Source: Myxococcales bacterium 68-20
GTDB lineage: Bacteria; Myxococcota_A; Polyangia; Polyangiales; Polyangiaceae
Length of the DNA: 64,000 nucleotides
Assembly: GCA_001899635.1 (NCBI GenBank)
Contig: MKVQ01000048.1
Coordinates: 124,001 to 188,000, forward strand
Direction: 5' to 3'
The notes below the pieces were generated by a model. That model saw only the letters and a list, made by a program, of their open reading frames with translations. It was not told where the DNA came from and searched no databases. Of this stretch, positions 1-64,000 are shown one piece after another; positions within the stretch are counted from its first letter, which is position 1, and every line of letters begins with the position of its first letter. Both the position numbers and the translations under genes were made by a program.

Positions 1-439
1 CGTCCCAACCGGCGAGCGACCCGAGCGCGTCGGCGACCGTCATCGCGATCGTCCACGGCTCCTGCCCGGTGGAGCACCCCGCGCTCCAGATCCGGATGCG
101 CTTCGGCATGCCTGCGCGCACCCGCTCGAGGATCTCGGGAATGACCTTCCCGCGCAGGAAGTCGAAGTGATGCGGCTCACGGAAGAAGCTGGTCTTGTTC
201 GTCGTGATGCAGTTGATGAGCTCCTTCCTCTCGTCGCCGTTGGCGCTGTCCTCGACGAGACGCAGGTAGTCGGAGAAGCTCTCGAGCCCGAGCTCTCTCA
301 GCCGGCGCTGCAGACGGCCCGCGACGAGGGGCTTCTTCGTTTCGCGCAGGTGAATCCCGGCGACCTGCCGGATCACACGCCTCAGCCCCTCGAACTCGTG
401 GGGCAAGAGCTGCGTCGGTCCGGAAGCCCCTGCGTTCAC
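1..439 (-). CDS. cheR: CheR-type chemoreceptor methyltransferase (3' part cut off by window edge)
   Basis: The reverse strand from a GTG at 439 reads at least 146 codons without a stop and runs off the window. The protein carries the CheR N-terminal helical region and then the SAM-dependent methyltransferase start: TTNKTSFFREPHHFDFL, followed by IWSAGCSTGQEPWTIAM, the glycine-containing SAM-binding loop of this family. CheR methylates glutamates on chemoreceptors for adaptation. The GTG overlaps the cheW stop by 4 bases (GTGA), so translation is probably coupled. The C-terminal half is missing from the window. A GTG start and the missing stop are why a simple ATG-to-stop scan overlooks it. 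The identification is firm. Confidence 0.9.
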   Translation of the reverse strand, partial: MNAGASGPTQLLPHEFEGLRRVIRQVAGIHLRETKKPLVAGRLQRRLRELGLESFSDYLRLVEDSANGDERKELINCITTNKTSFFREPHHFDFLRGKVIPEILERVRAGMPKRIRIWSAGCSTGQEPWTIAMTVADALGSLAGWD

Positions 440-921
440 GACGTGCCCTCGGCCACGACGTCGATGCCTGCGACTCGATCGACGTCGAGCAGGATGACGA
501 AGCGCTCTTGCGCTCGGCCGATACCGCTGACGAGGGAAGCGTCGACGCGTCCGCCCAGCTCGGGCGCACGCTCGATCGCGGATTCGTCCAGGGAGAGCAC
601 GTCGGACACGCTGTCGACGACGAAGCCCACGGTACGGCCGCGCACGGATAGAACTATGATGACCGTGAACTGACCGTAGCCTTCGTTCGGGAGCCCGAGC
701 GCCGCGCGCATGTCGACGACGGGCACGACGGCGCCGCGGAGGTTCATGACGCCGCGAACGCTGGGCGCCGAGTGCGGGAGCTCCGTGATCCGGCAGATCC
801 CCCGGATCTCCTGCACGCGAAGGATGTCCACGGCGTACTCCTCGCCGGCGAGCGAGAAGCTGAGGTACTGCGCGCTGTTGGCGGCGGGGGCGTGAGACGA
901 GACTGCATTCGCGATGGTCAT
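436..921 (-). CDS. cheW: CheW chemotaxis coupling protein
   Basis: This 161-residue protein has the CheW SH3-like fold throughout, including a YLSFSLAGEEYAVDILRVQEI opening strand region, MNLRGAVVPVVDMR, and a VGFVVDSVSDVLSL segment. CheW bridges chemoreceptors to the kinase CheA in the cytoplasmic array. The ATG at 921-919 overlaps the cheA stop (918-920) by 4 bases and is preceded on its strand by GGAGGT about 4 bases upstream, a strong ribosome binding site lying inside cheA. It sits between cheA and cheR in one operon. Length is normal for the family. Confidence 0.95.
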   Translation of the reverse strand: MTIANAVSSHAPAANSAQYLSFSLAGEEYAVDILRVQEIRGICRITELPHSAPSVRGVMNLRGAVVPVVDMRAALGLPNEGYGQFTVIIVLSVRGRTVGFVVDSVSDVLSLDESAIERAPELGGRVDASLVSGIGRAQERFVILLDVDRVAGIDVVAEGTS

Positions 922-2936
922 TGGACCTCCAGGGCCTGAGCGGTCGGGCGCGCAGTCCGTTCGAACTGCGCGGAGCTGGATGTACGGGAGAGCACCTGCA
1001 CGTCGACGATCAGCGCGACGCGACCGTCACCCAAGATCGTCGCGCCCATGAGCGCATCGACCTTGCGGAAGTTGACCTCCAGGCTCTTCACCACCACCTG
1101 GAGCTGGCCGAGCACCTCGTCGACGAGGAGCGCGAGACGCCCGCCGTTCGTCTCGACGATGCAGACGAGGGCCTTGCTCGGATCGCTCTCGCCGTCCGGG
1201 ACATCGAGGACGTCGCGGAGTCGAACGATGGGAAGCGAGGTCCCGCGCACGTCGATGACCTCCGGGAGCCCGAAGATCCCGCGCACCTGGGACTGGAGTG
1301 GACGGAACGACTCGACCACCGAGAGTAGAGGCACGATGAAGGTCTGCGATCCGACCCGCACGGCGAGCCCGTCGAGGATGGCGAGCGTCAGCGGCAGACG
1401 AAGACGCAGGCGGGTACCTCGGCCTCGCTCCGTGGAGAGAGTGAGCGAGCCGTTGAGGAGCTCGACGTTCCGCTTCACGACATCCATTCCGACGCCTCGG
1501 CCGCTGAGGTCGCTCACGGCGGCGGCCGTCGAGAAGCCGGGGTGGAAGATGAAGTCGTGGAGCTGTTCGTCGGTGAGGACCGCGTCCGGCGCGACGAGGC
1601 CGAGGCGCTCGGCTTTGGCGCGGATCTTCGTTCCGTCGAGGCCGCGCCCGTCGTCTGCCACCTCGATGACGACGTTGCCACCCTGGTGGAGCGCGGAGAG
1701 CGTGACCGCCCCTTCGTCCCCCTTGCCCGCCGCACGGCGCTCGTCGGGCCCCTCGAGCCCGTGATCGATCGCGTTCCGGACGAGGTGCGTCAGCGGGTCG
1801 ACGAGCTTCTCGACCATGCTCTTGTCGATCTCGGTCCCCTCGCCCTGGATCTCGAGCCGGACCTTCTTGCCGACGGTCTCCGCAGTGTCGCGCACGAGGC
1901 GCGGGAAGCGACGGAACACCGTCGAGAGCGGCACCATCCGGATCGCCATGACGCGCTCCTGGAGCTCGCGCGTGTGACGATCCATCGTGGCGAGCGCATC
2001 GCGGAGCCCGTGAGTGTCCTCCCGCGACACACGCGCGGCCTCGACGACCATCGCCTGAGCGATGACGAGCTCACCGACGAGGTCGAGCAGCTTGTCGATC
2101 TTGTCCGTCGCGACACGGATCGTCGGCGACTCCGCCGGCGCGTCCTTCGCCGCAGCGGCGGGGGCGAGCGCAACCGAGGCGACCGCTGCCTTCGCCGGCA
2201 CGAGCTCGTGCTCCTCTCGCACGGGTCGCTCCTCGCGGAGCTCGAATGTGCAGAGGTCGTCGATGAAGGCGAAGACGTCGATGATCTCGGCCTCGGTTGC
2301 CGACGTGGAGAGCACGAGGCGCCATGCCATGTGCATCTCGGTCGGGTCGAGGTCCTCGAAGGCTGGGACCGACGACACGTCGAGCTCGCAGGACTCGACG
2401 ACTCCGAGCGCGCGGAGGTCGCGGACGACCCGGATCGGGTCCATTCCTCGCGACATGAACGCCGGCTTGGGACGGAAGCCCACCACCATCTTTCTCGTGT
2501 CGGACCAGATGGCCCCGACGGAAGCGCTCTCTTCGAGGCCGCGCGCGGCGCCGGGAGCAAAGCTCTCGAGCGACTCCTTGAGCGCGGACATCCCCGCCGG
2601 CGCCTGGCTCCCGGTACGCGCGGAGCGAACGAGCGCCTTGAGCATGTCGAGTGACTCGAGGAGCGTCTTCCCGAGCACGGCGTCATAGGCGAGCTCGCCC
2701 TGCCGCAGCCTGTCGAAGAGCGTCTCGAGCGCGTGCGTGAAGCTGGTCACATCGTCGAGCCCGAAGGTGCCGCTCGCCCCCTTGATCGAGTGCGCGGCCC
2801 GGAAGACTCGTGCGATCACCTCACCGTCGTGCGGGTTGGTCTCGAGCTCGAGGAGCCCTTGCTCGAAGGTGGCAAGGTGTTCTTCCGCCTCCTCGAAGAA
2901 GGTCTCGAGGAGGCTCTGGATGTCGAAGGTCGCCAT
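918..2936 (-). CDS. cheA: CheA chemotaxis sensor histidine kinase
   Basis: The 672-residue kinase has the usual CheA order. The P1 phosphotransfer domain at residues 1-105 carries the phospho-acceptor His49 in RAAHSIKGASGTFG. A middle domain of about 150-240 follows, of the kind often seen between P1 and P3 in deltaproteobacterial CheAs. The P3 dimerisation helices begin near IDKLLDLVGELVIAQ. The P4 ATPase has the N box HLVRNAIDHGLE and G box VADDGRGLDG. The P5 CheW-like regulatory domain is C-terminal. It phosphorylates the neighbouring CheY, and presumably a CheB outside the window. It starts just after cheY (stop 2940, start 2936) and runs into cheW with a 4-base overlap. Confidence 0.96.
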   Translation of the reverse strand: MATFDIQSLLETFFEEAEEHLATFEQGLLELETNPHDGEVIARVFRAAHSIKGASGTFGLDDVTSFTHALETLFDRLRQGELAYDAVLGKTLLESLDMLKALVRSARTGSQAPAGMSALKESLESFAPGAARGLEESASVGAIWSDTRKMVVGFRPKPAFMSRGMDPIRVVRDLRALGVVESCELDVSSVPAFEDLDPTEMHMAWRLVLSTSATEAEIIDVFAFIDDLCTFELREERPVREEHELVPAKAAVASVALAPAAAAKDAPAESPTIRVATDKIDKLLDLVGELVIAQAMVVEAARVSREDTHGLRDALATMDRHTRELQERVMAIRMVPLSTVFRRFPRLVRDTAETVGKKVRLEIQGEGTEIDKSMVEKLVDPLTHLVRNAIDHGLEGPDERRAAGKGDEGAVTLSALHQGGNVVIEVADDGRGLDGTKIRAKAERLGLVAPDAVLTDEQLHDFIFHPGFSTAAAVSDLSGRGVGMDVVKRNVELLNGSLTLSTERGRGTRLRLRLPLTLAILDGLAVRVGSQTFIVPLLSVVESFRPLQSQVRGIFGLPEVIDVRGTSLPIVRLRDVLDVPDGESDPSKALVCIVETNGGRLALLVDEVLGQLQVVVKSLEVNFRKVDALMGATILGDGRVALIVDVQVLSRTSSSAQFERTARPTAQALEVQ

Positions 2937-2939
2937 GGC

Positions 2940-3305
2940 TCAGGGCGCGATCCTCTGGACGACCGAGAGCACCTTGTCGGGGTGGAACGGCTTCTGGATC
3001 CACGCCGTCGCGCCGGCGGCGCGCGCCTCGTCGCGGAGCTGCTCGTCGACCTCGGTGGTGAGAAAGACGATCGGTGTGAAGCGGTGATCCGGCTGCGCTC
3101 GGAGCTCCTTGATCAGCTCGAGGCCGTTCATGACCGGCATGTTGAGATCGGTGATGACGAGCGCGAAGGCCTGGCCGCGAGCCAGCTCCAGGGCCTCCTT
3201 GCCGTTCGCGGCCTGTACGACCGCGAAGCCGGCCCCCTGCACGGTCTGTGACACCAGCTTCCGGATGACGAGCGAGTCATCTACGACCAATGCGTTCTTG
3301 GACAT
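2940..3305 (-). CDS. cheY: CheY-like single-domain response regulator
   Basis: This is a 121-residue receiver domain and nothing else. The acidic pair is Asp9-Asp10 (ALVVDDSLVIRK), the phospho-acceptor is Asp53 (LVITDLNMPVMNG), Thr83-Thr84 form the switch region, and Lys105 lies in WIQKPFHPDKV. The start at 3305 is chosen because its strand shows GGAGGAGAGAGAA directly upstream; a longer frame to 3437 adds only low-complexity sequence. It is probably the output regulator of this chemosensory system and belongs to the same operon as cheA, with a 3-base gap. Confidence 0.94.
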   Translation of the reverse strand: MSKNALVVDDSLVIRKLVSQTVQGAGFAVVQAANGKEALELARGQAFALVITDLNMPVMNGLELIKELRAQPDHRFTPIVFLTTEVDEQLRDEARAAGATAWIQKPFHPDKVLSVVQRIAP

Positions 3306-3351
3306 TTCTCTCTCCTCCGACTTCGTGAGACGCGCGACACCCGCGCTCGGG

Positions 3352-3660
3352 TCAAGGTTTCCTCGAAGTGAGCACCGTGGCCGCCCCGGCGGTCTCGAAC
3401 GCCTTTGCAGGAACGGCCGCCGTTGCGGAGACCGCAAACGTCCCGTCTCCGCGTTCGACGAACGCCTTCAGCGCGACGAGGAGCTGCACCCCCGCACCGT
3501 CGAGTCGCTCGACCTCATCGAGGACGACGACGACGTCACGCCCGGGGGAAACGAGGGAAGCGAGCTCGTCCCGAAGCGCTCGGGCGTTCGCCACGTCGGC
3601 CGCGCCGTGGATGGTTACTTCGAGGGCTCCGCCGGATTCCCGAACCTCGCACAGTGTCAT
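3352..3660 (-). CDS. STAS-domain protein, first gene of the chemotaxis operon
   Basis: The 102-residue protein fits one STAS domain, the fold of anti-sigma-factor antagonists and MlaB-type proteins: a beta strand (GALEVTIHGAADVANARAL), then VVVVLDEVERLDGAGVQLLVALK, then a final FETAGA motif. The position that carries the phosphorylatable Ser in SpoIIAA-like antagonists is Gly here (LDGAGV), so classical phosphorylation at that site is unlikely. It lies 46 bases upstream of cheY on the same strand and probably acts with the chemosensory proteins. Its partner is not identifiable from the window. Confidence 0.8.
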   Translation of the reverse strand: MTLCEVRESGGALEVTIHGAADVANARALRDELASLVSPGRDVVVVLDEVERLDGAGVQLLVALKAFVERGDGTFAVSATAAVPAKAFETAGAATVLTSRKP

Positions 3661-3944
3661 CGTCTCCGGATGAACGGCGTTGCCGAGCCCGTCTTCAGGG
3701 GTGGCGCTCGCATTGCGTTGCGCCCCTTCGTCGATCGCGCGGGCTGCCTTTCTCCACGTGCAATCGATGGGACCTCCACGGCTTCAGCGGGCCTGAAGGC
3801 TCACAGTCTCGACATCCCGCGACGCAACCTTCGTCGTGCGGACGGCGAATGTCGTACGGCCCCCTTCATGTTCCGTCTCGCCGGTCGTTCCTCCCCACCG
3901 GGATGCATGGCGCCTTGCAGCGGTAAGAATTGGAGGATGCGAGA
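3661..3944. promoter_or_regulatory. Divergent intergenic region between the chemotaxis operon and its chemoreceptor
   Basis: These 284 bases separate the minus-strand STAS-cheY-cheA-cheW-cheR operon from the plus-strand receptor and must hold both promoters if each is transcribed from here. I see no convincing promoter box or palindrome. The receptor ribosome binding site GGAGG is at 3932-3936. Confidence 0.4.
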
Positions 3945-5561
3945 ATGAAGTGGTTTCAACAACAGAAAGCGACGACCAAGCTCTTCATGGCGTTCGCGAT
4001 CATGGGCCTCGTGACGCTCGTGGTCGGCTGGTGCGGCCTGAGCGGAATGAACGAGATCAACCACATGCTGAGCACGCTCTACGAGCGTGACATGGTCGGC
4101 CTCGGACACGTTCAGCAGGCCGAAGCGAATCTCATCCGCGTCGGACGCTCCGCACGCCACACGATCCTCGAGACCGATTCCGCCGCGATGGAGAAGAGCG
4201 CACGCGCGGTCGAGAAGGCTGACGCCGAGTTCCGGAGCCACCTCGACGCCGCGGAGAAGACGCTGATCAAGCCCGATAACAAGGCGAAGGTGGCGGAGGT
4301 CCGCACGCTGTATCCGGAGTACTTCGCGGGCGTGCGTGATGTCCTGACGCACGCGCAGGCGAACGAGAACAAGCTCGCTCACGAGAAGATGCTGCGCGTC
4401 ATTCCGCTCGCCGACAAGCTCGAGGTGCTGCTTCGCGAGCTGGCGGCGAGCAAGGACGTCGTCGGGAAGGAGGCCTACGACGAGAGCGACGCCATCTACT
4501 TCCGCGATCGCAAGATCGCGCTCGCGGCGATTGCCATCGGGATGCTCTTCGGTGCCGTCGTCGCGTATGCGTTCTGTCGCTCGATCGCGCGCGCGCTCGA
4601 CGACGTGCAGTCGGTGGCGAGCGGGGTCGCGAGCGCTTCGCAGCAGCTCTCGGCGTCGTCGACCGACATCTCGAGCGGAGCGCAGGAGCAGGCGGCGAGC
4701 CTCGAAGAGACCGCCGCAAGCCTCGAGGAGATCACCGCGACGGTAAAGCAGAACGCCGAGAGCGCACAGCACGCCGCGCAGCTCGCGAGCGCGTCACGAG
4801 ACGTCGCAGAGAAGGGTGGGCGCGTCGTCGAAGCCGCCGTGAGCGCAATGGGCGAGATCACCACGTCCTCGAAGAAGATCGCCGAAATCATCACGACGAT
4901 CGACGAGATCGCTTTCCAGACGAACCTCCTCGCGCTCAACGCAGCGGTCGAGGCCGCGCGGGCTGGGGAGCAGGGTCGGGGCTTCGCCGTGGTCGCCGCC
5001 GAGGTCCGCACTCTGGCTCAACGCAGCGCCACCGCCGCCAAGGAGATCAAGGGCCTCATCGTCGACTCCGTCGACAAGGTGGAGGCCGGCTCCAAGCACG
5101 TCACCGAGTCGGGATCGACGCTCCACGAGATCGTCTCTTCGGTCCAGCGAGTGACCGACATGGTCAGCGAGATCGCGGCGGCCTCACGCGAACAGCATGC
5201 GGCGATCGAGCAGGTCAACACGGCCATCACGCAGATGGACCAGGTCACCCAGTCCAACGCCTCGCAGACCGAGGAGCTGAGCGCCACCGCCGAGCAGCTC
5301 TCCGATCAGGCTACGCAGCTCCAAGCGCTGGTGACCCGCTTCCGCCTCGGCACCGAGAGCGCGCCGTCATCGTTCGCCCCTGCGACGTCGACTTCCGCCG
5401 GTCAGCCGGCATTCATGACGCCTTCACGCACACCACGCCTCGTGGCAGCCGCGAAGGGCTCGCCGGCAGGGCGTGCGTCGAATGTGACGGTGCTCCGTCC
5501 GCTTTCATCGAGGAAGTCCGAGCTCGCACCGACGGGAACCGACGGATTCGAAGAGTTCTGA
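3945..5561 (+). CDS. Methyl-accepting chemotaxis protein without HAMP, with a CheR-docking-like tail
   Basis: The 538-residue receptor has TM1 at about 11-32, a helical periplasmic bundle (about 33-188), TM2 at about 190-211 and a long cytoplasmic coiled coil. The signalling tip contains [20 protein letters not shown] and [17 protein letters not shown], the CheA/CheW contact region. No clear HAMP domain follows TM2; the sequence goes almost directly into the adaptation helices. The final residues are GFEEF after a disordered linker, resembling the aromatic C-terminal pentapeptides that tether CheR. The start at 3945 is preceded by GGAGG. It is transcribed divergently from the che operon that should serve it. 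Confidence 0.93.
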
Positions 5562-5573
5562 GAAGGAGCTCGA

Positions 5574-6359
5574 GTGGTGCCGACTCGGATCCCGCCCCTT
5601 CGGTTGGCGGGCCGGGTCGGCCCCTCGTGGTCGAGAGGCATGTCCCAACTTACGCGAGCCGAACGAATGGAGGAGCGCCCCTCCCGGGGTGGGAGATTCG
5701 CCCAGGCGTCGTTTGCCACGCGTGGCGCTGCTGCTCGTGACGGGCGTGAGCGAATGACGACGATGATGGGCCGGATTCCTGGAGGTCGCGTGACGGCATC
5801 GTGGTTGCTGCTCCCAATCCTCATGCCGCGCAGCGCCACCCCAGACTTCGTTCCAGACACCATGCGCGATACCGCCTGCAGCACCGACGAACGATGGCTC
5901 CTGGGGGATACGCGCTTCCCGCCATTCGCGCTCACCAGCGCGCCTCACGCGAACGACGACCACGCCGTCGCTCGGAGGTCCGAGAAGGACACGCGCCGCC
6001 TCGGGCACACGACGCGGAACACCGACGACGAGATCACGCTCGAGGCGCCGGCGCCGTCGATCCCGGACGGCGTCCCCTCGCCGCTCGGCGAAGACGCATC
6101 CGTCCCTGCCCCACCGCGTCCACCGCCGCCCGCTGCGCCGGAGCCCACGTCGCAGGAGCCAATCCGTGCGCAGGAGAATCGCATGCTCGGCACGCGCCGC
6201 TCGGTGAGGCCCAGGACGTTCGAGGCGGTCCGAAAAGCGCGCGAGGCTGCGCGAACTGCGCAATCGGAGGCAACGGAGACGCGAATCGTCGTCCTCGGGA
6301 TCTGGGGAGCAGTGGTCACACTCGTGGGCTTGCTCGGGTACTTCGCGCTCACCCAGTGA
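5574..6359 (+). CDS. Hypothetical protein with one C-terminal membrane helix
   Basis: The 261-residue reading frame starts with GTG at 5574, 5 bases after AAGGAG (5563-5568) and only 12 bases after the receptor stop, so it may be translated from the receptor mRNA. The N-terminal half has a composition no different from non-coding high-GC DNA. The C-terminal half is more convincing: an acidic segment, a Pro-rich linker, a charged coiled-coil-like stretch (about 215-238) and a hydrophobic helix (IVVLGIWGAVVTLVGLLGYF) ending at residue 260. I recognise no family. Internal ATG starts at 5754, 5823 or 5862 would give a shorter tail-anchored protein. Confidence 0.45.
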   Translation: MVPTRIPPLRLAGRVGPSWSRGMSQLTRAERMEERPSRGGRFAQASFATRGAAARDGRERMTTMMGRIPGGRVTASWLLLPILMPRSATPDFVPDTMRDTACSTDERWLLGDTRFPPFALTSAPHANDDHAVARRSEKDTRRLGHTTRNTDDEITLEAPAPSIPDGVPSPLGEDASVPAPPRPPPPAAPEPTSQEPIRAQENRMLGTRRSVRPRTFEAVRKAREAARTAQSEATETRIVVLGIWGAVVTLVGLLGYFALTQ

Positions 6360-6437
6360 TCTCGGCGCGGGTCCGGCAACCACGACGGTGAGCTTCACCT
6401 TTGTGTTGATCGTGCGGCCCGCGTAGAACGAGAGACG

Positions 6438-7058
6438 GTGAAGCGTGCTCGGAGATCTGGACCAGCATTCGTGATCGGCGTGCTCGTCGCGAGCGTCATC
6501 GCGATCGCCGGTGCGGCGTGCGGTGGAAGCAACGACGGTGACGGACCGCCCCCGCTAGCAACGGCGGCACCGAAGGACGCGGGAACGCGCGACTCGGGCA
6601 TCCTCGTTCCCGCCGAAGCTGGCCCGATGGAACCGGGCGCGGCGACGTTCAAGGGGAAGCTCGGCAAGACGAACGCGGTGAAGTTCGGCGGCACCCCCTA
6701 CTGCGAGTACACGATGACCCTCGAGGACATCGAGGTCGAGATCGCGGCCCTTCCGTCGGGCGAGGTGATCGGCGCGGCAGTGAAGGACCGCGCGGTCGAG
6801 ACCGCCGTACCGCCGTGCCCGCACGCCCCGATGAAGCCGTCGGCCCAGCGCTTCGCGCTCACGACGGTGACACCGGCGGCCTCGGGCTCGAAGCTGGCCT
6901 TCGAGGGCGCGGCGGGCAACCGACCCGCGACGTCGCTCGTCGTCGACCTCACGCGGGTCGGCGTCACGTACGAGGCGACCGCCACATGGACGCGCACCGA
7001 TCAGGGGCCGCCGCTCTCATGGACGGTGAAGGCGACGCTGACGCTCACCGAACAGTGA
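6438..7058 (+). CDS. Hypothetical lipoprotein
   Basis: This 206-residue protein begins with GTG and has a lipoprotein signal peptide ending at IAIAGAACGGS, followed by a low-complexity Asp/Pro spacer and then a folded region of about 140 residues with alternating beta-type sequence. It has two isolated cysteines (PYCEYTM and PPCPHAP) that could form a disulfide. I do not recognise a family. It is probably anchored in the envelope. It stands alone between the receptor region and the amylase-like gene. Confidence 0.7.
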   Translation: MKRARRSGPAFVIGVLVASVIAIAGAACGGSNDGDGPPPLATAAPKDAGTRDSGILVPAEAGPMEPGAATFKGKLGKTNAVKFGGTPYCEYTMTLEDIEVEIAALPSGEVIGAAVKDRAVETAVPPCPHAPMKPSAQRFALTTVTPAASGSKLAFEGAAGNRPATSLVVDLTRVGVTYEATATWTRTDQGPPLSWTVKATLTLTEQ

Positions 7059-7217
7059 AGAGCCGTCCAAGAATCCGGACGATTCGGGAAGGGTGAACCC
7101 CTCGAAGGAGAACGACTCGGGCCCTCGCCGGGACGCCAGGGAGACGCGCAGCCCCCCGGAAAAGCGGCCGTCCGCCTTGCCCGTAACTCTGCCATGAGGT
7201 ACGGCTCAGCCGGCCCG

Positions 7218-9578
7218 ATGAAGCTGTCGTTCGTCCTCCCGTCCGTGGTCGTGGCGCTCGTCGCGTGCTCGGCCGCCTGCTCCTCCGACAACGGCGATGC
7301 GGATCGCCCGACGCCGGACGGTCCCGACTCCGGGAGGATCGGCGAAGACGGCGGCGGCGGCGATCCGGACGGCGGAAAGATCGAGACGGACATCGTCTTC
7401 GCCGACGGCACTGCGTTCGAGAAGCGCGAGTGCACGCTGACGGTTCGCTGGACGGGCGGCGGAAGCGACGTGAAGCTCGCCGGCGAGTTCACGGGCTGGG
7501 CAGCAAGCCCGCTCCCGATGACGAAGAACGGTAGCGCCCACGAGATCTCCCTCGCGCCCAGCGCGAACCTCATCGGCGGGCAGCTCTACGGCTACAAGAT
7601 CATCGTCGACGGGGACTGGCGCCTCGATCCGGGCAACCGTTACCGGAAGATCGTCGGCGGCGAGATGAACTCGGGCCTCGTCCTCCCTGAATGCGAGGCC
7701 CGACCGGAAACGCTCGCGGGCAAGGTCGAAGTGAACGGTAGCGCGATGAAGGTCCGCGTCACCGTCCGCTCCGCCGCGGACGGCGACCTCCTCGAGCGCG
7801 TGAAGGCGAGTCTCGACGAGTCCGGCGTCCCCAAGAGCAGCTTCACGATCGACGCAGCCGCCGGCGCGATCGACTTCGCGTTCGACGGGCTGGCGAAGGG
7901 CAAGCACACGCTCTCGCTCCGCAGCTTCGACAAGAAGGGGCGCGAAGCGGAACCGGTCGACCTCCCCTTCTGGGTCGAGGACGAGCCTTTCGATTACCGC
8001 GACGGCGTCCTCTACATGATGCTCATCGATCGCTTCGCCAACGGCAACGCGGCGAACGACAGGCCGATCTCCGGCCCCGTGCACTACGACGCCGACTGGC
8101 ACGGCGGCGATCTCGAGGGCGCGCTCGAGGTGATGAAGAGCGGCTACTTCGAGAAGCTCGGCGTCCGCACGATCTGGCTCTCGCCGCTCAATGCGCAGAC
8201 CGACAAGTGGCATCGAGGTGACGGCGACCAGATCTTCAGCGCCTACCACGGGTACTGGCCGGTGAAATCGCGTGAGGTCGAGCCGCGCTTCGGCGGCGAC
8301 GCGGCGCTCAGGGCCTTCGTCGCGGAGGCCCACCGACGCGGAATGCGCGTTCTGCTCGACCTGATCAACAACCAGGTCCACGACGATCACGAGTACGTGC
8401 AGGCCCATCCGGACTGGTTCCGCAAGGTGTGCCAGTGCGGCGACGACGCGAACGGTTGCGGCTGGAGCGTGAAGCCGTTCGAGTGCCTCTTCCAACCGTA
8501 CCTGCCGGACATCGACTGGACGAACGCAGGCGCCGAGAAGCAGTTCATCGCCGACGCGGTCAACTGGATCGCCGCGTTCGATCTCGACGGCTTCCGCGTC
8601 GATGCGGTGAAGCACGTCGAGGCGAACAGCGTCTACAACATGCGCGCCGAGCTCGCGCGACGCTTCGAGCAGGGCGGAGCGCGCATCTTCATGGTCGGAG
8701 AGACGGCCGTCGGCGAGAACGATCAGGGCACGTTCTTCGGCGAGCACTTCGCGAACGGCTTCGCGTGGATCGACGCGTATACCGGACCGACCGCGCTCGA
8801 CGGCCAGTTCGACTTCCCCACGCGTCACAACATGGCCGATGGCCTCGTCAACGGCGACAAGCCGCTGAACGAGGTCGAGGACCAGATCCGCAAGGCCGAG
8901 ACACGCTATCGCCCCGGCAATCGTCACGTCCGCTTCCTGAACGGCCACGACAACCCGCGCATCGCGAGCATCGCCGCGAAGGATCCCAAGCTCGGATGCC
9001 GCTGGGCCGAGGGGTGCCGCGACGACGCGCTACCTCCGCTCGCGTACGCGGATCCCGCGGTCTACGTGAAGCTGAAGCGCGCTCTCACCGTGCTCTACTC
9101 GATGCCCGGCGTGCCCTACCTCTATCAGGGCGACGAGGTGGCCTTCGGCGGCGGCGCCGATCCGGACATGCGCCGGAACATGCTCTTCGGCGGGGCCCTC
9201 GCGAGCCTCGAGATGGCGCGACCGGGCTCGCAGGCTCCTACGCTGACGACCGCGCAGCTCGACCTCCGCGAGCACGTCCGCAAGCTCGGCTCCGCGCGCA
9301 CCTCCGCCCGCGCGCTCCGGCGAGGCGATCGCAAGACGCTCCTCGGCGAGGGAGACCTCTGGGTCTACGCGTACCAGACCGGCCCGAAGGAGATCGCCGT
9401 CGTCGTCGTCAACCGCGGCGGCGCGGTGAACGCGCGAAGCATCGACGCGAGCCAGCTCCAGCTTGGCTCGGTGACCAAATGGACGAGCGCCCTCGGCAAC
9501 GGCACGGCCGCTACCAACGGGACCGCTCTTGCGATCTCCGTCGGCGCCGGCGAGGCGGCGATCTTCGCCGCGCAGTAG
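7218..9578 (+). CDS. GH13 alpha-amylase-family lipoprotein with N-terminal carbohydrate-binding module
   Basis: The 786-residue lipoprotein (lipobox in ALVACSAACSS) has an N-terminal glycogen/starch-binding-type beta domain (KLAGEFTGWAASPLPM to KIIVDGDWRLDPGN), a second beta domain, then a GH13 barrel. Catalytic residues are visible: nucleophile Asp462 in GFRVDAVKHV, acid/base Glu495 in FMVGETAVGE, and transition-state stabiliser Asp578 in LNGHDNPRI. A DLINNQVHDDHEYV segment matches conserved region I. It probably degrades or remodels alpha-glucans at the cell surface. The start at 7218 gives the better signal peptide than an in-frame ATG at 7194. Exact substrate specificity cannot be read from the sequence. 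Confidence 0.93.
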   Translation: MKLSFVLPSVVVALVACSAACSSDNGDADRPTPDGPDSGRIGEDGGGGDPDGGKIETDIVFADGTAFEKRECTLTVRWTGGGSDVKLAGEFTGWAASPLPMTKNGSAHEISLAPSANLIGGQLYGYKIIVDGDWRLDPGNRYRKIVGGEMNSGLVLPECEARPETLAGKVEVNGSAMKVRVTVRSAADGDLLERVKASLDESGVPKSSFTIDAAAGAIDFAFDGLAKGKHTLSLRSFDKKGREAEPVDLPFWVEDEPFDYRDGVLYMMLIDRFANGNAANDRPISGPVHYDADWHGGDLEGALEVMKSGYFEKLGVRTIWLSPLNAQTDKWHRGDGDQIFSAYHGYWPVKSREVEPRFGGDAALRAFVAEAHRRGMRVLLDLINNQVHDDHEYVQAHPDWFRKVCQCGDDANGCGWSVKPFECLFQPYLPDIDWTNAGAEKQFIADAVNWIAAFDLDGFRVDAVKHVEANSVYNMRAELARRFEQGGARIFMVGETAVGENDQGTFFGEHFANGFAWIDAYTGPTALDGQFDFPTRHNMADGLVNGDKPLNEVEDQIRKAETRYRPGNRHVRFLNGHDNPRIASIAAKDPKLGCRWAEGCRDDALPPLAYADPAVYVKLKRALTVLYSMPGVPYLYQGDEVAFGGGADPDMRRNMLFGGALASLEMARPGSQAPTLTTAQLDLREHVRKLGSARTSARALRRGDRKTLLGEGDLWVYAYQTGPKEIAVVVVNRGGAVNARSIDASQLQLGSVTKWTSALGNGTAATNGTALAISVGAGEAAIFAAQ

Positions 9579-9593
9579 ACGGGCCTCGAAGTC

Positions 9594-10340
9594 CTACGGG
9601 GCCTCAGGCTGCTGGAAGCAGTACAGGCGATACGTAGTGTTGTTGCAGGGACGCTTCTCCCTCGACGCCCACGTTTTGGCAGCACTGTGGCCACTCCATC
9701 CCGCGATGCCCGTGTGCACGACGAGGGAGGACGTCCAGCCTTCGCACGTTGCGGCGGGAGCATTGCCCGTGCCGGCCGTTCCATCTGCGAGGGTCCCGGT
9801 CCAGACGTAACTGCCGCCGACGGCCATGCCATTTTCGTCGACGTTGATGGGCGCCCCCAGGCTGCCGCCGGTCAGGTTGGCCTGAGTCTGCGCCACAATC
9901 ACGCCGTTGAGGAGAACCCATGGCCCGCCCATGCCCAGACGATCGCGCGCGTTCGAGCCGTCCTTCGACATCCACGCGACGTACCTCCCCGCCAGGCCTG
10001 CATTGTCCGCCGTCTTCGTACAGAGCTCTTTCTCCCACCGCCGGGGATCCGCTCCGAGCTCCGCCACCGTGAAGGTGCTCGACGTCACGAACGCCCGGAG
10101 GACGCCGTCCCATCCGGCTGCGACCGGCGTCGGCCCCCCGTCGTCGATCCGAGGTGCATCCGCGTCGGGCGCCGCCGCGTCGGAAACCACTCCACCGTCC
10201 GAGCTCGGCCCGCCGTCTCCACCGGGCAGCCCGTCCGGCTCGTCGTCCGCGCCGCCGGCGCCGAAGCTACTGCACGCCACCGAGACGAGACAGCAGCCCA
10301 TGAACCACGTAACGGCCGGACCGAAACCGCGAGCAGGCAC
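9594..10340 (-). CDS. Lipoprotein with DUF1554-like (lectin-like) domain
   Basis: The 248-residue protein has a signal peptide ending at CLVSVACSS, an acidic Asp/Gly/Ala spacer (about 25-75), then a domain of about 165 residues. Motifs such as RAFVTSSTFTVAELGAD, GRYVAWMS and the terminal TTYRLYCFQQ resemble the DUF1554/C-type-lectin-like domains of myxobacterial and leptospiral surface proteins. It probably sits on the outer surface. It is convergent with the amylase gene (15 bases between stops) and divergent from the transpeptidase gene. Assignment is by motif memory, so moderately sure. Confidence 0.65.
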   Translation of the reverse strand: MPARGFGPAVTWFMGCCLVSVACSSFGAGGADDEPDGLPGGDGGPSSDGGVVSDAAAPDADAPRIDDGGPTPVAAGWDGVLRAFVTSSTFTVAELGADPRRWEKELCTKTADNAGLAGRYVAWMSKDGSNARDRLGMGGPWVLLNGVIVAQTQANLTGGSLGAPINVDENGMAVGGSYVWTGTLADGTAGTGNAPAATCEGWTSSLVVHTGIAGWSGHSAAKTWASREKRPCNNTTYRLYCFQQPEAP

Positions 10341-10587
10341 GCCACTCGGGCTAACACGAGCGGCTCTTGCGGCGAGCTGGCGGCTGCCAACTCCTCACTT
10401 CCAAGCATCGGACACGCCGCCGCGCCACGGTGTCATTCCGCCATCTTTCACCCGTCGGTGCCGGAGGGGCGACGTGCTTCCCGCGCATCCATCCGGATGG
10501 GCTTCCCATCGGAAGTGCCTGCTCTGCTCGAGCGCGCGGCAACACGTATCGAGGAAGCGCGCTCGGCGCGTGCTAACCATCCGCCCG
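10341..10587. promoter_or_regulatory. Divergent intergenic region with a 12-bp perfect palindrome
   Basis: The 247 bases lie between the minus-strand DUF1554-like lipoprotein and the plus-strand transpeptidase. They contain the perfect palindrome CCATCCGGATGG at 10489-10500. It could be an operator, but a palindrome of this size is not rare in such DNA. No promoter boxes are evident. Confidence 0.3.
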
Positions 10588-11607
10588 ATGTCTTCACGTT
10601 CGTGGCTCGCCTCGTCGGTCCTTTCGATGCTCGCGGCGATCTCCTGCACGCCGACCTCGACCCCGCAGCCAAGCGCCGCCCCTGGGCAGGTCCACACGTC
10701 GACCTCCACGCTCGTCCCGCGCGTTCAGACCATCGCGCGCGAAGAGCTCGATCGCGCCGTCGCCGAATGGACGCCGGCGGCCGCAGTGGTCGTCGTCCTC
10801 GATGCCAAGACGGGCTCGGTCCTCGCGATGGAGGGACGTGATCACGGGCGAGACGCTCCGTTTCTCGCGTCGGAACGCGCGTACGTGACCGGCTCGACCC
10901 TGAAGACGATGACGTTCGCAGCGGCTCTGGACGCGCGAACCATCGATGTCGACGCCTGGTTGGACTGCGCCCCTCGCCGCTACGGAGACGCTCAGCTCGT
11001 CGACCACACCGAGTTCGGATCGCTCTCCCTCACGGATGCGCTCGCGGTCTCGTCCAACGTCGGCGCTTCGAGGGTGCTCGACACACTGGGACTGGAGCGG
11101 CTCCTCGCCACCCTGAAGGCGCTTCACATCGGCGATCCGCCCGGGAGCATTCCGCCGATCGCCGATGCGTCGGCGATCCAAGCTGCAATGCTCGCGGGGG
11201 GCGAGTGGGCCAAGGCGACTCCGCTCCAGGTCGCGGCCGCCTACGCGACAGTCTTCAACGGCGGCCTCTACGTGGAGCCGACGTTCACGAGTCGAGCACA
11301 GCCAGGCGTTCGCGTCTTTCGGGAGGAGACGGCGCGCGCGATGAGCGGGATGCTCGAGGACATCATCGAGAGCAACCTCGGCACCGGTAGGCTCGCTCGC
11401 ATCGACGACGTGCGCGTCGCCGGGAAGACGGGCACCGCCGATCTCGGGGACGAGCGCTCGTACGCGAGCTTCGTCGGCACCGTGCCCGGATGGAAGCCGG
11501 GCTTCGTCGTCCTCGTCGGGCTCGAGGCTCCACGCGACGAGGGTACCGGGCCGAGCGCGGCAGCCCCGGTCTTCACCCGCATCGCTCGCCGACTCATCGG
11601 CGTCTGA
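10588..11607 (+). CDS. Penicillin-binding transpeptidase-domain lipoprotein
   Basis: This 339-residue protein has a lipoprotein signal (SMLAAISCTPT) and one class B-type transpeptidase domain. The three active-site motifs are present: SxxK at Ser103-Lys106 (GSTLKTMTFAAAL), SxN at Ser154-Asn156 (SSNVGAS) and KTG at 279-281 (AGKTGTAD). It lacks the N-terminal pedestal domain of normal division or elongation PBPs, so it is about half their size. It should bind beta-lactams and act on periplasmic peptidoglycan peptides, but whether as transpeptidase or carboxypeptidase is unclear. ATG 10588 is chosen because upstream sequence in frame overlaps the divergent region and is not protein-like. Confidence 0.88.
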   Translation: MSSRSWLASSVLSMLAAISCTPTSTPQPSAAPGQVHTSTSTLVPRVQTIAREELDRAVAEWTPAAAVVVVLDAKTGSVLAMEGRDHGRDAPFLASERAYVTGSTLKTMTFAAALDARTIDVDAWLDCAPRRYGDAQLVDHTEFGSLSLTDALAVSSNVGASRVLDTLGLERLLATLKALHIGDPPGSIPPIADASAIQAAMLAGGEWAKATPLQVAAAYATVFNGGLYVEPTFTSRAQPGVRVFREETARAMSGMLEDIIESNLGTGRLARIDDVRVAGKTGTADLGDERSYASFVGTVPGWKPGFVVLVGLEAPRDEGTGPSAAAPVFTRIARRLIGV

Positions 11608-11729
11608 CGGCACCGTCGTCAACGCATCGGGCCTTCTTCGTCCGCCGCCCCCGCGGCGACCGACCGGAGCGTCGTCGCCGGAGCGCACTTCGTCCGTCAC
11701 ACGATCGGCCCTTCGGGCGACGAGCCGTC

Positions 11730-12656
11730 ATGCGGTATGCGCGCCTCGCTTTCCTCCCCGCGTTCGTCGTCGTGATGCTCCTCTCGCGTCTCGCTCGTGC
11801 CGAGTCGTGTGAGGTGGGTGGGACGTCGTCCGCATCGCCCGCACCGATGAAGCTGGGCCGCTTCGTGTCGCAGCTCGCCGACCGCATCGATGCCTGCGCG
11901 ACCGAGGCCCGCCGTCCCGATGCCGCGCGCTTCTTCGCGAGCCACGGCATCGCGAGGACGGAGTCCGGCGAGCGCGAATACGTACGGATGCGGACGCTCT
12001 TCGAGCTCACGCGCGACGGCGGCCCCCTCCGACTTCGCTGGGCGGTGACGAACGAGGAGCCCACGTCGAAGAAGGTGTGGGCCGCGTGGCGCGCGAGCCC
12101 GCCGCCTTCGACGTCGACGATGCCGTCGGCGACGGCCGAGTGCGACGAGATCAGTGCCCTGTTCGCCAATCTCGCGCGCAAGATGGGTGTTCGCCGAGTC
12201 AGCCTCTTCTGGCCAACATGGAACCACACCATCGCCGCGTGGGAGCCGGAACGTGGCGTCCGCGTCCTGATCCCGACGACGCAGGTGTTCCTCGGCTGTG
12301 AAGACACCTTCGACGCCACGTCGTTCTCGTCGTCTTCGCAGAAGGTCGTCTACGAGTTTCCCTCGAACGACATGGCGGATTCGACCGAGATCCCGGCCCA
12401 GCTCTCGTCGTTCCTTCTCGACCAGACGACCCACTATGCCGGCGCATCGCTCGAGGTGCTCGCCGCGATCCGCGCTCATCGCGCCGTCCGCCTCGGCTCG
12501 AGCGTGGATCCGATCTGCGCAGGGCGGGCGCTGGCCCGAGTGCAGGCGGCGGGTCCGCTGGGCGCGAAGGACGAGCGGGCGCTTCTTCGCTACGGGGCAA
12601 CGGAGCTCGGCTCGATCGGAACGGTGCAGGACGTCCTCGCTGCGATGGCTCGCTGA
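11730..12656 (+). CDS. Secreted protein, possibly transglutaminase-like
   Basis: The 308-residue protein has a signal peptide (AFVVVMLLSRLARAES). In the middle it shows TAECDEISALFANLARKMGV followed about 20 residues later by WNHTIAAWEP. The spacing of Cys, then His with an aromatic neighbour, is reminiscent of transglutaminase-like or papain-fold proteins, but I cannot confirm the third residue. A C-terminal helical segment follows. It lies downstream of the transpeptidase gene on the same strand with a 122-base gap, which would suit a cell-envelope role. Function uncertain. Confidence 0.6.
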   Translation: MRYARLAFLPAFVVVMLLSRLARAESCEVGGTSSASPAPMKLGRFVSQLADRIDACATEARRPDAARFFASHGIARTESGEREYVRMRTLFELTRDGGPLRLRWAVTNEEPTSKKVWAAWRASPPPSTSTMPSATAECDEISALFANLARKMGVRRVSLFWPTWNHTIAAWEPERGVRVLIPTTQVFLGCEDTFDATSFSSSSQKVVYEFPSNDMADSTEIPAQLSSFLLDQTTHYAGASLEVLAAIRAHRAVRLGSSVDPICAGRALARVQAAGPLGAKDERALLRYGATELGSIGTVQDVLAAMAR

Positions 12657-12832
12657 GGGCGCTGCATGAAGCGCCTAGCCATCGCGCTCGGCACTCCTTC
12701 GAGTTGATGCTGAGCCCCCTCGAGCAGGAGTCGCCTCGTGGCGATCGTCCGGGAATCCGAACAGTCCGACCACGGAACGCTCCCTACTCCTTCACGGGCC
12801 AAGACCTAGGTTCAAGGTGAAAGGAGTTTGTC

Positions 12833-13765
12833 GTGCTGTCGGAGATCGAAATGCGCCCCCACCCCGGTCCGATCGAGTCGGACCGAGCGAGCCGAAGCGG
12901 ACGCCGCGGCGTCGTTGATAGGAGGCGATCGATCCTCGTCGGGCATGACTTCTCGGGCCCCGCGCACCGGGCCCTTGCGCGCGCCGTCGACGTCGCACGC
13001 ACCCACGAAGCGAAGCTGCACATCCTTCACGCCACGCCTCGCGTGACCCACACCGTCGATCGGCTCTTCGGCAACAATCGAGCGGTCACCCATGCGCGCG
13101 ACTCGCTCGCGCGCGTGACGGCCGAGGTCCGTGCGAAGGGCCTCTCGGTGCGTCCGCACATGATCGTCGGCAGCGTGCCTCAAGCCGTGCGAAGCACAGC
13201 CGGCGAGCTCCACGCGGACCTCGTCGTCGTCGGCGCACGCGGGCGGGTCCTCCCGGATGCCCTCGTGGGCTCGACGGCCGAGCGAATCGCCGCCGCAACG
13301 GAGCGTCCTGTGCTCATGGTCCGCCGAGCAGTGAACCGGCCCTACCGGCACCTGGTCGTGGCGATCGACGCGGCATCCGACCTGAGGCGACTCCTCGAAG
13401 CGGCGAAGATCGTCGCGCCCGGCGCCCAGCTGTCACTGCTCCACGCGTACGAAGACCCGTACGAGACCGGGCTGCTGCTCGATGGGTCGAGCCACGCGAA
13501 CCTACGAGCCGGCCGCACGCAGGTCCGCCGCGAGGCCCGTGCCGCGCTCATGCCGGTCCTCGCGAAGGCCGGCCTCGAGCAGTACGAAGTCCTCCTCCGC
13601 AATGGGAACTCACGACGCGTCCTCGAGTTCGAGGACCGCGAGCGCAGCGGGCGAGATGCACTGTTCGTCCTCGAGCGCGAGCGTTCGGTCGTCGAGCATC
13701 TGATGAGCGGTGGCGTATGCCGCTGGCTCATCGCCCGCGGGGAGTCCGACGTCCTGCTCGTGTGA
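12833..13765 (+). CDS. Tandem universal stress protein (two USP domains)
   Basis: The 310-residue protein starts with GTG 8 bases after AAGGAG (12820-12825). Domain 1 (about 25-165) begins RRSILVGHDFSGPAHRAL and contains the nucleotide-binding pattern VVVGARGRVLPDALVGSTAER, matching the G-2X-G-9X-G(S/T) signature of ATP-binding USPs. Domain 2 (about 165-310) begins YRHLVVAIDAASD and is degenerate, lacking an equally clear ATP loop. The family takes part in stress survival and is cytoplasmic. It is monocistronic and convergent with the Gre-like gene. Confidence 0.9.
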   Translation: MLSEIEMRPHPGPIESDRASRSGRRGVVDRRRSILVGHDFSGPAHRALARAVDVARTHEAKLHILHATPRVTHTVDRLFGNNRAVTHARDSLARVTAEVRAKGLSVRPHMIVGSVPQAVRSTAGELHADLVVVGARGRVLPDALVGSTAERIAAATERPVLMVRRAVNRPYRHLVVAIDAASDLRRLLEAAKIVAPGAQLSLLHAYEDPYETGLLLDGSSHANLRAGRTQVRREARAALMPVLAKAGLEQYEVLLRNGNSRRVLEFEDRERSGRDALFVLERERSVVEHLMSGGVCRWLIARGESDVLLV

Positions 13766-13777
13766 GGCAGGCCCAAC

Positions 13778-13790
13778 CGGCGTCACGCCG
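13778..13790. terminator. Small hairpin between convergent genes
   Basis: CGGCGTCACGCCG forms a 5-bp perfect stem with a 3-base loop between the convergent USP and Gre-like genes. There is no T tract, so terminator function is only suggested by position. Confidence 0.25.
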
Positions 13791-13822
13791 AAGCGCAAGC
13801 CCCCTACGAGCCTGCGCCTCGG

Positions 13823-14272
13823 TCAGGGCGATGTAGTGTCCACCGACTCGCCCTCGAGCGCGATGACCTCGAGCTCCTCACGACCGCGCGGGAGCATGAC
13901 CTCGCGCACGTCACCGACGCAGGCCCCGAGGAGAGCGCGACCGATCGGCCCCTCGACGCTCGCGATCGCCGTCGGTCGGACCGTGCCCAGGAGCACGAGC
14001 TCCTCGGGCGAAACGAGGCGGTAGGCCCTCTCCTCGTCGCGATTGTTGCTGCGTACCCGCACCGTCACGCCGAGCGCGGCCCGCTCGGGACGGACCACGG
14101 GCTCGAGCGGCTCGGCGCGCGCGAAAGCCTCTCGGACGCGAGGGTCGTCGTTCTCCGCCGCGAGGCGCGCGCCGGTAGCGGTGATACGGAAGGGACCAGG
14201 CGGGATCGCGAGGGTCGAGCTCGGCGCGGAGAAACCTGCCGCGTCATCCTCTTTCGTGAATGCCTTGCTCAC
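13823..14272 (-). CDS. GreA C-terminal-domain protein (Rnk/Gre-like)
   Basis: The 149-residue protein starts MSKAFTKEDD. Its C-terminal half (about 70-145) resembles the FKBP-like C-terminal domain of GreA/GreB, with VRVRSNNRDEERAYRLVSPEE, then SVEGPIGRALLGACVGDVREVMLPRG. It lacks the N-terminal coiled coil that enters the RNA polymerase channel, so transcript cleavage like GreA is not expected. Related stand-alone proteins bind RNA polymerase or nucleoside diphosphate kinase. Cytoplasmic, monocistronic. Confidence 0.82.
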   Translation of the reverse strand: MSKAFTKEDDAAGFSAPSSTLAIPPGPFRITATGARLAAENDDPRVREAFARAEPLEPVVRPERAALGVTVRVRSNNRDEERAYRLVSPEELVLLGTVRPTAIASVEGPIGRALLGACVGDVREVMLPRGREELEVIALEGESVDTTSP

Positions 14273-14409
14273 ACGGAGACCTTAGTCACAGAAGATCGCG
14301 CGCGCCGTGCGGATGTGGACCGCCTCGCTCCGGACGAGCGGCATCGCACCGAGCCACGCTTCGTCTGGTCGAACTGCCAAACCTGACAATGCTGAGCTAT
14401 ACTCGTGCC

Positions 14410-14934
14410 ATGTCTTATCGGGGTGGGGTGTTTGGTCTCGTCGCGATCCTCGCTTCCGCCGGATGCAGCAACGCGAGCGAAGAAGAGGAATCGTTCGATT
14501 ACGGTCGCGACGAGATGCGCTCGGCGATCGAGGGCACCTGGGAGGGGACCTCAAAGCGTGCCGACGGAAGCGCCGGGCCTGCAATGACGTTTCGGCTCGT
14601 CTACGCGACGGCCGATACCAAGCCGCTCTGCAACAATCGCATGCTCTCGCATGGCGAGCAGGGCTCGATTTCCCTCCTGTGCGTGTCCCAGAGCACGATC
14701 AACGTCACCGGCACGGTGACGGCGCCTAGCGACGCGAGCGCGGCCCCTCGCGACCTCGCGCTCCGCGGGACGTTCGAGGTGTGGAGCCTGCGCTTCCACG
14801 GCGGCGGGTTCCTGCAAGCCGAGGTGGACGGCCGCCAGCTCGACGCGACGCTGTCGAACGACGTGCTCGAAGGCAACCTCACCGAATCGGACGGCTCTAC
14901 CAAGCTCGCCTTCTCGGCGCAGCGTCGCAAGTAG
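14410..14934 (+). CDS. Hypothetical lipoprotein
   Basis: This 174-residue protein has a clear lipobox (AILASAGCSNAS) after a short signal peptide from ATG 14410. The mature part shows beta-rich sequence with two cysteines (KPLCNNR, SLLCVSQ) and a C-terminal QLDATLSNDVLEGNLTESDG segment. No family recognised. Its stop codon ends at 14934 and the convergent glycosidase-like gene stops at 14935, so the two genes are back to back with no spacer. Confidence 0.7.
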   Translation: MSYRGGVFGLVAILASAGCSNASEEEESFDYGRDEMRSAIEGTWEGTSKRADGSAGPAMTFRLVYATADTKPLCNNRMLSHGEQGSISLLCVSQSTINVTGTVTAPSDASAAPRDLALRGTFEVWSLRFHGGGFLQAEVDGRQLDATLSNDVLEGNLTESDGSTKLAFSAQRRK

Positions 14935-17583
14935 TCAGAGCGCGAGGAGCTTCAGCTCCGCGATGTTCACCCGATGGAAGGCGCCCGCCTTCCCGCCGGT
15001 CCCGCCGGTGTACGCGGAGAAGTGCTCGAACGCGGACATGTTCACGCTTCGGCTGTCGTGACCGACTCGAACGCGATAGCTCTTGCCCGCCTCGAGGTTC
15101 ACGCGGACGAACGACGAGTCGCCCCACGAGGCCCAATCGCCGCGCTGGGGCATCACGAGGATGCCGGCGCCGACGACCTTGCCGGAGGGCAGCTCCTCGA
15201 CGGTCACCTTCTTCACCGCGCACGTGATCCCGGTGCTGATCGGGCCGGCGCCGTTGCCGTAGATCGCCTGCACCAGATGGGCGCCCGTCCGTGATGCACC
15301 GAACGTCGCGACGATCTCGTGACCGGGATCGCCCCACGATTCGGGGAACGTCCTGCCGTGGGCGGTGACCAGGTTGCCGCCCGTCACGGTGAAGCTCGTC
15401 GCCGGGACCGACGCGACGCGCGAAGAGCCCGGGCCCCAGAAGCACGCCGGATTCGCATGCTGCGAGACGTTCCCGCTCGTTCCCCAGCGAGTCTCGACCG
15501 TGTAGCAGTGGCTCGGCGAGGCGTCGCCGGAGGTGCTCGCGTCGGTCCACGTCGTGACGTTCGCCGAGAGACCGGACGCAACGCGCGTCCCGTCACGGTA
15601 GACGCTCCAGGTGATCTCGCTGCTGCTCTCGCCCGCAAAGTCGGCGGAGACCGTGAGCTTGCCGCCGGAGACGCCGAGCCCCGTGATCCGCGGCGTTCGC
15701 GGCGCGAACAGCACGCGGTAGTCGGAGACGTCGTCGACCTTCCGGAGCGCGGCCGCGGGCGACGCAGGCACGGCGAGCTCGACCTCGACGAGGTTCCGAT
15801 CGCGGAGCTCCGCGTCGGGGATGACATCGCCGTCGAGCAGCTGACCGTTCAATCTGCGCGACGCGATCGTGTATGCGCCGCCGGTCCCCTCATCGCCGTC
15901 GGGGAGCTTCACCGAAACGGAGAGCTTCTTGCCACGGAGCGGCAGGTCGTTGAGCGCGATCGTCTTCGCGCCACCGAGGAGCGAGGCGCGAAGCGCACGC
16001 GGGACGAACGGAGCGACGCGGACACCGCCGGAGACCGGCTCCACACCGAAGAGCGCACCGTTCACCGCGCCGATGTAGCCCGCCACGCTCCAGAGCTGAC
16101 GCTGCGAGTTCACCACCGGCCCCGAGTACGGGCCGTCCTCGTGGAAGGGCTTGCCCGTCACGACCTCGAGGTTCTCCATGTTGGAGAGGTTCAGTGCTGC
16201 GCCGCGCACGAGCGAGCGCATGCCGGCTTCGAACGCGACGTCGTTGCCGACCTTCTTCGCCGCCTTCACCCAGTAGGCGGTGACGAACGGCCAGATCGCG
16301 CGGTTGTGATAGATGGCCGTGTCCTTCTGCTGCGGGAAGATCACGGGCGGCCCCTTCGGCAGCGTCGGGTACGTAGCGATCGCGTCCTTCGCCTGCTCCG
16401 GCGTGGTCACGTCGAGGAGCACCGCAAGCGACGTCCCGAGGAGATCGAAGCGGCGCACCGGAGACGGATCGAGCTCCGTGGTGACGAACGTCGAGAGCTG
16501 CTTCTCCTCGGTGAGCCAGAAGCGCGCGCGGATCGCCTTGCGGAGCTCGGTCGCGCGGGCCTTCATCGTGCTCGCAGTGCCGCCGTCCCCCGCCTCCTCC
16601 GCGAGGGCGGCCGCGAGATCGAGGAGCGAGAGGTGCGCGACGTTCGTGGAGAGCGACTTGCTCATCCCGATGTGGACGGTGTCCGGTGAGGCCCAGCCGG
16701 GATACGTCTGCTCGCGCCAGTCGAGGAACGACTGCTCTCCGCGATAGAGGCCGTCACGCTCGTCGAAGACGACGATGCGATCGTGCGCGATCGTGTTCTT
16801 CGCCGCCTCGAGCGCTCGGTCGCGGAAGTTGGCACGAGCCGCCCCGTCCAAGTGCAGGAGCACCTCGCTCGCTCCGAGCGCCCATACGGCACGATCGGTC
16901 GAGACCGGGTAGCTCCCGCCGGTGCCCGTGTCCTGGACGATCTGGAGATCGGAGCCGTCTCGACGCGTCGAGATCTTCAGCTCGAGCGAGTTCTTCGCGC
17001 GCACCGCGTCGACCCACGGCAGGCCGAGATGGGTCGCGTAGGCGGTGTCACGAGTCCAGACGTAGCTCCACTTCCGCCCGGTCTCGAAGCAGCCTCCGGG
17101 GGCGCACGCGAGATCGGCACCGTCGTTGAACGCGTAGTCCCTGATCGAGTCGACGGAGTTCTCCGCCGCCTCCTCGAGAGCGAGCTGATAGAGCGCGTCG
17201 AAGAGCGGGCTCGTCGTCTGGAGGCTCGGGCCCCCACGCGACGAGCGCTCGCTCACGGGACGCGGGCTCACAGGCAGATCGTCCTTCCGCGCGGCGGAGC
17301 TCGTGAGGACGAAGCTCCGCTCGCAGCCGGTACCCTCGACCTCGACGCTCGCCGAGCCGGTGTCGTCCTCGAGCGTCCGCGCGGCCTCCGCCGCATCGCC
17401 CGTGGCGACGATGCACGACGGCACCTCGAACGGTGGCCTGCCCCCGCCATCGAGATCGAGATCGGGCGCGGTGACCTCCCCGCTGTCGGGGCGGTGGTTC
17501 GTCTCCGCCGCGGGCGGGTCCGACGCACAGGCTGCCCCCGCGAGGACCGTGGCCACCAGCGATCCGAACAGCACGCGCCTCAT
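14935..17583 (-). CDS. Large six-hairpin glycosidase-like lipoprotein with C-terminal beta domains
   Basis: The 882-residue protein has a lipoprotein signal (VLAGAACASD). Residues from about 130 to 620 contain helices and aromatic motifs of an (alpha/alpha)6 glycosidase: KWSYVWTRDTAYATHLGLPW, SFLDWREQTYPGW, AIYHNRAIWPFVTAYW and NSQRQLWSVAGYIGAVNG. C-terminal to this are beta domains, one resembling fibronectin type III and a final jelly-roll-like region (about 750-882). It is likely an envelope-anchored glycoside hydrolase of the glycogen-debranching or trehalase-like clan, but the exact GH family is not assigned. A start at 17583 is selected because longer frames run antisense to the next gene. 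A palindrome at 17629-17648 lies just upstream. Confidence 0.75.
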   Translation of the reverse strand: MRRVLFGSLVATVLAGAACASDPPAAETNHRPDSGEVTAPDLDLDGGGRPPFEVPSCIVATGDAAEAARTLEDDTGSASVEVEGTGCERSFVLTSSAARKDDLPVSPRPVSERSSRGGPSLQTTSPLFDALYQLALEEAAENSVDSIRDYAFNDGADLACAPGGCFETGRKWSYVWTRDTAYATHLGLPWVDAVRAKNSLELKISTRRDGSDLQIVQDTGTGGSYPVSTDRAVWALGASEVLLHLDGAARANFRDRALEAAKNTIAHDRIVVFDERDGLYRGEQSFLDWREQTYPGWASPDTVHIGMSKSLSTNVAHLSLLDLAAALAEEAGDGGTASTMKARATELRKAIRARFWLTEEKQLSTFVTTELDPSPVRRFDLLGTSLAVLLDVTTPEQAKDAIATYPTLPKGPPVIFPQQKDTAIYHNRAIWPFVTAYWVKAAKKVGNDVAFEAGMRSLVRGAALNLSNMENLEVVTGKPFHEDGPYSGPVVNSQRQLWSVAGYIGAVNGALFGVEPVSGGVRVAPFVPRALRASLLGGAKTIALNDLPLRGKKLSVSVKLPDGDEGTGGAYTIASRRLNGQLLDGDVIPDAELRDRNLVEVELAVPASPAAALRKVDDVSDYRVLFAPRTPRITGLGVSGGKLTVSADFAGESSSEITWSVYRDGTRVASGLSANVTTWTDASTSGDASPSHCYTVETRWGTSGNVSQHANPACFWGPGSSRVASVPATSFTVTGGNLVTAHGRTFPESWGDPGHEIVATFGASRTGAHLVQAIYGNGAGPISTGITCAVKKVTVEELPSGKVVGAGILVMPQRGDWASWGDSSFVRVNLEAGKSYRVRVGHDSRSVNMSAFEHFSAYTGGTGGKAGAFHRVNIAELKLLAL

Positions 17584-17628
17584 CGCGCCCACGCCGTAGC
17601 ACGCCAGCCGACCGGCGCCAGGGCAAAA

Positions 17629-17648
17629 GTGACTCAGGTCTGAGTTAC
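17629..17648. promoter_or_regulatory. Operator-like palindrome in a divergent intergenic region
   Basis: GTGACTCAGGTCTGAGTTAC is a 20-base inverted repeat with 8 of 9 pairs matching (core ACTCAG-GT-CTGAGT perfect). It sits 45 bases upstream of the glycosidase-like lipoprotein start (17583) and 158 bases upstream of the AmiE-NamZ-like gene (17807), within more AT-rich sequence than its surroundings. Position and symmetry suit binding of a dimeric regulator controlling one or both genes. The regulator is unknown. Confidence 0.5.
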
Positions 17649-17806
17649 TAAATCGGTACGCTCGCGAGCCCCGGACGAGGGACTCGTGGCCGGCCCACCT
17701 GCCCTCGTCGCGCGGTCGTCGGGGGGCCGGACCTCGCACGCGTGGTGCACCGGCAGAGAGCTCGAGCGATCGCCACATGCGACGCCCGAGGCGAAGGCCG
17801 CGTAGA

Positions 17807-20185
17807 ATGGATCCGGTGACGCGGAGGATCCTGCATGGCGCGCTCGTGGGCATGCTCGGCGCGTCGCTCGTCTTCTGCCATGCGACGAGGCACGAGCCGC
17901 CGCCGGCCGCTCCTGCGCCGCTGCCTCCGTCTCCGTCTCCAATCGACAGCCCCACGCCGAAGACCGCGACGGACTCTTCGCCGGACGCCGGCGCTGGAGC
18001 GCCGTTCGACGGCGAGGAGGCCCTCCGCTGGGCGCCGATCGATGCCGTGGTGCAAGCGGCGATCGACGCCGCGAAGATGCCCGGCTGCGTGGTCGTCGTC
18101 GGGCGGCACGACGACGTCCTCTTCCAGCGTGCGTACGGATCGCGCGCGCTGCTTCCCGAGCGCGCACCGATGACGACGGACACGGTGTTCGATCTCGCCT
18201 CGCTCACCAAGCCGATCGCCACGGCGGCGAGCGTGATGATCCTCGTCGACCGAGGCCAGGTCGATCTCGACGCGCGCGCATCGAAGTACGTCCCCGAGCT
18301 CGAGAGGCTCCCCGCGTTCACGGTACGCCAACTCCTCCTCCACACGAGCGGACTGCCCGCGGGAACACCACTCTCCGACTGGTCGACCGATCGCGCCGAG
18401 GTGATCCGACGCATCGCCTCGCTCGCGCTCAAGGCGAAGCCCGGCGAGCGATTCAACTACTCGGATGTCGGCTTCGTCGTCCTCCAGGAGATCGTCCAGC
18501 GCACGAGCGGCAAGGAGCTCGCGACGTTCGCATCGGAGGAGGTCTTCACGCCCCTCGGGATGAAGGAGACGGGCTTCCTCCCACCACCCGAGCTCCGCGT
18601 GCGAGCGGCCCCGACCGAGCAGCGCGACGGCGGCTTCATGATCGGAGAGGTCCACGATCCGCGCGCGTTCGCGCTCGGCGGCGTCGCCGGGCACGCGGGC
18701 GTGTTCTCGACGGCGCGCGACATGTCACGCTTCGCCCGCGCGATGCTCCAGCAGGGCGAGCTCGATCATCGCCGCCTCTTCGGCACCAAGACGTTCGAGC
18801 GCTTCATCGCTCGCCAGGACACATCGAAGGGCGGCCGCGCGCTGGGCTGGGACGTCGACAGCACGTTCGCCACCCATCGGAGCGCGCTCCTCTCGCCCCG
18901 GTCGTTCGGCCATGGCGGCTACACCGGCACCGCGATGTGGATCGATCCGGAGCGCGACCTCTTCGTGCTCTTCCTCTCGAACCGGGTCCACCCCGACGGC
19001 AAGGGCGCCGTGAACCCGATCATCTCGGAAATCGCGTCGCTCGCGGCGAGCGCCGTCGAGGCGAAGACGGGGATCGACGTCCTCCGCGCCGAGTCGTTCG
19101 CGAGCCTCCGCGGCGCCCGCGTCGGGCTCGTCACGAACGCGAGCGCGAAGGCGAAGGACGGCACGACCACGATTGACGCATTCCGGACCGCTTCGTCCGG
19201 CGTCACCCTCGCCGCCATCTTCTCGCCGGAGCACGGCCTCGGCGGCGACCGCGAGGGAAAGATCGGTGACAGCACGTACAAGGGAGTGCCGGTGCACAGC
19301 CTCTACGGCGAGCGCTTCACGCCCAGCTCGGAGAGCCTCGCCGGGATCGACACGATCGTCTTCGATCTCCAGGACGTGGGGATGCGCTTCTACACCTACG
19401 CATCGACGATGAAGCGCGCGATGAAAGTCGCGGCCGAGCGGCGCCTTCGTTTCGTCGTGCTCGATCGGCCGAACCCGATCGGCGGCGTCGCGGTGCAAGG
19501 CCCAGTGCTGAGCGGTATCGACGTGAAGGGCTTCGTGAACCATCACGCACTGCCGCTCCGTCATGGGATGACGATGGGCGAGCTCGCGCAGCTCTTCGCC
19601 GCCGACGACCAGCTCGACATCCAGCTCGAGGTCGTGAAGACGACCGGCTGGCGCCGGAAGGAGACGTTCGAGCGCACCGGGCTCGCCTGGTCCGCACCGT
19701 CGCCGAACCTCCGCTCGCTGCGGGCCGTCACGCTCTACCCGGCGATCGGTCTCCTCGAGAGCACGAACGTCTCCGTTGGACGCGGGACGGAGATGCCGTT
19801 CGAGATCGTCGCGGCGCCATGGATGGACGGGAGCGTCGTGGCGAAGAAGCTGACCGAGCTCGCGATCGCCGGCGTCCTCTTCGACTCGATCGAGGTCACA
19901 CCGAAGGCAAGCGTCCACGCGAACAAGAAGTGTCGCGGCGTGCGGATCTCGGTGATCGACCCCGAGAGCTTCGAGCCGGTCCGGACCGCCATCGCGATCG
20001 CCGGTGTCCTCCGCGAGCTCCATCCCGACGACTGGGACTTCGACGGCATGGACCGGATGCTGCGGCACAAGCCGGCGATGGATGCGATTCGCGCCGGGAA
20101 GGGCCTCGCCGAGATCGAGTCGACCTGGGCGTTCGAGCTCGGCTCCTTCATGGAGCGGCGAGCGCGCTTCCTCCTCTACAAGTGA
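17807..20185 (+). CDS. Fusion of serine beta-lactamase-like (AmiE-type) domain and NamZ-type exo-muramidase (DUF1343)
   Basis: The 792-residue protein has an N-terminal hydrophobic export signal and a Pro-rich spacer. Residues about 70-400 form a class C beta-lactamase-like serine hydrolase with SxxK at Ser132-Lys135 (ASLTKPIATA) and YSD at 218-220. Residues about 415-792 match DUF1343, the exo-beta-N-acetylmuramidase NamZ family, with VGLVTNASA, FSPEHGLGGDREG, VFDLQDVGMRFYTY, VVLDRPNPIGG and YPAIGLLESTNVSVGRGTE. In Bacillus subtilis, AmiE (beta-lactamase-like) and NamZ are separate neighbouring enzymes that strip peptides and then MurNAc from muropeptides. Here both activities seem to be in one exported chain. 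The start 17807 follows from the signal. Confidence 0.9.
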   Translation: MDPVTRRILHGALVGMLGASLVFCHATRHEPPPAAPAPLPPSPSPIDSPTPKTATDSSPDAGAGAPFDGEEALRWAPIDAVVQAAIDAAKMPGCVVVVGRHDDVLFQRAYGSRALLPERAPMTTDTVFDLASLTKPIATAASVMILVDRGQVDLDARASKYVPELERLPAFTVRQLLLHTSGLPAGTPLSDWSTDRAEVIRRIASLALKAKPGERFNYSDVGFVVLQEIVQRTSGKELATFASEEVFTPLGMKETGFLPPPELRVRAAPTEQRDGGFMIGEVHDPRAFALGGVAGHAGVFSTARDMSRFARAMLQQGELDHRRLFGTKTFERFIARQDTSKGGRALGWDVDSTFATHRSALLSPRSFGHGGYTGTAMWIDPERDLFVLFLSNRVHPDGKGAVNPIISEIASLAASAVEAKTGIDVLRAESFASLRGARVGLVTNASAKAKDGTTTIDAFRTASSGVTLAAIFSPEHGLGGDREGKIGDSTYKGVPVHSLYGERFTPSSESLAGIDTIVFDLQDVGMRFYTYASTMKRAMKVAAERRLRFVVLDRPNPIGGVAVQGPVLSGIDVKGFVNHHALPLRHGMTMGELAQLFAADDQLDIQLEVVKTTGWRRKETFERTGLAWSAPSPNLRSLRAVTLYPAIGLLESTNVSVGRGTEMPFEIVAAPWMDGSVVAKKLTELAIAGVLFDSIEVTPKASVHANKKCRGVRISVIDPESFEPVRTAIAIAGVLRELHPDDWDFDGMDRMLRHKPAMDAIRAGKGLAEIESTWAFELGSFMERRARFLLYK

Positions 20186-20589
20186 GGGCCGGCCGTAATC
20201 GCAGGTCCACACCGGGAGTGTGAGCCTGTTGCCCGCACGACTCGGACGTCATGGTCGGCGCGCGGGGGGCCGCGAATTTAGCGAGAAGATTGCGCCTGGT
20301 CGGGTGGGTACGAGCCTTGCTGGCGCGGGGACGGGAGCGGGGGCCGGCGGGCGACGGGCCGGGGCCTGCACTCGAGACCAGTGCGGGTGTCAGCGGACAT
20401 CATTTGAGGCACCTCCCTCGCCGGACCATTCTCGTGAACCAGATGACCATGCTCGAAGACTCCATGCCGGGCTCGCGCGTCTCCCAGATGGAGAGACGCG
20501 GCCCGGACGCCGATCCCGCATGTTTTGACGGGGCGCACGTTTCAGGAGCCTCTCGCTACCTCCCTGCTTCACGTATCATGGGCTCGGGG
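20186..20589. other. Intergenic region, nothing recognised
   Basis: About 400 bases between the muramidase fusion and the next gene. I see no protein-like frame, RNA gene or strong hairpin. The promoter of the 20590 gene cluster is presumably here. Confidence 0.4.
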
Positions 20590-21669
20590 ATGCTCGATCG
20601 GCGAGTGATGATGTCCGTGCTGGGCGTCGCGGCGACGTTGCTCGTCCCCGCGGCCGCCGAGGCAGCTCCATCGCGTGTCGCCATCCTCGGCCCGAGCGAC
20701 ACGCCGATCCTGCCGCGCCTCCAGCGCAACGTCGACTCGATGAAGCTCGAGGCGTCCCACGCGACGGTGTCGCTCTGTACCCGTGACGTGGTCACGCGCC
20801 TCGTGAACGAGCTCGGCACCGACGCCGCGCTCTGCACGGACGGCGACCAGATCGGGGTCTGGGTCCGCGAGGGCGAGCGCCTCGTCCTCAAGGACGCCGT
20901 CGTCGTCCAGAGCGCCGACGCTCGCGCGCAGGAACTCGCGGCAGCACGGGCCGTGATGGCGCTCCGGACAGTCCCCGCGACGGACGGCACGACCGCGAGC
21001 GCGCCGCCGACCGCCTTCACGATCGTGGCCAATGGCCCGAGCGCGACGATCACGCCCTCCAATCCCGAGCCGACCACGACGCCGACCGAGGCGCCGCCGG
21101 CGCGTGACACGGTCGCGGCCCGGCCTCGAGCATCGGCGGAGCGCATCGCCCCACGCCTCGTGCTCGGTGCAGGTCCTGCGATCGCGGGGAGCCGCGACGG
21201 CAGCTCGTTCGCGATCTCGGTCGACGCGGAGATCGGCGTCAGCCGCTACGTCGCGCTCGTCCCGTGGCTGCAGGTGGTGCCGGCGAACCGTCTCGCGGAG
21301 GCGCCGCTCGGCAGCGCGTCGTTCCGGCCGACGATCTTCGGGCTTGGCTTCGGCATCCCGCTCCTCAGGCCCTCGTCGATCGTCGTGCCGCGCATCGGAG
21401 CCGGCTACGGCATCTTGTGGATGCACGTCGCGCCGGAGACGGCGAGCACTCCTGCAACGATGCGGAAGCCGGAGGACCTCCTGGCGCCGATGATGTACGC
21501 CTCCACTGCGCTCTCGGTGAAGGTCGCGCAGGATTTCCGCGTCGCAGCCGAAGGCATGTTCGGCGTGTCGAGCCATGACATGGTCGTGCGCATCGGCGGC
21601 GCCCCAGCCGCGCACTGGGGTGTCCCGCTCGCGAGCGCTGCGCTCCGCGGCGAATGGGTGGTGCAATGA
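20590..21669 (+). CDS. Exported protein with N-terminal periplasmic domain and C-terminal barrel-like region
   Basis: The 359-residue protein has a cleavable signal peptide (VAATLLVPAAAEAAPSR). A small domain (about 28-140) follows, including SLCTRDVVTRLVNELGTDAALC, then a Pro/Thr-rich linker, then amphipathic strands with Gly and aromatic residues (APRLVLGAGPAIAGS to LASAALRGEWVVQ) typical of small outer-membrane barrels. The layout resembles that of the gene at 62404. ATG 20578 is an alternative start 4 codons earlier. It overlaps the next gene by 4 bases (ATGA), so the run at 20590-23047 is probably one operon. Confidence 0.68.
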   Translation: MLDRRVMMSVLGVAATLLVPAAAEAAPSRVAILGPSDTPILPRLQRNVDSMKLEASHATVSLCTRDVVTRLVNELGTDAALCTDGDQIGVWVREGERLVLKDAVVVQSADARAQELAAARAVMALRTVPATDGTTASAPPTAFTIVANGPSATITPSNPEPTTTPTEAPPARDTVAARPRASAERIAPRLVLGAGPAIAGSRDGSSFAISVDAEIGVSRYVALVPWLQVVPANRLAEAPLGSASFRPTIFGLGFGIPLLRPSSIVVPRIGAGYGILWMHVAPETASTPATMRKPEDLLAPMMYASTALSVKVAQDFRVAAEGMFGVSSHDMVVRIGGAPAAHWGVPLASAALRGEWVVQ

Positions 21670-22334
21670 GCGTTCGTACGCTTGCAGCCGTGAGACGCAC
21701 TGCCCTGTGGACCGTCCTCACGACGACGGCGCTCGGCGGGCTCCTGTTCGCCTGCGACGAGGTGTACGCCGATCCCGTCACCGCGCCGTTCTCCTCGTTC
21801 TTCGGCACCGCCGACTCGGGGCTCACGTCGACGCGGACCCCACCGTTCGCGTGCACCGGCGCACCGGAAGAGAACAGCCCGTGCATCCAGCCGAACGCCG
21901 TCTGCGAGCAGGGCCAGAGCCCGGACAGCAAGTGCAACACGCTCTTCGTCTGCGCGAACGACAGCCAGTTCGGAGCCTACTGGACCGAGCAGACCGCCCC
22001 GAGCTGCAACACGATCTGCCCGGACCCTTCGCAGATCGTCGACGGCGCCCCGTGCGAGCTCGGCGACGCCGGAGGCCCGGAGGCCGAGCTTCACTGCACG
22101 ACGAGCCTCGGGACGTGCGCGTGCACGACGGGGCGTGACGGCACGCACGCGCACGCGCGCAAGTGGGTGTGCACGAAGCCGGCAGACAGCCTCTGTCCCC
22201 CGAGCCGGCCGATGCTCGGTCAGCCGTGCTCCGGCCAGCGTTCGTGCGACTACGGCTCGTGCGTATCCAAGCGCGGCATGCGGATGATCTGCGAAGACGA
22301 CGTCTGGCAGACGGAGGTCGCGACATGCGAATGA
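21666..22334 (+). CDS. Cys-rich lipoprotein, tandem paralogue 1
   Basis: This 222-residue protein has a lipobox-like end to its signal (GGLLFACDEV) and about 16 cysteines in the mature part. Motifs include CTGAPEENSPCIQPNAVCEQG, CNTLFVCAND and, at the C-terminus, GQPCSGQRSCDYGSCVSKRGMRMIC. The spacing of cysteines is repeated in the next gene, so the two are paralogues that probably fold by disulfides outside the cytoplasm. The ATG at 21666 overlaps the upstream stop (ATGA). No named family recognised. Confidence 0.72.
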   Translation: MSVRTLAAVRRTALWTVLTTTALGGLLFACDEVYADPVTAPFSSFFGTADSGLTSTRTPPFACTGAPEENSPCIQPNAVCEQGQSPDSKCNTLFVCANDSQFGAYWTEQTAPSCNTICPDPSQIVDGAPCELGDAGGPEAELHCTTSLGTCACTTGRDGTHAHARKWVCTKPADSLCPPSRPMLGQPCSGQRSCDYGSCVSKRGMRMICEDDVWQTEVATCE

Positions 22335-23047
22335 CCTCGCTCCGCGCGCTCGGTCGCTCGAGCCGACGGGCTGCAGCGGTGACGCTGACGATTTCGGCGC
22401 TCGCCGGCGCCTGCAACCTGAACGACGAGTACTATCCGAGCCCCGGCTTTGGCGGCGGAGGTGGCTCGTTCCTCGATGCAGGCTCCAGAAGCGAGCCCTC
22501 GCACGCCTGCGACGATCCGCAAGAAGGCACCTCCTGCTCCGCGATCGGGTCTCGCTACGCCACGTGCGAGACGAAGTTACACGCGAATCAGGCCTGCAAC
22601 GCGCGGCTGCATTGCGACCACGCCTGGTCGGCGGAGCCGGCGCGGAAGCAGGACTGCCCGACGGACTGTCCATCCACGTACGTGGCGGACCTCCCGGACG
22701 GATGCAGCGCCCCGAACGCCAGCGCGCTGATCTGCGAGTATCCGGAAGGGACGTGCGGCTGCGCCCCCGTGCGGCCGGACCGCCCAAGCAGCCCGGATGG
22801 CGGCGCCGACGGAGGCGAAGGCGTCGAAGACGCCGGTGAAGTCGATGGCGGCGGCGACGCCGGATCCACCGTCTACGAGTGGAAGTGCGTCACCGCCGAA
22901 CCGGGCTGCCCGAGGACACGCCCCCGCGCGGGCGCCCCGTGCACCCGACGGATCGACTGCGACTATGGCAGCTGCGTCTTCGAGGACGGAGTCGTCATGA
23001 CCTGCACCGGGGAGTGGAGCATCCGAACTCCAGCGTGCAATCGTTGA
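22331..23047 (+). CDS. Cys-rich lipoprotein, tandem paralogue 2
   Basis: The 238-residue protein has a lipobox (ISALAGACNL) and the same cysteine layout as the preceding gene: CDDPQEGTSCSAIGSRYATC, CNARLHCDHAW and a C-terminal GAPCTRRIDCDYGSCVFEDG. It differs by an Asp/Gly-rich insert (about 155-180). ATG 22331 gives a 4-base overlap with the upstream stop; 22325 is also possible. It is followed after 67 bases by the cytochrome gene, which has its own GAGGGAG site. Confidence 0.72.
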   Translation: MTSLRALGRSSRRAAAVTLTISALAGACNLNDEYYPSPGFGGGGGSFLDAGSRSEPSHACDDPQEGTSCSAIGSRYATCETKLHANQACNARLHCDHAWSAEPARKQDCPTDCPSTYVADLPDGCSAPNASALICEYPEGTCGCAPVRPDRPSSPDGGADGGEGVEDAGEVDGGGDAGSTVYEWKCVTAEPGCPRTRPRAGAPCTRRIDCDYGSCVFEDGVVMTCTGEWSIRTPACNR

Positions 23048-23114
23048 AAATGCGGACCATCGAGATCACCTTCGAACACTCAGTCTCGTTGCTTCGAGCA
23101 GAGGGAGAACCGTC

Positions 23115-24980
23115 ATGAACCGTTGGTGGAAGGTCACGCCGCTCCTCGCGGTGGTCGTCGGAGTCGCCTGCAACACCAAAGGCAACGAGAACCTCGAGGA
23201 GGCCCGGTCGGGGCCCATCGCGCCGACACCGGGTCCCCAGCCGACGTTCAAGACGACGGCCTCGCTCTCGACCTCACCTCCGCCGATCTCGGGCGGCACT
23301 CTCGCGGTCGGCAACGACGGCCACACCGTCGTCGCGGCCGACCCCGATCGCGATCGCATCTACGTCGTCGACGTCCCGTCGCGCGCGCTGAAGCACTCGA
23401 TCAAGCTCGCAGACGGCTCCGAGCCGGGCCGCGTGGCGATCGACACGAAGGGCCGCGCCCACGTCGCGCTCCGGAGCTCCGGCAACGTGGCGACGATCGA
23501 TCTCGCGACCGGGGCGGTCACCGAGCGTCGCGTCTGCGTCGCGCCTCGCGGCATCGCATACGACTCCGAGCTCGACACGCTCCACGTCGCGTGCGCCGAA
23601 GGCATGCTCGTCTCGATCCCGCTCGCAGGCGGCGAGCTCCGGCGCATCGGCCTCGATCGCGACGTCCGCGACGTCATGCTCACGAAGAAGAAGATCCTCG
23701 TGAGCCGCTTCCGCCAGGCGGACGTCCTCGTGCTTTCGCGCGCCGGCGAGCTCGAAGGCAAGAGCGCCACGCGAGGAGGCAACCTCGGCTGGCGCATGGT
23801 GGCGGCGCCGACGGAGGCAGCCGCCGAGAACGAGCAGACCAGTCCGCCGCCGGAAGACAGCGACGAGCCGGCGATCATCTCGCAGCATCCGACCAACCCG
23901 GGCCCGACGCCCGGTGGCGTCGGCTACTACGGCTCGGGTTCGACCGACGCGTGCTCGGCGCCGACGATCACGACGACCCGCCTCGACATCCCCGGCAGGC
24001 AGAGCATCCTGATCCCGCCGGCCGTCCTCCCCGTCGACCTCGCCACGAACGGGCGCGAGTACGCGATCGTCGCTGCCGGCAACGGTCACACGTCGGATCT
24101 CCCGCAGGTCTTCGTGCACCGCGTGAGGCCGAAGGCAGCGGATCTGTCGTCGTCGTCGTCGTCGTCCTCCGGCTTCGGCGGCCCCGGCTTCGGCGGCTTC
24201 GGCACGAACATCGACTGCACGCAGATGGCCAAGGGCTTCGTCCCCGGCCAGGCCGTCGCCGCCGTGTTCGACGGCGACGATCAGCTCATCGTCCAGTCAC
24301 GCGAGCCCGCAGCGCTCTACATCATGACGCCCGATCGCCAGCGGGTCTGGAAGGAGATCGCCCTCGACAGCGATAGCCGCGAGGACACCGGACACGCGAT
24401 CTTCCACTCGAACAGCGGCGGCTTCCTCGCCTGCGCCTCCTGCCACGCCGAGGGCGGAGAGGACGGACGGACGTGGACGTTCATCGAGGGCGACCGCCGG
24501 ACGCCCTCGATGCGCGGCACGATCGCGAACACCGCTCCGTTCCACTGGGACGGCACGATGAAGGACATGCGCCACCTGGTCGATCACGTCTTCTCCACGC
24601 GCATGAGCGGCCCGAAGATCGACGACGCGCAGGTCGAGACGCTGAAGACGTACCTCTTCAAGATGCCGCCGCCCCCGAAGCTCGAACAGGATCTCGCCAC
24701 GGTGGAGCGCGGACAGGCGCTCTTCGCGCAGCGCTGCGCGAGCTGCCACTCGGGTGCGGCGCTCACGAACAACGAGACGCACGACGTCGGCACCGGCGGT
24801 GCGTTCCAAGTCCCGTCGCTCGTCGGCGTCGCATGGCGTGCCCCGTTCCTCCACAACGGCTGCGCGAAGACGATGAAAGACCGCTTCATCGGCGCGTGCG
24901 GTGGCGAGAAGCACGGCGACCTCACCGGTCTGACGACCGCACAGGTCTCCGATCTCTCGACTTACGTAGAGAGCCTCTGA
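23115..24980 (+). CDS. Lipoprotein cytochrome: beta-propeller plus two c-type heme sites
   Basis: The 621-residue protein has a lipobox (VVVGVACNTK). Residues about 45-400 form repeated beta blades of YVTN type (IYVVDVPSRALKHSIKLADG, VATIDLATGAVTERR). The C-terminal part has two heme-binding CxxCH motifs at 440-444 (ACASCHAEGG) and 541-545 (RCASCHSGAA), with a context like diheme cytochrome c peroxidase/MauG relatives. It likely transfers electrons or oxidises a substrate in the envelope. A polyserine run encoded by TCG repeats (about 24150-24172) precedes a Gly/Phe-rich stretch in the propeller. A good terminator hairpin follows the stop. Confidence 0.87.
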   Translation: MNRWWKVTPLLAVVVGVACNTKGNENLEEARSGPIAPTPGPQPTFKTTASLSTSPPPISGGTLAVGNDGHTVVAADPDRDRIYVVDVPSRALKHSIKLADGSEPGRVAIDTKGRAHVALRSSGNVATIDLATGAVTERRVCVAPRGIAYDSELDTLHVACAEGMLVSIPLAGGELRRIGLDRDVRDVMLTKKKILVSRFRQADVLVLSRAGELEGKSATRGGNLGWRMVAAPTEAAAENEQTSPPPEDSDEPAIISQHPTNPGPTPGGVGYYGSGSTDACSAPTITTTRLDIPGRQSILIPPAVLPVDLATNGREYAIVAAGNGHTSDLPQVFVHRVRPKAADLSSSSSSSSGFGGPGFGGFGTNIDCTQMAKGFVPGQAVAAVFDGDDQLIVQSREPAALYIMTPDRQRVWKEIALDSDSREDTGHAIFHSNSGGFLACASCHAEGGEDGRTWTFIEGDRRTPSMRGTIANTAPFHWDGTMKDMRHLVDHVFSTRMSGPKIDDAQVETLKTYLFKMPPPPKLEQDLATVERGQALFAQRCASCHSGAALTNNETHDVGTGGAFQVPSLVGVAWRAPFLHNGCAKTMKDRFIGACGGEKHGDLTGLTTAQVSDLSTYVESL

Positions 24981-24999
24981 ACGAAGCTCCCCCTCACCC

Positions 25000-25034
25000 G
25001 AGGCTCCAGCGAGATCCCTTCTCGCTGGGGCCTC
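25000..25034. terminator. Strong hairpin after the cytochrome gene
   Basis: GAGGC-t-CCAGCGAGA-tccct-TCTCGCTGG-g-GCCTC gives a 14-bp stem with one mismatched pair and a 5-base loop, beginning 20 bases after the cytochrome stop and followed by a pyrimidine-rich TCTCCATTT. It is probably an intrinsic terminator for the 20590-24980 run. Confidence 0.65.
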
Positions 25035-25397
25035 TCTCCATTTCGGGTCCGGCATGACATCGGGGTCGCGCCGTCACCGGTCGTTGATGGCGGGACCGCG
25101 AACCAACCGTCACAGCGCCTCCCTGAAAAGGGCCGTCTTTCTCGCGCAATCAACCGCCCTCGAAGGCCACGCGACCGGCGCTTTCGACTGGCCTGCAATG
25201 TGCACGGGAGATCCAAGCCCCCTCGACGCGCGAGCTCGGGGCGCGCGGCCCCCGCAGAGGCGGACATCGGGGATCGTCGAAGGCCGAGCACGCGGATCGA
25301 TCGGATCGAAAATGACTGCTTCCCGCCTTCCCGCCTTCCTGTTTCTCTCTCTCCGCGTAGGCCACGCGAGCGCCGTGGCTCCGCTAGAACCGAGGTC
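25035..25397. other. Intergenic region, nothing recognised
   Basis: About 360 bases between the terminator hairpin and the next gene. No protein-like frame, RNA or clear promoter motif seen. Confidence 0.35.
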
Positions 25398-26432
25398 ATG
25401 ATGAAGCGCGCGGCTTCGTTTGGTGTCCTGGCCCTCACGGCCGCCCTGTTCGCTCCGACGACTGCGTTCGCGCAGGAAGAGGAGGCTGCTCCCCCGCCCC
25501 CGCTCCCGCCGCCGGCCACGGGCGACGGCGCGACGGCAACGCCCTCGGCGACGGCGACGATCGACAGCGTTCACCTCCGCAACGGCGGGCTCTACCGCGG
25601 ACGGGTCACCGAGATCGTGCCCGGCGACCATGTCACCGTGGTCGTCGACAAGGGCGAGACCAAGCGCGTGCCGTGGGCGGAGGTCGATCGCGTCATCGTG
25701 GCATCGACCGCGCTGCCTGCACCGCCCTCGAGCTCGGCGCCGGTCCCCGCTGCGACGCCGCCACTACCGGCGCCGATGGTCGGTCCACGCGCGCATGTCC
25801 GCATCACGTCGTCGAAGAACGTCATCCTCTACCGCCGGCCTGCCGGGTCGACGGGATGGGTCCAGGCGTGCACGTCACCGTGCAACCAGGAGCTGCCGAT
25901 CGGCGATGCCTACCGCGTGACGGGCAGCGCCGTAGCAGCGTCGAAGGAGTTCCGCCTCGACGCGAGCCCGGGCGGCTCCGTCAACATCGCGGTCGACCCG
26001 CCGTCGACGGGCGGGATGGTGCTCGGCGGATTCCTCGCAGGCGGCGGCGCGACCACCGCGTACGTGGGCATGCTGATGGCGCTCATCGGTGCGTCCGAGT
26101 CGAACAGCGGCTGCTACAGCTACGGCTCCAGCTCCACGGACGACTATTGCTCGAGGCGCAAGAGCGACGGCGAGGACCTCCGCAACGGCGGCCTCATCGC
26201 GATGGGCGTCGGCACCGCGCTCACGATCGGGGGCATCCTCGTCTTCATCGGAAGCGCGAAGACCGACATCATCCAGACCTCGGGCTCACGAGGATCGTCC
26301 GGCGCCGCGTCACCGGCCCGACCGCTCGACGCATTCCTCCGGCAGCCCACGTACCGCACCTCGTCGAGCTCCGAGCGCGCCACCGCCGCGCCACCTGCGA
26401 CGTTCCCGGTCGTGCTCGGCGGCACATTCTGA
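25398..26432 (+). CDS. Exported protein with two hydrophobic segments, function unknown
   Basis: The 344-residue protein has a signal peptide ending TTAFAQEEE, then a Pro-rich stretch. A small beta region (about 60-100: VHLRNGGLYRGRVTEIVPGDHVTVV, with KRVPWAEVDRVIVA) resembles an SH3/LSM-like barrel. A PEGA-like beta segment follows (about 140-215). Two hydrophobic stretches (GMVLGGFLAGGGATTAYVGM and LIAMGVGTALTIGGILVFIG) flank a Ser/Cys-rich loop. The C-terminal 60 residues are low-complexity. I recognise the general architecture from delta-type bacteria, not a named family. Confidence 0.68.
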   Translation: MMKRAASFGVLALTAALFAPTTAFAQEEEAAPPPPLPPPATGDGATATPSATATIDSVHLRNGGLYRGRVTEIVPGDHVTVVVDKGETKRVPWAEVDRVIVASTALPAPPSSSAPVPAATPPLPAPMVGPRAHVRITSSKNVILYRRPAGSTGWVQACTSPCNQELPIGDAYRVTGSAVAASKEFRLDASPGGSVNIAVDPPSTGGMVLGGFLAGGGATTAYVGMLMALIGASESNSGCYSYGSSSTDDYCSRRKSDGEDLRNGGLIAMGVGTALTIGGILVFIGSAKTDIIQTSGSRGSSGAASPARPLDAFLRQPTYRTSSSSERATAAPPATFPVVLGGTF

Positions 26433-26527
26433 ACGGTGACGTACGTGCAGGGCGCTCCGCCCGCGTCGGTGGCGCCATGCACGCCCGTGAGTTTTACGGC
26501 GCCGCGCGCCGATGCTACGAGTCGCTC

Positions 26528-27082
26528 ATGCGCATTTCGACGATCGCCCTCGCCGCGACCCTGATGCTCGCGCTCGCGGCGTGCAACAACGGCTCGAAGA
26601 ACACGGCTCCGGCGACGACGAGCGAGCCCTCACCTGTCGCTTCCACCGGCACCGCGGCTGGGGCGCTGCGGCTCGGTGCGCCGATCGAAGCGTCAGCACA
26701 GAGCGTCGTCCTCTCGGACATCGCCAAATCGCCCAGCGCCTACGTCGGCAAGACGTTCACCACGACCGGCACCGTGACGGCGGTCTGCCAGCACAAGGGA
26801 TGCTGGATGGAGATCAAGGACGACGCGAGCGAGGCGCACATCAAGATGGCCGGGCACGCGTTCTTCGTCCCGACCACGGCCTCGGGTCGGAAGGCACGTG
26901 TCCTCGCAAAGCTCGTGAAGGCCGAGAACCAGGGCATGTGCGAGGGTGAGGGCCATGAAGGAATGGCCGCTGCCGGCAACGGCGCAGGTGAGAAGCGGGG
27001 CTGCCGCGCCGAGGCCGAGGCTCAGCTGGGTCGCCCGCTCGCGAAGCTCGAGCTCGTCGCCGACGGCGTCGAGCTGATGTGA
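26528..27082 (+). CDS. DUF4920-like lipoprotein
   Basis: The 184-residue protein has a lipobox (LMLALAACNNG), then a domain with the segment VVLSDIAKSPSAYVGKTFTTTG, VTAVCQHKGCWMEIKD and a later GHAFFVPTTASGRKARV, which match my memory of DUF4920. The two cysteines of CQHKGC and further Cys residues in a His/Glu/Gly-rich insert (MCEGEGHEGM) could bind metal; that is inference. ATG 26528 is selected for the signal peptide. It converges on the kinase gene with only 20 bases between stops. Confidence 0.78.
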   Translation: MRISTIALAATLMLALAACNNGSKNTAPATTSEPSPVASTGTAAGALRLGAPIEASAQSVVLSDIAKSPSAYVGKTFTTTGTVTAVCQHKGCWMEIKDDASEAHIKMAGHAFFVPTTASGRKARVLAKLVKAENQGMCEGEGHEGMAAAGNGAGEKRGCRAEAEAQLGRPLAKLELVADGVELM

Positions 27083-27102
27083 GCCTGCGCTCGCCTCATC
27101 CG

Positions 27103-28842
27103 TCAGCGGCGGATCACGCGCCCCTTGCCGACGATGCTCGGCGCCTTCGGTAGCTGCGTCCCTTCGAGCGTCAACGTCACCGCTCCGACGAGAGACACGT
27201 CTCCGAGCACACGGCAGCGACGCAGCGTGAGCTCGCTCTGGCCAATCACCAGCACCGAGCGCCGGCCGTCGATGACACAGTCCTCGAGCGTCGCCTTGCA
27301 CTCCCCGCCGATCGTCACGGCCGCTTGGTCGGGTATCTCCGGGTTGGAGCGGTAGTGTCCGCCGCGCCGGTGCTCGACATCAACACCGCCGCAGAAGAGC
27401 GACTCGACCACGTCCTCCGCAGGCACCCTCGCATGGCTCGCCGTCGGGGCTGCGGCGCGAGGCCTCTCGTCCGGACCAGGGAGCAGCGGCTCGTCGGGCG
27501 GGCTCACCTTCGCGGACGTGCTGGTCGCGCTCGACTCCAGTACGCTCGACTCGTCCGGGGCGCTCGGAGGGCTGGCCGCGCTCGAGTCCACCGCGCTCGA
27601 CTCGTCCGGGGCGCTCGGAGGGCTGGTCAGACCTCGACGCGCGACGACGGCGATCGTCGATGCAGCGACGAGCGCCGTGACGCCGACGCCCGCGGCGACG
27701 AAGACCCCCGAGCCACGCCGCGGTGGAGAGGCTTGCGCCGGACGAGCACCGATCCCGGTCGGGCCCGAGCTCGATCCGAACGCCGGCCACGGACCGGATG
27801 GGAACGGCCCCGGGCTTCCGGCCGGTGGCGAGCTCCGCGCCAGGCCTTCGAGGAGCACGAGGCCATGATGGACGTCGGCGGCCGACGCCGGACGTGCGTT
27901 CGGGTCCTTGGCGAGGAGCGCCTCGATGACACGAATGAACGCCTCGGGGATCCCTCGCGTCAGCATCCTCAGATCGGGCGGAGCGTGATCGACGATCCTC
28001 ACCCAGACGGTGAAGAGGTCCTCACCCTGGAACGGCCTCACGCCGGAGACGGCCTCGAAGAAGACGACGCCGAGGGCGAAAAGGTCGGCGCGCGCATCGA
28101 CGCTCCTCGGATCCTTCACCTGCTCGGGTGCCATGTAGAAGGGCGTCCCGAGCACGGCCTGAGACGCCGTACGCTCGAGACCGTCGCTCACACGAACGAG
28201 CCCGAAGTCGAGGAGCTTCGCGTTCTCGACGCGACCGCCGGGCAAGAACACGTTTCGTGGACCAAGATCGCGATGGACTGCACCGAGCGCGTGCGCATGA
28301 GCGAGCGCCGCGGTGAGACGGAGCCCGAGGATCCGGACCGCCTGCCACGGGAGTGGCCCCTTACGCAGGCACTGCTCGAGGTCCTCACCGTCGAGCCACT
28401 CCATCGCGAGGTACATCCCGTTCGGGGTCTCGCCGTGGCCGACGTAGCGAACGATACCTGGATGAGCGAGCCGGGCGAGCGTCTCGACTTCGCGCCCGAA
28501 GCGCGCGCGCCAGCCGGGATCGGTCACGTACTTGAGCGCGACGACCTCTCTCGTCCGAACGTCGACGGCGCGGTACACCGTACCCGCGGATCCACGTCCG
28601 ACCTCGCGCTCGATCCGATACGGCCCTGCGTGTGTGAGGCCAGCGCTGCCCTCGGCGATCGGCATCCGCTCCGTGTCCACCGCGCCGCCGGACTCGTCGC
28701 CCTCCACCTTGGCGAGCTCAGCGACGAGCTCCCGACACGCGTCGCACGACTCGATGTGGCGCTCGACGCGCGCCCGGGCCGTGGACGAAAGCCTCCCGTC
28801 CAGGAGCTCGAGGGCGCTGTTCTCGTCGAGGCAATGCGACAT
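27103..28842 (-). CDS. Ser/Thr protein kinase with N-terminal anti-sigma-type zinc finger and C-terminal beta-helix-like domain
   Basis: The 579-residue protein starts with a zf-HC2-like finger (residues 1-45, HIESCDACRELV). The kinase domain (about 75-340) has the P-loop VGRGSAGTVYRA, Lys104 in VVALKYV, DFG at 212-214, and the catalytic loop HRDLGPRN at 190-197, where the usual Lys after HRDL is Gly194. A Pro/Ser-rich linker, one membrane helix (about 380-402), another linker with a 51-bp tandem repeat, and a C-terminal right-handed beta-helix-like segment (about 475-579: GECKATLEDCVIDGRRSVLVIG) follow. It faces a sigma-like gene across 91 bases. The Lys to Gly change could lower or alter activity. 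Confidence 0.88.
   Translation of the reverse strand: MSHCLDENSALELLDGRLSSTARARVERHIESCDACRELVAELAKVEGDESGGAVDTERMPIAEGSAGLTHAGPYRIEREVGRGSAGTVYRAVDVRTREVVALKYVTDPGWRARFGREVETLARLAHPGIVRYVGHGETPNGMYLAMEWLDGEDLEQCLRKGPLPWQAVRILGLRLTAALAHAHALGAVHRDLGPRNVFLPGGRVENAKLLDFGLVRVSDGLERTASQAVLGTPFYMAPEQVKDPRSVDARADLFALGVVFFEAVSGVRPFQGEDLFTVWVRIVDHAPPDLRMLTRGIPEAFIRVIEALLAKDPNARPASAADVHHGLVLLEGLARSSPPAGSPGPFPSGPWPAFGSSSGPTGIGARPAQASPPRRGSGVFVAAGVGVTALVAASTIAVVARRGLTSPPSAPDESSAVDSSAASPPSAPDESSVLESSATSTSAKVSPPDEPLLPGPDERPRAAAPTASHARVPAEDVVESLFCGGVDVEHRRGGHYRSNPEIPDQAAVTIGGECKATLEDCVIDGRRSVLVIGQSELTLRRCRVLGDVSLVGAVTLTLEGTQLPKAPSIVGKGRVIRR
27543..27626. repeat. Tandem repeat (period 51 bp) inside the kinase linker
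   Basis: A 33-base identical segment starting CGCTCGACTCGTCCGGGGCG occurs at 27543 and again at 27594. It encodes the repeated Pro/Ser/Asp motif SPPSAPDESS in the extracytoplasmic linker of the kinase. Likely a length-variable region. Confidence 0.7.
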
Positions 28843-28933
28843 GACGGGTTGTCCGAGGCCTAGCCTACCGGCGCGGTGGCACGCCGTGATAGCGTCTGAC
28901 GCCCAAAACGCGGCACCTTCTCGCCACGCTCCG
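28843..28933. promoter_or_regulatory. Short divergent region between kinase and sigma-like gene
   Basis: Only 91 bases separate the two start codons, so the promoters must overlap or one gene must be transcribed from within the other. AGGCCTAGCCT at about 28857 is a short inverted repeat. No firm promoter box. Confidence 0.35.
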
Positions 28934-29752
28934 ATGAACCTCGACGAATTCGTCTCGACAGCGAGAGCGGCCTGGCCGGCGTGGCCGGGCTCGGATCCCG
29001 AGGCGTTCGCTCGCTTCGTCGAGGAGCTGCACGCGAACGCAGAAGACAAGGCGCCGCTGGACTCGTTGCACGCCGCCGACCTTTGGCTGGCGTTCCACGC
29101 GGGCCGCGGGCTCGCCCCCGCCATCGCCGCGCTCGAGGCGAGCTGCTTCGCCGACCTGACTCACGTCCTCCGAGCACGTCGCGCGGAGCCGGCTCAGGCC
29201 GAAGAGGCCGTGCAGCGGCTCCGCCATCGACTCCTCGTCGCCGACCCCGGACAGCGCGCGCGCATCCTGACGTACGCCGGCCGGGGCGAGCTCCGTGCCT
29301 GGGTGCGCGTCGCAGCCGTGCGCGGATGGCTCAACATGAAGCGCGAGGCGCCGCTCGGCGGCAGCGGCCCGAGCGTCGAAGACGCCCTCGTCACCGAGGC
29401 GACGAGCGATCTCGAGCTCGAGCTGCTGAAGGGCAAGTACCGCGAGCTGTTCCGCCGCGTCTTCCTCGAGGCGGTCGACGCTCTCGCGCCGGGCACGCGC
29501 CTCCTCCTCAAGCTCCACTACCTCGATCGTCTCTCGATGGAGGAGGTCGGCAAGGTACTCGGCGTTCATCGGCTCACCGTCCTGAGGCGCCTCGAGCGCG
29601 CACGCCACGAGCTCTCCGAAGGAACGAAGGAGCGCCTCGAGCAGGAGCTGCGGCTCGCGCCTCCGGAGGTCGAGAGCCTGCTCCGGTTGATCCAGAGCCG
29701 GCTCGATGTGAGCTTGCAGCACGCCCTCGCAGAGCGAAGCAGCGCGGGCTGA
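28934..29752 (+). CDS. Sigma-70-like transcription factor paired with the kinase
   Basis: This 272-residue protein has an N-terminal helical region, a region-2-like segment (RARILTYAGRGELRAWVRVAAVRGWLNM read across about 108-137) and a C-terminal region-4 helix-turn-helix (LLLKLHYLDRLSMEEVGKVL, then GVHRLTVLRRLERARHEL). Such atypical sigma-like proteins often lie beside Ser/Thr kinases in Polyangiales; that is from memory. It probably redirects RNA polymerase or binds DNA directly. It is divergent from the kinase whose N-terminus resembles an anti-sigma zinc finger, which suggests regulation between the two. ATG 28934 gives the start with the first convincing helix. Confidence 0.78.
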   Translation: MNLDEFVSTARAAWPAWPGSDPEAFARFVEELHANAEDKAPLDSLHAADLWLAFHAGRGLAPAIAALEASCFADLTHVLRARRAEPAQAEEAVQRLRHRLLVADPGQRARILTYAGRGELRAWVRVAAVRGWLNMKREAPLGGSGPSVEDALVTEATSDLELELLKGKYRELFRRVFLEAVDALAPGTRLLLKLHYLDRLSMEEVGKVLGVHRLTVLRRLERARHELSEGTKERLEQELRLAPPEVESLLRLIQSRLDVSLQHALAERSSAG

Positions 29753-29771
29753 AGCAGAAACGCGATCGCCC

Positions 29772-29801
29772 CGCCGGGCGAGGCGGGCGGCTCGCCCGGC
29801 G
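29772..29801. terminator. Bidirectional terminator-like hairpin between convergent genes
   Basis: CGCCGGGCGAG (29772-29782) and CTCGCCCGGCG (29791-29801) make a perfect 11-bp stem with an 8-base loop. It lies between the convergent sigma-like gene (stop 29752) and membrane-protein gene (stop 29811). No T tract follows, but position and stability favour a termination role for both. Confidence 0.55.
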
Positions 29802-29810
29802 CCGTTCGCA

Positions 29811-30230
29811 TCACACGAAGTGAAGCACGCCGTAGACGAGCGACATCACGATCGCGAGGCCGCCGAGCGGGACCTGGAAGGCGACGAGCTTCGAGCGAAT
29901 CGCATCGCCCTTCGCGATCGCTGTCGCGTTGCCACGGAAGACGTACGTCGAGATGAGACCGAAGCCGAGGAGGAGACCGACGGCGAAGTCGGCGACGCCG
30001 GAGAGCGCCCAGAACGCGAAGACGATGGGATGGCTTCCGAGCATCCCGAGGTTGAGGACGCACTGGATCAGCTCCCACGCGCCCCAGCCGAACATCGTGA
30101 GCCCGATCCAGCCCTGATACTTCGCGAGCGTCGCGAGCTTCTCGGCGGCCTGCGCGGAGCGACCGACGAGGAGAGAGGACATCGCCAAGAGCCCGCCCGC
30201 AATACCGATGACCATCGACAGAAGAAACAT
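29811..30230 (-). CDS. Small integral membrane protein with about four helices
   Basis: The 139-residue protein has hydrophobic helices at about 2-22 (LLSMVIGIAGGLLAMSSLLV), 38-58, 67-95 and 115-137. It starts at ATG 30230 after GAGGGA. No catalytic motif or family recognised. It is likely an inner-membrane protein of unknown role. Convergent with the sigma-like gene through the hairpin at 29772-29801. Confidence 0.68.
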   Translation of the reverse strand: MFLLSMVIGIAGGLLAMSSLLVGRSAQAAEKLATLAKYQGWIGLTMFGWGAWELIQCVLNLGMLGSHPIVFAFWALSGVADFAVGLLLGFGLISTYVFRGNATAIAKGDAIRSKLVAFQVPLGGLAIVMSLVYGVLHFV

Positions 30231-30824
30231 GGATCCCTCACGCGAAGGGCATGAGGCCGGCGCCGTGCCGGTCCTTGCCCTTTCCGCGGAGAAGACACAG
30301 CCCCCTCGCCCCCTGTAGCGGCCGCCACGGTCTTTTTTTCGCGCGTGCACAGAGAACCGCTGTCACCGGCGGGAAAAGGACGGCCGCCATCACGAGGCCG
30401 CCAGCATCTGCCGTGGCCGAGCCCCGTGGGATCCGGTGGATGTCACCCGTTTGGGCGACCGGGCGGTCCGTGGTCAGGCCCGCGCGCGCACGAGCGCGTC
30501 GAGCTTCTCGAAGCATCGAAACGCACGACCATCAACTCCTCAATCGAGGACACCGTCCGTGCGCGCTGCGCCGACGTGAGCCACGCTGTGCCCGAGCTGC
30601 CTCTCGTTCGCCGTCTCGGCGGGTGACTCAAGGGTGACGACAAATTCGGCCAATTCGACGAGTTCCGAGGGCCTCCGTCTGCCGGTGGATGGGGCGCGAG
30701 CCTCAGGTTCGTGACTGGCATGCGCCCTGCTCCAGAGAGGGGCTGTGACACTTCCGTGTTCCCGTCGAACCCCGCTTCGTTTCTTCACGGGCGCTCGCCA
30801 CCACCACCGGACGGTGGAGTCACG
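30231..30824. other. Long intergenic region, nothing recognised
   Basis: About 590 bases between divergent genes. The frames here look like non-coding high-GC DNA. A run of eight T (about 30332-30339) is unusual for the window. No tRNA, hairpin or promoter that I can defend. Confidence 0.4.
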
Positions 30825-31520
30825 ATGAAGCGTGCATTCGCTCCTCGTCGCTACGCCCCCATCGCGCTGCTCCTCGCCAGCGTCACGGCTGGAAGCTCCG
30901 TGCTCGTCGCTTGCGGCGAAGAGGAGACGCCGGCAGCCCCGTCCGGCCCCGATGGCGGCGCCGCGGATGGCGCGACGGAGGATGCCGCGAATGACGCCCC
31001 GAGGCCTCGACGGTCACCGGACGGCGGACGTCCAACGTCGGTCGCTTGTACCGAGGTTCGACCGGCCGGTTCCCTTCCGCAGTCCGTCGACCGCGTCGCC
31101 TGCGCTGCCGACAGCGACTGCGACGCTGGCGAGGCTGGCCGTTGCAACAGTCGCGCGTCCGTGGCGGTGTGCACCTACAACGCTTGCTCGACCGACGACG
31201 ACTGTACGGGAGCGAGCTCGGTCTGCGGCTGCGGCGTGGGCTGGGCACGCCAGAACCTGTGCTTGACCAACTCGAACTGCCGCACCGACAGCGACTGCGA
31301 GGGCGGAGAGCGATGTGTCTTCAGCGACCCGCCCGTCTTCCGCGCAGGATTCGGGCCGGAGAAGGGCAACGAGATCGGTGGGGTCAACTACAGCGGAGAT
31401 GCGGTGGGCTACTTCTGCACGACGCCTGATGACGACTGCACTTGTCCGGACGCCGGAAGCTCCGACCAATGCATCTACAACGTCGAGGCGAAGCACTGGC
31501 TGTGCGCCCGCGCGCCTTGA
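30825..31520 (+). CDS. Cys-rich lipoprotein with CxxDxDC-type repeats
   Basis: The 231-residue protein has a lipobox (SSVLVACGEEE), an Asp/Ala-rich spacer, then a disulfide-rich region. Repeated motifs are VACAADSDCDAGEAGRC, CSTDDDCTGASSVCGCG and NCRTDSDCEGGERC, the common Cys-rich module of myxobacterial surface proteins. GGTGGAG precedes ATG 30825. It may bind ligand or simply be structural; no enzyme motif. It is the last gene before the decayed ftsK end. Confidence 0.75.
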   Translation: MKRAFAPRRYAPIALLLASVTAGSSVLVACGEEETPAAPSGPDGGAADGATEDAANDAPRPRRSPDGGRPTSVACTEVRPAGSLPQSVDRVACAADSDCDAGEAGRCNSRASVAVCTYNACSTDDDCTGASSVCGCGVGWARQNLCLTNSNCRTDSDCEGGERCVFSDPPVFRAGFGPEKGNEIGGVNYSGDAVGYFCTTPDDDCTCPDAGSSDQCIYNVEAKHWLCARAP

Positions 31521-31552
31521 GCGATCGGCGCGCGCTCGCCCCGTAGCGTGAA

Positions 31553-31605
31553 GCTCGGATCGCGGCGATGAGGACCTCGCGGTCCTTCGAGCCGTTCACC
31601 GGGCC
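31553..31605 (-). pseudogene. Decayed copy of the ftsK 3' end
   Basis: These 53 bases match 43942-43994, the 3' terminus of the intact ftsK, at 49 of 53 positions and in the same orientation. On the minus strand the copy reads GPVNGSKDREVLIAAI against GPANGAKDREVLIDAI of FtsK. The FtsK stop codon (TCA on the plus strand) is changed to TCG, so the copy no longer terminates. Similarity ends abruptly on both sides. It is too short and unsupported to be a gene. Confidence 0.75.
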
Positions 31606-31776
31606 ACGCGATCGTTCCACTCCCCCCACGCCAGCGTGCAGATGACGAGCTCTTCAAGAGCCTCGCGCATGAGCTCCTGCATCCGCGATGGCCGGACCGC
31701 CGCGCAATCGACGCCCTCGGACGAGCTTCGATGCCTGCCGGGGCCTCACCGGTACCGGCGGGTGGTGGCGTGAGCC

Positions 31777-32808
31777 GTGACGGTGCAGCGCGATCGTGCG
31801 AACCTCCGAGTGATGCGCGGCCCGACCAGCGAAGGCTGGTTCTTCTTCGACGCTCCCGAGCGCGAGCTCGTGGCGCAGGCGCTCCCGCTCGTGCGGGACA
31901 ATCAGCCGAGCCAACACGTCGTGCTCGAGGGAGCGCTGTCCCGGCTCGGAAAGTTGGCAGCGTTGATCCGGGAGGGCCCGTCGCTCGCCGCTTCGTGGCA
32001 GAGCGACGCGGGCCCTCCGTTCTCGGCGGAGAGCCTCATCGAGAAGCTCTGTCGGGTCGAGTCCCACGATCTCGATCTCCACGTCCCGACGAAGGCCATC
32101 GTCGGTCAGGCGTACCTCATCGCGAAGATCAACTTCCTGAAGGCGATCGGCTACGCGCTCGCGGCGGCCAAGGCCCCTCCCGATCTCCTGGCGAAGGCCG
32201 AGCGGGAGGTCGCGCAGTCGATCTACACGAAGCTCGCGGAGGAGCTGTTCATCGCCATCGTGACCGACTCCCACGCGGACCGTCACGTGAAGGTCGGCGC
32301 CGCGCGCTTTCTGTTCCGCATCTGGGAAGAGCGGCTGCTCGCGGAGGTCGACGATTTCGCGCCGGTCCTCGAGTCGACGTGGCACGCCCGGTCGAAGCTG
32401 CTGCCGATCCTGGGGACGCTCCTCGGGACACATGAGGTCTTCCGCCTGTTCCAGGAGGCTCGCGACAAGCAGTTCCTCGACTACTTTGGCGGAGACAACG
32501 TGCGGGAAGACGAGCTCTTCGCCTTCGAGGAATTCCTCTTCGGGCTCTCGCACGAAGAGATCCAGCGGCTCCGCGCGCACATGACCGAGGAAGGACGAGC
32601 CACCATCACCATCGACGAGGCGCGGTCCCTGCTCGGCGATACGGTGACGACGTCGGCCCCCAGCGGGAGCGGCGCGCAGGCGCTCTACTCCAGCTACAAG
32701 GTGCGGTCCGTGAATGCCTCGCACCGTGCATCGACCGGCGCACGTGGACCGAAGAAGACCGCCGAGGAGTATGTGATGATCGCCTTCCTCCTCGCCGGGC
32801 CGCTGTGA
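31777..32808 (+). CDS. Hypothetical helical protein
   Basis: The 343-residue protein starts at GTG 31777 (ATG 31813 is an alternative). It is mainly helical, with EGWFFFDAPERELVAQALPLV near the start and a helical core (about 100-265) including IAKINFLKAIGYALAAAKAPP and FRIWEERLLAEVDDFAPVLE. No signal peptide, membrane helix or catalytic motif. I do not recognise a family. Codon use matches a real gene. It is the first gene inside the segment following the decayed ftsK end. Confidence 0.65.
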   Translation: MTVQRDRANLRVMRGPTSEGWFFFDAPERELVAQALPLVRDNQPSQHVVLEGALSRLGKLAALIREGPSLAASWQSDAGPPFSAESLIEKLCRVESHDLDLHVPTKAIVGQAYLIAKINFLKAIGYALAAAKAPPDLLAKAEREVAQSIYTKLAEELFIAIVTDSHADRHVKVGAARFLFRIWEERLLAEVDDFAPVLESTWHARSKLLPILGTLLGTHEVFRLFQEARDKQFLDYFGGDNVREDELFAFEEFLFGLSHEEIQRLRAHMTEEGRATITIDEARSLLGDTVTTSAPSGSGAQALYSSYKVRSVNASHRASTGARGPKKTAEEYVMIAFLLAGPL

Positions 32809-33020
32809 GCGGTGCGACGAAGCGCGGCGCGGTCGAAGCGACTCCGCGCATCGGAGCACGGACACGATGCAGCGCGACACAGCGACGGTCGCCGGAAGCG
32901 TGAGCGTCCGGAAGCGGGTCGCCATGCTTCGGTGACCTCGATTCGCAGCTCGGGGGCTCCCCCGAGGGAGCCATCGATGGCCGAGAACATGCACGCCACG
33001 AGCGCGGAGGTGACGCGCCG

Positions 33021-33635
33021 ATGAACGCACTGGAGCTCCTGAAGGAGCAGCACAGAGAAGTCGATTCGCTATTCAAGCAGTTCCAGAAGGCGAAGAGCGC
33101 AGAAGACAAGGAGAGGATCTTCCTGGAGATCGCGTCGCGCCTCGTCGGCCACGACGCGATCGAGCGTGAGATCTTTTACCCCGAGTGCGAAAAAGCCCTT
33201 GGCCGGAACGAAAAACTCCTGGAGGGGATCGCCGAGCACGGATTGATGGAGTTCTCGCTCTTCCGCGCCGACAAGGCTCGAAAGAAGCCGACGTTCGACT
33301 ATCTCGTGCGCGTCCTGGCGGAGATCGTCGAGCACCACGTCGCCGAGGAGGAGAGGGACATCCTTCCGAAGGCGGGAAGGAAGATGGGGAACGCGCTGCT
33401 CGAGCGACTCGGGGAATCCATGCTTGAGCGCTTCGAGACCGCGATGGCCCGTGACTTCCGGCGGCCGCTTCGACAGAACCTGGAGCAGGTCCTCGCCGGA
33501 CGCGCGCGAACGACACCGCCAAAACGCGCGGCTCGTCCTGCCAGACGAAAGCGGACCACTACCCGCACGCCGAGAAAGGCCGCAGCAGGTACGAAGCGCG
33601 CGGGGCGCCAAAAGCGTTCGGCGCGCGCGAGCTGA
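33021..33635 (+). CDS. Hemerythrin-domain protein with basic histone-like tail
   Basis: The 204-residue protein starts 7 bases after GGAGGTGA (33006-33013). Residues 1-150 form a hemerythrin/HHE four-helix bundle with candidate diiron ligands in LLKEQHREVDSLF, VGHDAIEREIFYPE, EHGLMEFSLF and IVEHHVAEEERDILP. The family binds O2 or NO or senses redox/metal state. Residues about 160-204 are almost only Lys, Arg, Ala, Thr and Pro (PPKRAARPARRKRTTTRTPR), like histone H1 or bacterial nucleoid proteins, suggesting nucleic-acid binding. Its stop is 27 bases from the convergent oxidase gene. Confidence 0.88.
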   Translation: MNALELLKEQHREVDSLFKQFQKAKSAEDKERIFLEIASRLVGHDAIEREIFYPECEKALGRNEKLLEGIAEHGLMEFSLFRADKARKKPTFDYLVRVLAEIVEHHVAEEERDILPKAGRKMGNALLERLGESMLERFETAMARDFRRPLRQNLEQVLAGRARTTPPKRAARPARRKRTTTRTPRKAAAGTKRAGRQKRSARAS

Positions 33636-33662
33636 CCGACCGCAGGCGCTCGCCTTGCTGGA

Positions 33663-36600
33663 TCATGTCGCGAACGCGCTCGTACGGCGCACTCGAGCGA
33701 GCCTAACCACGCCGGCGAGCGCGACCATCGCGAGCGCGATCGTCACGAGCGCACGGACGGGCGAGCGTCTCGGCATCGCGTCCGTGTAACCTTGCTCGGG
33801 ACGTGGTCGCGCGACGCCCTGCCCGCCCTCGCGCACCGCCATCTGGAGCACCTCGGCGAGGTGCAGCGCGCGGCGCTCCGTCCCGTGGACGATCTGCTCG
33901 CGACACGAGAAGCCGTCGGCGACGACGATCGCATCGTCCGGCGCCCTGCGGATGGCGGGCAGAAGGCGCTGCTCGCCGATCGTCATCGATACCTCGTACT
34001 TGTCCTTCTCGTAGCCGAACGAGCCGGCCATTCCACAGCAGCCCGAATCGAGCACCTCGACGTCGAGCCCGAGCGCCTTCAGCACGTCAGTCTCGCCCTT
34101 CAACTCGTCGAGGACCGCGCGCTGGTGGCAGTGCCCATGAACGATCGCCTTGCGCTCTAGCTTCGGGAGCGGCACCTCGTCCCTCAGGAGGAGCTCGCCC
34201 AGGAGGAACGTCTGTTCCGCGAGGCGCTTCGCGTCCTCGTCTTCAGCGAACAGGTTCGTCAGCTCGTCGCGGAACACCGAAGCGCAGCTCGGCTCGAGCA
34301 CGACGATGCGTGCGCCGGCACGTGCGGCAGGGCCCAGCGCGTGCAGGATCTCGGCGAGCCGCTGCTTCGCGACGTCGAGCATGCCGTAGTCGTAGAGCGG
34401 ACGCCCGCAGCAGAGCGGGCGTTCGGGCAGGTCGACTCCGTAGCCGAACGCCTCGAGCACCTCGACGGCTGCCTGGGCCGCGTGCGGCAGGAAGTGATCG
34501 TGGAACGTGTCGGGCCAGAGGATCACGCGCCCGCGCACCGGCGTGTGCTGCGGCGCCGGTCGCGAAGCGAACCACGCGCGGAACGTGCGTGGCGGCAAGC
34601 GCGGGAGCGAACGCTGGCACGCTACCCCCGCGATCGCCTTCGCGAGCGCCTCTACACCCGGGATCGCGAGCAGCGAATCGAGGAACCGTGGAGCAACGGC
34701 CGCAAGGCGTGCCCATGTCCGGATGTGTCCCATCGCGTAGGCCGCCATCGGCCGCATGCGGCCTTCCCAGTAGTGGGAAAGGAACTCGGCCTTGTACGTC
34801 GCCATGTCGACGCTCACCGGGCACTCGTGCTTGCAACCCTTGCACGCGAGACAGAGGTCGAGGGCCTCCTTGACGGGCTCGCTCCTCCAACCGTCGCCGA
34901 GTGCATCGCCCCGCATCATCTCGAACAGCAAGTGGGCGCGCCCCCGCGTGGTGTGCATCTCCTCGCGCGTCGCCATGAAGCTCGGGCACATCGTGCCGCC
35001 ATCGAGGCCGCGGCACTTGCCAACGCCGAAGCAGCGCTCGGTCGCGAGGGCGAAGCTTCCCTTGTCGTCCCGAAACCCGAAATGAGTCTGCATCCGACGT
35101 GGCTCGTAGTCGGGCCCCGTCCGCAGGTTCTCGTCGAGGCGGTAGGCGTCGACGAGCTTGCCGGGGTTCATGCGCCAGCCCGGGTCGAACGCGCTCTTGA
35201 ACTCCCGGAAAGCCTGGTACAGCTCCGCGCCGAACATCTTCGGGAGCAGCTCCCCTTTTGCCTGGCCGTCCCCGTGCTCGCCGGACAGAGAGCCGCCGTA
35301 GCGCAGCACGAGGTCGGCGGCTTGCTCCTGGAAGTGCCGCAAGCGCTTCACGCCCGCTGCGCTCTTCGGCTCGAAGTCGATCCGGATGTGCAGGCATCCG
35401 TCGCCGAAGTGACCGAAGAGGGTGAACTTGTATCCGTGACGCTCGATGAGCGGGATCAGCTCTCGAAGGTAGGGACCGAGCTTCGCAGGATCGACCGCCG
35501 AGTCCTCCCAGAGGGGCAGCGTGTCTTCTACGCCTGGCACGCGGCTCGCTCCCACCGCTGACTCGCGGATGTGCCAAATCAGCTCCTGCTCGGCCCGATC
35601 GGTGATGAGCCGCATCGAGACGTGACGTCCTCGCCTCGCCTTCAAGACATCCATCGCGGAGCGAGCCCGGTCGGTCGCCTCGCGCAACGTGTCCCCGCCA
35701 AGCTCAGCGAGCAGCCACATGTGGCCTTTCGGGATGAGCTCGACGCCGGGCGGCACCTTCCCCTTCCGGCGCATGTTGACGAGGACGTGCTCGTGGAACG
35801 CCTCGAGCGCGATCGGGTGCAGCGCGAGAACCTCGCTCGTCGCATCGGCCGCCTCGTAGATGCCGTCGTAGCCCAGAACGACGAGCACACGATGGGGCGG
35901 GGAGTGCACGAGTCGCAACGTCGCCCCGAGCGTGATCGCGCAGGTGCTCTCGGTTCCGACGAGGGCGCGGGCGACGTTGAAGCCGTTCTCCGGCAACAGC
36001 TGATCGAGGTTGTACCCGGAGACCCGGCGCGGGATCTGCGGGTAGCGTTTGCGGATCGCGTCGGCGTACCGGTCGCGGATCGCGCGGAGCTTGCCGTAGA
36101 GATCGCCGCGCCGGCCGCCTCCACGGATGATCGCCGCGAGCTCGTCCTCGCTCGTCGGACCGACACGCAGGCGCGTGCCGTCGTAGAGGAGGACGTCGAG
36201 CTCGTCGACGTTGTCAGCGGTCGTGCCCGCCATGACCGAGTGCACGCCGCACGCGTTGTTCCCGATCATCCCCCCGAGCGTGCAGTACTGATGCGTCGCA
36301 GGATCGGGGCCGAAGGTGAGGTGGTGCTCTTCCGCCGCGAGGCGAAGCTGATCGCAGACGACACCCGGCTCGACCCGCGCCCGTCGCGCGATGGGATCGA
36401 GCCCGACGATCCGGTTCATGTACTTCGAGAAGTCGATCACGACAGCGACGTTGCAGCACTGCCCGCAGAGGCTCGTGCCGGTTCCGCGGCCGAAGATCGG
36501 GACGTCGTGCGCGCGGCACGCGGCAATGGTGGCCTCGACGTCCTCTGCGTGTCGAGGCACGACGACGCCGATCGGGACCTGACGGTACATCGAGAGATCC

Positions 36601-36785
36601 GTCGCGTAGAGCGCACGGGTGCCGTCGTCGAAGCGGACCTCGCCGTCGATCGTCCTGGCCAGCTCGCGCGCTATGTCGGCGGCGGCCTCGGCGTAGACGC
36701 GAGGCTCGTGCCTCTTCGCGATCGGACGCGGGCGGACTACGTCCTGAGCCGGGATCAGGTCACTTCTTGTTGCCACCGTTGCCAT
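33663..36785 (-). CDS. FAD-linked oxidase fused to Fe-S and CCG domains (GlcD-GlcF / D-lactate dehydrogenase type)
   Basis: The 1040-residue protein has an FAD-binding type 4 domain (about 50-270; FGRGTGTSLCGQCCN, TLGGMIGNNACGVHS), an FAD-oxidase C-terminal domain (to about 570, with SGEHGDGQAKGELLPKMFG), a ferredoxin-like region with CLACKGCKHECPVSVDMA, and two CCG motifs (LCCGRPLYDYG; SGCCGMAGSFGYEKDKYE). This order matches single-chain D-lactate/2-hydroxyacid dehydrogenases. An unusual extra tail (about 1010-1040) contains a hydrophobic segment ALVTIALAMVALAGVV, perhaps a membrane anchor. Its start lies 26 bases inside the upstream ThDP gene, suggesting coupling. Confidence 0.93.
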   Translation of the reverse strand: MATVATRSDLIPAQDVVRPRPIAKRHEPRVYAEAAADIARELARTIDGEVRFDDGTRALYATDLSMYRQVPIGVVVPRHAEDVEATIAACRAHDVPIFGRGTGTSLCGQCCNVAVVIDFSKYMNRIVGLDPIARRARVEPGVVCDQLRLAAEEHHLTFGPDPATHQYCTLGGMIGNNACGVHSVMAGTTADNVDELDVLLYDGTRLRVGPTSEDELAAIIRGGGRRGDLYGKLRAIRDRYADAIRKRYPQIPRRVSGYNLDQLLPENGFNVARALVGTESTCAITLGATLRLVHSPPHRVLVVLGYDGIYEAADATSEVLALHPIALEAFHEHVLVNMRRKGKVPPGVELIPKGHMWLLAELGGDTLREATDRARSAMDVLKARRGRHVSMRLITDRAEQELIWHIRESAVGASRVPGVEDTLPLWEDSAVDPAKLGPYLRELIPLIERHGYKFTLFGHFGDGCLHIRIDFEPKSAAGVKRLRHFQEQAADLVLRYGGSLSGEHGDGQAKGELLPKMFGAELYQAFREFKSAFDPGWRMNPGKLVDAYRLDENLRTGPDYEPRRMQTHFGFRDDKGSFALATERCFGVGKCRGLDGGTMCPSFMATREEMHTTRGRAHLLFEMMRGDALGDGWRSEPVKEALDLCLACKGCKHECPVSVDMATYKAEFLSHYWEGRMRPMAAYAMGHIRTWARLAAVAPRFLDSLLAIPGVEALAKAIAGVACQRSLPRLPPRTFRAWFASRPAPQHTPVRGRVILWPDTFHDHFLPHAAQAAVEVLEAFGYGVDLPERPLCCGRPLYDYGMLDVAKQRLAEILHALGPAARAGARIVVLEPSCASVFRDELTNLFAEDEDAKRLAEQTFLLGELLLRDEVPLPKLERKAIVHGHCHQRAVLDELKGETDVLKALGLDVEVLDSGCCGMAGSFGYEKDKYEVSMTIGEQRLLPAIRRAPDDAIVVADGFSCREQIVHGTERRALHLAEVLQMAVREGGQGVARPRPEQGYTDAMPRRSPVRALVTIALAMVALAGVVRLARVRRTSAFAT

Positions 36786-38610
36786 TGCCCACCTCGCGGC
36801 CGCCGATGTGCAGCGTCTTCTTCAGCTTCCCGAGCACTCCCATCGGGCTCGCCGAGAAATTGATCTCCTCGATCGCGTTGCGGCCGATCGTGAGCCCGAT
36901 CGGAGCCCGGTTCACTTCCCCGCGCGCGAGCGCCTCGGCGATGTGCTTGGCCTGCTCGCGCGTGATCTTCGGTGGAAGCGGAGGCTCGTTCGGATCGACC
37001 ACGCACTCGACGAGCACGGGACCTTCCGTCGCGAGCGCCTCCTTCAGCTGAGCCCGGCACGAGCGGGGCTCGGTGATCCGCGTGGCGCGGAGGCCACACG
37101 CCTCGGCGACCTTGACGAAGTCGATCGGGCGGAGCTCGACGCCGTACTCGGGGTTACCGAGGAAGACCATCTGCTCCCATTTGATCAGGCCGAGGGTGTC
37201 GTTGCGGATGACGATGATCTTCGCCGGCAGCCGCTGCTGCGCGAGCGTCGCGAGGTCGCCCATCGCCATCGACGCCGACCCGTCACCGGTGATCGCGACG
37301 ACCTGCCGGCTCGGGAACGCCACCTGCGCGCCGATCGCGTAGGGGAGCCCGGCCGCCATCGAGCAGAGCGTGCCGCTGAACGAGAAGCGCTGGTTCGCGC
37401 GAAGCCTCATGCGCGCTGCCAGCGTCGTCACCGTGCCCGAGTCGCCGCAAACGATCGCGTCATCGGCGAGGAGCTGCGACAGCGCCCAGGTGACGACCTG
37501 CGGCTTCATCGGCATTTCGTCGCGCGTACCGCGCTCCTCCATCAATGACCACCATGCGCGCGCGCTCGCTTGTGCCGACGTCAGGAACGAGCGGTCCTCG
37601 TTCCGCGGCAGGAACGTGAGCAGCTCGCGCAGGGTCGCCTGTGCATCACCGGCAAGCCCGACGTCGATCGGATGCCGGAGGCCGATGCGCTCGGGGCGGT
37701 CGTCGATCTGGACAGCGACGCACTGGCCGGGCTTCGGCAAGAACTCGATGTACGGAAACGAGCTTCCGATGATGACGAGCGCGTTGCAGCTCGAGAAGAC
37801 CTCCGACGCCGTCGTCGTCCCGACGACGCCGGTGCCGCCGACGCAGTACGGGCTGTCGTCGGGGATCACCTCCTTGCCCAGCATCGCCTTCACGACCGGC
37901 GCGCCGAGGCGCTCGGCCAGCATCTCGACCTCCGTGCGAGCGCCGCGTGCTCCCGACCCGACGAGGATCGCAACCTTCGTCTTGCCTTTGAGGAGCGCCG
38001 CCGCCTCCTCGACGACGGACCGCTCGGGAACGCGCCTCGGCACCTGGAACGCGCGCGACGTGTGGCGCGGGATGTTCCGCTTGCTCCGGTAGTCCTCGCC
38101 GCACGGCTGGACCTGGACGTCGATCGGGATGCAGAGATGCGCGACCGCTCGTTCGGAGAGCGCTGTGCGGCATGCGAGATCGATGACGTTCGGCGCGTGG
38201 GCGACCCCCATCACCCGCTGGTTGAACCGAGCGACGTCCTGGAAGAGGTAGTCCTGGTTCATGTCCTGCAGATAGTGCGTGCCGATGAGGTCGTGGTACG
38301 GCATGCCCGTGATCGCGACCACCGGCGCCCCGTCGGTCTTCGCGTCGTAGAGCCCGTTCAGCAGGTGGACGGCGCCTGGCCCTGCCGTGGAGAAGCAGAC
38401 GCCGATGCGTCCGGTGAACTTTGCGTAGCCGCACGCGGCCATGGCCGCGGTCTCCTCGTGGCGGACGTGCACGAAGCGGACGCGATCTTTCGCCTTGCGA
38501 AGCGCCTCCATGAAGCCGTTGATGCCGTCGCCGGGCAAGCCGAACACCGTGTCGACGCCCCAGTCGACGAGCGCGTCGACGATGAGGTCGGAGGCCGTCG
38601 TCGTCGCCAT
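36760..38610 (-). CDS. Thiamine-diphosphate enzyme, pyruvate-oxidase-like
   Basis: The 616-residue enzyme has the three-domain ThDP layout. The N-terminal PYR domain has catalytic Glu52 in VHVRHEETAAMA. The middle domain resembles a Rossmann fold (VAILVGSGARGARTEVEMLA). The PP domain carries GDGSASMAMGDLATLAQQ with a later Asn-Asp (VIRNDTLG) that binds Mg-ThDP. The sequence resembles pyruvate oxidase/quinone dehydrogenase (PoxB) and acetolactate synthase; I favour the former. AAGGAG lies 6 bases before ATG 38610. Overlap with the FAD/Fe-S oxidase gene suggests a joint role in pyruvate/2-hydroxyacid oxidation. Confidence 0.88.
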   Translation of the reverse strand: MATTTASDLIVDALVDWGVDTVFGLPGDGINGFMEALRKAKDRVRFVHVRHEETAAMAACGYAKFTGRIGVCFSTAGPGAVHLLNGLYDAKTDGAPVVAITGMPYHDLIGTHYLQDMNQDYLFQDVARFNQRVMGVAHAPNVIDLACRTALSERAVAHLCIPIDVQVQPCGEDYRSKRNIPRHTSRAFQVPRRVPERSVVEEAAALLKGKTKVAILVGSGARGARTEVEMLAERLGAPVVKAMLGKEVIPDDSPYCVGGTGVVGTTTASEVFSSCNALVIIGSSFPYIEFLPKPGQCVAVQIDDRPERIGLRHPIDVGLAGDAQATLRELLTFLPRNEDRSFLTSAQASARAWWSLMEERGTRDEMPMKPQVVTWALSQLLADDAIVCGDSGTVTTLAARMRLRANQRFSFSGTLCSMAAGLPYAIGAQVAFPSRQVVAITGDGSASMAMGDLATLAQQRLPAKIIVIRNDTLGLIKWEQMVFLGNPEYGVELRPIDFVKVAEACGLRATRITEPRSCRAQLKEALATEGPVLVECVVDPNEPPLPPKITREQAKHIAEALARGEVNRAPIGLTIGRNAIEEINFSASPMGVLGKLKKTLHIGGREVGNGNGGNKK

Positions 38611-39093
38611 GTCGTTCTCCTTCCGTCATGGATGGTCTGGCGTTCCCCTCGCGGACGAGGTCCGGCCGATCGTGGCCAGTGCTCGATGCTCGCGCCCCCT
38701 GTGGAGGACGTGGCAATCGTGCGGTTCTCGACGACAAGCCACGCACGCGGAAGCTCGAGATCGCCGCCGCTGCACGACGCGAGCGCGCCGCTCACACCAG
38801 CGGCGAGAGAACAGGCGCGCTCGGTGCGAACGGGGTCGATGCTCATGGAGCGCCTGCCCGTGCGGCGTTGCGAGGACGGGGCCAGCGCACGTCATGCCCC
38901 AAGCGCGGGACCAATATCGGTGGAGCTCTACGAACGAATCAGGTCGGCGGCTCGGCCTTGTTTCGGTGCGTCGCCCATCCGGTCTGTTCGGACGAAATGG
39001 CAACGCCAGCGAGGAACGCACTCGCGGTGGCGTGCGGTCGCTCGCTGGCGCTCAGGCCCCCTCGGGGGGAGCTTCGTCGTATCGAACCGCGCG
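38611..39093. other. Intergenic region, nothing recognised
   Basis: About 480 bases upstream of the ThDP gene and downstream of the metallophosphoesterase (both minus strand). CCCCCTCGGGGGG near 39057 is a near-palindrome with a tiny loop that could be part of a terminator. Nothing else that I can support. Confidence 0.35.
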
Positions 39094-41151
39094 CTATTTG
39101 CGAACGAGCGCGACCTCGACGTCGGATCGAAGGACCGCCCACCAGCGCTTGGCGCTGCCGTCGAAGCCGACCAAGGGCTGGCCTTCGCATGCGCTCGGGC
39201 GCGCCGGCGGCGTCTCCAGCATCGTCTTCGCGTAAGCGCTCTTCACCACGCACGCGTCCGTCGTGAGCGCTTGCCATCCGCTCTTCGTCTTGCGCGCCAG
39301 CGTCGTGCTCGCCAATTCGACCCCCGCGGCCGGCGTGAACTGCAGCGTGTAGGCATCGGAGACCGCGTCGGCGATGTCCCACTTCTTCGTCGCCGTCGGC
39401 GGCAGCGTGACCGGCCCCTTGGCGGTACCGTCCGGCTGGCTCCCGGGGAGCCCGGGGTCGACCGTGATGTCCTTCGCCGCGCCGTAAGGGTTGCTGAACG
39501 TGCCGGTCTGATTCTGCGTCCCGCTGACGATGAGGATGTCCGATACCGTTTCAGCGGACTTCGATAGCCAGCTCAACGTCAGGTGCTCCTTGAGGTCGAT
39601 CGTCGTCGCCGGGACGATGACCTCGTAAGGGTCGGCGCTCGCGACGAGACGGTTTCTCCCGTTCAGGTTCGGAGTCCACGATTCGTGGTACTGGAACAGG
39701 AACTGATAGGCGAGGCGCATGAGCTCGTTCTGGCTCTGCGCACGGCTGAAGCCGGGCGTGTAGGAGAGCGTCCGGGTCGTGCTCTCGACGCGGTTGAACG
39801 TCCTGTTCTCACCGTCGACGAGCTTCGCGACGGTGCCGTCTCGCGCGGTGCAGTCGTTCGTCCAGTACTGCGGATCGTACTGCATGACCGGGCGCGTCGA
39901 CGCCGGGATCGAATCCGGGAACACGATCCGCTCGCAACGCTTCGTCGTGCGGGAGAACTTGTCGAAGAGCTTCCAGTCGGGAGTCGCGAGCTCCTTCGGC
40001 CCCTCGGAGTTCGCCTTGATCGTGTGCTCGGCGAAGTAGGCCTCCATGTCGACGCGCTTGGCGTCGAACGTCATGAGCGTCGCGTTGGCGTCGAAGGCGG
40101 TCGAGCCGTTCGAAATCGTGTTCATCTTCTGCTGGATGACGCTCTGAACCAGCTCACGCTCGCCGTAGCGGAACTCGTACCCCTTGTACGAGGCATTACC
40201 AACCATGACCTGCGTGTAGAGGGGCAACCGATAGGTCCCCTGGTCTGCCGTCCAGGACGACGAATCGACGCCGATCGGTGCGCGGATGACCGACCGCTGA
40301 TACATGTGCTCGTGCCCCTGGACCCAGATCACGTCGTGCTTGGCGAAGAACGACCGAATCTCGTTCCATTGATTGAACAGGAGATCGTCGCCCTCCGTCC
40401 CCTCGACGATCATCTCACGCGCCTCGCCGTATTTCGCGCCCACCAGCCCGTCGTGGCTCGCGATCAAGACATGGTCGACCTTGTCTCGGTTCGCCTCGAC
40501 GGCCTTCTTGATCCACGGGAAGGCGATCGGGGCGTGGTAGTACCTGAGCACGATGATCAGGACATTTTCTCGGACCACGTAATAGTCCAAGTACTCCGCG
40601 CCGCTCATGTGAACGGCATCTTCGGGGATGAACTCCTTCATACGGTCGATCCACTCGACGGTGTAGGAGAAGCTATCCTCGTGATTCCCCATCAGCGGGA
40701 GATACTCGACGCCCTTCTTTCGGTAGTCGCGAGCGATCTCCGCCCAGCCCTGGAGCTCGGCCGTCGACCCGTTGTCGGTAAGATCCCCGACGGGAATGAC
40801 GACGTTGACTCCGAGCGAGTCGAGCTTCGACAGGACCGCCCTCATCGGATAAGCCGCGACGTTGTCGCCGCCCGCCTGCGTGTCCGGCAGGAATCCGACG
40901 CGCAGCGGCTTGAACGCCCTGACCGGCGATTCGCCGTCCTCGACGCCACCATCACGCGGCGTGTCGTCTTCCCGCGGAACATCGACTTCGGAACGGTTCG
41001 CATCGGTCGCAGGCGCTCCACCATCGAGCGGAATCACCTCATCGGACTGCAGAGCTTCGTCGGAGCCGGTGGTGCAGCCACCGAGAAGCGACGTCGTGGC
41101 GAGCACGGCGCCCATGGCAGTAAGACCAGTCATCAAGATGCGAGACTTCAT
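39094..41151 (-). CDS. Lipoprotein metallophosphoesterase (purple-acid-phosphatase-like)
   Basis: The 685-residue protein has a lipobox (TSLLGGCTTGS, Cys26) and an acidic spacer. Residues about 80-330 form a calcineurin-like phosphoesterase with FLPDTQ (Asp90-Gln92), VGDLTDNG (Asp123), MGNHED (Asn156-His157), IASHDG and VQGHEHMYQRS as metal ligands. The first motif has Gln where many members have His. The remaining 350 residues contain beta-rich regions of unknown kind. It probably hydrolyses phosphoesters at the cell surface. AAAGGAA lies before the start 41151. It stands alone, with 0.5 kb and 0.9 kb empty flanks. Confidence 0.9.
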   Translation of the reverse strand: MKSRILMTGLTAMGAVLATTSLLGGCTTGSDEALQSDEVIPLDGGAPATDANRSEVDVPREDDTPRDGGVEDGESPVRAFKPLRVGFLPDTQAGGDNVAAYPMRAVLSKLDSLGVNVVIPVGDLTDNGSTAELQGWAEIARDYRKKGVEYLPLMGNHEDSFSYTVEWIDRMKEFIPEDAVHMSGAEYLDYYVVRENVLIIVLRYYHAPIAFPWIKKAVEANRDKVDHVLIASHDGLVGAKYGEAREMIVEGTEGDDLLFNQWNEIRSFFAKHDVIWVQGHEHMYQRSVIRAPIGVDSSSWTADQGTYRLPLYTQVMVGNASYKGYEFRYGERELVQSVIQQKMNTISNGSTAFDANATLMTFDAKRVDMEAYFAEHTIKANSEGPKELATPDWKLFDKFSRTTKRCERIVFPDSIPASTRPVMQYDPQYWTNDCTARDGTVAKLVDGENRTFNRVESTTRTLSYTPGFSRAQSQNELMRLAYQFLFQYHESWTPNLNGRNRLVASADPYEVIVPATTIDLKEHLTLSWLSKSAETVSDILIVSGTQNQTGTFSNPYGAAKDITVDPGLPGSQPDGTAKGPVTLPPTATKKWDIADAVSDAYTLQFTPAAGVELASTTLARKTKSGWQALTTDACVVKSAYAKTMLETPPARPSACEGQPLVGFDGSAKRWWAVLRSDVEVALVRK

Positions 41152-42079
41152 CGCGGCGTTCCTTTCGCACTTCGAAAATGCGCGGACCCTACCGGCGCTG
41201 AATCGCGTTCCCGTGGCGTGGCTGTGACGACTTGAGTGCCGAGCTCACGTCGCGCGTAACGTTCTCGAGCAATGACCGCTCGCTGAGCGCACCGTCGTCC
41301 ACCTCCTGGAGGTGATTCGCTTCATCGTATCGTTCGAGTGCCTTCCCATATGCGTTCGCGGACGGAACCGATGGAGAAGTGTCAGTCGTCGCTCGCTCGC
41401 TTGCAGCCTCGACGAGGTCGAGACGCCGTCGTCGCAGAGCGCGCAGCACGCGGAGAGCGTCGAGACACCCAGCGCTGCTCAGCGCGTCGGGGCTTCGCTC
41501 CAACATGTGTTGCCCATCGTCCGAACGAGCCAGGCGGCCGGAGGCAGACGACACGGCAGCGCCCGCGCTTCACCGCACCGCCTCCAGCAATCGCGGACCA
41601 TCGCCCTCGCAGGCGACCGGACCTTTCGTGTTTGTCGGCGAAACATGCAGCCATGCACGACCGTGGAGGTCGCACGACGAGATTGCGCGGAGTTCCGGCT
41701 TGGCACGAGACCAGCATGGAAGGACCGCAGCGCTGCGGCGAGGCTTGTCCCCCCCCCGAGCCCGCCGCGGCGTTTTTCTTTTGGGCGACATCGAGCCTCC
41801 CGCGCTCGCCGTCACTTCTTCGCGAAGGGAGTTCGTCGCAGCGAGGACGAGCTGGTACGCGTTCGCATCGACTCGCTCGGTCTTGGGGCGCTTCCGCATT
41901 AGCGCGCATCGCTCGCCAGCGGTGCCCCGCAGAAGCGCCTCGGCGGCGAGCTCCCGAGCCTGCGCGCGACAACAACGGCAGCACGAAGCCCCTAGCGGGT
42001 CCGGTCGAGCGACCGCGCAAGGAAAGCGCGAGCCACGGAGCTCACGGGCGTCAGGATGTCCGCTCGCGAATGGCTTCGT
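41152..42079. other. Long gene-poor interval (928 bp)
   Basis: No frame on either strand looks like a convincing protein; all are Arg/Ser/Ala-rich shadows. Features worth noting are a run of nine C (about 41751) and a T-rich TTTTTCTTTTGGG at about 41773. No tRNA, recombinase or phage remnant recognised. It may hold the phosphoesterase promoter, a decayed gene, or an RNA I cannot identify by eye. Confidence 0.4.
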
Positions 42080-42613
42080 TCAGGGAGTCAAGGTGCCGCT
42101 CACACAGGAGCGAGCCTCCTGGCAATCGTTGCCTTCTATATGGGTCGTCGAGTAGCTCGCGACCGCAACTCGCTCAGCGATGACGGTGAAAGCGCTAGCA
42201 TCCGTTATTCGGAGCGCGAACTGATCACCGTTCGTGAGGTCATTGCTCGAGCCCGGGTAGTAGATGACATGAATACGCGCTCCGGAGGATGTAACCTCGA
42301 GCGCGGATTCGCAACCGGCCGTTCCGGCCGGGTCCGCTGCCGTCGGAGCGCACCCGATCTCGTGGCGAGAGACGAATATCTTCGCAAAGACACACGCTCC
42401 GTTGCGGCATATCTCGAGTCGTTTCCCGTCGAGCTCGGCAGGCTTCAGCGGTACGTCGAGCGTTCCGGTTACACGACTCTCACAAAACTGGATGTCGAAG
42501 GCGCAACGCCTGTCCGTGCAGGCGACCGGCGCGAGCACGAGCGCGGAGAGGAGAAGGAGGGAGGCATACCGACGAGCTCGCTTCGAAAGACCTACGGGAC
42601 GTCTTACCAACAA
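42080..42613 (-). CDS. Small Cys-rich lipoprotein
   Basis: The 177-residue protein has a lipobox (ALVLAPVACTDR), and eight or so cysteines in the mature part (CAFDIQFCESR, EICRNGACVF, IGCAPTAADP, GNDCQEARSCVSG) in beta-type sequence. No family recognised. It starts 12 bases after the stop of the upstream lipoprotein gene (42626), so the two form an operon on the minus strand. Composition is a little less GC-rich than surrounding core genes. Confidence 0.7.
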   Translation of the reverse strand: MLVRRPVGLSKRARRYASLLLLSALVLAPVACTDRRCAFDIQFCESRVTGTLDVPLKPAELDGKRLEICRNGACVFAKIFVSRHEIGCAPTAADPAGTAGCESALEVTSSGARIHVIYYPGSSNDLTNGDQFALRITDASAFTVIAERVAVASYSTTHIEGNDCQEARSCVSGTLTP

Positions 42614-42625
42614 GGAAGTTCTCCT

Positions 42626-43669
42626 TCACGGAATCTTGACGATCTGGACTCGCATTCCAGGACGCTGATTGAATCCCCAACCGATCCGAAAGAGTGGTCC
42701 GCCCGCCGAACCGACGAAGGCTACCGGCGAGAACCAGCCGTCCGTACCGGGTTCGCTCTCCCACGCGAGAAGCTGCCCTTCCGCCGTAAATGCCGCGATC
42801 GTTCCGACGTCCGGGACGCACGTCCCTATCCCGCACGGCGTCACTCGCCGCGGCAATTCCATGAAGGCATCGTGCCTCGACGGGGCGTATCTGGCCACCG
42901 TCTTCCCGTCGGCCCCGACGATCCAGGCTTGCTTGTCCAACGCCATGTCGTCGCTGGTCTCGACGATATGAAGCCGCTCGACCGCATCGGCAGTGATACC
43001 CGCGACCTGCCGAAGCTCGGAGAGCTCGCTGTCGAGCGGGAACGCGACGAGCTCGCAGCCATTGGAAGAGACGCTCAACCTCGCGAACTTGGGAGCGGCA
43101 ATGCTGTCCCATACGACGTAGCCGCTGCGTCCATTCGGAGCTACCGCGAGAGATCCGTGCTCTCCGAGCGTAACGTCTCGTCCCACGCAGTCGATGGCCG
43201 GCCCCGGAGCGATCCGCCGGACGACCCCGGGGCCGAGCGCGTATACCGCCCCATCCTCCGAAGCACTGATGGCCGAGAAGTATCCGGTCACCTCACCGAA
43301 GATCGGGTCCCGCGCGAAGCCGCAGACGTCGACTCCCGTCATTCGGTATCGCCGAACGCGTGCAACGCGTTCTCCTAGCCCTCGGGAGGCAACATACAAT
43401 TGAGTGCATCCATCCTTCGTCGTGGACGATTGGTCGACCATCTCGAACGCGGTCTCTTCGAACGGAAGCGCACAGAACGAAGTCGCCGACGGCATCCCCG
43501 TCGTACACGGTGCCTCAGGGTCGGTGCGCGCATCGTTCTCGGGAAGGCGCTCCGGCGAGGGCGGTGGCGACGGGGCTACATCGGCGCCATCGCAGGCAAG
43601 CTCGAATGCGGCCGCACAGAAGACAGCAGAGACCAAGAGGAGCGCGCGAGCGTAGAAGGTCGTTCTCAT
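42626..43669 (-). CDS. Lipoprotein, possible beta-propeller
   Basis: The 347-residue protein has a lipobox-like signal end (CAAAFELACDG) and a Pro/Glu-rich spacer. The body shows repeated blade-like units (YFSAISASEDGAVYALGPGV, SLAVAPNGRSGYVVWDS, AWIVGADGKTVARYAPS), suggesting a propeller. Scattered cysteines could form disulfides. No enzyme motif. It is the first gene of a two-gene operon with 42080-42613 and lies 274 bases from the ftsK end. Confidence 0.68.
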   Translation of the reverse strand: MRTTFYARALLLVSAVFCAAAFELACDGADVAPSPPPSPERLPENDARTDPEAPCTTGMPSATSFCALPFEETAFEMVDQSSTTKDGCTQLYVASRGLGERVARVRRYRMTGVDVCGFARDPIFGEVTGYFSAISASEDGAVYALGPGVVRRIAPGPAIDCVGRDVTLGEHGSLAVAPNGRSGYVVWDSIAAPKFARLSVSSNGCELVAFPLDSELSELRQVAGITADAVERLHIVETSDDMALDKQAWIVGADGKTVARYAPSRHDAFMELPRRVTPCGIGTCVPDVGTIAAFTAEGQLLAWESEPGTDGWFSPVAFVGSAGGPLFRIGWGFNQRPGMRVQIVKIP

Positions 43670-43943
43670 GAAGCCGCGGGTTCAGACTACCCGAGTGCGC
43701 GTGTCGTCCAGAGAGCATCGCGTGCGGTTGACGTGACGCCTCGGCCCCGCGTGCACTCGACGCTTCCCGGAGCGCCGAGCGTGCTCAGCTCGCCGCTGTA
43801 TCTACGAGCGCGTAGGAAGTGCAGGCGGGCGCGAGACGCCGACCGCACCGGGGGGCGCCAAGGCTCGAGGGCGGGCCGGTACGGTCAAGCAGTGCGAGGA
43901 GGCCGTGACCTCGGAGCTCGGTCTGTCCTGGAAACCGCCTCGC
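43670..43943. other. Intergenic region next to the ftsK stop
   Basis: The 274 bases between the lipoprotein operon and ftsK contain no recognisable gene or strong hairpin. If 31606-43941 is an insertion, this is its junction side. No recombination-site-like inverted repeat is obvious. Confidence 0.35.
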
Positions 43944-46900
43944 TCAGATCGCGTCGATGAGGACCTCGCGGTCCTTCGCGCCGTTCGCCGGGCCGACGAG
44001 GCCGCGTCGCTCCATCGTCTCGACGATGCGGGCTGCGCGGTTGTAGCCGAGGCCGAGCTTCCGCTGCAGCCACGACGTCGAGCACCGGCGCGTCTCGGCG
44101 ACGATGCGGACCGCGTCGTCGTACATCGGGTCGGTCTCGGCGTCGTCCTCGTCCGCCGCCGCGGCTTCGTCGTCGCGCGGCTTGAGGATGTTCTCGTCGT
44201 AGACCGGCTCGCCCTGCGAGCGGAGGAAGTCGGTGACCTCCTGCACTTCTTCCTCGCTCACCCACGGGCACTGGACGCGGCGCGTCTCGTTGGTCCCGTT
44301 CAGCTTGATGAGCATGTCGCCCTTGCCGAGCAGGTGCTCTGCGCCCTGCTCGTCGAGGATCGTGCGGCTGTCGATCTTCTGCGCGACCCGGAACGCGATC
44401 CGCGTCGGGAAGTTCGCCTTGATCATGCCGGTGATGACGTCGACGCTCGGACGCTGCGTCGCGAGGATGACGTGCATGCCGGCGGCGCGCGCCTTCTGCG
44501 CGAGTCGGGCGACGGCGGCCTCGACCTCCTTGCCCTGCTGCATCATGAGGTCGGCGAACTCGTCGATGACGATGACGATCATCGGGAGCGGCTCGGGCAT
44601 GAGCTGCTCGCCCTCGGGATCATCGAAGCGGACCGACAGGACCTCCTGGAGGTTGTTGTGGTCGCGTCCGATGATCGCCTTGCCGAGCGGGTTCTTGATC
44701 TCACCCGCGAGGACGCGCTTCACCCAGCCGTTGTACGTGCCGATGTTCTTGGTGCCGGCGTCGGCGAAGAGCTGGTAACGGCGCTCCATCTCGTCGACGG
44801 CCCACTTGAGCGCCGTCGCCGCCTGCTTCATGTCGGTGACGACCGGCAGGAGCATGTGCGGGATGCGGTCGAACGGCGCGAGCTCGACGACCTTCGGGTC
44901 GATCATGAGCATGCGCAGCTCCTCGGGCGTACGCCGGAAGAGGAGCGAGGTAAGCATGACGTTGAGACCGACGCTCTTACCGGCGCCCGTCGCGCCGGCG
45001 ACGATCGCGTGGGGCATGCTCGCGAGGTCCGCGTAGACCGGGTTGCCGACGATGTCGCGACCGAGCACGACCGGGAGCGGCACGTCGAGCGTCTGGAAGC
45101 GGCGATCCTCGACGAGGTCGCGGAGGTTCACCGCGGTCCGCTTCTCGTTCGGGAGCTCGAAGCCGATGCGGTTCTTGCCCGGGATCGGCGCGACGATGCG
45201 GACCTTCTTCGCGAGCGCGAGCGCGAGGTCGTCCGCGAGCGCGGCCACCTTGCTGACCTTCGTGCCGGCGACCGGCGAGACCTCGAACGTGGTGACGACC
45301 GGGCCCGGGAGGATCTCCTCCACCTTCCCCGTGACCTTGTAATCGGCGAGCGTCTTCACGAGGAGCTCCGCGTTCGCGCGGAGCTTCGCCTCGTCGAACA
45401 GCGGGCCGATGTTCGCGGGCGCGGGGACGAGCATGTCGAGCGACGGGAGCTTGAAGGCCGGCGTCTCCTTTGGGCCCTTCTTCTCCTTCGGCTCCTTCGG
45501 CTTCTCGACCTTCGGCGCCTCGACGACGGGCGTGTCCTTCTCGAGCGCGGCGGACGTGTCGACGATCGTGATCCCGGCGAACGCGGGCTCCTTCTTCGCC
45601 GGAGCCGGCGCGCGCGGCTTCTTCTTCGACTCGACGTCGATGCTCTCGAGCGGCGTGACCGGCAGCGCGGCAGCCTCCTCGACGAGCTCCTCCTCGCCCG
45701 CGTCGTCGTCGTCTTCTTCTTCCTCGTCGTCGGCACCGGCCTGCTCGATCGCCTCCTCGACGCTGACCTCCGGCGGAGGGGGCGCCTTCTTGCGACGGCT
45801 CTTCTTCGCGGGCTCGGGCGCTTCGACCTTCGCTTCGATGGTCGCGTCGCTCGACGCAAATGTCTCGACCGACTCGACCTCGGTCTTGCGCCGACGGCTG
45901 CGCGGCTTCGGGACTTCGGCGTCTGCGGGCGGCGTAATGCTCGCCGCGCGCGACTTCTTCGGCGACGGCTCCGAGAGGATGAGCGGGCTCTGCTCGGGGA
46001 ACGCCTCCGAGGCGATGCGCACGCGCGTGACGGGCGGGATCGACGACGGCTCCGGCGTCACGTCGTGCTCGCCGCTCTCGGCCAAGGGATCTCCGCCGAG
46101 GATGGTGGCCTCGTCGTCCGACGGGATCGCGATGTACGGCTCGCTCGCCTGGCGATTCTCCTCGGCGCGCGTGCGCTCGAGCTCGCGTGCCTTCCTCCAG
46201 GCGTCGGCGATCGATCGCGTCGCTCCCTGGAAGCGCGCCACGATCGCGCGCCCGAGCCGCGCGATCGCGCGCATGAGGGCGATGAACGAGAAGCTGGCGC
46301 GTCCGATCAGGATCAGCCCGACGAGCGCGAAGCCCACGAGGAACGACCCGACCGTCGAGAAGAGCGAGCGCGCAATCTCGCCGAAGAGCTCGCCGACGAG
46401 GCCGCCGGCGGGGAAACGACCGAACGCGACCTTCTCGGGCCAGCCCACCTGGACGAGCGAGGCGCCGATGACGACGAGGAGGATGTCGCCGGCCATTCGC
46501 GCAGCGGTCGCCCGGCTCTTGCGACCGGTCACGAACGGGATGCCGAGCAGCAGCGCCTCGAACGGCACGACCCACGACATCACGCCGACGAGCGAGACCG
46601 CGCTGCGGGCGATGGCCGCCCCGACCGGCCCGACCCAGTTCTCACCGACGATCGCGGCGGCTTCCTCGAGCTGCCCCGCCGGCCCGGCCGGCTCTCCCGC
46701 GAAGGACGCGAGCGCGAGCGAGAAGAACACCGCCAGCGTCCACAGGAGCAGCGCGGCGACTTCGCGACCTCGGGCGAACGTTTGCGGCTGAGCGCCGAGC
46801 ACGTTCGGAGCGCGGGTGTTCGGTGGAAGCGCGCGGCCGCCTCGCGGAAGGAAGACGGGCTCCGCCTCCGGTCCGCTCACGCGAGCCAATGCGCCGCTCT

Positions 46901-46955
46901 CCGCCAGATCCGGCGAGCGCGAGCGTCCCCCCAAAAAGTAGTCCGAGAGCGTCAT
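43944..46955 (-). CDS. ftsK: FtsK/SpoIIIE-type DNA translocase
   Basis: The 1003-residue protein has an N-terminal membrane domain with about four helices (about 66-240), an acidic/Pro/Lys-rich linker (about 240-500) and a motor. The Walker A is GATGAGKSVGLN, Walker B-like MLMIDPKVVEL, and a winged-helix gamma domain ends the protein (CSTSWLQRKLGLGYNRAARI, GPANGAKDREVLIDAI). It pumps chromosomal DNA at the division septum toward dif. The linker is long but low-complexity, as in the family. Its last 50 bases recur at 31553-31605. Confidence 0.95.
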   Translation of the reverse strand: MTLSDYFLGGRSRSPDLAESGALARVSGPEAEPVFLPRGGRALPPNTRAPNVLGAQPQTFARGREVAALLLWTLAVFFSLALASFAGEPAGPAGQLEEAAAIVGENWVGPVGAAIARSAVSLVGVMSWVVPFEALLLGIPFVTGRKSRATAARMAGDILLVVIGASLVQVGWPEKVAFGRFPAGGLVGELFGEIARSLFSTVGSFLVGFALVGLILIGRASFSFIALMRAIARLGRAIVARFQGATRSIADAWRKARELERTRAEENRQASEPYIAIPSDDEATILGGDPLAESGEHDVTPEPSSIPPVTRVRIASEAFPEQSPLILSEPSPKKSRAASITPPADAEVPKPRSRRRKTEVESVETFASSDATIEAKVEAPEPAKKSRRKKAPPPPEVSVEEAIEQAGADDEEEEDDDDAGEEELVEEAAALPVTPLESIDVESKKKPRAPAPAKKEPAFAGITIVDTSAALEKDTPVVEAPKVEKPKEPKEKKGPKETPAFKLPSLDMLVPAPANIGPLFDEAKLRANAELLVKTLADYKVTGKVEEILPGPVVTTFEVSPVAGTKVSKVAALADDLALALAKKVRIVAPIPGKNRIGFELPNEKRTAVNLRDLVEDRRFQTLDVPLPVVLGRDIVGNPVYADLASMPHAIVAGATGAGKSVGLNVMLTSLLFRRTPEELRMLMIDPKVVELAPFDRIPHMLLPVVTDMKQAATALKWAVDEMERRYQLFADAGTKNIGTYNGWVKRVLAGEIKNPLGKAIIGRDHNNLQEVLSVRFDDPEGEQLMPEPLPMIVIVIDEFADLMMQQGKEVEAAVARLAQKARAAGMHVILATQRPSVDVITGMIKANFPTRIAFRVAQKIDSRTILDEQGAEHLLGKGDMLIKLNGTNETRRVQCPWVSEEEVQEVTDFLRSQGEPVYDENILKPRDDEAAAADEDDAETDPMYDDAVRIVAETRRCSTSWLQRKLGLGYNRAARIVETMERRGLVGPANGAKDREVLIDAI

Positions 46956-47213
46956 ACCTACGGTGACCTACATTGGAACCTACGGTACCTCGGCGGCTCC
47001 AGTCAACTTGGCGGTGTTCATCGATTCTCCGTCGTCCGGGCCCCTTCTCCGGGAGGCGCCGGCCACGGTCGAGACTGGTTTATCCTTGGTTGTCCGAAGG
47101 ATGTCGGCGTAATGTTCGGTGCCAACTCGAGGGAACGGATGGGCGGAACGAACAGGTCGCGGGGCCCCGCACACTCGCGGGGATCGAGCAGAGAGGCCTC
47201 AGCGCCAACCTCG
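46956..47213. promoter_or_regulatory. Divergent region upstream of ftsK with ACCTAC repeats
   Basis: Directly before the ftsK start, ACCTAC occurs at 46956, 46966 and 46978 (GTAGGT on the ftsK strand), the outer two extended to ACCTACGGT. The nearest copy lies where the ftsK ribosome binding site should be. They could be operator half-sites or a translational control element. The plus-strand lipoprotein promoter must also be in these 258 bases. Confidence 0.4.
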
Positions 47214-48839
47214 ATGAATCGCCGCGAGCGGCGGCTCTCGATGCGCGCGTGGGCGCGCGGCATCTGCCTCGCGGTGGGGATTGGGACGCTCTCGATCGCG
47301 GCGTCCGGCTGCCGCGTGAGCGAGTCGGACGTGAAGCGCTGGGAGACGACGCAGCGCGGTCCTTACAAGCTCGTCGCCGTCATCACGCACGACAAGTATC
47401 CGCTCGAGCTGCGCACCGAGGCGGCGATGTCCCTCGTGCGAATGCCCGCCCGCGGAGGCGTCCGTCAGGGCATCAAGTTCCTCATCGAGAAGTACAAGGA
47501 CGAAGACGGCGTCGATCGTGACGGCGCGCTCGTGCAGCTCTCCGAGGAGACGCGTCGCCAGATCGTCGACCAGATGGTGCCGCTCCTCGTCGAGCAGCTG
47601 AAGCCCCCGCCCCCGGCGCGCACGCCGGAAGGCCGCCTCCCGCCGGATCTCACGGTCCCGTACAAGGACGCGGGCTTCGCAATGCTGATCCACGAGCCCC
47701 CGCTCGTGTCGAACGAGCAGACGAAGGCGTCCCTCAAGGACGCCCTGATGCACTGGGCGCAGACGGGCTTCGAGGACCGCGTCGAGAACGGCGCGCAGCA
47801 GTACGGCCTCGAGCAGATGATGCGCACGCTCGGCTCGGCGAGCGTCAAGATCCTCCCGGGCCTCGTGAACGAGAACACGGCGCGGCTCGACCGCATCGCG
47901 TCGCTCATCAAGGACATCGGTGACGAGCCCACGAAGCTCGAGCTGTCCAAGGCGCTCGTCGTACTGGCCGACAAGTACAGCTCGAAGGAGTGGCTCGAGG
48001 CGCAGACGAAGGTCGTCAAGGAACACAACGCCAAGAACAACGTGAAGGCCGACGACACGCAGGTCGCGGCGCAGGTCGACAAGATCCAGGAGCGACGACT
48101 CACGGAAGAAGTCTTCCCGGCGATGAAGAAGATCGCCGGCCGCTCCTCGGTCGAGTGGCTCATCAAGTACTCCGGCGACGCGGGCAAGCCCGCCGAGCGG
48201 CGCAAGCTCGCCCTCGCCGCGCTCGAGGGGAACCTCGACAAGAACAACAAGGACGATCTCGAGCGCATCTTCGCCATCGCGAAGAACAACGACTCTCCGG
48301 ACGTGGTCCGCGACGGCGCCTTCCGGCGCATGGGCGAGTTCCCGAGGGAGTGGTTCGTCCCGAAGCTCTACACGCTCGGCGATCCCCCCAAGTGGAAGGT
48401 CCGCTGGGTCGCCTTCGAGCTCATCCTGGCGACCATGAACCTGAAGCAAGTCCCCGAGTTCATGGGCCACCTGCCGAAGGGCGCCGCCACCAAGATGGGC
48501 ATGACGGAGCCGCTCTCCTATGCCGCGGTCATCCGGGAGAAGATGGATGGCGAGCCGAAGGCGAAGCTCGACGCCATCCTCCCGTACCTGAACAGCAAGG
48601 ATCTCGGCCCGAAGCTCGTGGCACTCAGCTACTTCTGGACTGGAAAGAAGGCTGATGCACACTACGTTCAGCCCCACGCCGAGGACAGCGCCCTCCTTCC
48701 GAAGTGCGAGAAAGAGGACGATTGCTCCTGGCAATGCGACGTCCCGGCGGCCGGAAACCCGAAGGAGACGGAGCCGAAGGAGCTGAAGACGGTAGGAGAC
48801 TTTGTGAAGTTCTGTCTCGTACCGAACATGGATAAGTAA
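47214..48839 (+). CDS. Lipoprotein with HEAT-like helical repeats
   Basis: The 541-residue protein has a lipobox (TLSIAASGCRVS); ATG 47214 or 47241 both give a usable signal. The mature part is charged and helical, with repeated units of about 40 residues (LRTEAAMSLVRMPARGGVRQ, ERRKLALAALEGNLDKNNK, SPDVVRDGAFRRMGEFPREW) reminiscent of HEAT repeats, so a protein-binding scaffold is likely. The C-terminus has a short Cys-containing tail (CEKEDDCSWQC). It begins a plus-strand run that continues with the FHA protein after 136 bases. Confidence 0.7.
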   Translation: MNRRERRLSMRAWARGICLAVGIGTLSIAASGCRVSESDVKRWETTQRGPYKLVAVITHDKYPLELRTEAAMSLVRMPARGGVRQGIKFLIEKYKDEDGVDRDGALVQLSEETRRQIVDQMVPLLVEQLKPPPPARTPEGRLPPDLTVPYKDAGFAMLIHEPPLVSNEQTKASLKDALMHWAQTGFEDRVENGAQQYGLEQMMRTLGSASVKILPGLVNENTARLDRIASLIKDIGDEPTKLELSKALVVLADKYSSKEWLEAQTKVVKEHNAKNNVKADDTQVAAQVDKIQERRLTEEVFPAMKKIAGRSSVEWLIKYSGDAGKPAERRKLALAALEGNLDKNNKDDLERIFAIAKNNDSPDVVRDGAFRRMGEFPREWFVPKLYTLGDPPKWKVRWVAFELILATMNLKQVPEFMGHLPKGAATKMGMTEPLSYAAVIREKMDGEPKAKLDAILPYLNSKDLGPKLVALSYFWTGKKADAHYVQPHAEDSALLPKCEKEDDCSWQCDVPAAGNPKETEPKELKTVGDFVKFCLVPNMDK

Positions 48840-48975
48840 CCTCGAGCTGGGCTCGGGGCGCTTGTGCTTGCTACCTTCCCAAGTCGTGGTTCTTCGAACC
48901 GCACCTGTGCAATAATTTCCAAGCAGGGACCCACGGGAGTGATCCTCACTCGGTGAGGTTCCACCGAACGACGCG

Positions 48976-49803
48976 ATGAGCTCGGATCCGAACAAGAAGA
49001 GTCCCCGGACCTTCCAGTGCAGAGACATGCTCTGGGAGACGTTCGAGCAGATGGCGCGCGAGCTCGAATGCAGCGTCGATTACCTCATCAACGAGGCGAT
49101 GAAGCAGTACGCCCGCCAGCGCAGCTACGGGCAGCGCACGCCTTACCCGGCGGGTGGACAGCGCGGTGCGGATGGCGGCGGCGGGGGCTACCCGAGCGCG
49201 CCGCCCCCGCCGATGCCTCCGCCGCAGTCGTTGCGCGGCAGCGGGATGCCCGCGCGCGGGATGGGTGGTGGTGGTGGTGGTGGTGGCGGGCTTCCGCCTC
49301 CGCCGGCGCGCGGTGGTGGGCTTCCGGCTCCGCCGCCTCCCCCGCGCGGCGCGATGGGCGGCGGCTTGTCTCGCCCGCCTGGAATCGCCGGCGGGCCTGG
49401 CTCGCTGCGCTCGCCGCCTCCGAACAATCCGCGCAGCGCTCCGCCCCCGATCCCCGCCGGGCGCAGCACCGGCTCGATGCCTCCCGTTCCGGGTGGCGGC
49501 TTCAACGGCGGCCTCTCCACGGGCGCGGCGCTCAGCATCATCTACCAGGGCGAGAAGCACGGCGTCGCGAAGGATCGCTTCGTCATCGGTCGCGGCAAGC
49601 AGTCGAGCGACCTGACGTTGAAGGATCCGAACGTCTCGCGACAGCACGCGATGATCGAGTACCAGAACGGCGTCTACTTCATGGTCGACATGGGCTCGAC
49701 GAACGGCGTCGAGTACAACGGCCAGCGCATCGCGCGGAAGCAGATCGCCGAGGGCGACGTCTTCCGCATCTGCGACCACGACCTGCGCTTCACCTACCGC
49801 TGA
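48976..49803 (+). CDS. FHA-domain protein with N-terminal ribbon-helix-helix-like segment
   Basis: The 275-residue protein has three parts. Residues about 10-50 (TFQCRDMLWETFEQMARELE, SVDYLINEAMKQYARQR) resemble a ribbon-helix-helix DNA-binding or dimerisation fold. Residues 55-175 are Gly/Pro-rich, including a run of nine Gly encoded by GGT repeats. Residues about 185-275 are an FHA domain with VIGRGKQSSDLTL, VSRQHAMIEY and DMGSTNGVEYNG, the Arg, Ser-x-x-His and Asn-Gly residues that bind phosphothreonine. It could respond to Ser/Thr kinases. It is 7 bases ahead of the reductase-like gene. Confidence 0.86.
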   Translation: MSSDPNKKSPRTFQCRDMLWETFEQMARELECSVDYLINEAMKQYARQRSYGQRTPYPAGGQRGADGGGGGYPSAPPPPMPPPQSLRGSGMPARGMGGGGGGGGGLPPPPARGGGLPAPPPPPRGAMGGGLSRPPGIAGGPGSLRSPPPNNPRSAPPPIPAGRSTGSMPPVPGGGFNGGLSTGAALSIIYQGEKHGVAKDRFVIGRGKQSSDLTLKDPNVSRQHAMIEYQNGVYFMVDMGSTNGVEYNGQRIARKQIAEGDVFRICDHDLRFTYR

Positions 49804-49810
49804 GGGCGAC

Positions 49811-50731
49811 GTGCACGTCGCCGTCTTCGGTGCGGGCGCGCTCGGAGGCGTCTACGGCGTCCGGCTCGCGCTGCACGGAGGCGTGGACGTCAGCTTCGTC
49901 GTACGACCGTCGCGCGTAGGGTCGACCGCGCCGATCGTCATCGAGACGGTGAGAAAGAGCCGACGCGAGGCGATCGAGTCGCCGGTGCGCACGGACGTCG
50001 TCCCGCCGAGCGCGGACGTCGTCCTCCTCGCGGTCGGGACCGAAGACCTCGACGCTCTGAAGCTGCCGCTCGGGGCGAGCGAGGCACCGATCGTCGTCCT
50101 CACGCCGATGCTGCCGAAGGACTGGGCGCGCATGCGCTCGACCTTCGGCGAACGCGTCCTCGCGGCGATGCCGAACATCATCGCCTATGCGCGGAAGGAC
50201 GACGGCGTGGTCCGCTACTGGACGCCCCCGACGCCGACGCTGATCGACGAGCCACGCGCTGGAAGCGCCGGCGCCGACGCCGTTCGCGAGCTTGCGGAAG
50301 CGCTCTCGCGCGCGGGCCTCCGAGCGCGGCTCGCCCTCGGCGTGCACGAGAAGAACCCCGCGACGACGGTGTGCTTCATTGCGATCGGGATGGTGCTCTC
50401 GATCGCTGGGAGCGTGCCAACCCTGCTCGCCGACGAGACGCTCCTCACGCTCGCGACGCGCGCGTGCCGCGAGGGCGCGCGCCTCTCGCACCGCATCGGC
50501 GAGCCGGAGCCGTGGGCACCGCTCGCGCCTGCGCTCGCAGCGCCGTGGGCGCTCCGCACCTGGCTGGGCGCGCTCGACCGGCTCTCGCCGGAGGCCGTGT
50601 TCTATGCGGAGGAGCACTTCGGCCGGAAGCTGAAGGAGCAGCACCGCGTGATGATCCGCGAGATGATCGAGCTCGCCCGGGAGAAGGGCCTCCCGCACGA
50701 GGCCTTCGACGAGCTCGCGGGTCGGCTCTAG
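49811..50731 (+). CDS. Ketopantoate reductase-like (ApbA/PanE family) oxidoreductase
   Basis: The 306-residue protein starts with GTG at 49811. Its N-terminal Rossmann motif is FGAGALGGVYG (residues 6-16), followed by VVLLAVGTEDLDAL, as in ApbA/PanE. The C-terminal helical domain includes LGVHEKNPATTVCF and a final IREMIELAREKGLP. The family reduces 2-dehydropantoate with NADPH for CoA synthesis, but many members have other substrates; residue-level proof of PanE activity is lacking. It is 7 bases after the FHA gene. Confidence 0.8.
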   Translation: MHVAVFGAGALGGVYGVRLALHGGVDVSFVVRPSRVGSTAPIVIETVRKSRREAIESPVRTDVVPPSADVVLLAVGTEDLDALKLPLGASEAPIVVLTPMLPKDWARMRSTFGERVLAAMPNIIAYARKDDGVVRYWTPPTPTLIDEPRAGSAGADAVRELAEALSRAGLRARLALGVHEKNPATTVCFIAIGMVLSIAGSVPTLLADETLLTLATRACREGARLSHRIGEPEPWAPLAPALAAPWALRTWLGALDRLSPEAVFYAEEHFGRKLKEQHRVMIREMIELAREKGLPHEAFDELAGRL

Positions 50732-50839
50732 CCCGCGCTCTAGCCCGGATTTTTCACCAACCGCCGGCAGCGCGGCGCACTGAGGACTCCACCTCAGCTC
50801 GCGCTCGACGGGCTGGCGCTGGCCCTCGATAATGCGCGC

Positions 50840-51985
50840 ATGGCTCGCCCCGACGATCGACCGCTCCGGCGGCTGCCGCAGCTCGCACCTCGGAAGGCGA
50901 CGCTCGAGCGGTGCGTCTTCTGTCCGAAGCTGTGCCGGAGCGCGTGCCCCGTTTCGAATGCCGAGCCGCGCGAGACGCTGACCCCCTGGGGCAAGATGAG
51001 CATGGCGTACTTCACGGCGAACGAGAGCGTCGCGCTCGCGCCGTCGTTCGCCGAACCCGCCTGGGCATGCACCGGCTGCTTCGGCTGCCGCGAGCATTGC
51101 GACCACCACAACGACGTCACCGGGACGCTCTTCGCGGCGCGAAGCGCGCTGGTCGAGGCGGGCGAAGGCCCGGCGAGCGCGAAGCGCGTCCTCGAACGGT
51201 TCACGGAGAGCTCGGCCGCGCTCGGGAAGATGGCGGCCGATCCGCGAGTTGCCTCATCGGTGGATGACGGCGCAAAGGTCGCGGTCCTCGTCGGCTGCGA
51301 GCACGCGCGCCGCGGAACGGAGGGCGGCGTCGACACGGTCCGCGCGGTGGCAAGGCTGACGGGCTCGAAGGTCGCCCTCGTGAACGTGTGCTGCGGAGCA
51401 CCGCTGCTCTATGCGGGTGACCACACACGGTTCGTCCAGCAAGGCGAGCGCATCGCGAAGGAGCTCGAGCGGCGCGAGCGCGTCGTCGTCGGCGACGCCG
51501 GGTGCGCGGCCGCGCTCCGTGTTCATCACGCCGAAGCGGGTGTGAAGATGCCCGTGCCCGTCGAGCATTTCTCCGAGCTCGCCGCGCGCGAGCTCGGCAA
51601 GCTCGGGCGCCTCGACGGCGAGCTCGCGAGCGGACCGGTGCGATGGCACGACCCGTGTCAGCTCGGCCGCGGGCTCGGGGTCTACGATGCGCCGCGCCAG
51701 GTGCTCTCTCGCGCGCTCGGCCGCGCCCCGGACGAGTTCGAGCGCCGGCGCGAGGACGCACGCTGCTCCGGAGCCGGCGGCCTCTTGCCGGTGACGATGC
51801 CGGACATCGCGAGCAAGATCGCCGAGCAACGGCTCGACGATCACGATCGCTCGGGCGGCGGCACGATCGTCACTGCCTGTGCGTCGAGCATGCGCTCGTT
51901 CGAGAAGCGCGGAACGGGCACGGTCCTCGATCTCGCGACCGTCGTCATGCGCGCGCTCGAGGCGGCCGAGCGAGGAGAGCCCTAG
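50840..51985 (+). CDS. CCG-domain Fe-S oxidoreductase subunit
   Basis: The 381-residue protein begins with two cysteine clusters for [4Fe-4S] centres (CVFCPKLCRSACP at about 25-37 and CTGCFGCREHC at about 77-87). The first CCG motif is VNVCCGAPLLYAG; the second is degenerate, CSGAGGLLPVT. The layout matches GlcF/HdrD-type subunits that pass electrons from flavoproteins to the respiratory chain. A partner flavoprotein is not adjacent. It is followed 6 bases later by the histidine kinase. Confidence 0.83.
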   Translation: MARPDDRPLRRLPQLAPRKATLERCVFCPKLCRSACPVSNAEPRETLTPWGKMSMAYFTANESVALAPSFAEPAWACTGCFGCREHCDHHNDVTGTLFAARSALVEAGEGPASAKRVLERFTESSAALGKMAADPRVASSVDDGAKVAVLVGCEHARRGTEGGVDTVRAVARLTGSKVALVNVCCGAPLLYAGDHTRFVQQGERIAKELERRERVVVGDAGCAAALRVHHAEAGVKMPVPVEHFSELAARELGKLGRLDGELASGPVRWHDPCQLGRGLGVYDAPRQVLSRALGRAPDEFERRREDARCSGAGGLLPVTMPDIASKIAEQRLDDHDRSGGGTIVTACASSMRSFEKRGTGTVLDLATVVMRALEAAERGEP

Positions 51986-51991
51986 GCGCCG

Positions 51992-53575
51992 ATGAGCGGG
52001 CCCGCGTCGCTCCCCCCGGACGTGAAGCCGAGCAAGACGCTCGCGACGCGCATCCTCGTCTCGTTCGCGATCACGCTGGTCGCGTTCGCGGTGACGGTCG
52101 GCTTCACCGTCGCCGCCCAGAAGCGCGCCGCGGAGGACAGCGAGGAGCTCACGAACGGCTTCGTCCCCGTCGCCCTCAAGCTCGGCAAGCTGCGCGCGGT
52201 GCAGTCGACCCTCGCATCGATCGTCGACGGCATCCCGGACGAGAAGAGCCCGCAGTCGACGCGCGACATCCTGAAGACCCTCGACGGCGAGCGCCGCTTG
52301 ATGTTCGAAGAGACGCGCTCGGCGATGCAGAACGAGCTGCGCTCACTCGGGAGCGACGAGACGAGGCAGCTCGCGCTCGTCCTCACCGGTGAGCTCGACG
52401 CAGCGGCGGCCGAGTGGGCCGACGATCGAGAGGCCCGCGATCGCGTGTTCGCCGCGCTGGACGAGGGCGATCGCGACGCGATCAACCGCGACCTCCTCGC
52501 GCTCGGCGCAATGGAGCATGCAGCCAACAAGCGCCTGCGCGCTCTGGCGGATCACGTCGAGACGTCGATGAAGAACCTCTCCGACGCCGCGCGCGTCCGC
52601 GAACAGCGCGCGGTGTTCGAGCTCGCGCTCCTCGCGGCCCTCACGCTCGCGGTCGGAGTGGGCGTCTCGATCCACACGCGCCGCCTCCTCGGCCCGCTCG
52701 AGCGCGTCACCCAGCGCGCGACGGCAGTTGCTCGCGGCGACCTCACGCCCCAGCCGACGGAGCGGACCGACGACGAGATCGGCGAGCTCGCGACCGCGTT
52801 CGAGCGGATGGTCGCCGCCGTCGCGAAGGCGCAGAACCGCGCCGTCGCGAACGAGCGGCTCGCCGCGATCGGCAAGATGGCGGCGCACGTCACCCACGAG
52901 ATCAGGAACCCCCTCTCGTCGATCGGCCTGAACATCGAGCTGCTCGAAGAGAACCTCGCCGAGGCAGGCGTGTCGGGCGAGCCGTTGACGCTACTCCAGG
53001 CGATCACGCGTGAGGTGCAGCGGCTCGAGCACCTCTCGGAGGAGTACCTGCGCGTCGCTCGCCTCCCCCAACCACGCATGGAATCCGAGGACCTCGCGTC
53101 GAAGGTGCGCGAGATCGTCGACTTCGCGAAGCCGGAGATGGACCGCGCCGGGCTCGGCCTCGAGCTCGAAGTCGAGAACGACATCCCGCTCGTCCTCTTC
53201 GACGAGGGCCAGATCCGTCAGGCGATCCTCAATGTCCTCCGCAATGCGCGCGAAGCGATGGCGGACGGCGGGACGATCAACGTGTACGTCCGCGCCGAGG
53301 GCATGAGCGTCGTCGTCGGCGTCGACGATCAGGGCGGCGGAATCCCGGAAGAGGTCCGCTCCCGCATCTTCGATCCCTTCTTCTCGACCAAGGGCGAAGG
53401 GACGGGCCTCGGCCTCGCGATCACCCGCCAGATCGTCGAGGCCCACGGCGGCTCGATCGCGGTGGAGCCGCGCGAGGGAGGCGGGACCTCGTTCCGCCTC
53501 CTCCTCCCCATCGCTCCGCCGCGCAACTCGGGCGCCGTGAGCCTCCGCTCGTCACGCCTCGCACGCGCCGACTGA
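51992..53575 (+). CDS. Membrane sensor histidine kinase
   Basis: The 527-residue protein has TM1 at about 21-42, an extracytoplasmic helical sensor (about 43-205), TM2 at about 207-228, a HAMP domain (about 228-280), a HisKA dimerisation domain with phospho-acceptor His302 (HVTHEIRNPLSSIGLN), and an ATPase with N box VLRNAREAM, G1 DDQGGGIPEEV, and IFDPFFSTKGEGTGLGLAI. No response regulator lies next to it. Its last 90 bases are repeated exactly at 63472-63561. A perfect hairpin starts immediately after its stop. Confidence 0.94.
   Translation: MSGPASLPPDVKPSKTLATRILVSFAITLVAFAVTVGFTVAAQKRAAEDSEELTNGFVPVALKLGKLRAVQSTLASIVDGIPDEKSPQSTRDILKTLDGERRLMFEETRSAMQNELRSLGSDETRQLALVLTGELDAAAAEWADDREARDRVFAALDEGDRDAINRDLLALGAMEHAANKRLRALADHVETSMKNLSDAARVREQRAVFELALLAALTLAVGVGVSIHTRRLLGPLERVTQRATAVARGDLTPQPTERTDDEIGELATAFERMVAAVAKAQNRAVANERLAAIGKMAAHVTHEIRNPLSSIGLNIELLEENLAEAGVSGEPLTLLQAITREVQRLEHLSEEYLRVARLPQPRMESEDLASKVREIVDFAKPEMDRAGLGLELEVENDIPLVLFDEGQIRQAILNVLRNAREAMADGGTINVYVRAEGMSVVVGVDDQGGGIPEEVRSRIFDPFFSTKGEGTGLGLAITRQIVEAHGGSIAVEPREGGGTSFRLLLPIAPPRNSGAVSLRSSRLARAD
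53486..53575 (+). repeat. Direct repeat copy 1: 3' end of the histidine kinase gene
   Basis: These 90 bases, ending with the A of the TGA stop, are identical to 63472-63561. They encode the last 29 residues of the kinase, beginning at the TSFRLLLPIAPP segment. The copy is in frame and part of an intact gene. Similarity stops at the stop codon on the right and at a single mismatch with no continued match on the left. Confidence 0.95.
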
Positions 53576-53603
53576 CGCGCCGCGAACTGGCAAGCGCGGC
53601 GCG
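53576..53603. terminator. Hairpin right after the histidine kinase stop
   Basis: CGCGCCGCG (53576-53584) and CGCGGCGCG (53595-53603) form a perfect 9-bp stem with a 10-base loop beginning at the base after the stop codon. It is likely a terminator, without a T tract. It abuts the end of the 90-bp repeat and is not present at the second copy. Confidence 0.5.
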
Positions 53604-53890
53604 CCTCCCTCGATTGGGTGCCACGGATCCCGGAGAGCACCTCGGGCTGGCCGGAGCGGCTTTGCCTTGATAGCGGCGACGAAGCCAAGGTGATCGTGCA
53701 GCCCCCTGCTGCTACAGCAGAGCCACCTTGACGCGCCTCGGTGCTGACGATGGCTCGCGCTCACGCTGGACGCGCTTGGTTGACGCGTGACGTCATCCCG
53801 TTCGGAAGCCTTCGCGGCCGGATGCGTGGCTACTTGATGCGAAACGGCCTCCCACCTCAAAAGTGGGCCTACCCCAATGCATAAGGGAGT
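53604..53890. promoter_or_regulatory. Non-coding leader of the sigma-factor operon
   Basis: About 290 bases with no protein-like frame. It holds two symmetric motifs: CTGCTGCTACAGCAG at about 53706-53720 (6-bp arms, 3-base centre) and the TGACGTCA octamer at about 53791. The promoter for the operon is expected here; ECF operons are often autoregulated, but no promoter pair is certain. Confidence 0.35.
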
Positions 53891-54415
53891 GTGAGCGTCG
53901 CGTTGAGCCTGCAGCAGCGTTCCCCCGCCATCGCGGTGTCTCGCCCTGGCATCGAGGAGCTCTTCACCTCGTGCGTCGACTTCGTGTGGCGCAACCTCTA
54001 CCAGCTGGGGGTCGCCGAAGTAGATCTCGAGGACCAGACGCAGGAGGTCTTCCTCATCGCTCACCGCCGCTATGCGTCTTGGAACGGCGGGCACCCTCGA
54101 GCGTGGCTCTACGCGATAGCGCGCCGGTGCGCGTCGGCCTATCGGCGGCGCGGTCACCGTCGCTACGAGCTGTGCGTCTACGACGTACCGGAAAACGGGA
54201 TGGAGCCCGATCCGTCCGAGCGCTTCGACGTCAACGAGCTCGATCGCGCCCTCGATGGTCTCGAGGAAGGCAAGCGGGCCGTATTCATCCTATTCGAGAT
54301 CGAAGAACTGCCGATGCGCGAGGTCGCCGCCGCCGTCGGCTGCCCGGTCCAGACGGCCTACGCCCGCCTCTATGCCGCCCGGCGCGAGCTCGCACGCGCC
54401 CTCTCCGAGGAATGA
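53891..54415 (+). CDS. ECF-type RNA polymerase sigma factor
   Basis: The 174-residue protein has region 2 (VDLEDQTQEVFLIAHRRYASW, about 45-65, and AWLYAIARRCASAYRRRGHR) and region 4 (EGKRAVFILFEIEELPMREV, then AAVGCPVQTAYARLYAARREL). There is no region 3, as expected for ECF (group 4) sigmas. GTG 53891 follows AAGGGAG very closely; TTG 53903 is an alternative start with better spacing. It overlaps the next gene by 4 bases and presumably transcribes its own operon of lipoproteins. Confidence 0.9.
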   Translation: MSVALSLQQRSPAIAVSRPGIEELFTSCVDFVWRNLYQLGVAEVDLEDQTQEVFLIAHRRYASWNGGHPRAWLYAIARRCASAYRRRGHRRYELCVYDVPENGMEPDPSERFDVNELDRALDGLEEGKRAVFILFEIEELPMREVAAAVGCPVQTAYARLYAARRELARALSEE

Positions 54416-55236
54416 TGAAACTCGATCCCACGAATCTCCACCGCATCGACGAAGGGCCGCCCTCCAAGCTCCAGAGGCTCATTCGTAGGTCGCGCCGACG
54501 TCGGCCGAGCACGGATGCCACGTCGCGCATGGCGGCGCGCCTCGCGTCTGCCGGTGTGTTTGCCGCCGAAGCGCCCACGTCCTCCGGGGGACCTGCGCTT
54601 CTCGACGGGGTGAGGGCCGGCGGAGCGACGCTCCGCAGGCTCGCGTTCGGCGTCGGCGGTGGCGCGCTCGCGCTCGTCGCCCTCGGCGCCGCCTGGAGCG
54701 CCTGGCAAGAGCGGCCCGCGGATCGAATGAGTGACGCGGTGGTCGCGCCCACGACGGCGGATCGAACCGGTCCCTCGGCGCTCGGCACGACGGCAGCGGT
54801 CGATTCCGCTGCCGTGCCGCAGCCTCTCTCTACGATCGTGCCAGTCGTATCGGTCGACGAATTGCCATCGACACGGCCCGGCCTCGTCGCGACGTCTTCG
54901 ACAAGGACGGAGGTTCGCTCGTCATCCCCGCCGGCGCCGCGTCGAAGCGAAAGCGAGTTCGCTATCATCAAGCGCGCCCAGGACGCCGTCCTCTCCAGTC
55001 CGGCCCAAGCCCTCGATCTAGCGGAGCAGCATGCACGCGCGTTTCCGACCGGTGAGCTCGTGCAGGAGCGCGAAGTCGTCGCCGTCGAGGCGCTCGCCCG
55101 TCTCGGGCGGAAGGCGGAGGCCAAGAGCCGCGCGAACGCGCTCCTCACGAGGTATCCGCGCACGCCGTATGTCGTCCGTCTCGAACGAGCCCTCGGAGAG
55201 CCGCTCTCCCCTGCGCCCTCGACCAGCGGCCGCTGA
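54412..55236 (+). CDS. Membrane protein with cytoplasmic basic N-terminus and C-terminal TPR-like domain (possible anti-sigma)
   Basis: The 274-residue protein begins at ATG 54412, overlapping the sigma stop. Residues 1-75 are basic. One membrane helix lies at about 77-100 (RLAFGVGGGALALVALGAAW). A Thr/Ser/Pro-rich linker follows, and residues about 180-265 form helical TPR-like units (LSSPAQALDLAEQHARAFPTG, EAKSRANALLTRYP). I recognise the sigma-then-TPR-membrane-protein pair from Polyangiales; a role as anti-sigma or signal transmitter is inference from position, with no zinc-finger motif seen. Confidence 0.7.
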   Translation: MMKLDPTNLHRIDEGPPSKLQRLIRRSRRRRPSTDATSRMAARLASAGVFAAEAPTSSGGPALLDGVRAGGATLRRLAFGVGGGALALVALGAAWSAWQERPADRMSDAVVAPTTADRTGPSALGTTAAVDSAAVPQPLSTIVPVVSVDELPSTRPGLVATSSTRTEVRSSSPPAPRRSESEFAIIKRAQDAVLSSPAQALDLAEQHARAFPTGELVQEREVVAVEALARLGRKAEAKSRANALLTRYPRTPYVVRLERALGEPLSPAPSTSGR

Positions 55237-55261
55237 CCCAGACGTCCACCAGGGATCTCCG

Positions 55262-56461
55262 ATGTACAAGAGAATCAGCAGCTACGTAGCATTCGTCTGC
55301 ATTCCACTCGCGCTCATCGCCGCGTGTTCGGACACCGTACTCATCGCGGCGGGGCCGAGCCGCTCCGAGACGATCTTCGGCTCTGAAGATGGCGGAAGCG
55401 AGCCCGATGGGGCCGCATCCTCGAGCGGGGGTGTCGAGCTTACGCAGTATTGCCCATCGAACAAATGCCCGACGGGCTACACGAACTGTCCGACATCGCA
55501 GTTTCCGTGCGACGTCAACCTGATGATCGATCGACGAAACTGCGGCGAGTGCGGGGTCGAATGCCCAACGAACGCGCCAACGGGAACCTACGAATGTGTC
55601 GATGGGCAATGTGTCTTGGCGTGCAGGCCGCATACGGGAGACTGTGACGGCATTCCGGACAACGGCTGCGAGACCTCCTTCAGGTCGAGCGACTCCTGCG
55701 GTGGTTGCGGAATCAAGTGCACCGATCCGGCCAAGCCATGTATCCCCACCAATCCCATCGCCTCGGACTATGCTTGTGGCTGCCTGGATCCCGACAAGAT
55801 CGCGTGTGGGCTCTTCTGCGTGGATCCGAGAACGAACGACGGCAACTGCGGAGCGTGCGGCAACGTCTGCCGAGCCGATGACGGTCCGCCGCTCGACCCC
55901 TCGTTGCACGCGTACTACGGCTGCCTCGAGAGCGAATGCGGGAAGCGCAAGTGCCAGGGGAACTGGGCAAACTGCGACGGCGATCAGAGCAACGGATGTG
56001 AAACAAGGCTCACTACGAGCGAGAACTGCGGCGCATGTGGAAATGCGTGCCCGAATGGGCAGGAGTGCAGATCGGAACCCGGCGGAGGGCCAAAGTGCAT
56101 GTGTCCGGACGGGGAGCTGTTCTGTATTCGAAATCGCGGGCAAGACATTGACGTGGGCTACTGTATTGATGTTGCGTCCGACCCCGACAACTGTGGCGGC
56201 TGCGGAATTAGTTGTTTTACACCAGGCGGAACAGGGCTCTGTGTAAACGGCGCTTGCAGGACGCAGTGCTCTCCGGAAAACGCTGATTGTAACGGCAACC
56301 CGCACGATGGGTGCGAGGTCGCCATCGACAGAGATCCTGGAAACTGCGGCGGTTGTGGTGTCGTATGTGACGCGATCGCTGGGCAAGCGTGCGTCGGAGG
56401 TAGGTGCGTCGTCGAGCCGTGCGAGGACGCAGGCCCGGAACCGGGAGTCGAGGCCAAATGA
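55262..56461 (+). CDS. Cys-rich repeat lipoprotein
   Basis: The 399-residue protein has a lipobox (PLALIAACSDT) and a mature part with over 50 cysteines. It has repeated units of type NCGxCGxxC plus CxxGxxDCDGxxxNGCE, for example RRNCGECGVECP, GDCDGIPDNGCETSF, NCGACGNVCRAD, NCDGDQSNGCETRL and NCGGCGISCF. It should be extracellular and disulfide-linked, probably a binding or adhesive surface protein. The coding DNA is richer in A and T than most of the window. It overlaps the next gene by ATGA. Confidence 0.82.
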   Translation: MYKRISSYVAFVCIPLALIAACSDTVLIAAGPSRSETIFGSEDGGSEPDGAASSSGGVELTQYCPSNKCPTGYTNCPTSQFPCDVNLMIDRRNCGECGVECPTNAPTGTYECVDGQCVLACRPHTGDCDGIPDNGCETSFRSSDSCGGCGIKCTDPAKPCIPTNPIASDYACGCLDPDKIACGLFCVDPRTNDGNCGACGNVCRADDGPPLDPSLHAYYGCLESECGKRKCQGNWANCDGDQSNGCETRLTTSENCGACGNACPNGQECRSEPGGGPKCMCPDGELFCIRNRGQDIDVGYCIDVASDPDNCGGCGISCFTPGGTGLCVNGACRTQCSPENADCNGNPHDGCEVAIDRDPGNCGGCGVVCDAIAGQACVGGRCVVEPCEDAGPEPGVEAK

Positions 56462-57717
56462 ACCGCGGTCTTCGTCGTCGACCCTCGCTGGAGGCAGGGC
56501 TGAAGGAGCGGGAGCAAGGACGAGATGGAGTGAGATTGCACTGGCTGTTCTCGTTCGTCACCGTTGCGGCGTGCGCCTCGACGGAAGTACTTCTCCAAGG
56601 ACCGCCCGACGGCTCGGTCTCCGTACCCGAGGTGACCGAAGCGGACGGTGGGCAGGATGGAGGTCAGGGCGAAACGGAGCGTCTGCCGTGCGCGGACTGC
56701 GAGTTCTTTCCGGACGTCTGCTCTCCCGATGTCCTTTGTCCCAACGGGCCTTTCGATCCGACGAGCGCAGACGGCCACCTCGCTCCCGGCATCACGATCA
56801 GCACGATCCGGGGCCGCTCGGTCTCGGACGTGTGGGCAGTCGGAGCGCTCGGCGCGGTCGCCCACTTCGACGGGACCTCGTGGGCGACTTCCGACGTGGG
56901 AAGCCAAGAGTCGTTGCGCTCGCTCTGGCTCCGTGACGATGGCGAGCTCGCGTTCGGCTACCCGAGCCGGGTCTACACCCACGGTCTCCGGGACGTCGAC
57001 GGTGGAGGGACGCCGTCGGGCGGCGGATGGTCGCTCAACGTCCCGAACACCCGAGGCCTCGGCGACGACGACTCGAGCACACGCCTCTGGACGTCCTGGG
57101 GAGCGTCCGATGCCAAATGGTTTTGGATGACGGTGACGTCGTCGAACTACCCTGGCCTTTGGCGGATGACGCAACTGCCGTCGGGTGCGCTCGAAGCTCA
57201 AGCCCCCTTCTCCGTGCCCACTTGCCGCATCCATCACTGCGCTGCGATGTACGCCATCCACGGCGCTTCGGCCGATGAGCTATGGGCGGTGGGACCGGCG
57301 GGCTTCGCAGTTCGAATTTCCGGCGCCGACGGGGACACGCCGACCGTCAAGGCGTTCAATTCGCGTACCTTCAACGCGCTGAGCGCCGTCTGGGCCGCAT
57401 CGACGAGCGACGTCTGGGCCGTCGGCGGCGAGGGGACGATCCGCCACTACACGGGTGATCCGGTGACGTGGGACGTCGTCTCCGGCGTCCCGACGACAGG
57501 GAACCTCAAGGCAGTCTGGGGATCTTCGTCAGCCGATATCTGGGCAGTCGGCGACGCTGGTCTGGTGCTGCACTACGACGGACAAACGTGGTCGCGTGTC
57601 AAAGTCGCGGGCCAGGGTTTGCGTCGGCCGAACCTCACGACCGTATGGGTGGCGGCCCCTGGTCACGTCTGGGTTGGCGGTGAAGGCGTGATTCTGTCTC
57701 TCGGAGGAAAGCCATGA
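56458..57717 (+). CDS. Lipoprotein beta-propeller with SDVWAVG repeats
   Basis: The 419-residue protein starts at ATG 56458, overlapping the previous stop. A hydrophobic stretch with lipobox VTVAACAST follows a basic N-terminus. The body has repeated blades with SVSDVWAVGALGAVAHFDG, SADELWAVGPAGFAVRISG, STSDVWAVGGEGTIRHYTG and SSADIWAVGDAGLVLHYDG, the Kelch-like propeller repeat common in myxobacterial surface proteins. A role in recognition is likely but unknown. Confidence 0.8.
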   Translation: MNRGLRRRPSLEAGLKEREQGRDGVRLHWLFSFVTVAACASTEVLLQGPPDGSVSVPEVTEADGGQDGGQGETERLPCADCEFFPDVCSPDVLCPNGPFDPTSADGHLAPGITISTIRGRSVSDVWAVGALGAVAHFDGTSWATSDVGSQESLRSLWLRDDGELAFGYPSRVYTHGLRDVDGGGTPSGGGWSLNVPNTRGLGDDDSSTRLWTSWGASDAKWFWMTVTSSNYPGLWRMTQLPSGALEAQAPFSVPTCRIHHCAAMYAIHGASADELWAVGPAGFAVRISGADGDTPTVKAFNSRTFNALSAVWAASTSDVWAVGGEGTIRHYTGDPVTWDVVSGVPTTGNLKAVWGSSSADIWAVGDAGLVLHYDGQTWSRVKVAGQGLRRPNLTTVWVAAPGHVWVGGEGVILSLGGKP

Positions 57718-59075
57718 AGTCGTCATTCCTCGCCTACTGCGGGGTTGTTTTGCTCGGCAGCGCTGCGTGTGTCGCGGCCTGTGCAAACTCGGGCGATGAA
57801 TCGAACGCGCTCGAGGAGCGAGATGCGGGACGAAATGAAGCCGTCGTCCACGACAGCGGTGAACGCGGACCGGATGACGAGCGTGACGCGGGGACTGAAC
57901 CACCTCCGGACGCGGGAGCGAGGGACTGCAGTCCGTCAGGGTGGTGCCGGACCTCGCTGCCGGACGAGGACCTCGCGCTGAAGGACGTCTGGGCCGTTCC
58001 GGGGCACGCGTTCGCCCTGGCCGAGAGCTTCACGCTCGGCATCAAGGTTCTGGAGTGGAAGGACGCCGACGCCAAGTGGGACTACATCGACGACGGCACG
58101 CAGAACGAACGTGGATTCGGGGCATACCTAGGGGGGATATGGGCGCCAAACGCGAACGAGATCTACTACGGTATCGGGCCAGGCTATATCTATCACGGAC
58201 GGCGCGAGGACGGGGCCCCCACCGCGTGGAAGTGGAGCCGAACGGCGCTCGCGGACAACAGCCATCCCGACGTCGTGGAGCCGAACGACGGTAATCCGTT
58301 CTATTCCGCGGTCCAGTTCACCGCCCTGGGGGTCTTCGGGACGAGTGCGGAGAACGTCTACGCCTGGTTCACGAATACGATCTACCGTCTGGAGGGAGCC
58401 GGGGGACCGGCGCCGGAATGGGTCGCCGAATACACCCTCGACCGGTCCGCGTCGCTGATCGACCACGTGTTCTTCCACGCGGCCACTTCGACCAGCCCAG
58501 GCACGATGTGGTTCTCTGGAGCGAGGACTCGAAAGCTCGCGCCTGGGGTCGACATCGCATCCGCGGCATGCGCTCTTCTCGTGCGCAGGACCGCCGCTGG
58601 CCAGTACGAGAAGATCGCGGATGGGACCCTCGCGAGCGCCTTCGCGCCATGCGCCGTGAACCCCGATTCAATCTCGATCGGTAACGGAGCCGGGGGGCTC
58701 GGCGAGCTTCACGCGGCGTCGGCGGATACGCTCTTCGCTATCAAACACAAGCGCGAGATCGTGAAGATCTCACTCGCAGGTGACGAGCCCTCGGTCGTGA
58801 CCGCCCCATCGATCACCGCGCAAATCCTGCCTACCACGGCCTCCCCCCCCTCGCTCTCGTCGATCTTCGTTGCGTCACAGACTCTCTGGGTGAGTTTCGG
58901 GAGCTACGTCGCGCGAGCCGACGATCAGACCATCTGGGACGGCGGTGCATATCAGTTGACGGCGGTATCGACGAACGGCGCGTTCATCGGTGACATCAGC
59001 CGAGTGAGAGGCGACTCCAATTCCAACCTTTGGGCCATCGGTGTCCGTAATGCATTTCAAAAGACTGCGCCTTGA
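57714..59075 (+). CDS. Lipoprotein, propeller-like, paralogous in style to the preceding gene
   Basis: The 453-residue protein has GGAGGAAA before ATG 57714, which overlaps the preceding stop (ATGA). The lipobox is SAACVAACANS. The acidic spacer is followed by blade-like segments (LKDVWAVPGHAFALAESF, GIWAPNANEIYYGIGPGYIY, VFGTSAENVYAWFTNTIYRL, TLFAIKHKREIVKISLAG), suggesting a diverged propeller. No catalytic motif. Confidence 0.75.
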   Translation: MKSSFLAYCGVVLLGSAACVAACANSGDESNALEERDAGRNEAVVHDSGERGPDDERDAGTEPPPDAGARDCSPSGWCRTSLPDEDLALKDVWAVPGHAFALAESFTLGIKVLEWKDADAKWDYIDDGTQNERGFGAYLGGIWAPNANEIYYGIGPGYIYHGRREDGAPTAWKWSRTALADNSHPDVVEPNDGNPFYSAVQFTALGVFGTSAENVYAWFTNTIYRLEGAGGPAPEWVAEYTLDRSASLIDHVFFHAATSTSPGTMWFSGARTRKLAPGVDIASAACALLVRRTAAGQYEKIADGTLASAFAPCAVNPDSISIGNGAGGLGELHAASADTLFAIKHKREIVKISLAGDEPSVVTAPSITAQILPTTASPPSLSSIFVASQTLWVSFGSYVARADDQTIWDGGAYQLTAVSTNGAFIGDISRVRGDSNSNLWAIGVRNAFQKTAP

Positions 59076-60420
59076 TCGTCATTCGACAATGGCTGTCATG
59101 CTCCTCTCGAGCGTTGCCCTAGGCGGGGCGGGGGCGAGCTGTTCGAGCAGCGACGACGAAAGAGCCCCCGGAGCCACCCCCGATGCCGGTGATGACGCGT
59201 CTTCACCGCGCGTCGAAGGAGAGCCGTCCGATTCGGGGATCGACGTGACCATTCGAGACGCCGCGGTACCGCCGTTCGACGGCGGTCCCCTGCCGGTCGT
59301 CTGCGCCTCGGCTCCATGCGCAACGTCGCTCGTGACGACGCTCCCGTCGAGCGATACCGATCGTGCCGAAGGCTACTGCGCGTTGCTCGACGACGGCACG
59401 GTGGCATGCTGGGGCGCGAACGGAGCAGGGCAACTCGGACGCGGAAACGACGGAGGGACCTTCGACGACGCGCTGCCCGCGCGGGTCGGGGGGCTCTCGA
59501 ACGTGGTTGGTCTCGCTCACACGTGCGCGCTCGACGCGAGCGGCGGCGTCTGGTGCTGGGGCACGGGGCCTTACCTCCGCAATGACGCCGGCGCGCGTAC
59601 GACCGAGCGCACGCCCCTCCGACTGCCACTGCCTCCTGCGAGGAGCGTGGGCGTGGGCCTGGAGGTCGGGTGCGCGGTGGTCGACACGGGCGTCCTCTGC
59701 TGGGGAAAGAACACGAACGCGCAGCTCGCGCCGCTCGCGAGCGTCGCGGCGACGACCTTGCTTCCCCCTCAAGCGATCGCTCTGCCGAGCGGTGCCCCCG
59801 CGCGTGACCTCTTGGTGGGCAAGGCCACGATCGCCGTTCGAGAAGACGGCGTCGCCGTGAGCTGGGGCGCAAACCCGCCGCTCGCGCGCGAGTCGTCGCT
59901 TTATCCGGATCCATACCCGACGCCCATCGACCTCGGCGGCGTGACATCGATGGATATGACGAACGAGAACGGGTGCTTGACGGCCGGAGGTATCGGCTAT
60001 TGCTGGGGAACGGGCACCACCGGCTATGGGGCACTGAATCGCGCACTTCCTGAGCCTGTCGTCGCGCCGGAGCCTCTCGTCCGCATCGCGACGACGATGC
60101 TGCGGCGCTACACCGTCTTGGGCAAGACGTTCGTTCTGCCTCGGCGCTGGTGCGGTGTCGGCGCATCCGGGACGGTCTACTGCTGGGGGATCAACCCGAA
60201 CGGGCAGGCCGGCGATGGGACGAAGGAGACCGCGTACGACGCCGTGAAGGTCGAGGGGCTTCCGGCGCCCGCTGCAGACGTGAGGGCGCTGACCGACTCG
60301 ACGTGCGCGCTCTTGACGAACGGGAAAGTGTATTGCTGGGGCTCGAACTACTACGGGCAACTCGGCGACGGAAAGTTGAAGGTGAGGAGCCTCGTGCCGG
60401 TGGAAGTGGTGCTGCCATGA
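59050..60420 (+). CDS. RCC1-repeat lipoprotein
   Basis: The 456-residue protein has a basic N-terminus and lipobox (LGGAGASCSSS). It contains RCC1/BLIP-II-type repeats: ALLDDGTVACWGANGAGQLG, TCALDASGGVWCWGTG, GCAVVDTGVLCWGKNTNAQL, GVGASGTVYCWGINPNGQAG and ALLTNGKVYCWGSNYYGQLG. These fold as a seven-bladed propeller and bind proteins. Cysteines at regular positions suggest disulfides between blades. ATG 59050 lies 26 bases inside the preceding gene; GTG 59041 and ATG 59089 are alternatives. Confidence 0.85.
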   Translation: MHFKRLRLDRHSTMAVMLLSSVALGGAGASCSSSDDERAPGATPDAGDDASSPRVEGEPSDSGIDVTIRDAAVPPFDGGPLPVVCASAPCATSLVTTLPSSDTDRAEGYCALLDDGTVACWGANGAGQLGRGNDGGTFDDALPARVGGLSNVVGLAHTCALDASGGVWCWGTGPYLRNDAGARTTERTPLRLPLPPARSVGVGLEVGCAVVDTGVLCWGKNTNAQLAPLASVAATTLLPPQAIALPSGAPARDLLVGKATIAVREDGVAVSWGANPPLARESSLYPDPYPTPIDLGGVTSMDMTNENGCLTAGGIGYCWGTGTTGYGALNRALPEPVVAPEPLVRIATTMLRRYTVLGKTFVLPRRWCGVGASGTVYCWGINPNGQAGDGTKETAYDAVKVEGLPAPAADVRALTDSTCALLTNGKVYCWGSNYYGQLGDGKLKVRSLVPVEVVLP

Positions 60421-62210
60421 AGATTCTCCGTCATCGCGTGTTCGCCGGTGCCGCCATCGTCACTGCTGCAGCCGCCTGGCTGGCCGCGTGCTCCGACGTC
60501 CGAAAGGAGTTCGACTCCCGCCCTGACGAGCTCATTCCGGATGCAGCGCTTCCCGAAGCTCCGGAGTGCGGCCGCCAGTGCTCGCTCGACGGCCGCTCGG
60601 TGATCGAGTCATGTGGAGGTACGGTGGTCGAAGTGTGCGCGGCCGATCGCGCGTGCGGTGCCGGCAGGTGCCAGGACCCATGCGCCGCGGCGGCTGCCGA
60701 TCGAAGCTCGAACGGTTGTGACTTCTATTTTCAGATGCCGCGCATGGACCCGAAGATTCCGCATAGCTGCGAAGCCGCGTTCATCGTCAATTCATCGATG
60801 CAGCCTGCAGAGCTTGTGCTCGAGCGGGAAGGCAAAGCGATCGACATCTCGAAATCGATGTTGCGTACCAGCGCGGGTGGTGGCGAGTTGGTCGCCCACG
60901 AAGGACCGATCGCTCCTGGAGAGAGCGTGATTCTGTTCCTCTCGGATTCTCCCCCCGAGGCCAATCCCTCCCCGGCTCGGATCGCGTGCCCGCGGGGCGT
61001 CGTTCCCGCCACCTTCGAGAGCAAGCAGCCGCGCCGGACGGGGATCGGCTCCTCGTTCCGGCTCACGACCAACATGCCGGTAGCGCTGACGACCATGTAC
61101 CCGTTCGGAGGCGCATTGTCCTTCATGCCGACGGCTACCCTCGTGTTGCCGGTGACGACCTGGGCGACGGAGCACATGATCGTCAACGGCTGGGCAGCGT
61201 CGCGCGAGGGGGGGCCGTCCATTCAGGTCGTCGCCGCCGAGGACGGCACCGAGGTCACGATCGTACCGAAGAAGGACATCGTCGGAGGTCCCGACGTCCC
61301 TGGAGCCTTGGCACACGGTCGCGTGACGTACCGCCTCGACAAGGGCCGAAACCTCCAGATCGTCCAGGCGGAGGAGCTCACGGGGAGCATCGTCACGTCG
61401 AACAAGCCGATCACCATCTTTGGCGGGAATGCTTGCGGTCAGATCCCTGTCGGGGTACCCGCTTGCGATATCCTCTTTCAGCAGATCCCTGCCTTCGAGC
61501 ATTGGGGATCCGAGTACGTCGGGGTGGGCTACCGCCCGCGAACGCACAACGAGCACGAGCCGGTGCCCTATCGCATCGTCGCTGCTCGCGATGGCACGCG
61601 TCTCGACTACGACCCCGAGATCCCTCCGGGAGCTCCCACCAACATGAACGCAGGCGAGGTGGCCCTATTCCGTCGCGGGACCGGAGACGCGTTCGTCGTC
61701 CGCACGCAAGACGTCGACCATCCAATCTACGTCTCCGCGCATATGACGGGCGCCAACAACATCGGTATGTCCGGGGCGCCCGACTATGATGGTATGGGAG
61801 ATCCGGAGTTCGTGAACGTCGTTCCGACCCGGCAGTACACGAACTCGTATGGTTTCTTCGCGGATCCGACGTACGCAGAGACCTCTCTCGTCGTCGTCAG
61901 GAAGAAGCACGAGGGCGTGTTCGAGGACGTACGGCTCGAGTGTGCCGGCAATCTCACGAAGTGGAAGCCGGTCGGTACGCGCGGCGAGTACGAGTTCACG
62001 CGCGTCGATCTCTCCCGCAGCGGTGGCCCGGGGGACACCTTCGGCGATGGTGGCAGTCAGACCGTCTGCCGGACCGGCGTCCAGCACATGCGGAGCACCG
62101 GCCCGTTCACCGCTACGTTGTGGGGTTGGGACCAGTTCGCCAGCTACGCCTACACGAGCGGGACGGCGCAGCGGAAGCTGGTCGAGACGTCGATCTCGCC
62201 GGTCAACTGA
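60417..62210 (+). CDS. Lipoprotein with IgGFc-binding-protein-type domain
   Basis: The 597-residue protein starts at ATG 60417, overlapping the previous stop (ATGA). The lipobox is AAAWLAACSDV. A Cys-rich segment (CGRQCSLDGRSVIESC) precedes a large domain with GIGSSFRLTTNMPVALTTMY, MPTATLVLPVTTWATEHM, VAAEDGTEVTIVPK, LTGSIVTSNKPITIFGGN and FFADPTYAETSLVVVRK, features I recall from the IgGFc-binding N-terminal domain (PF17517) found in bacterial surface proteins. Probably adhesive. It ends the coupled run. Confidence 0.8.
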   Translation: MKILRHRVFAGAAIVTAAAAWLAACSDVRKEFDSRPDELIPDAALPEAPECGRQCSLDGRSVIESCGGTVVEVCAADRACGAGRCQDPCAAAAADRSSNGCDFYFQMPRMDPKIPHSCEAAFIVNSSMQPAELVLEREGKAIDISKSMLRTSAGGGELVAHEGPIAPGESVILFLSDSPPEANPSPARIACPRGVVPATFESKQPRRTGIGSSFRLTTNMPVALTTMYPFGGALSFMPTATLVLPVTTWATEHMIVNGWAASREGGPSIQVVAAEDGTEVTIVPKKDIVGGPDVPGALAHGRVTYRLDKGRNLQIVQAEELTGSIVTSNKPITIFGGNACGQIPVGVPACDILFQQIPAFEHWGSEYVGVGYRPRTHNEHEPVPYRIVAARDGTRLDYDPEIPPGAPTNMNAGEVALFRRGTGDAFVVRTQDVDHPIYVSAHMTGANNIGMSGAPDYDGMGDPEFVNVVPTRQYTNSYGFFADPTYAETSLVVVRKKHEGVFEDVRLECAGNLTKWKPVGTRGEYEFTRVDLSRSGGPGDTFGDGGSQTVCRTGVQHMRSTGPFTATLWGWDQFASYAYTSGTAQRKLVETSISPVN

Positions 62211-62403
62211 TCCGCGTCGACGCCCCGGCTTCCCGCCGGCTTCGGAGAGGGAACCAAGCCTCCTCCCGAAGTCCTCCGAGTCCGGAGACGTCGGCAGTGC
62301 CGGCGTGAGCTACGGTCGCGCTTCGCGGCGCCCTACGCGGCGAGTCGACCACGCTGCCTGGTCGGCTCGGTGTCGACTCGCCTAGAGTGTCGGCCTAGAC
62401 GGC

Positions 62404-63453
62404 ATGCGTGCGCCCGATACGCCAACGATGAGGGTCGCGGTGACGCTGCTCACCGCGGTCCTCGGCATGCTTTCGACGCGGAGCGCGCGGGCGGCCCCCT
62501 TCGAGCTCACGTGGTCCGCGCCGCCGAGCTGCCCATCGCATGAGACGATCGTCGCGGCGACGCGGGAGCGGCTCGGTGAAGGCGAGACGAGCGAGCCGCC
62601 GGACCTATACGTGCGCGGCTTGGTCACCACCGAAGGGGCGGTGCTCGTCGTCGATCTGCAGGTGAGGGACGTCGGCGGCGTCGAGCTCGGAGAGCGTCGC
62701 GTTCGCTTCGAAGGCCGAAGCTGCAAGGCGATTGCGGAGCCGGTCGCCCTCGTGCTCGCGACGATGATCGCCGTCGCGCGTCCGCGCGAGGGGGGGCACG
62801 AGGCGACTGTCGGCGCGGTCACCGAGCCGGAGCCTTCCCCCTCGTCGACGCCAGGTCCGACGCCTTCGCCGGCGCCTTCGCCAGCGCGGAGGTCGCACCG
62901 GCCCGCGCCGCCGCCGAGCCCCCGGGTGCGCGTGCCGATGACGATCGGTGCGTCCGCCGTCGCGAGCTTCGGACTTCTGCCCCACGCCGGCTTCGGAGGA
63001 GCGCTCCGATACACGATGACCCTCCCGTCGAAGATTGCCGTCCTGCTCGGCGCAGAGGGGAGCTTCGAGACGTCGCCGCCGGTGAGTGCCGGCGGTGGCG
63101 AGGCGATCTTTCGCTACGTCGACGTCGGCGGGCTGGCGGGCGTGCGCGTAGCGCGAACGCGCTGGCTCGAGCTCGTTCCGCTCGTCGAGGGACGAGCTGG
63201 GCTCATCTTTCCATCAGCCACGGGCTTTCCCCTGGACTACGGTGCCATCCGCTTCTCCGGTGTCGTTGGAGCCGGAGTGCTCGGGCGGATCATCCTGAGG
63301 GAGGCGCTTCGTCTCGACGTGATGCCCTCGCTTCGCGTTCCGATCACGCGCGACGAGTTTCGCGTACTCGAAGGCGAGCAGCTCGTTCGCGTGCACCGTC
63401 CACTCTTTGTCGGAGCGCGCCTTGCCGTCGGGATCGCTTACGAGTTTCCTTGA
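62404..63453 (+). CDS. Exported protein with periplasmic domain, Pro-rich linker and barrel-like C-terminus
   Basis: The 349-residue protein has a signal peptide (AVLGMLSTRSARAAPF). A small domain (about 30-125) includes SCPSHETIVAATRERLGEGE and GRSCKAIAEPVALVLATMIA. A Pro/Ser linker follows, then beta strands with Gly/aromatic alternation (FGGALRYTMTL, GGLAGVRVARTRWLELVPLVEG) ending in LAVGIAYEFP, whose final residues fit an outer-membrane barrel signal (Phe near the end). ATG 62428 is an alternative start. It stands 193 bases after the coupled lipoprotein run and 18 bases before the orphan repeat. Confidence 0.7.
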   Translation: MRAPDTPTMRVAVTLLTAVLGMLSTRSARAAPFELTWSAPPSCPSHETIVAATRERLGEGETSEPPDLYVRGLVTTEGAVLVVDLQVRDVGGVELGERRVRFEGRSCKAIAEPVALVLATMIAVARPREGGHEATVGAVTEPEPSPSSTPGPTPSPAPSPARRSHRPAPPPSPRVRVPMTIGASAVASFGLLPHAGFGGALRYTMTLPSKIAVLLGAEGSFETSPPVSAGGGEAIFRYVDVGGLAGVRVARTRWLELVPLVEGRAGLIFPSATGFPLDYGAIRFSGVVGAGVLGRIILREALRLDVMPSLRVPITRDEFRVLEGEQLVRVHRPLFVGARLAVGIAYEFP

Positions 63454-63471
63454 GCTCGTCGCCCCAAAGGC

Positions 63472-63561
63472 ACCTCGTTCCGCCTCCTCCTCCCCATCGC
63501 TCCGCCGCGCAACTCGGGCGCCGTGAGCCTCCGCTCGTCACGCCTCGCACGCGCCGACTGA
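63472..63561 (+). repeat. Direct repeat copy 2: orphan histidine-kinase 3' end
   Basis: Ninety bases identical to 53486-53575, including the stop codon, but with no kinase gene upstream. It follows the barrel-like gene by 18 bases. Beyond the repeat the sequences differ. It marks the right edge of the putative island and may be the original chromosomal kinase terminus. Confidence 0.95.
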
Positions 63562-63805
63562 TCCCGGGCCGCGAGCGCTCAGAAGCCGCCCGCGGGCTCT
63601 TCAACGGGGTGTCCGTCTGTCGTTCCCCTCCACCGGGGTTCGGTCAACGGTGAGCGAGGCTTCGAATCACTCGCAGCGCGTGCCCCACACCACGTGTGGC
63701 TCCGCCAACGCACAGCCTGCCCTCGGGAGAGCCTTCGTCGGCTTCCTTGCTGCACTGGCACGAGCCTTCAGCGACGCGGCGTCGTCGCTCCGCGCGGCGT
63801 CGCGC
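63562..63805. other. Region beyond the orphan repeat, nothing certain
   Basis: About 240 bases with no supported gene. GCCCGCGGGC at about 63588 is a perfect 10-bp palindrome. If the island model is right, this is the sequence that originally followed the histidine kinase. Confidence 0.35.
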
Positions 63806-63997
63806 CTATTGATAGTCACCGCCATGGATGGAAGCGGCGAGGTCGAGCATGCGTGCCTTGCCCGAAAGATAGTGAGTGCTCACTGGATGAACCACCTGCC
63901 GCAAACTCACCGTGACCTGGTGGATCTCGTTCGCCGCTTCGAACGCGACCTCGAGGTCGTCGGTCGTTTCGGCGTCCTCCGGGCAACAGCGCTTCAT
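63806..63997 (-). CDS. Small hypothetical protein or 3' end of a gene extending past the window
   Basis: Sixty-three codons from ATG 63997 read as a soluble acidic protein (EVAFEAANEIHQVTVSLRQV, then HYLSGKARMLDLAASIHG) with codon use typical of real genes here. No family recognised. The frame could continue to the right of the window, in which case this is only its C-terminal part. Confidence 0.4.
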   Translation of the reverse strand: MKRCCPEDAETTDDLEVAFEAANEIHQVTVSLRQVVHPVSTHYLSGKARMLDLAASIHGGDYQ

Positions 63998-64000
63998 GAG

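Follow-up and report, generated by a model that had tools for sequence, protein, structure and literature searches.

A predicted membrane kinase with an anti-sigma-type zinc finger and an unusual catalytic loop, encoded beside a gmx1 sigma factor

In the accessible part of a published account (PMC8103513), sequestration by an anti-sigma factor and activation by a kinase are listed as distinct ways of controlling ECF sigma factors. A locus in Myxococcales bacterium 68-20 raises the question of whether both could reside on one chain. The window, a 64,000-nucleotide stretch of a genome of 11.9 Mb in 52 contigs, contains two divergent genes whose ATG codons, at 28842 and 28934, lie 91 bp apart (Table 1). 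The 272-residue product of one of them, P0002, scores 195.6 bits against NCBIfam TIGR03001 (‘Myxococcales family 1’), above the cut-off of 154.6 bits. The other gene encodes P0001, a protein of 579 residues read without an internal stop, in which a ZAS finger, a kinase domain, a single predicted transmembrane helix and a beta domain follow one another. The kinase domain scores 148.1 bits against Pkinase (Pfam) and contains the Hanks-type features Lys104, HRD, Asn197, DFG and APE (in GTPFYMAPE). At least 150 Pkinase matches are found in the window genome (150 of 238 candidates scored). A first-pass annotation had described a kinase that opens with a zf-HC2-type finger, a divergent sigma-like gene 91 bp away and a catalytic loop HRDLGPRN with Gly at residue 194. 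All three descriptions hold: the finger’s HIESCDAC supplies H29, C33 and C36, the coordinates agree and the sigma-like gene belongs to TIGR03001, and the loop starts at residue 190, as numbered before.

Table 1. Features of the locus, with positions in the window.
Feature	Position	Strand	Basis
P0001, membrane kinase with N-terminal anti-sigma-type zinc finger	27103..28842	-	Translation; Pfam Pkinase and zf-HC2; orthologs
ZAS / zf-HC2 domain, residues 1-45, ligands C4, H29, C33, C36	28708..28842	-	Ligand alignment; PDB profile; three-helix model; Foldseek
Protein kinase domain, about residues 73-330, loop HRDLGPRN	27853..28626	-	Pfam; loop position; tree; dN/dS
Catalytic loop codons H190-N197 (HRDLGPRN)	28252..28275	-	Translation; HRD[LI]GPRN in orthologs
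Predicted transmembrane helix, best 19-residue stretch 382-400	27643..27699	-	Kyte-Doolittle mean 2.17
C-terminal mostly-beta domain, residues 481-579, presumed extracytoplasmic sensor	27106..27402	-	Single-sequence AF2; family A4
Conserved intergenic stretch, possible promoter	28861..28893	.	Alignment A5
P0002, Sigma-70 factor, NCBIfam TIGR03001 (Sig-70_gmx1)	28934..29752	+	Profile score; orthologs
Small membrane protein, convergent with the sigma gene	29814..30230	-	Nucleotide synteny

By sequence comparison, the P0001 finger is of the anti-sigma kind, as had been proposed from its HxxxCxxC pattern. It scores 26.2 bits against zf-HC2 (Pfam cut-off 22.2), and C4 joins the three ligands of HIESCDAC as the fourth. 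This fourth ligand lies about 25 residues upstream of Hx3Cx2C, as in ChrR. The full motif, [CH]-x24-H-x3-C-x2-C, occurs in one of the 342 stop-to-stop frames of at least 100 residues in the window, that of P0001, and the four ligands are invariant in 25 of 25 aligned fingers, picked out of the 47 zinc-finger kinases found at sigma loci. Among solved structures, the finger profile matches 3hug (RslA, 8e-6), 8rlz (DdvA, 2.4e-5) and 8rot, a CHAT-domain protein with a DdvA-like N-terminus (1.7e-4), with weaker matches to RsiW (0.01) and ChrR (0.03-0.04); the only other match is to a cytochrome construct (E-value 0.43). A single-sequence AF2 model of residues 1-73 (pLDDT 76) places helices at 7-14, 20-32 and 34-48, and anti-sigma domains fill Foldseek ranks 1-12 for this model, with a best E-value of 0.087 and none below 0.001. 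Residues 49-73 form a low-confidence coil, and helix 4, which binds and blocks sigma region 2 in known ASDI complexes (PMC7406223, in the portion available), is not predicted in this single-sequence model. The window genome contains at least nine zf-HC2 matches (150 of 344 candidates scored). Among the nine listed, three are zinc-finger kinases and four others lie just behind sigma matches; the finger of C5, a fourth zinc-finger kinase of this genome, is absent from them.

The first-pass annotation had named an unconserved kinase/sigma pair as one outcome that would overturn it, and the pair proves to be kept in relatives. Among 108 family genomes, P0002 orthologs are found in G059, G058, G054 and G055 (87-88% identical), G056 (82%) and G041 (73%). 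The kinase ortholog lies divergently beside the sigma ortholog in G054, G056, G058 and G059, and in G055 the two orthologs are located at the ends of two contigs. In G041, 62 bp separate the sigma gene from the contig end on its upstream side, and a search of this genome for an HRDxGPxN loop found none. A wider comparison covers 66 gmx1 sigma loci, namely the window, five paralogs of its own genome and the 60 best-scoring loci from relatives (orthologs included), which are the top of a ranking down to about 121 bits and not a random sample. A kinase-borne finger lies within 700 bp of the sigma gene in 39 of the 66 (32 divergent, seven downstream on the same strand). In all orientations, a zinc-finger kinase gene is a near neighbour of the sigma gene at 47 loci. 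This count takes in L103, beyond the 39, as well as two finger proteins cut by contig ends while running into a kinase start (L135, L141) and five kinase genes that converge with the sigma gene or lie upstream of it, with edges 11-320 bp apart (L116, L121, L140, L146, L148). At three loci (L119, L130, L136) the nearest zinc-finger kinase is 1.5-2.9 kb from the sigma gene, and L113 has a finger without a visible kinase. In the DNA read at 13 loci, three of which lie at contig ends, neither a zinc-finger kinase nor a finger was found. The fusion of finger and kinase is not always tied to a gmx1 sigma factor, since two zinc-finger kinases of G041 are without such a sigma gene in the DNA examined.

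Across 25 non-redundant pairs drawn from the 39, distances between sigma factors correlate with those between fingers (r 0.42, Mantel p 2e-4) and those between kinase domains (r 0.40, p 2e-4). Part of this correlation can come from shared ancestry, and it does not single out the finger, because the kinase correlates about equally. Compared with five orthologs (four beyond residue 339), dN/dS is 0.10-0.22 in the kinase domain, 0.05-0.32 in the finger and 0.35-0.65 in the beta domain, and parts of the linkers are higher still.

The catalytic loop of this conserved kinase belongs to neither of the standard types. DLKPEN is a mark of Ser/Thr kinases and DLAARN or DLRAAN of tyrosine kinases, and myxobacterial kinases mostly carry the Lys-type loop, according to the available text of PMC2887360. 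In P0001, Gly194 stands at D+2 and Arg196 at D+4; DLGPRN matches neither DLKPxN nor the tyrosine kinase loops, having only the Arg of DLAARN in common with the latter. The first-pass annotation had singled out the change from Lys to Gly, while allowing that it might be a lone sequencing or pseudogene feature. Alignment across related kinases disposes of that reservation: HRD[LI]GPRN is present in all six genomes (the window genome included) that have both a kinase and a sigma ortholog. Because five relatives of the same genus keep such a kinase, and its domain is under purifying selection (dN/dS 0.10-0.22), the change is neither error nor decay. Gly is fixed in the orthologs, but the absence of Lys is not special: Lys is missing from 725 of 3294 loops (22%) in 25 family genomes, counted as motif matches not individually confirmed as kinases (a reversed-pattern control gave three in 25 genomes), and its loss by itself was set aside as a surprise.

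Lys occupies D+2 in 42 of the 47 zinc-finger kinases at the sigma loci, including L134, whose loop reads HHDFKPSN. The other five, all of the window clade, have Gly; the G055 kinase is a sixth with Gly. The HRDxGPxN pattern occurs in 13 loops across the 108 genomes. Six belong to the window clade and two read HRDVGPRN (in G009 and G010). In the remaining five, D+4 is A, N, Q or S, and one of these loops has HSD for HRD. On these comparisons, the unusual part of the loop is the combination of Gly with Arg at D+4, the place of the tyrosine kinase Arg. Counted by hand in genomes G001-G025, Arg at D+4 is found in 38 of 725 loops without Lys versus 11 of 2569 with Lys, a raw count inflated by 19 loops of identical residues in G012; with this repeated loop counted once, the figures are 20 of 707 versus 11 of 2569 (p 2.8e-7). 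The coupling between loss of Lys and gain of Arg is partial, because most Lys-less loops have no Arg. Tyrosine kinases work without Lys at this loop position. Their AAR motif contributes an Arg that forms a bond with the substrate tyrosine (PMC4771162, in part). A Thr in the P+1 loop is a feature of Ser/Thr kinases (compare the available part of PMC6213207), and since the P+1 loop of P0001, GTPFYMAPE, has this Thr, a Ser/Thr kinase is expected. P0001 is probably an active kinase directed at Ser/Thr, in which Arg196 takes over part of the role of the lost Lys. The Gly/Arg loop offers a clean test case for what the conserved catalytic Lys does.

In G009 and G010, which represent another genus, the chain appears to be split. 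Their gmx1 sigma factors are 41-42% identical to P0002, and the protein adjoining the sigma gene (L102, L106) consists of finger, transmembrane helix and beta domain, without a kinase; Pfam, applied to L102, found zf-HC2 and no kinase. Another contig of G010 encodes an HRDVGPRN kinase without a finger, which continues into a transmembrane helix and ends in this beta domain. In G009 the contig breaks off within the same kinase, and the beta domain occurs a second time on a further contig. Finger, kinase and sensor thus exist both fused and apart. Membrane sensing is not always kept, because the G054 kinase ends at residue 339, without transmembrane helix or beta domain.

On a tree of 120 kinase domains, the eight kinases with GPRN group together (93/87 support, 94% of bootstrap trees), and within this group the G009/G010 branch is long (1.31). 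A single origin of these kinases is likely, and no firmer than that because 93/87 is not starred, the bootstrap is not settled and the branch is long. Zinc-finger kinases as a whole, which make up 41 of the 120 rows, show 10 label changes on the tree. A single clade was rejected, and with it one common origin of them all; finger and kinase have therefore probably been combined or parted more than once.

The last 118 residues of P0001, which include the presumed sensor, are predicted to be mostly beta (single-sequence AF2, pLDDT 71). The beta-helix of the earlier suggestion of a beta-helix-like extracytoplasmic domain is still a guess, because no Foldseek match of the model is significant (best E-value 0.30). 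With this result, no Pfam match in the C-terminal region and nothing pointing to glycans, a glycan-binding beta-helix was discarded, and the proposal of glycan sensing finds no support. Among the 108 genomes, with at most 47 candidates scored per genome, E-values below 1e-28 for the beta-domain family (A4) are confined to five kinases of the window clade and four frames of G009 and G010. Other frames give 14 weaker matches (2.5e-6 to 9e-4), G000 and G054 accounting for two; these weaker matches may reflect nothing beyond a likeness between beta repeats.

The surroundings of the sigma gene are also conserved. The intergenic stretch is found in four of the five rows of alignment A5, G056 being the exception, and is single-copy in the window. 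A genome scan for similar sites gave 58, versus 68 in a reversed control, and a regulon based on this block was rejected for want of any excess. The small membrane protein gene is kept beside the sigma gene, by nucleotide synteny across L096-L101, and has only a sub-threshold match to DUF2243.

The comparison supports the architecture of P0001, a conserved pair, a finger of anti-sigma type, selection acting on both finger and kinase, and a split version in relatives; sigma binding, kinase activity, the direction of control and the signal are what we infer beyond it. The preferred reading, to which we give an even chance, is a sigma/anti-sigma switch in which a membrane anti-sigma factor carries a built-in cytoplasmic kinase that controls release. 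The ZAS finger would tether the gmx1 sigma factor to the membrane until the outside beta domain received a signal that activates the kinase. By phosphorylating finger, linker or sigma factor, the kinase would then release the sigma factor, which would need no modification to bind RNA polymerase. Sequestration with kinase-controlled release is favoured because the acidic residues of sigma region 2.2 are kept: Asp or Glu stands three residues before the conserved Gln (Q-3) in 65 of 66 gmx1 sigmas and at Q-4 in 45 of 66, the window sigma reading QAEE. Phosphorylation of a separate anti-sigma factor by PknB provides a precedent (PMC8999054, in part). The idea of a one-chain sensor, kinase and anti-sigma device thus keeps its anti-sigma-type finger, its conserved pair and its fixed Gly, and loses its glycan sensor. 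A more specific version, rather unlikely as a whole, lets the kinase release the bound sigma factor by phosphorylating either that factor or the finger of its own chain that binds it. In this version the charge of the loop would have been relocated, with Arg at D+4 in place of Lys at D+2, in convergence with tyrosine kinases and perhaps with dual or tyrosine specificity.

Instead of holding the sigma factor back, P0001 might activate it, like PknT for EcfP or PknS for EcfK, with the sigma factor becoming active on phosphorylation and the finger merely docking it. Such an arrangement is possible, if on the doubtful side. A kinase gene adjoining the sigma gene, the hallmark of ECF43 (PMC13147305, PMC8999054, both in part), is found at gmx1 loci, the finger seems to be without helix 4 in its single-sequence model, and the kinase-sigma correlation about equals that of finger and sigma. 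According to the accessible text of PMC13147305, phosphosites of EcfK are found in the linker between sigma2 and sigma4 as well, and a charge adjoining the phosphosite is retained in some ECF43 members. However, phosphorylation-activated sigmas such as EcfP are without the acidic residues of region 2.2 (PMC8999054, PMC8103513, as far as available), and the gmx1 sigmas mostly keep theirs, rather than the uncharged residues that replace DxxD in ECF43; restoration of charge as in EcfP is disfavoured on this ground. A kinase-less finger protein adjoining the sigma gene in two genomes also speaks against activation.

Loss of Lys may alternatively have ended phosphotransfer, leaving an anti-sigma factor with a pseudokinase fold as scaffold or allosteric relay from sensor to finger. 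Both the fixation of Gly194 in the window clade and the existence of a version without kinase would suit this explanation, but it is decidedly unlikely given the retained Lys104, HRD Asp, Asn197, DFG and APE, a kinase domain about as strongly conserved as the finger by dN/dS, and the Lys-less loops that are frequent in the 25 family genomes and functional in tyrosine kinases. That P0001 is an ordinary receptor kinase standing beside the sigma gene by chance, its finger serving another role such as dimerisation, is highly improbable. The two G041 zinc-finger kinases and the scattered placement of such kinases on the tree are in line with chance, but a zinc-finger kinase would then hardly be the near neighbour at 47 of 66 sigma loci, nor would the same finger be expected on a protein that adjoins the sigma gene but has no kinase.

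Pairs of a sigma factor with an anti-sigma factor or with a kinase are already known, as is TIGR03001, and a search of the accessible literature found no description of an anti-sigma finger fused to a kinase. A family with both controls on one chain, together with kinase-less and finger-less relatives, would show one control changing into the other. Such a chain would also give the numerous myxobacterial kinases a direct route to transcription.

Like eukaryotic tyrosine kinases (HRDLAARN), P0001 is without Lys at D+2 and has Arg at D+4 (PMC4771162, PMC2887360, both in part). Unlike them, it keeps Pro at D+3 and Thr in the P+1 loop, and its closest library matches are Ser/Thr kinases. Class I zinc anti-sigma factors (ChrR, RslA, RsiW, DdvA) share with P0001 the three-helix finger with Hx3Cx2C, a gene adjoining the sigma gene and, often, one transmembrane helix. 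In contrast to these factors, P0001 has a whole Hanks-type kinase domain between finger and transmembrane helix, and no helix 4 is seen in the single-sequence model of its finger. ECF43 systems (EcfP/PknT, EcfK/PknS) likewise place the gene of a receptor-type kinase beside the sigma gene. Unlike ECF43, the P0001 kinase has a finger, and P0002 is a TIGR03001 sigma factor with acidic residues in region 2.2; the available text of the EcfK/PknS paper makes no mention of zinc (PMC13147305). Mycobacterium PknB, as described in the part of the literature at hand, is similarly a Ser/Thr kinase acting on a sigma/anti-sigma pair, RshA/SigH. There, however, PknB and the anti-sigma factor RshA are separate proteins, whereas P0001 would be both on one chain.

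The DNA of the small membrane protein gene beyond the sigma gene is kept alongside that gene in every one of the six orthologous loci (L096-L101) by nucleotide comparison, and in one related genome, G056, it is 86% conserved, whereas the kinase-sigma block reaches 74%. A domain search with the encoded protein returned a DUF2243 match alone, below threshold. At the other end of the block, nucleotide comparison found no match to the DUF4920 gene in L097, L098, L100 or L216; in L096, a contig edge lies at the corresponding place.

Genes flanking the kinase-sigma block
Feature	Position	Strand	Relation
Small membrane protein gene	29814-30230	-	convergent with sigma gene P0002
Lipoprotein-like DUF4920 protein gene	26528-27079		adjoins 3′ end of kinase gene P0001

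In L098, from a relative with a 4.2-Mb genome (G054), the kinase ortholog beginning at 8102 ends at residue 339, and it is apparently a soluble finger-kinase lacking the transmembrane helix and beta domain.

The sequence HRDMQPRN, likewise devoid of Lys and carrying Arg at D+4 (the place of Arg196 in P0001), occurs in 19 kinase loops of a single genome, G012, spread over many contigs. Either the kinase family has multiplied there or the repetition may stem from the assembly.

Zinc-finger kinases also occur at L189 and L193 of G041, two loci for which the DNA examined contains no gmx1 sigma gene. Among solved structures, the finger profile matched PDB 8rot, in which a finger of the same kind is carried by a CHAT-domain protein; this finger type is thus joined to other effector domains as well.
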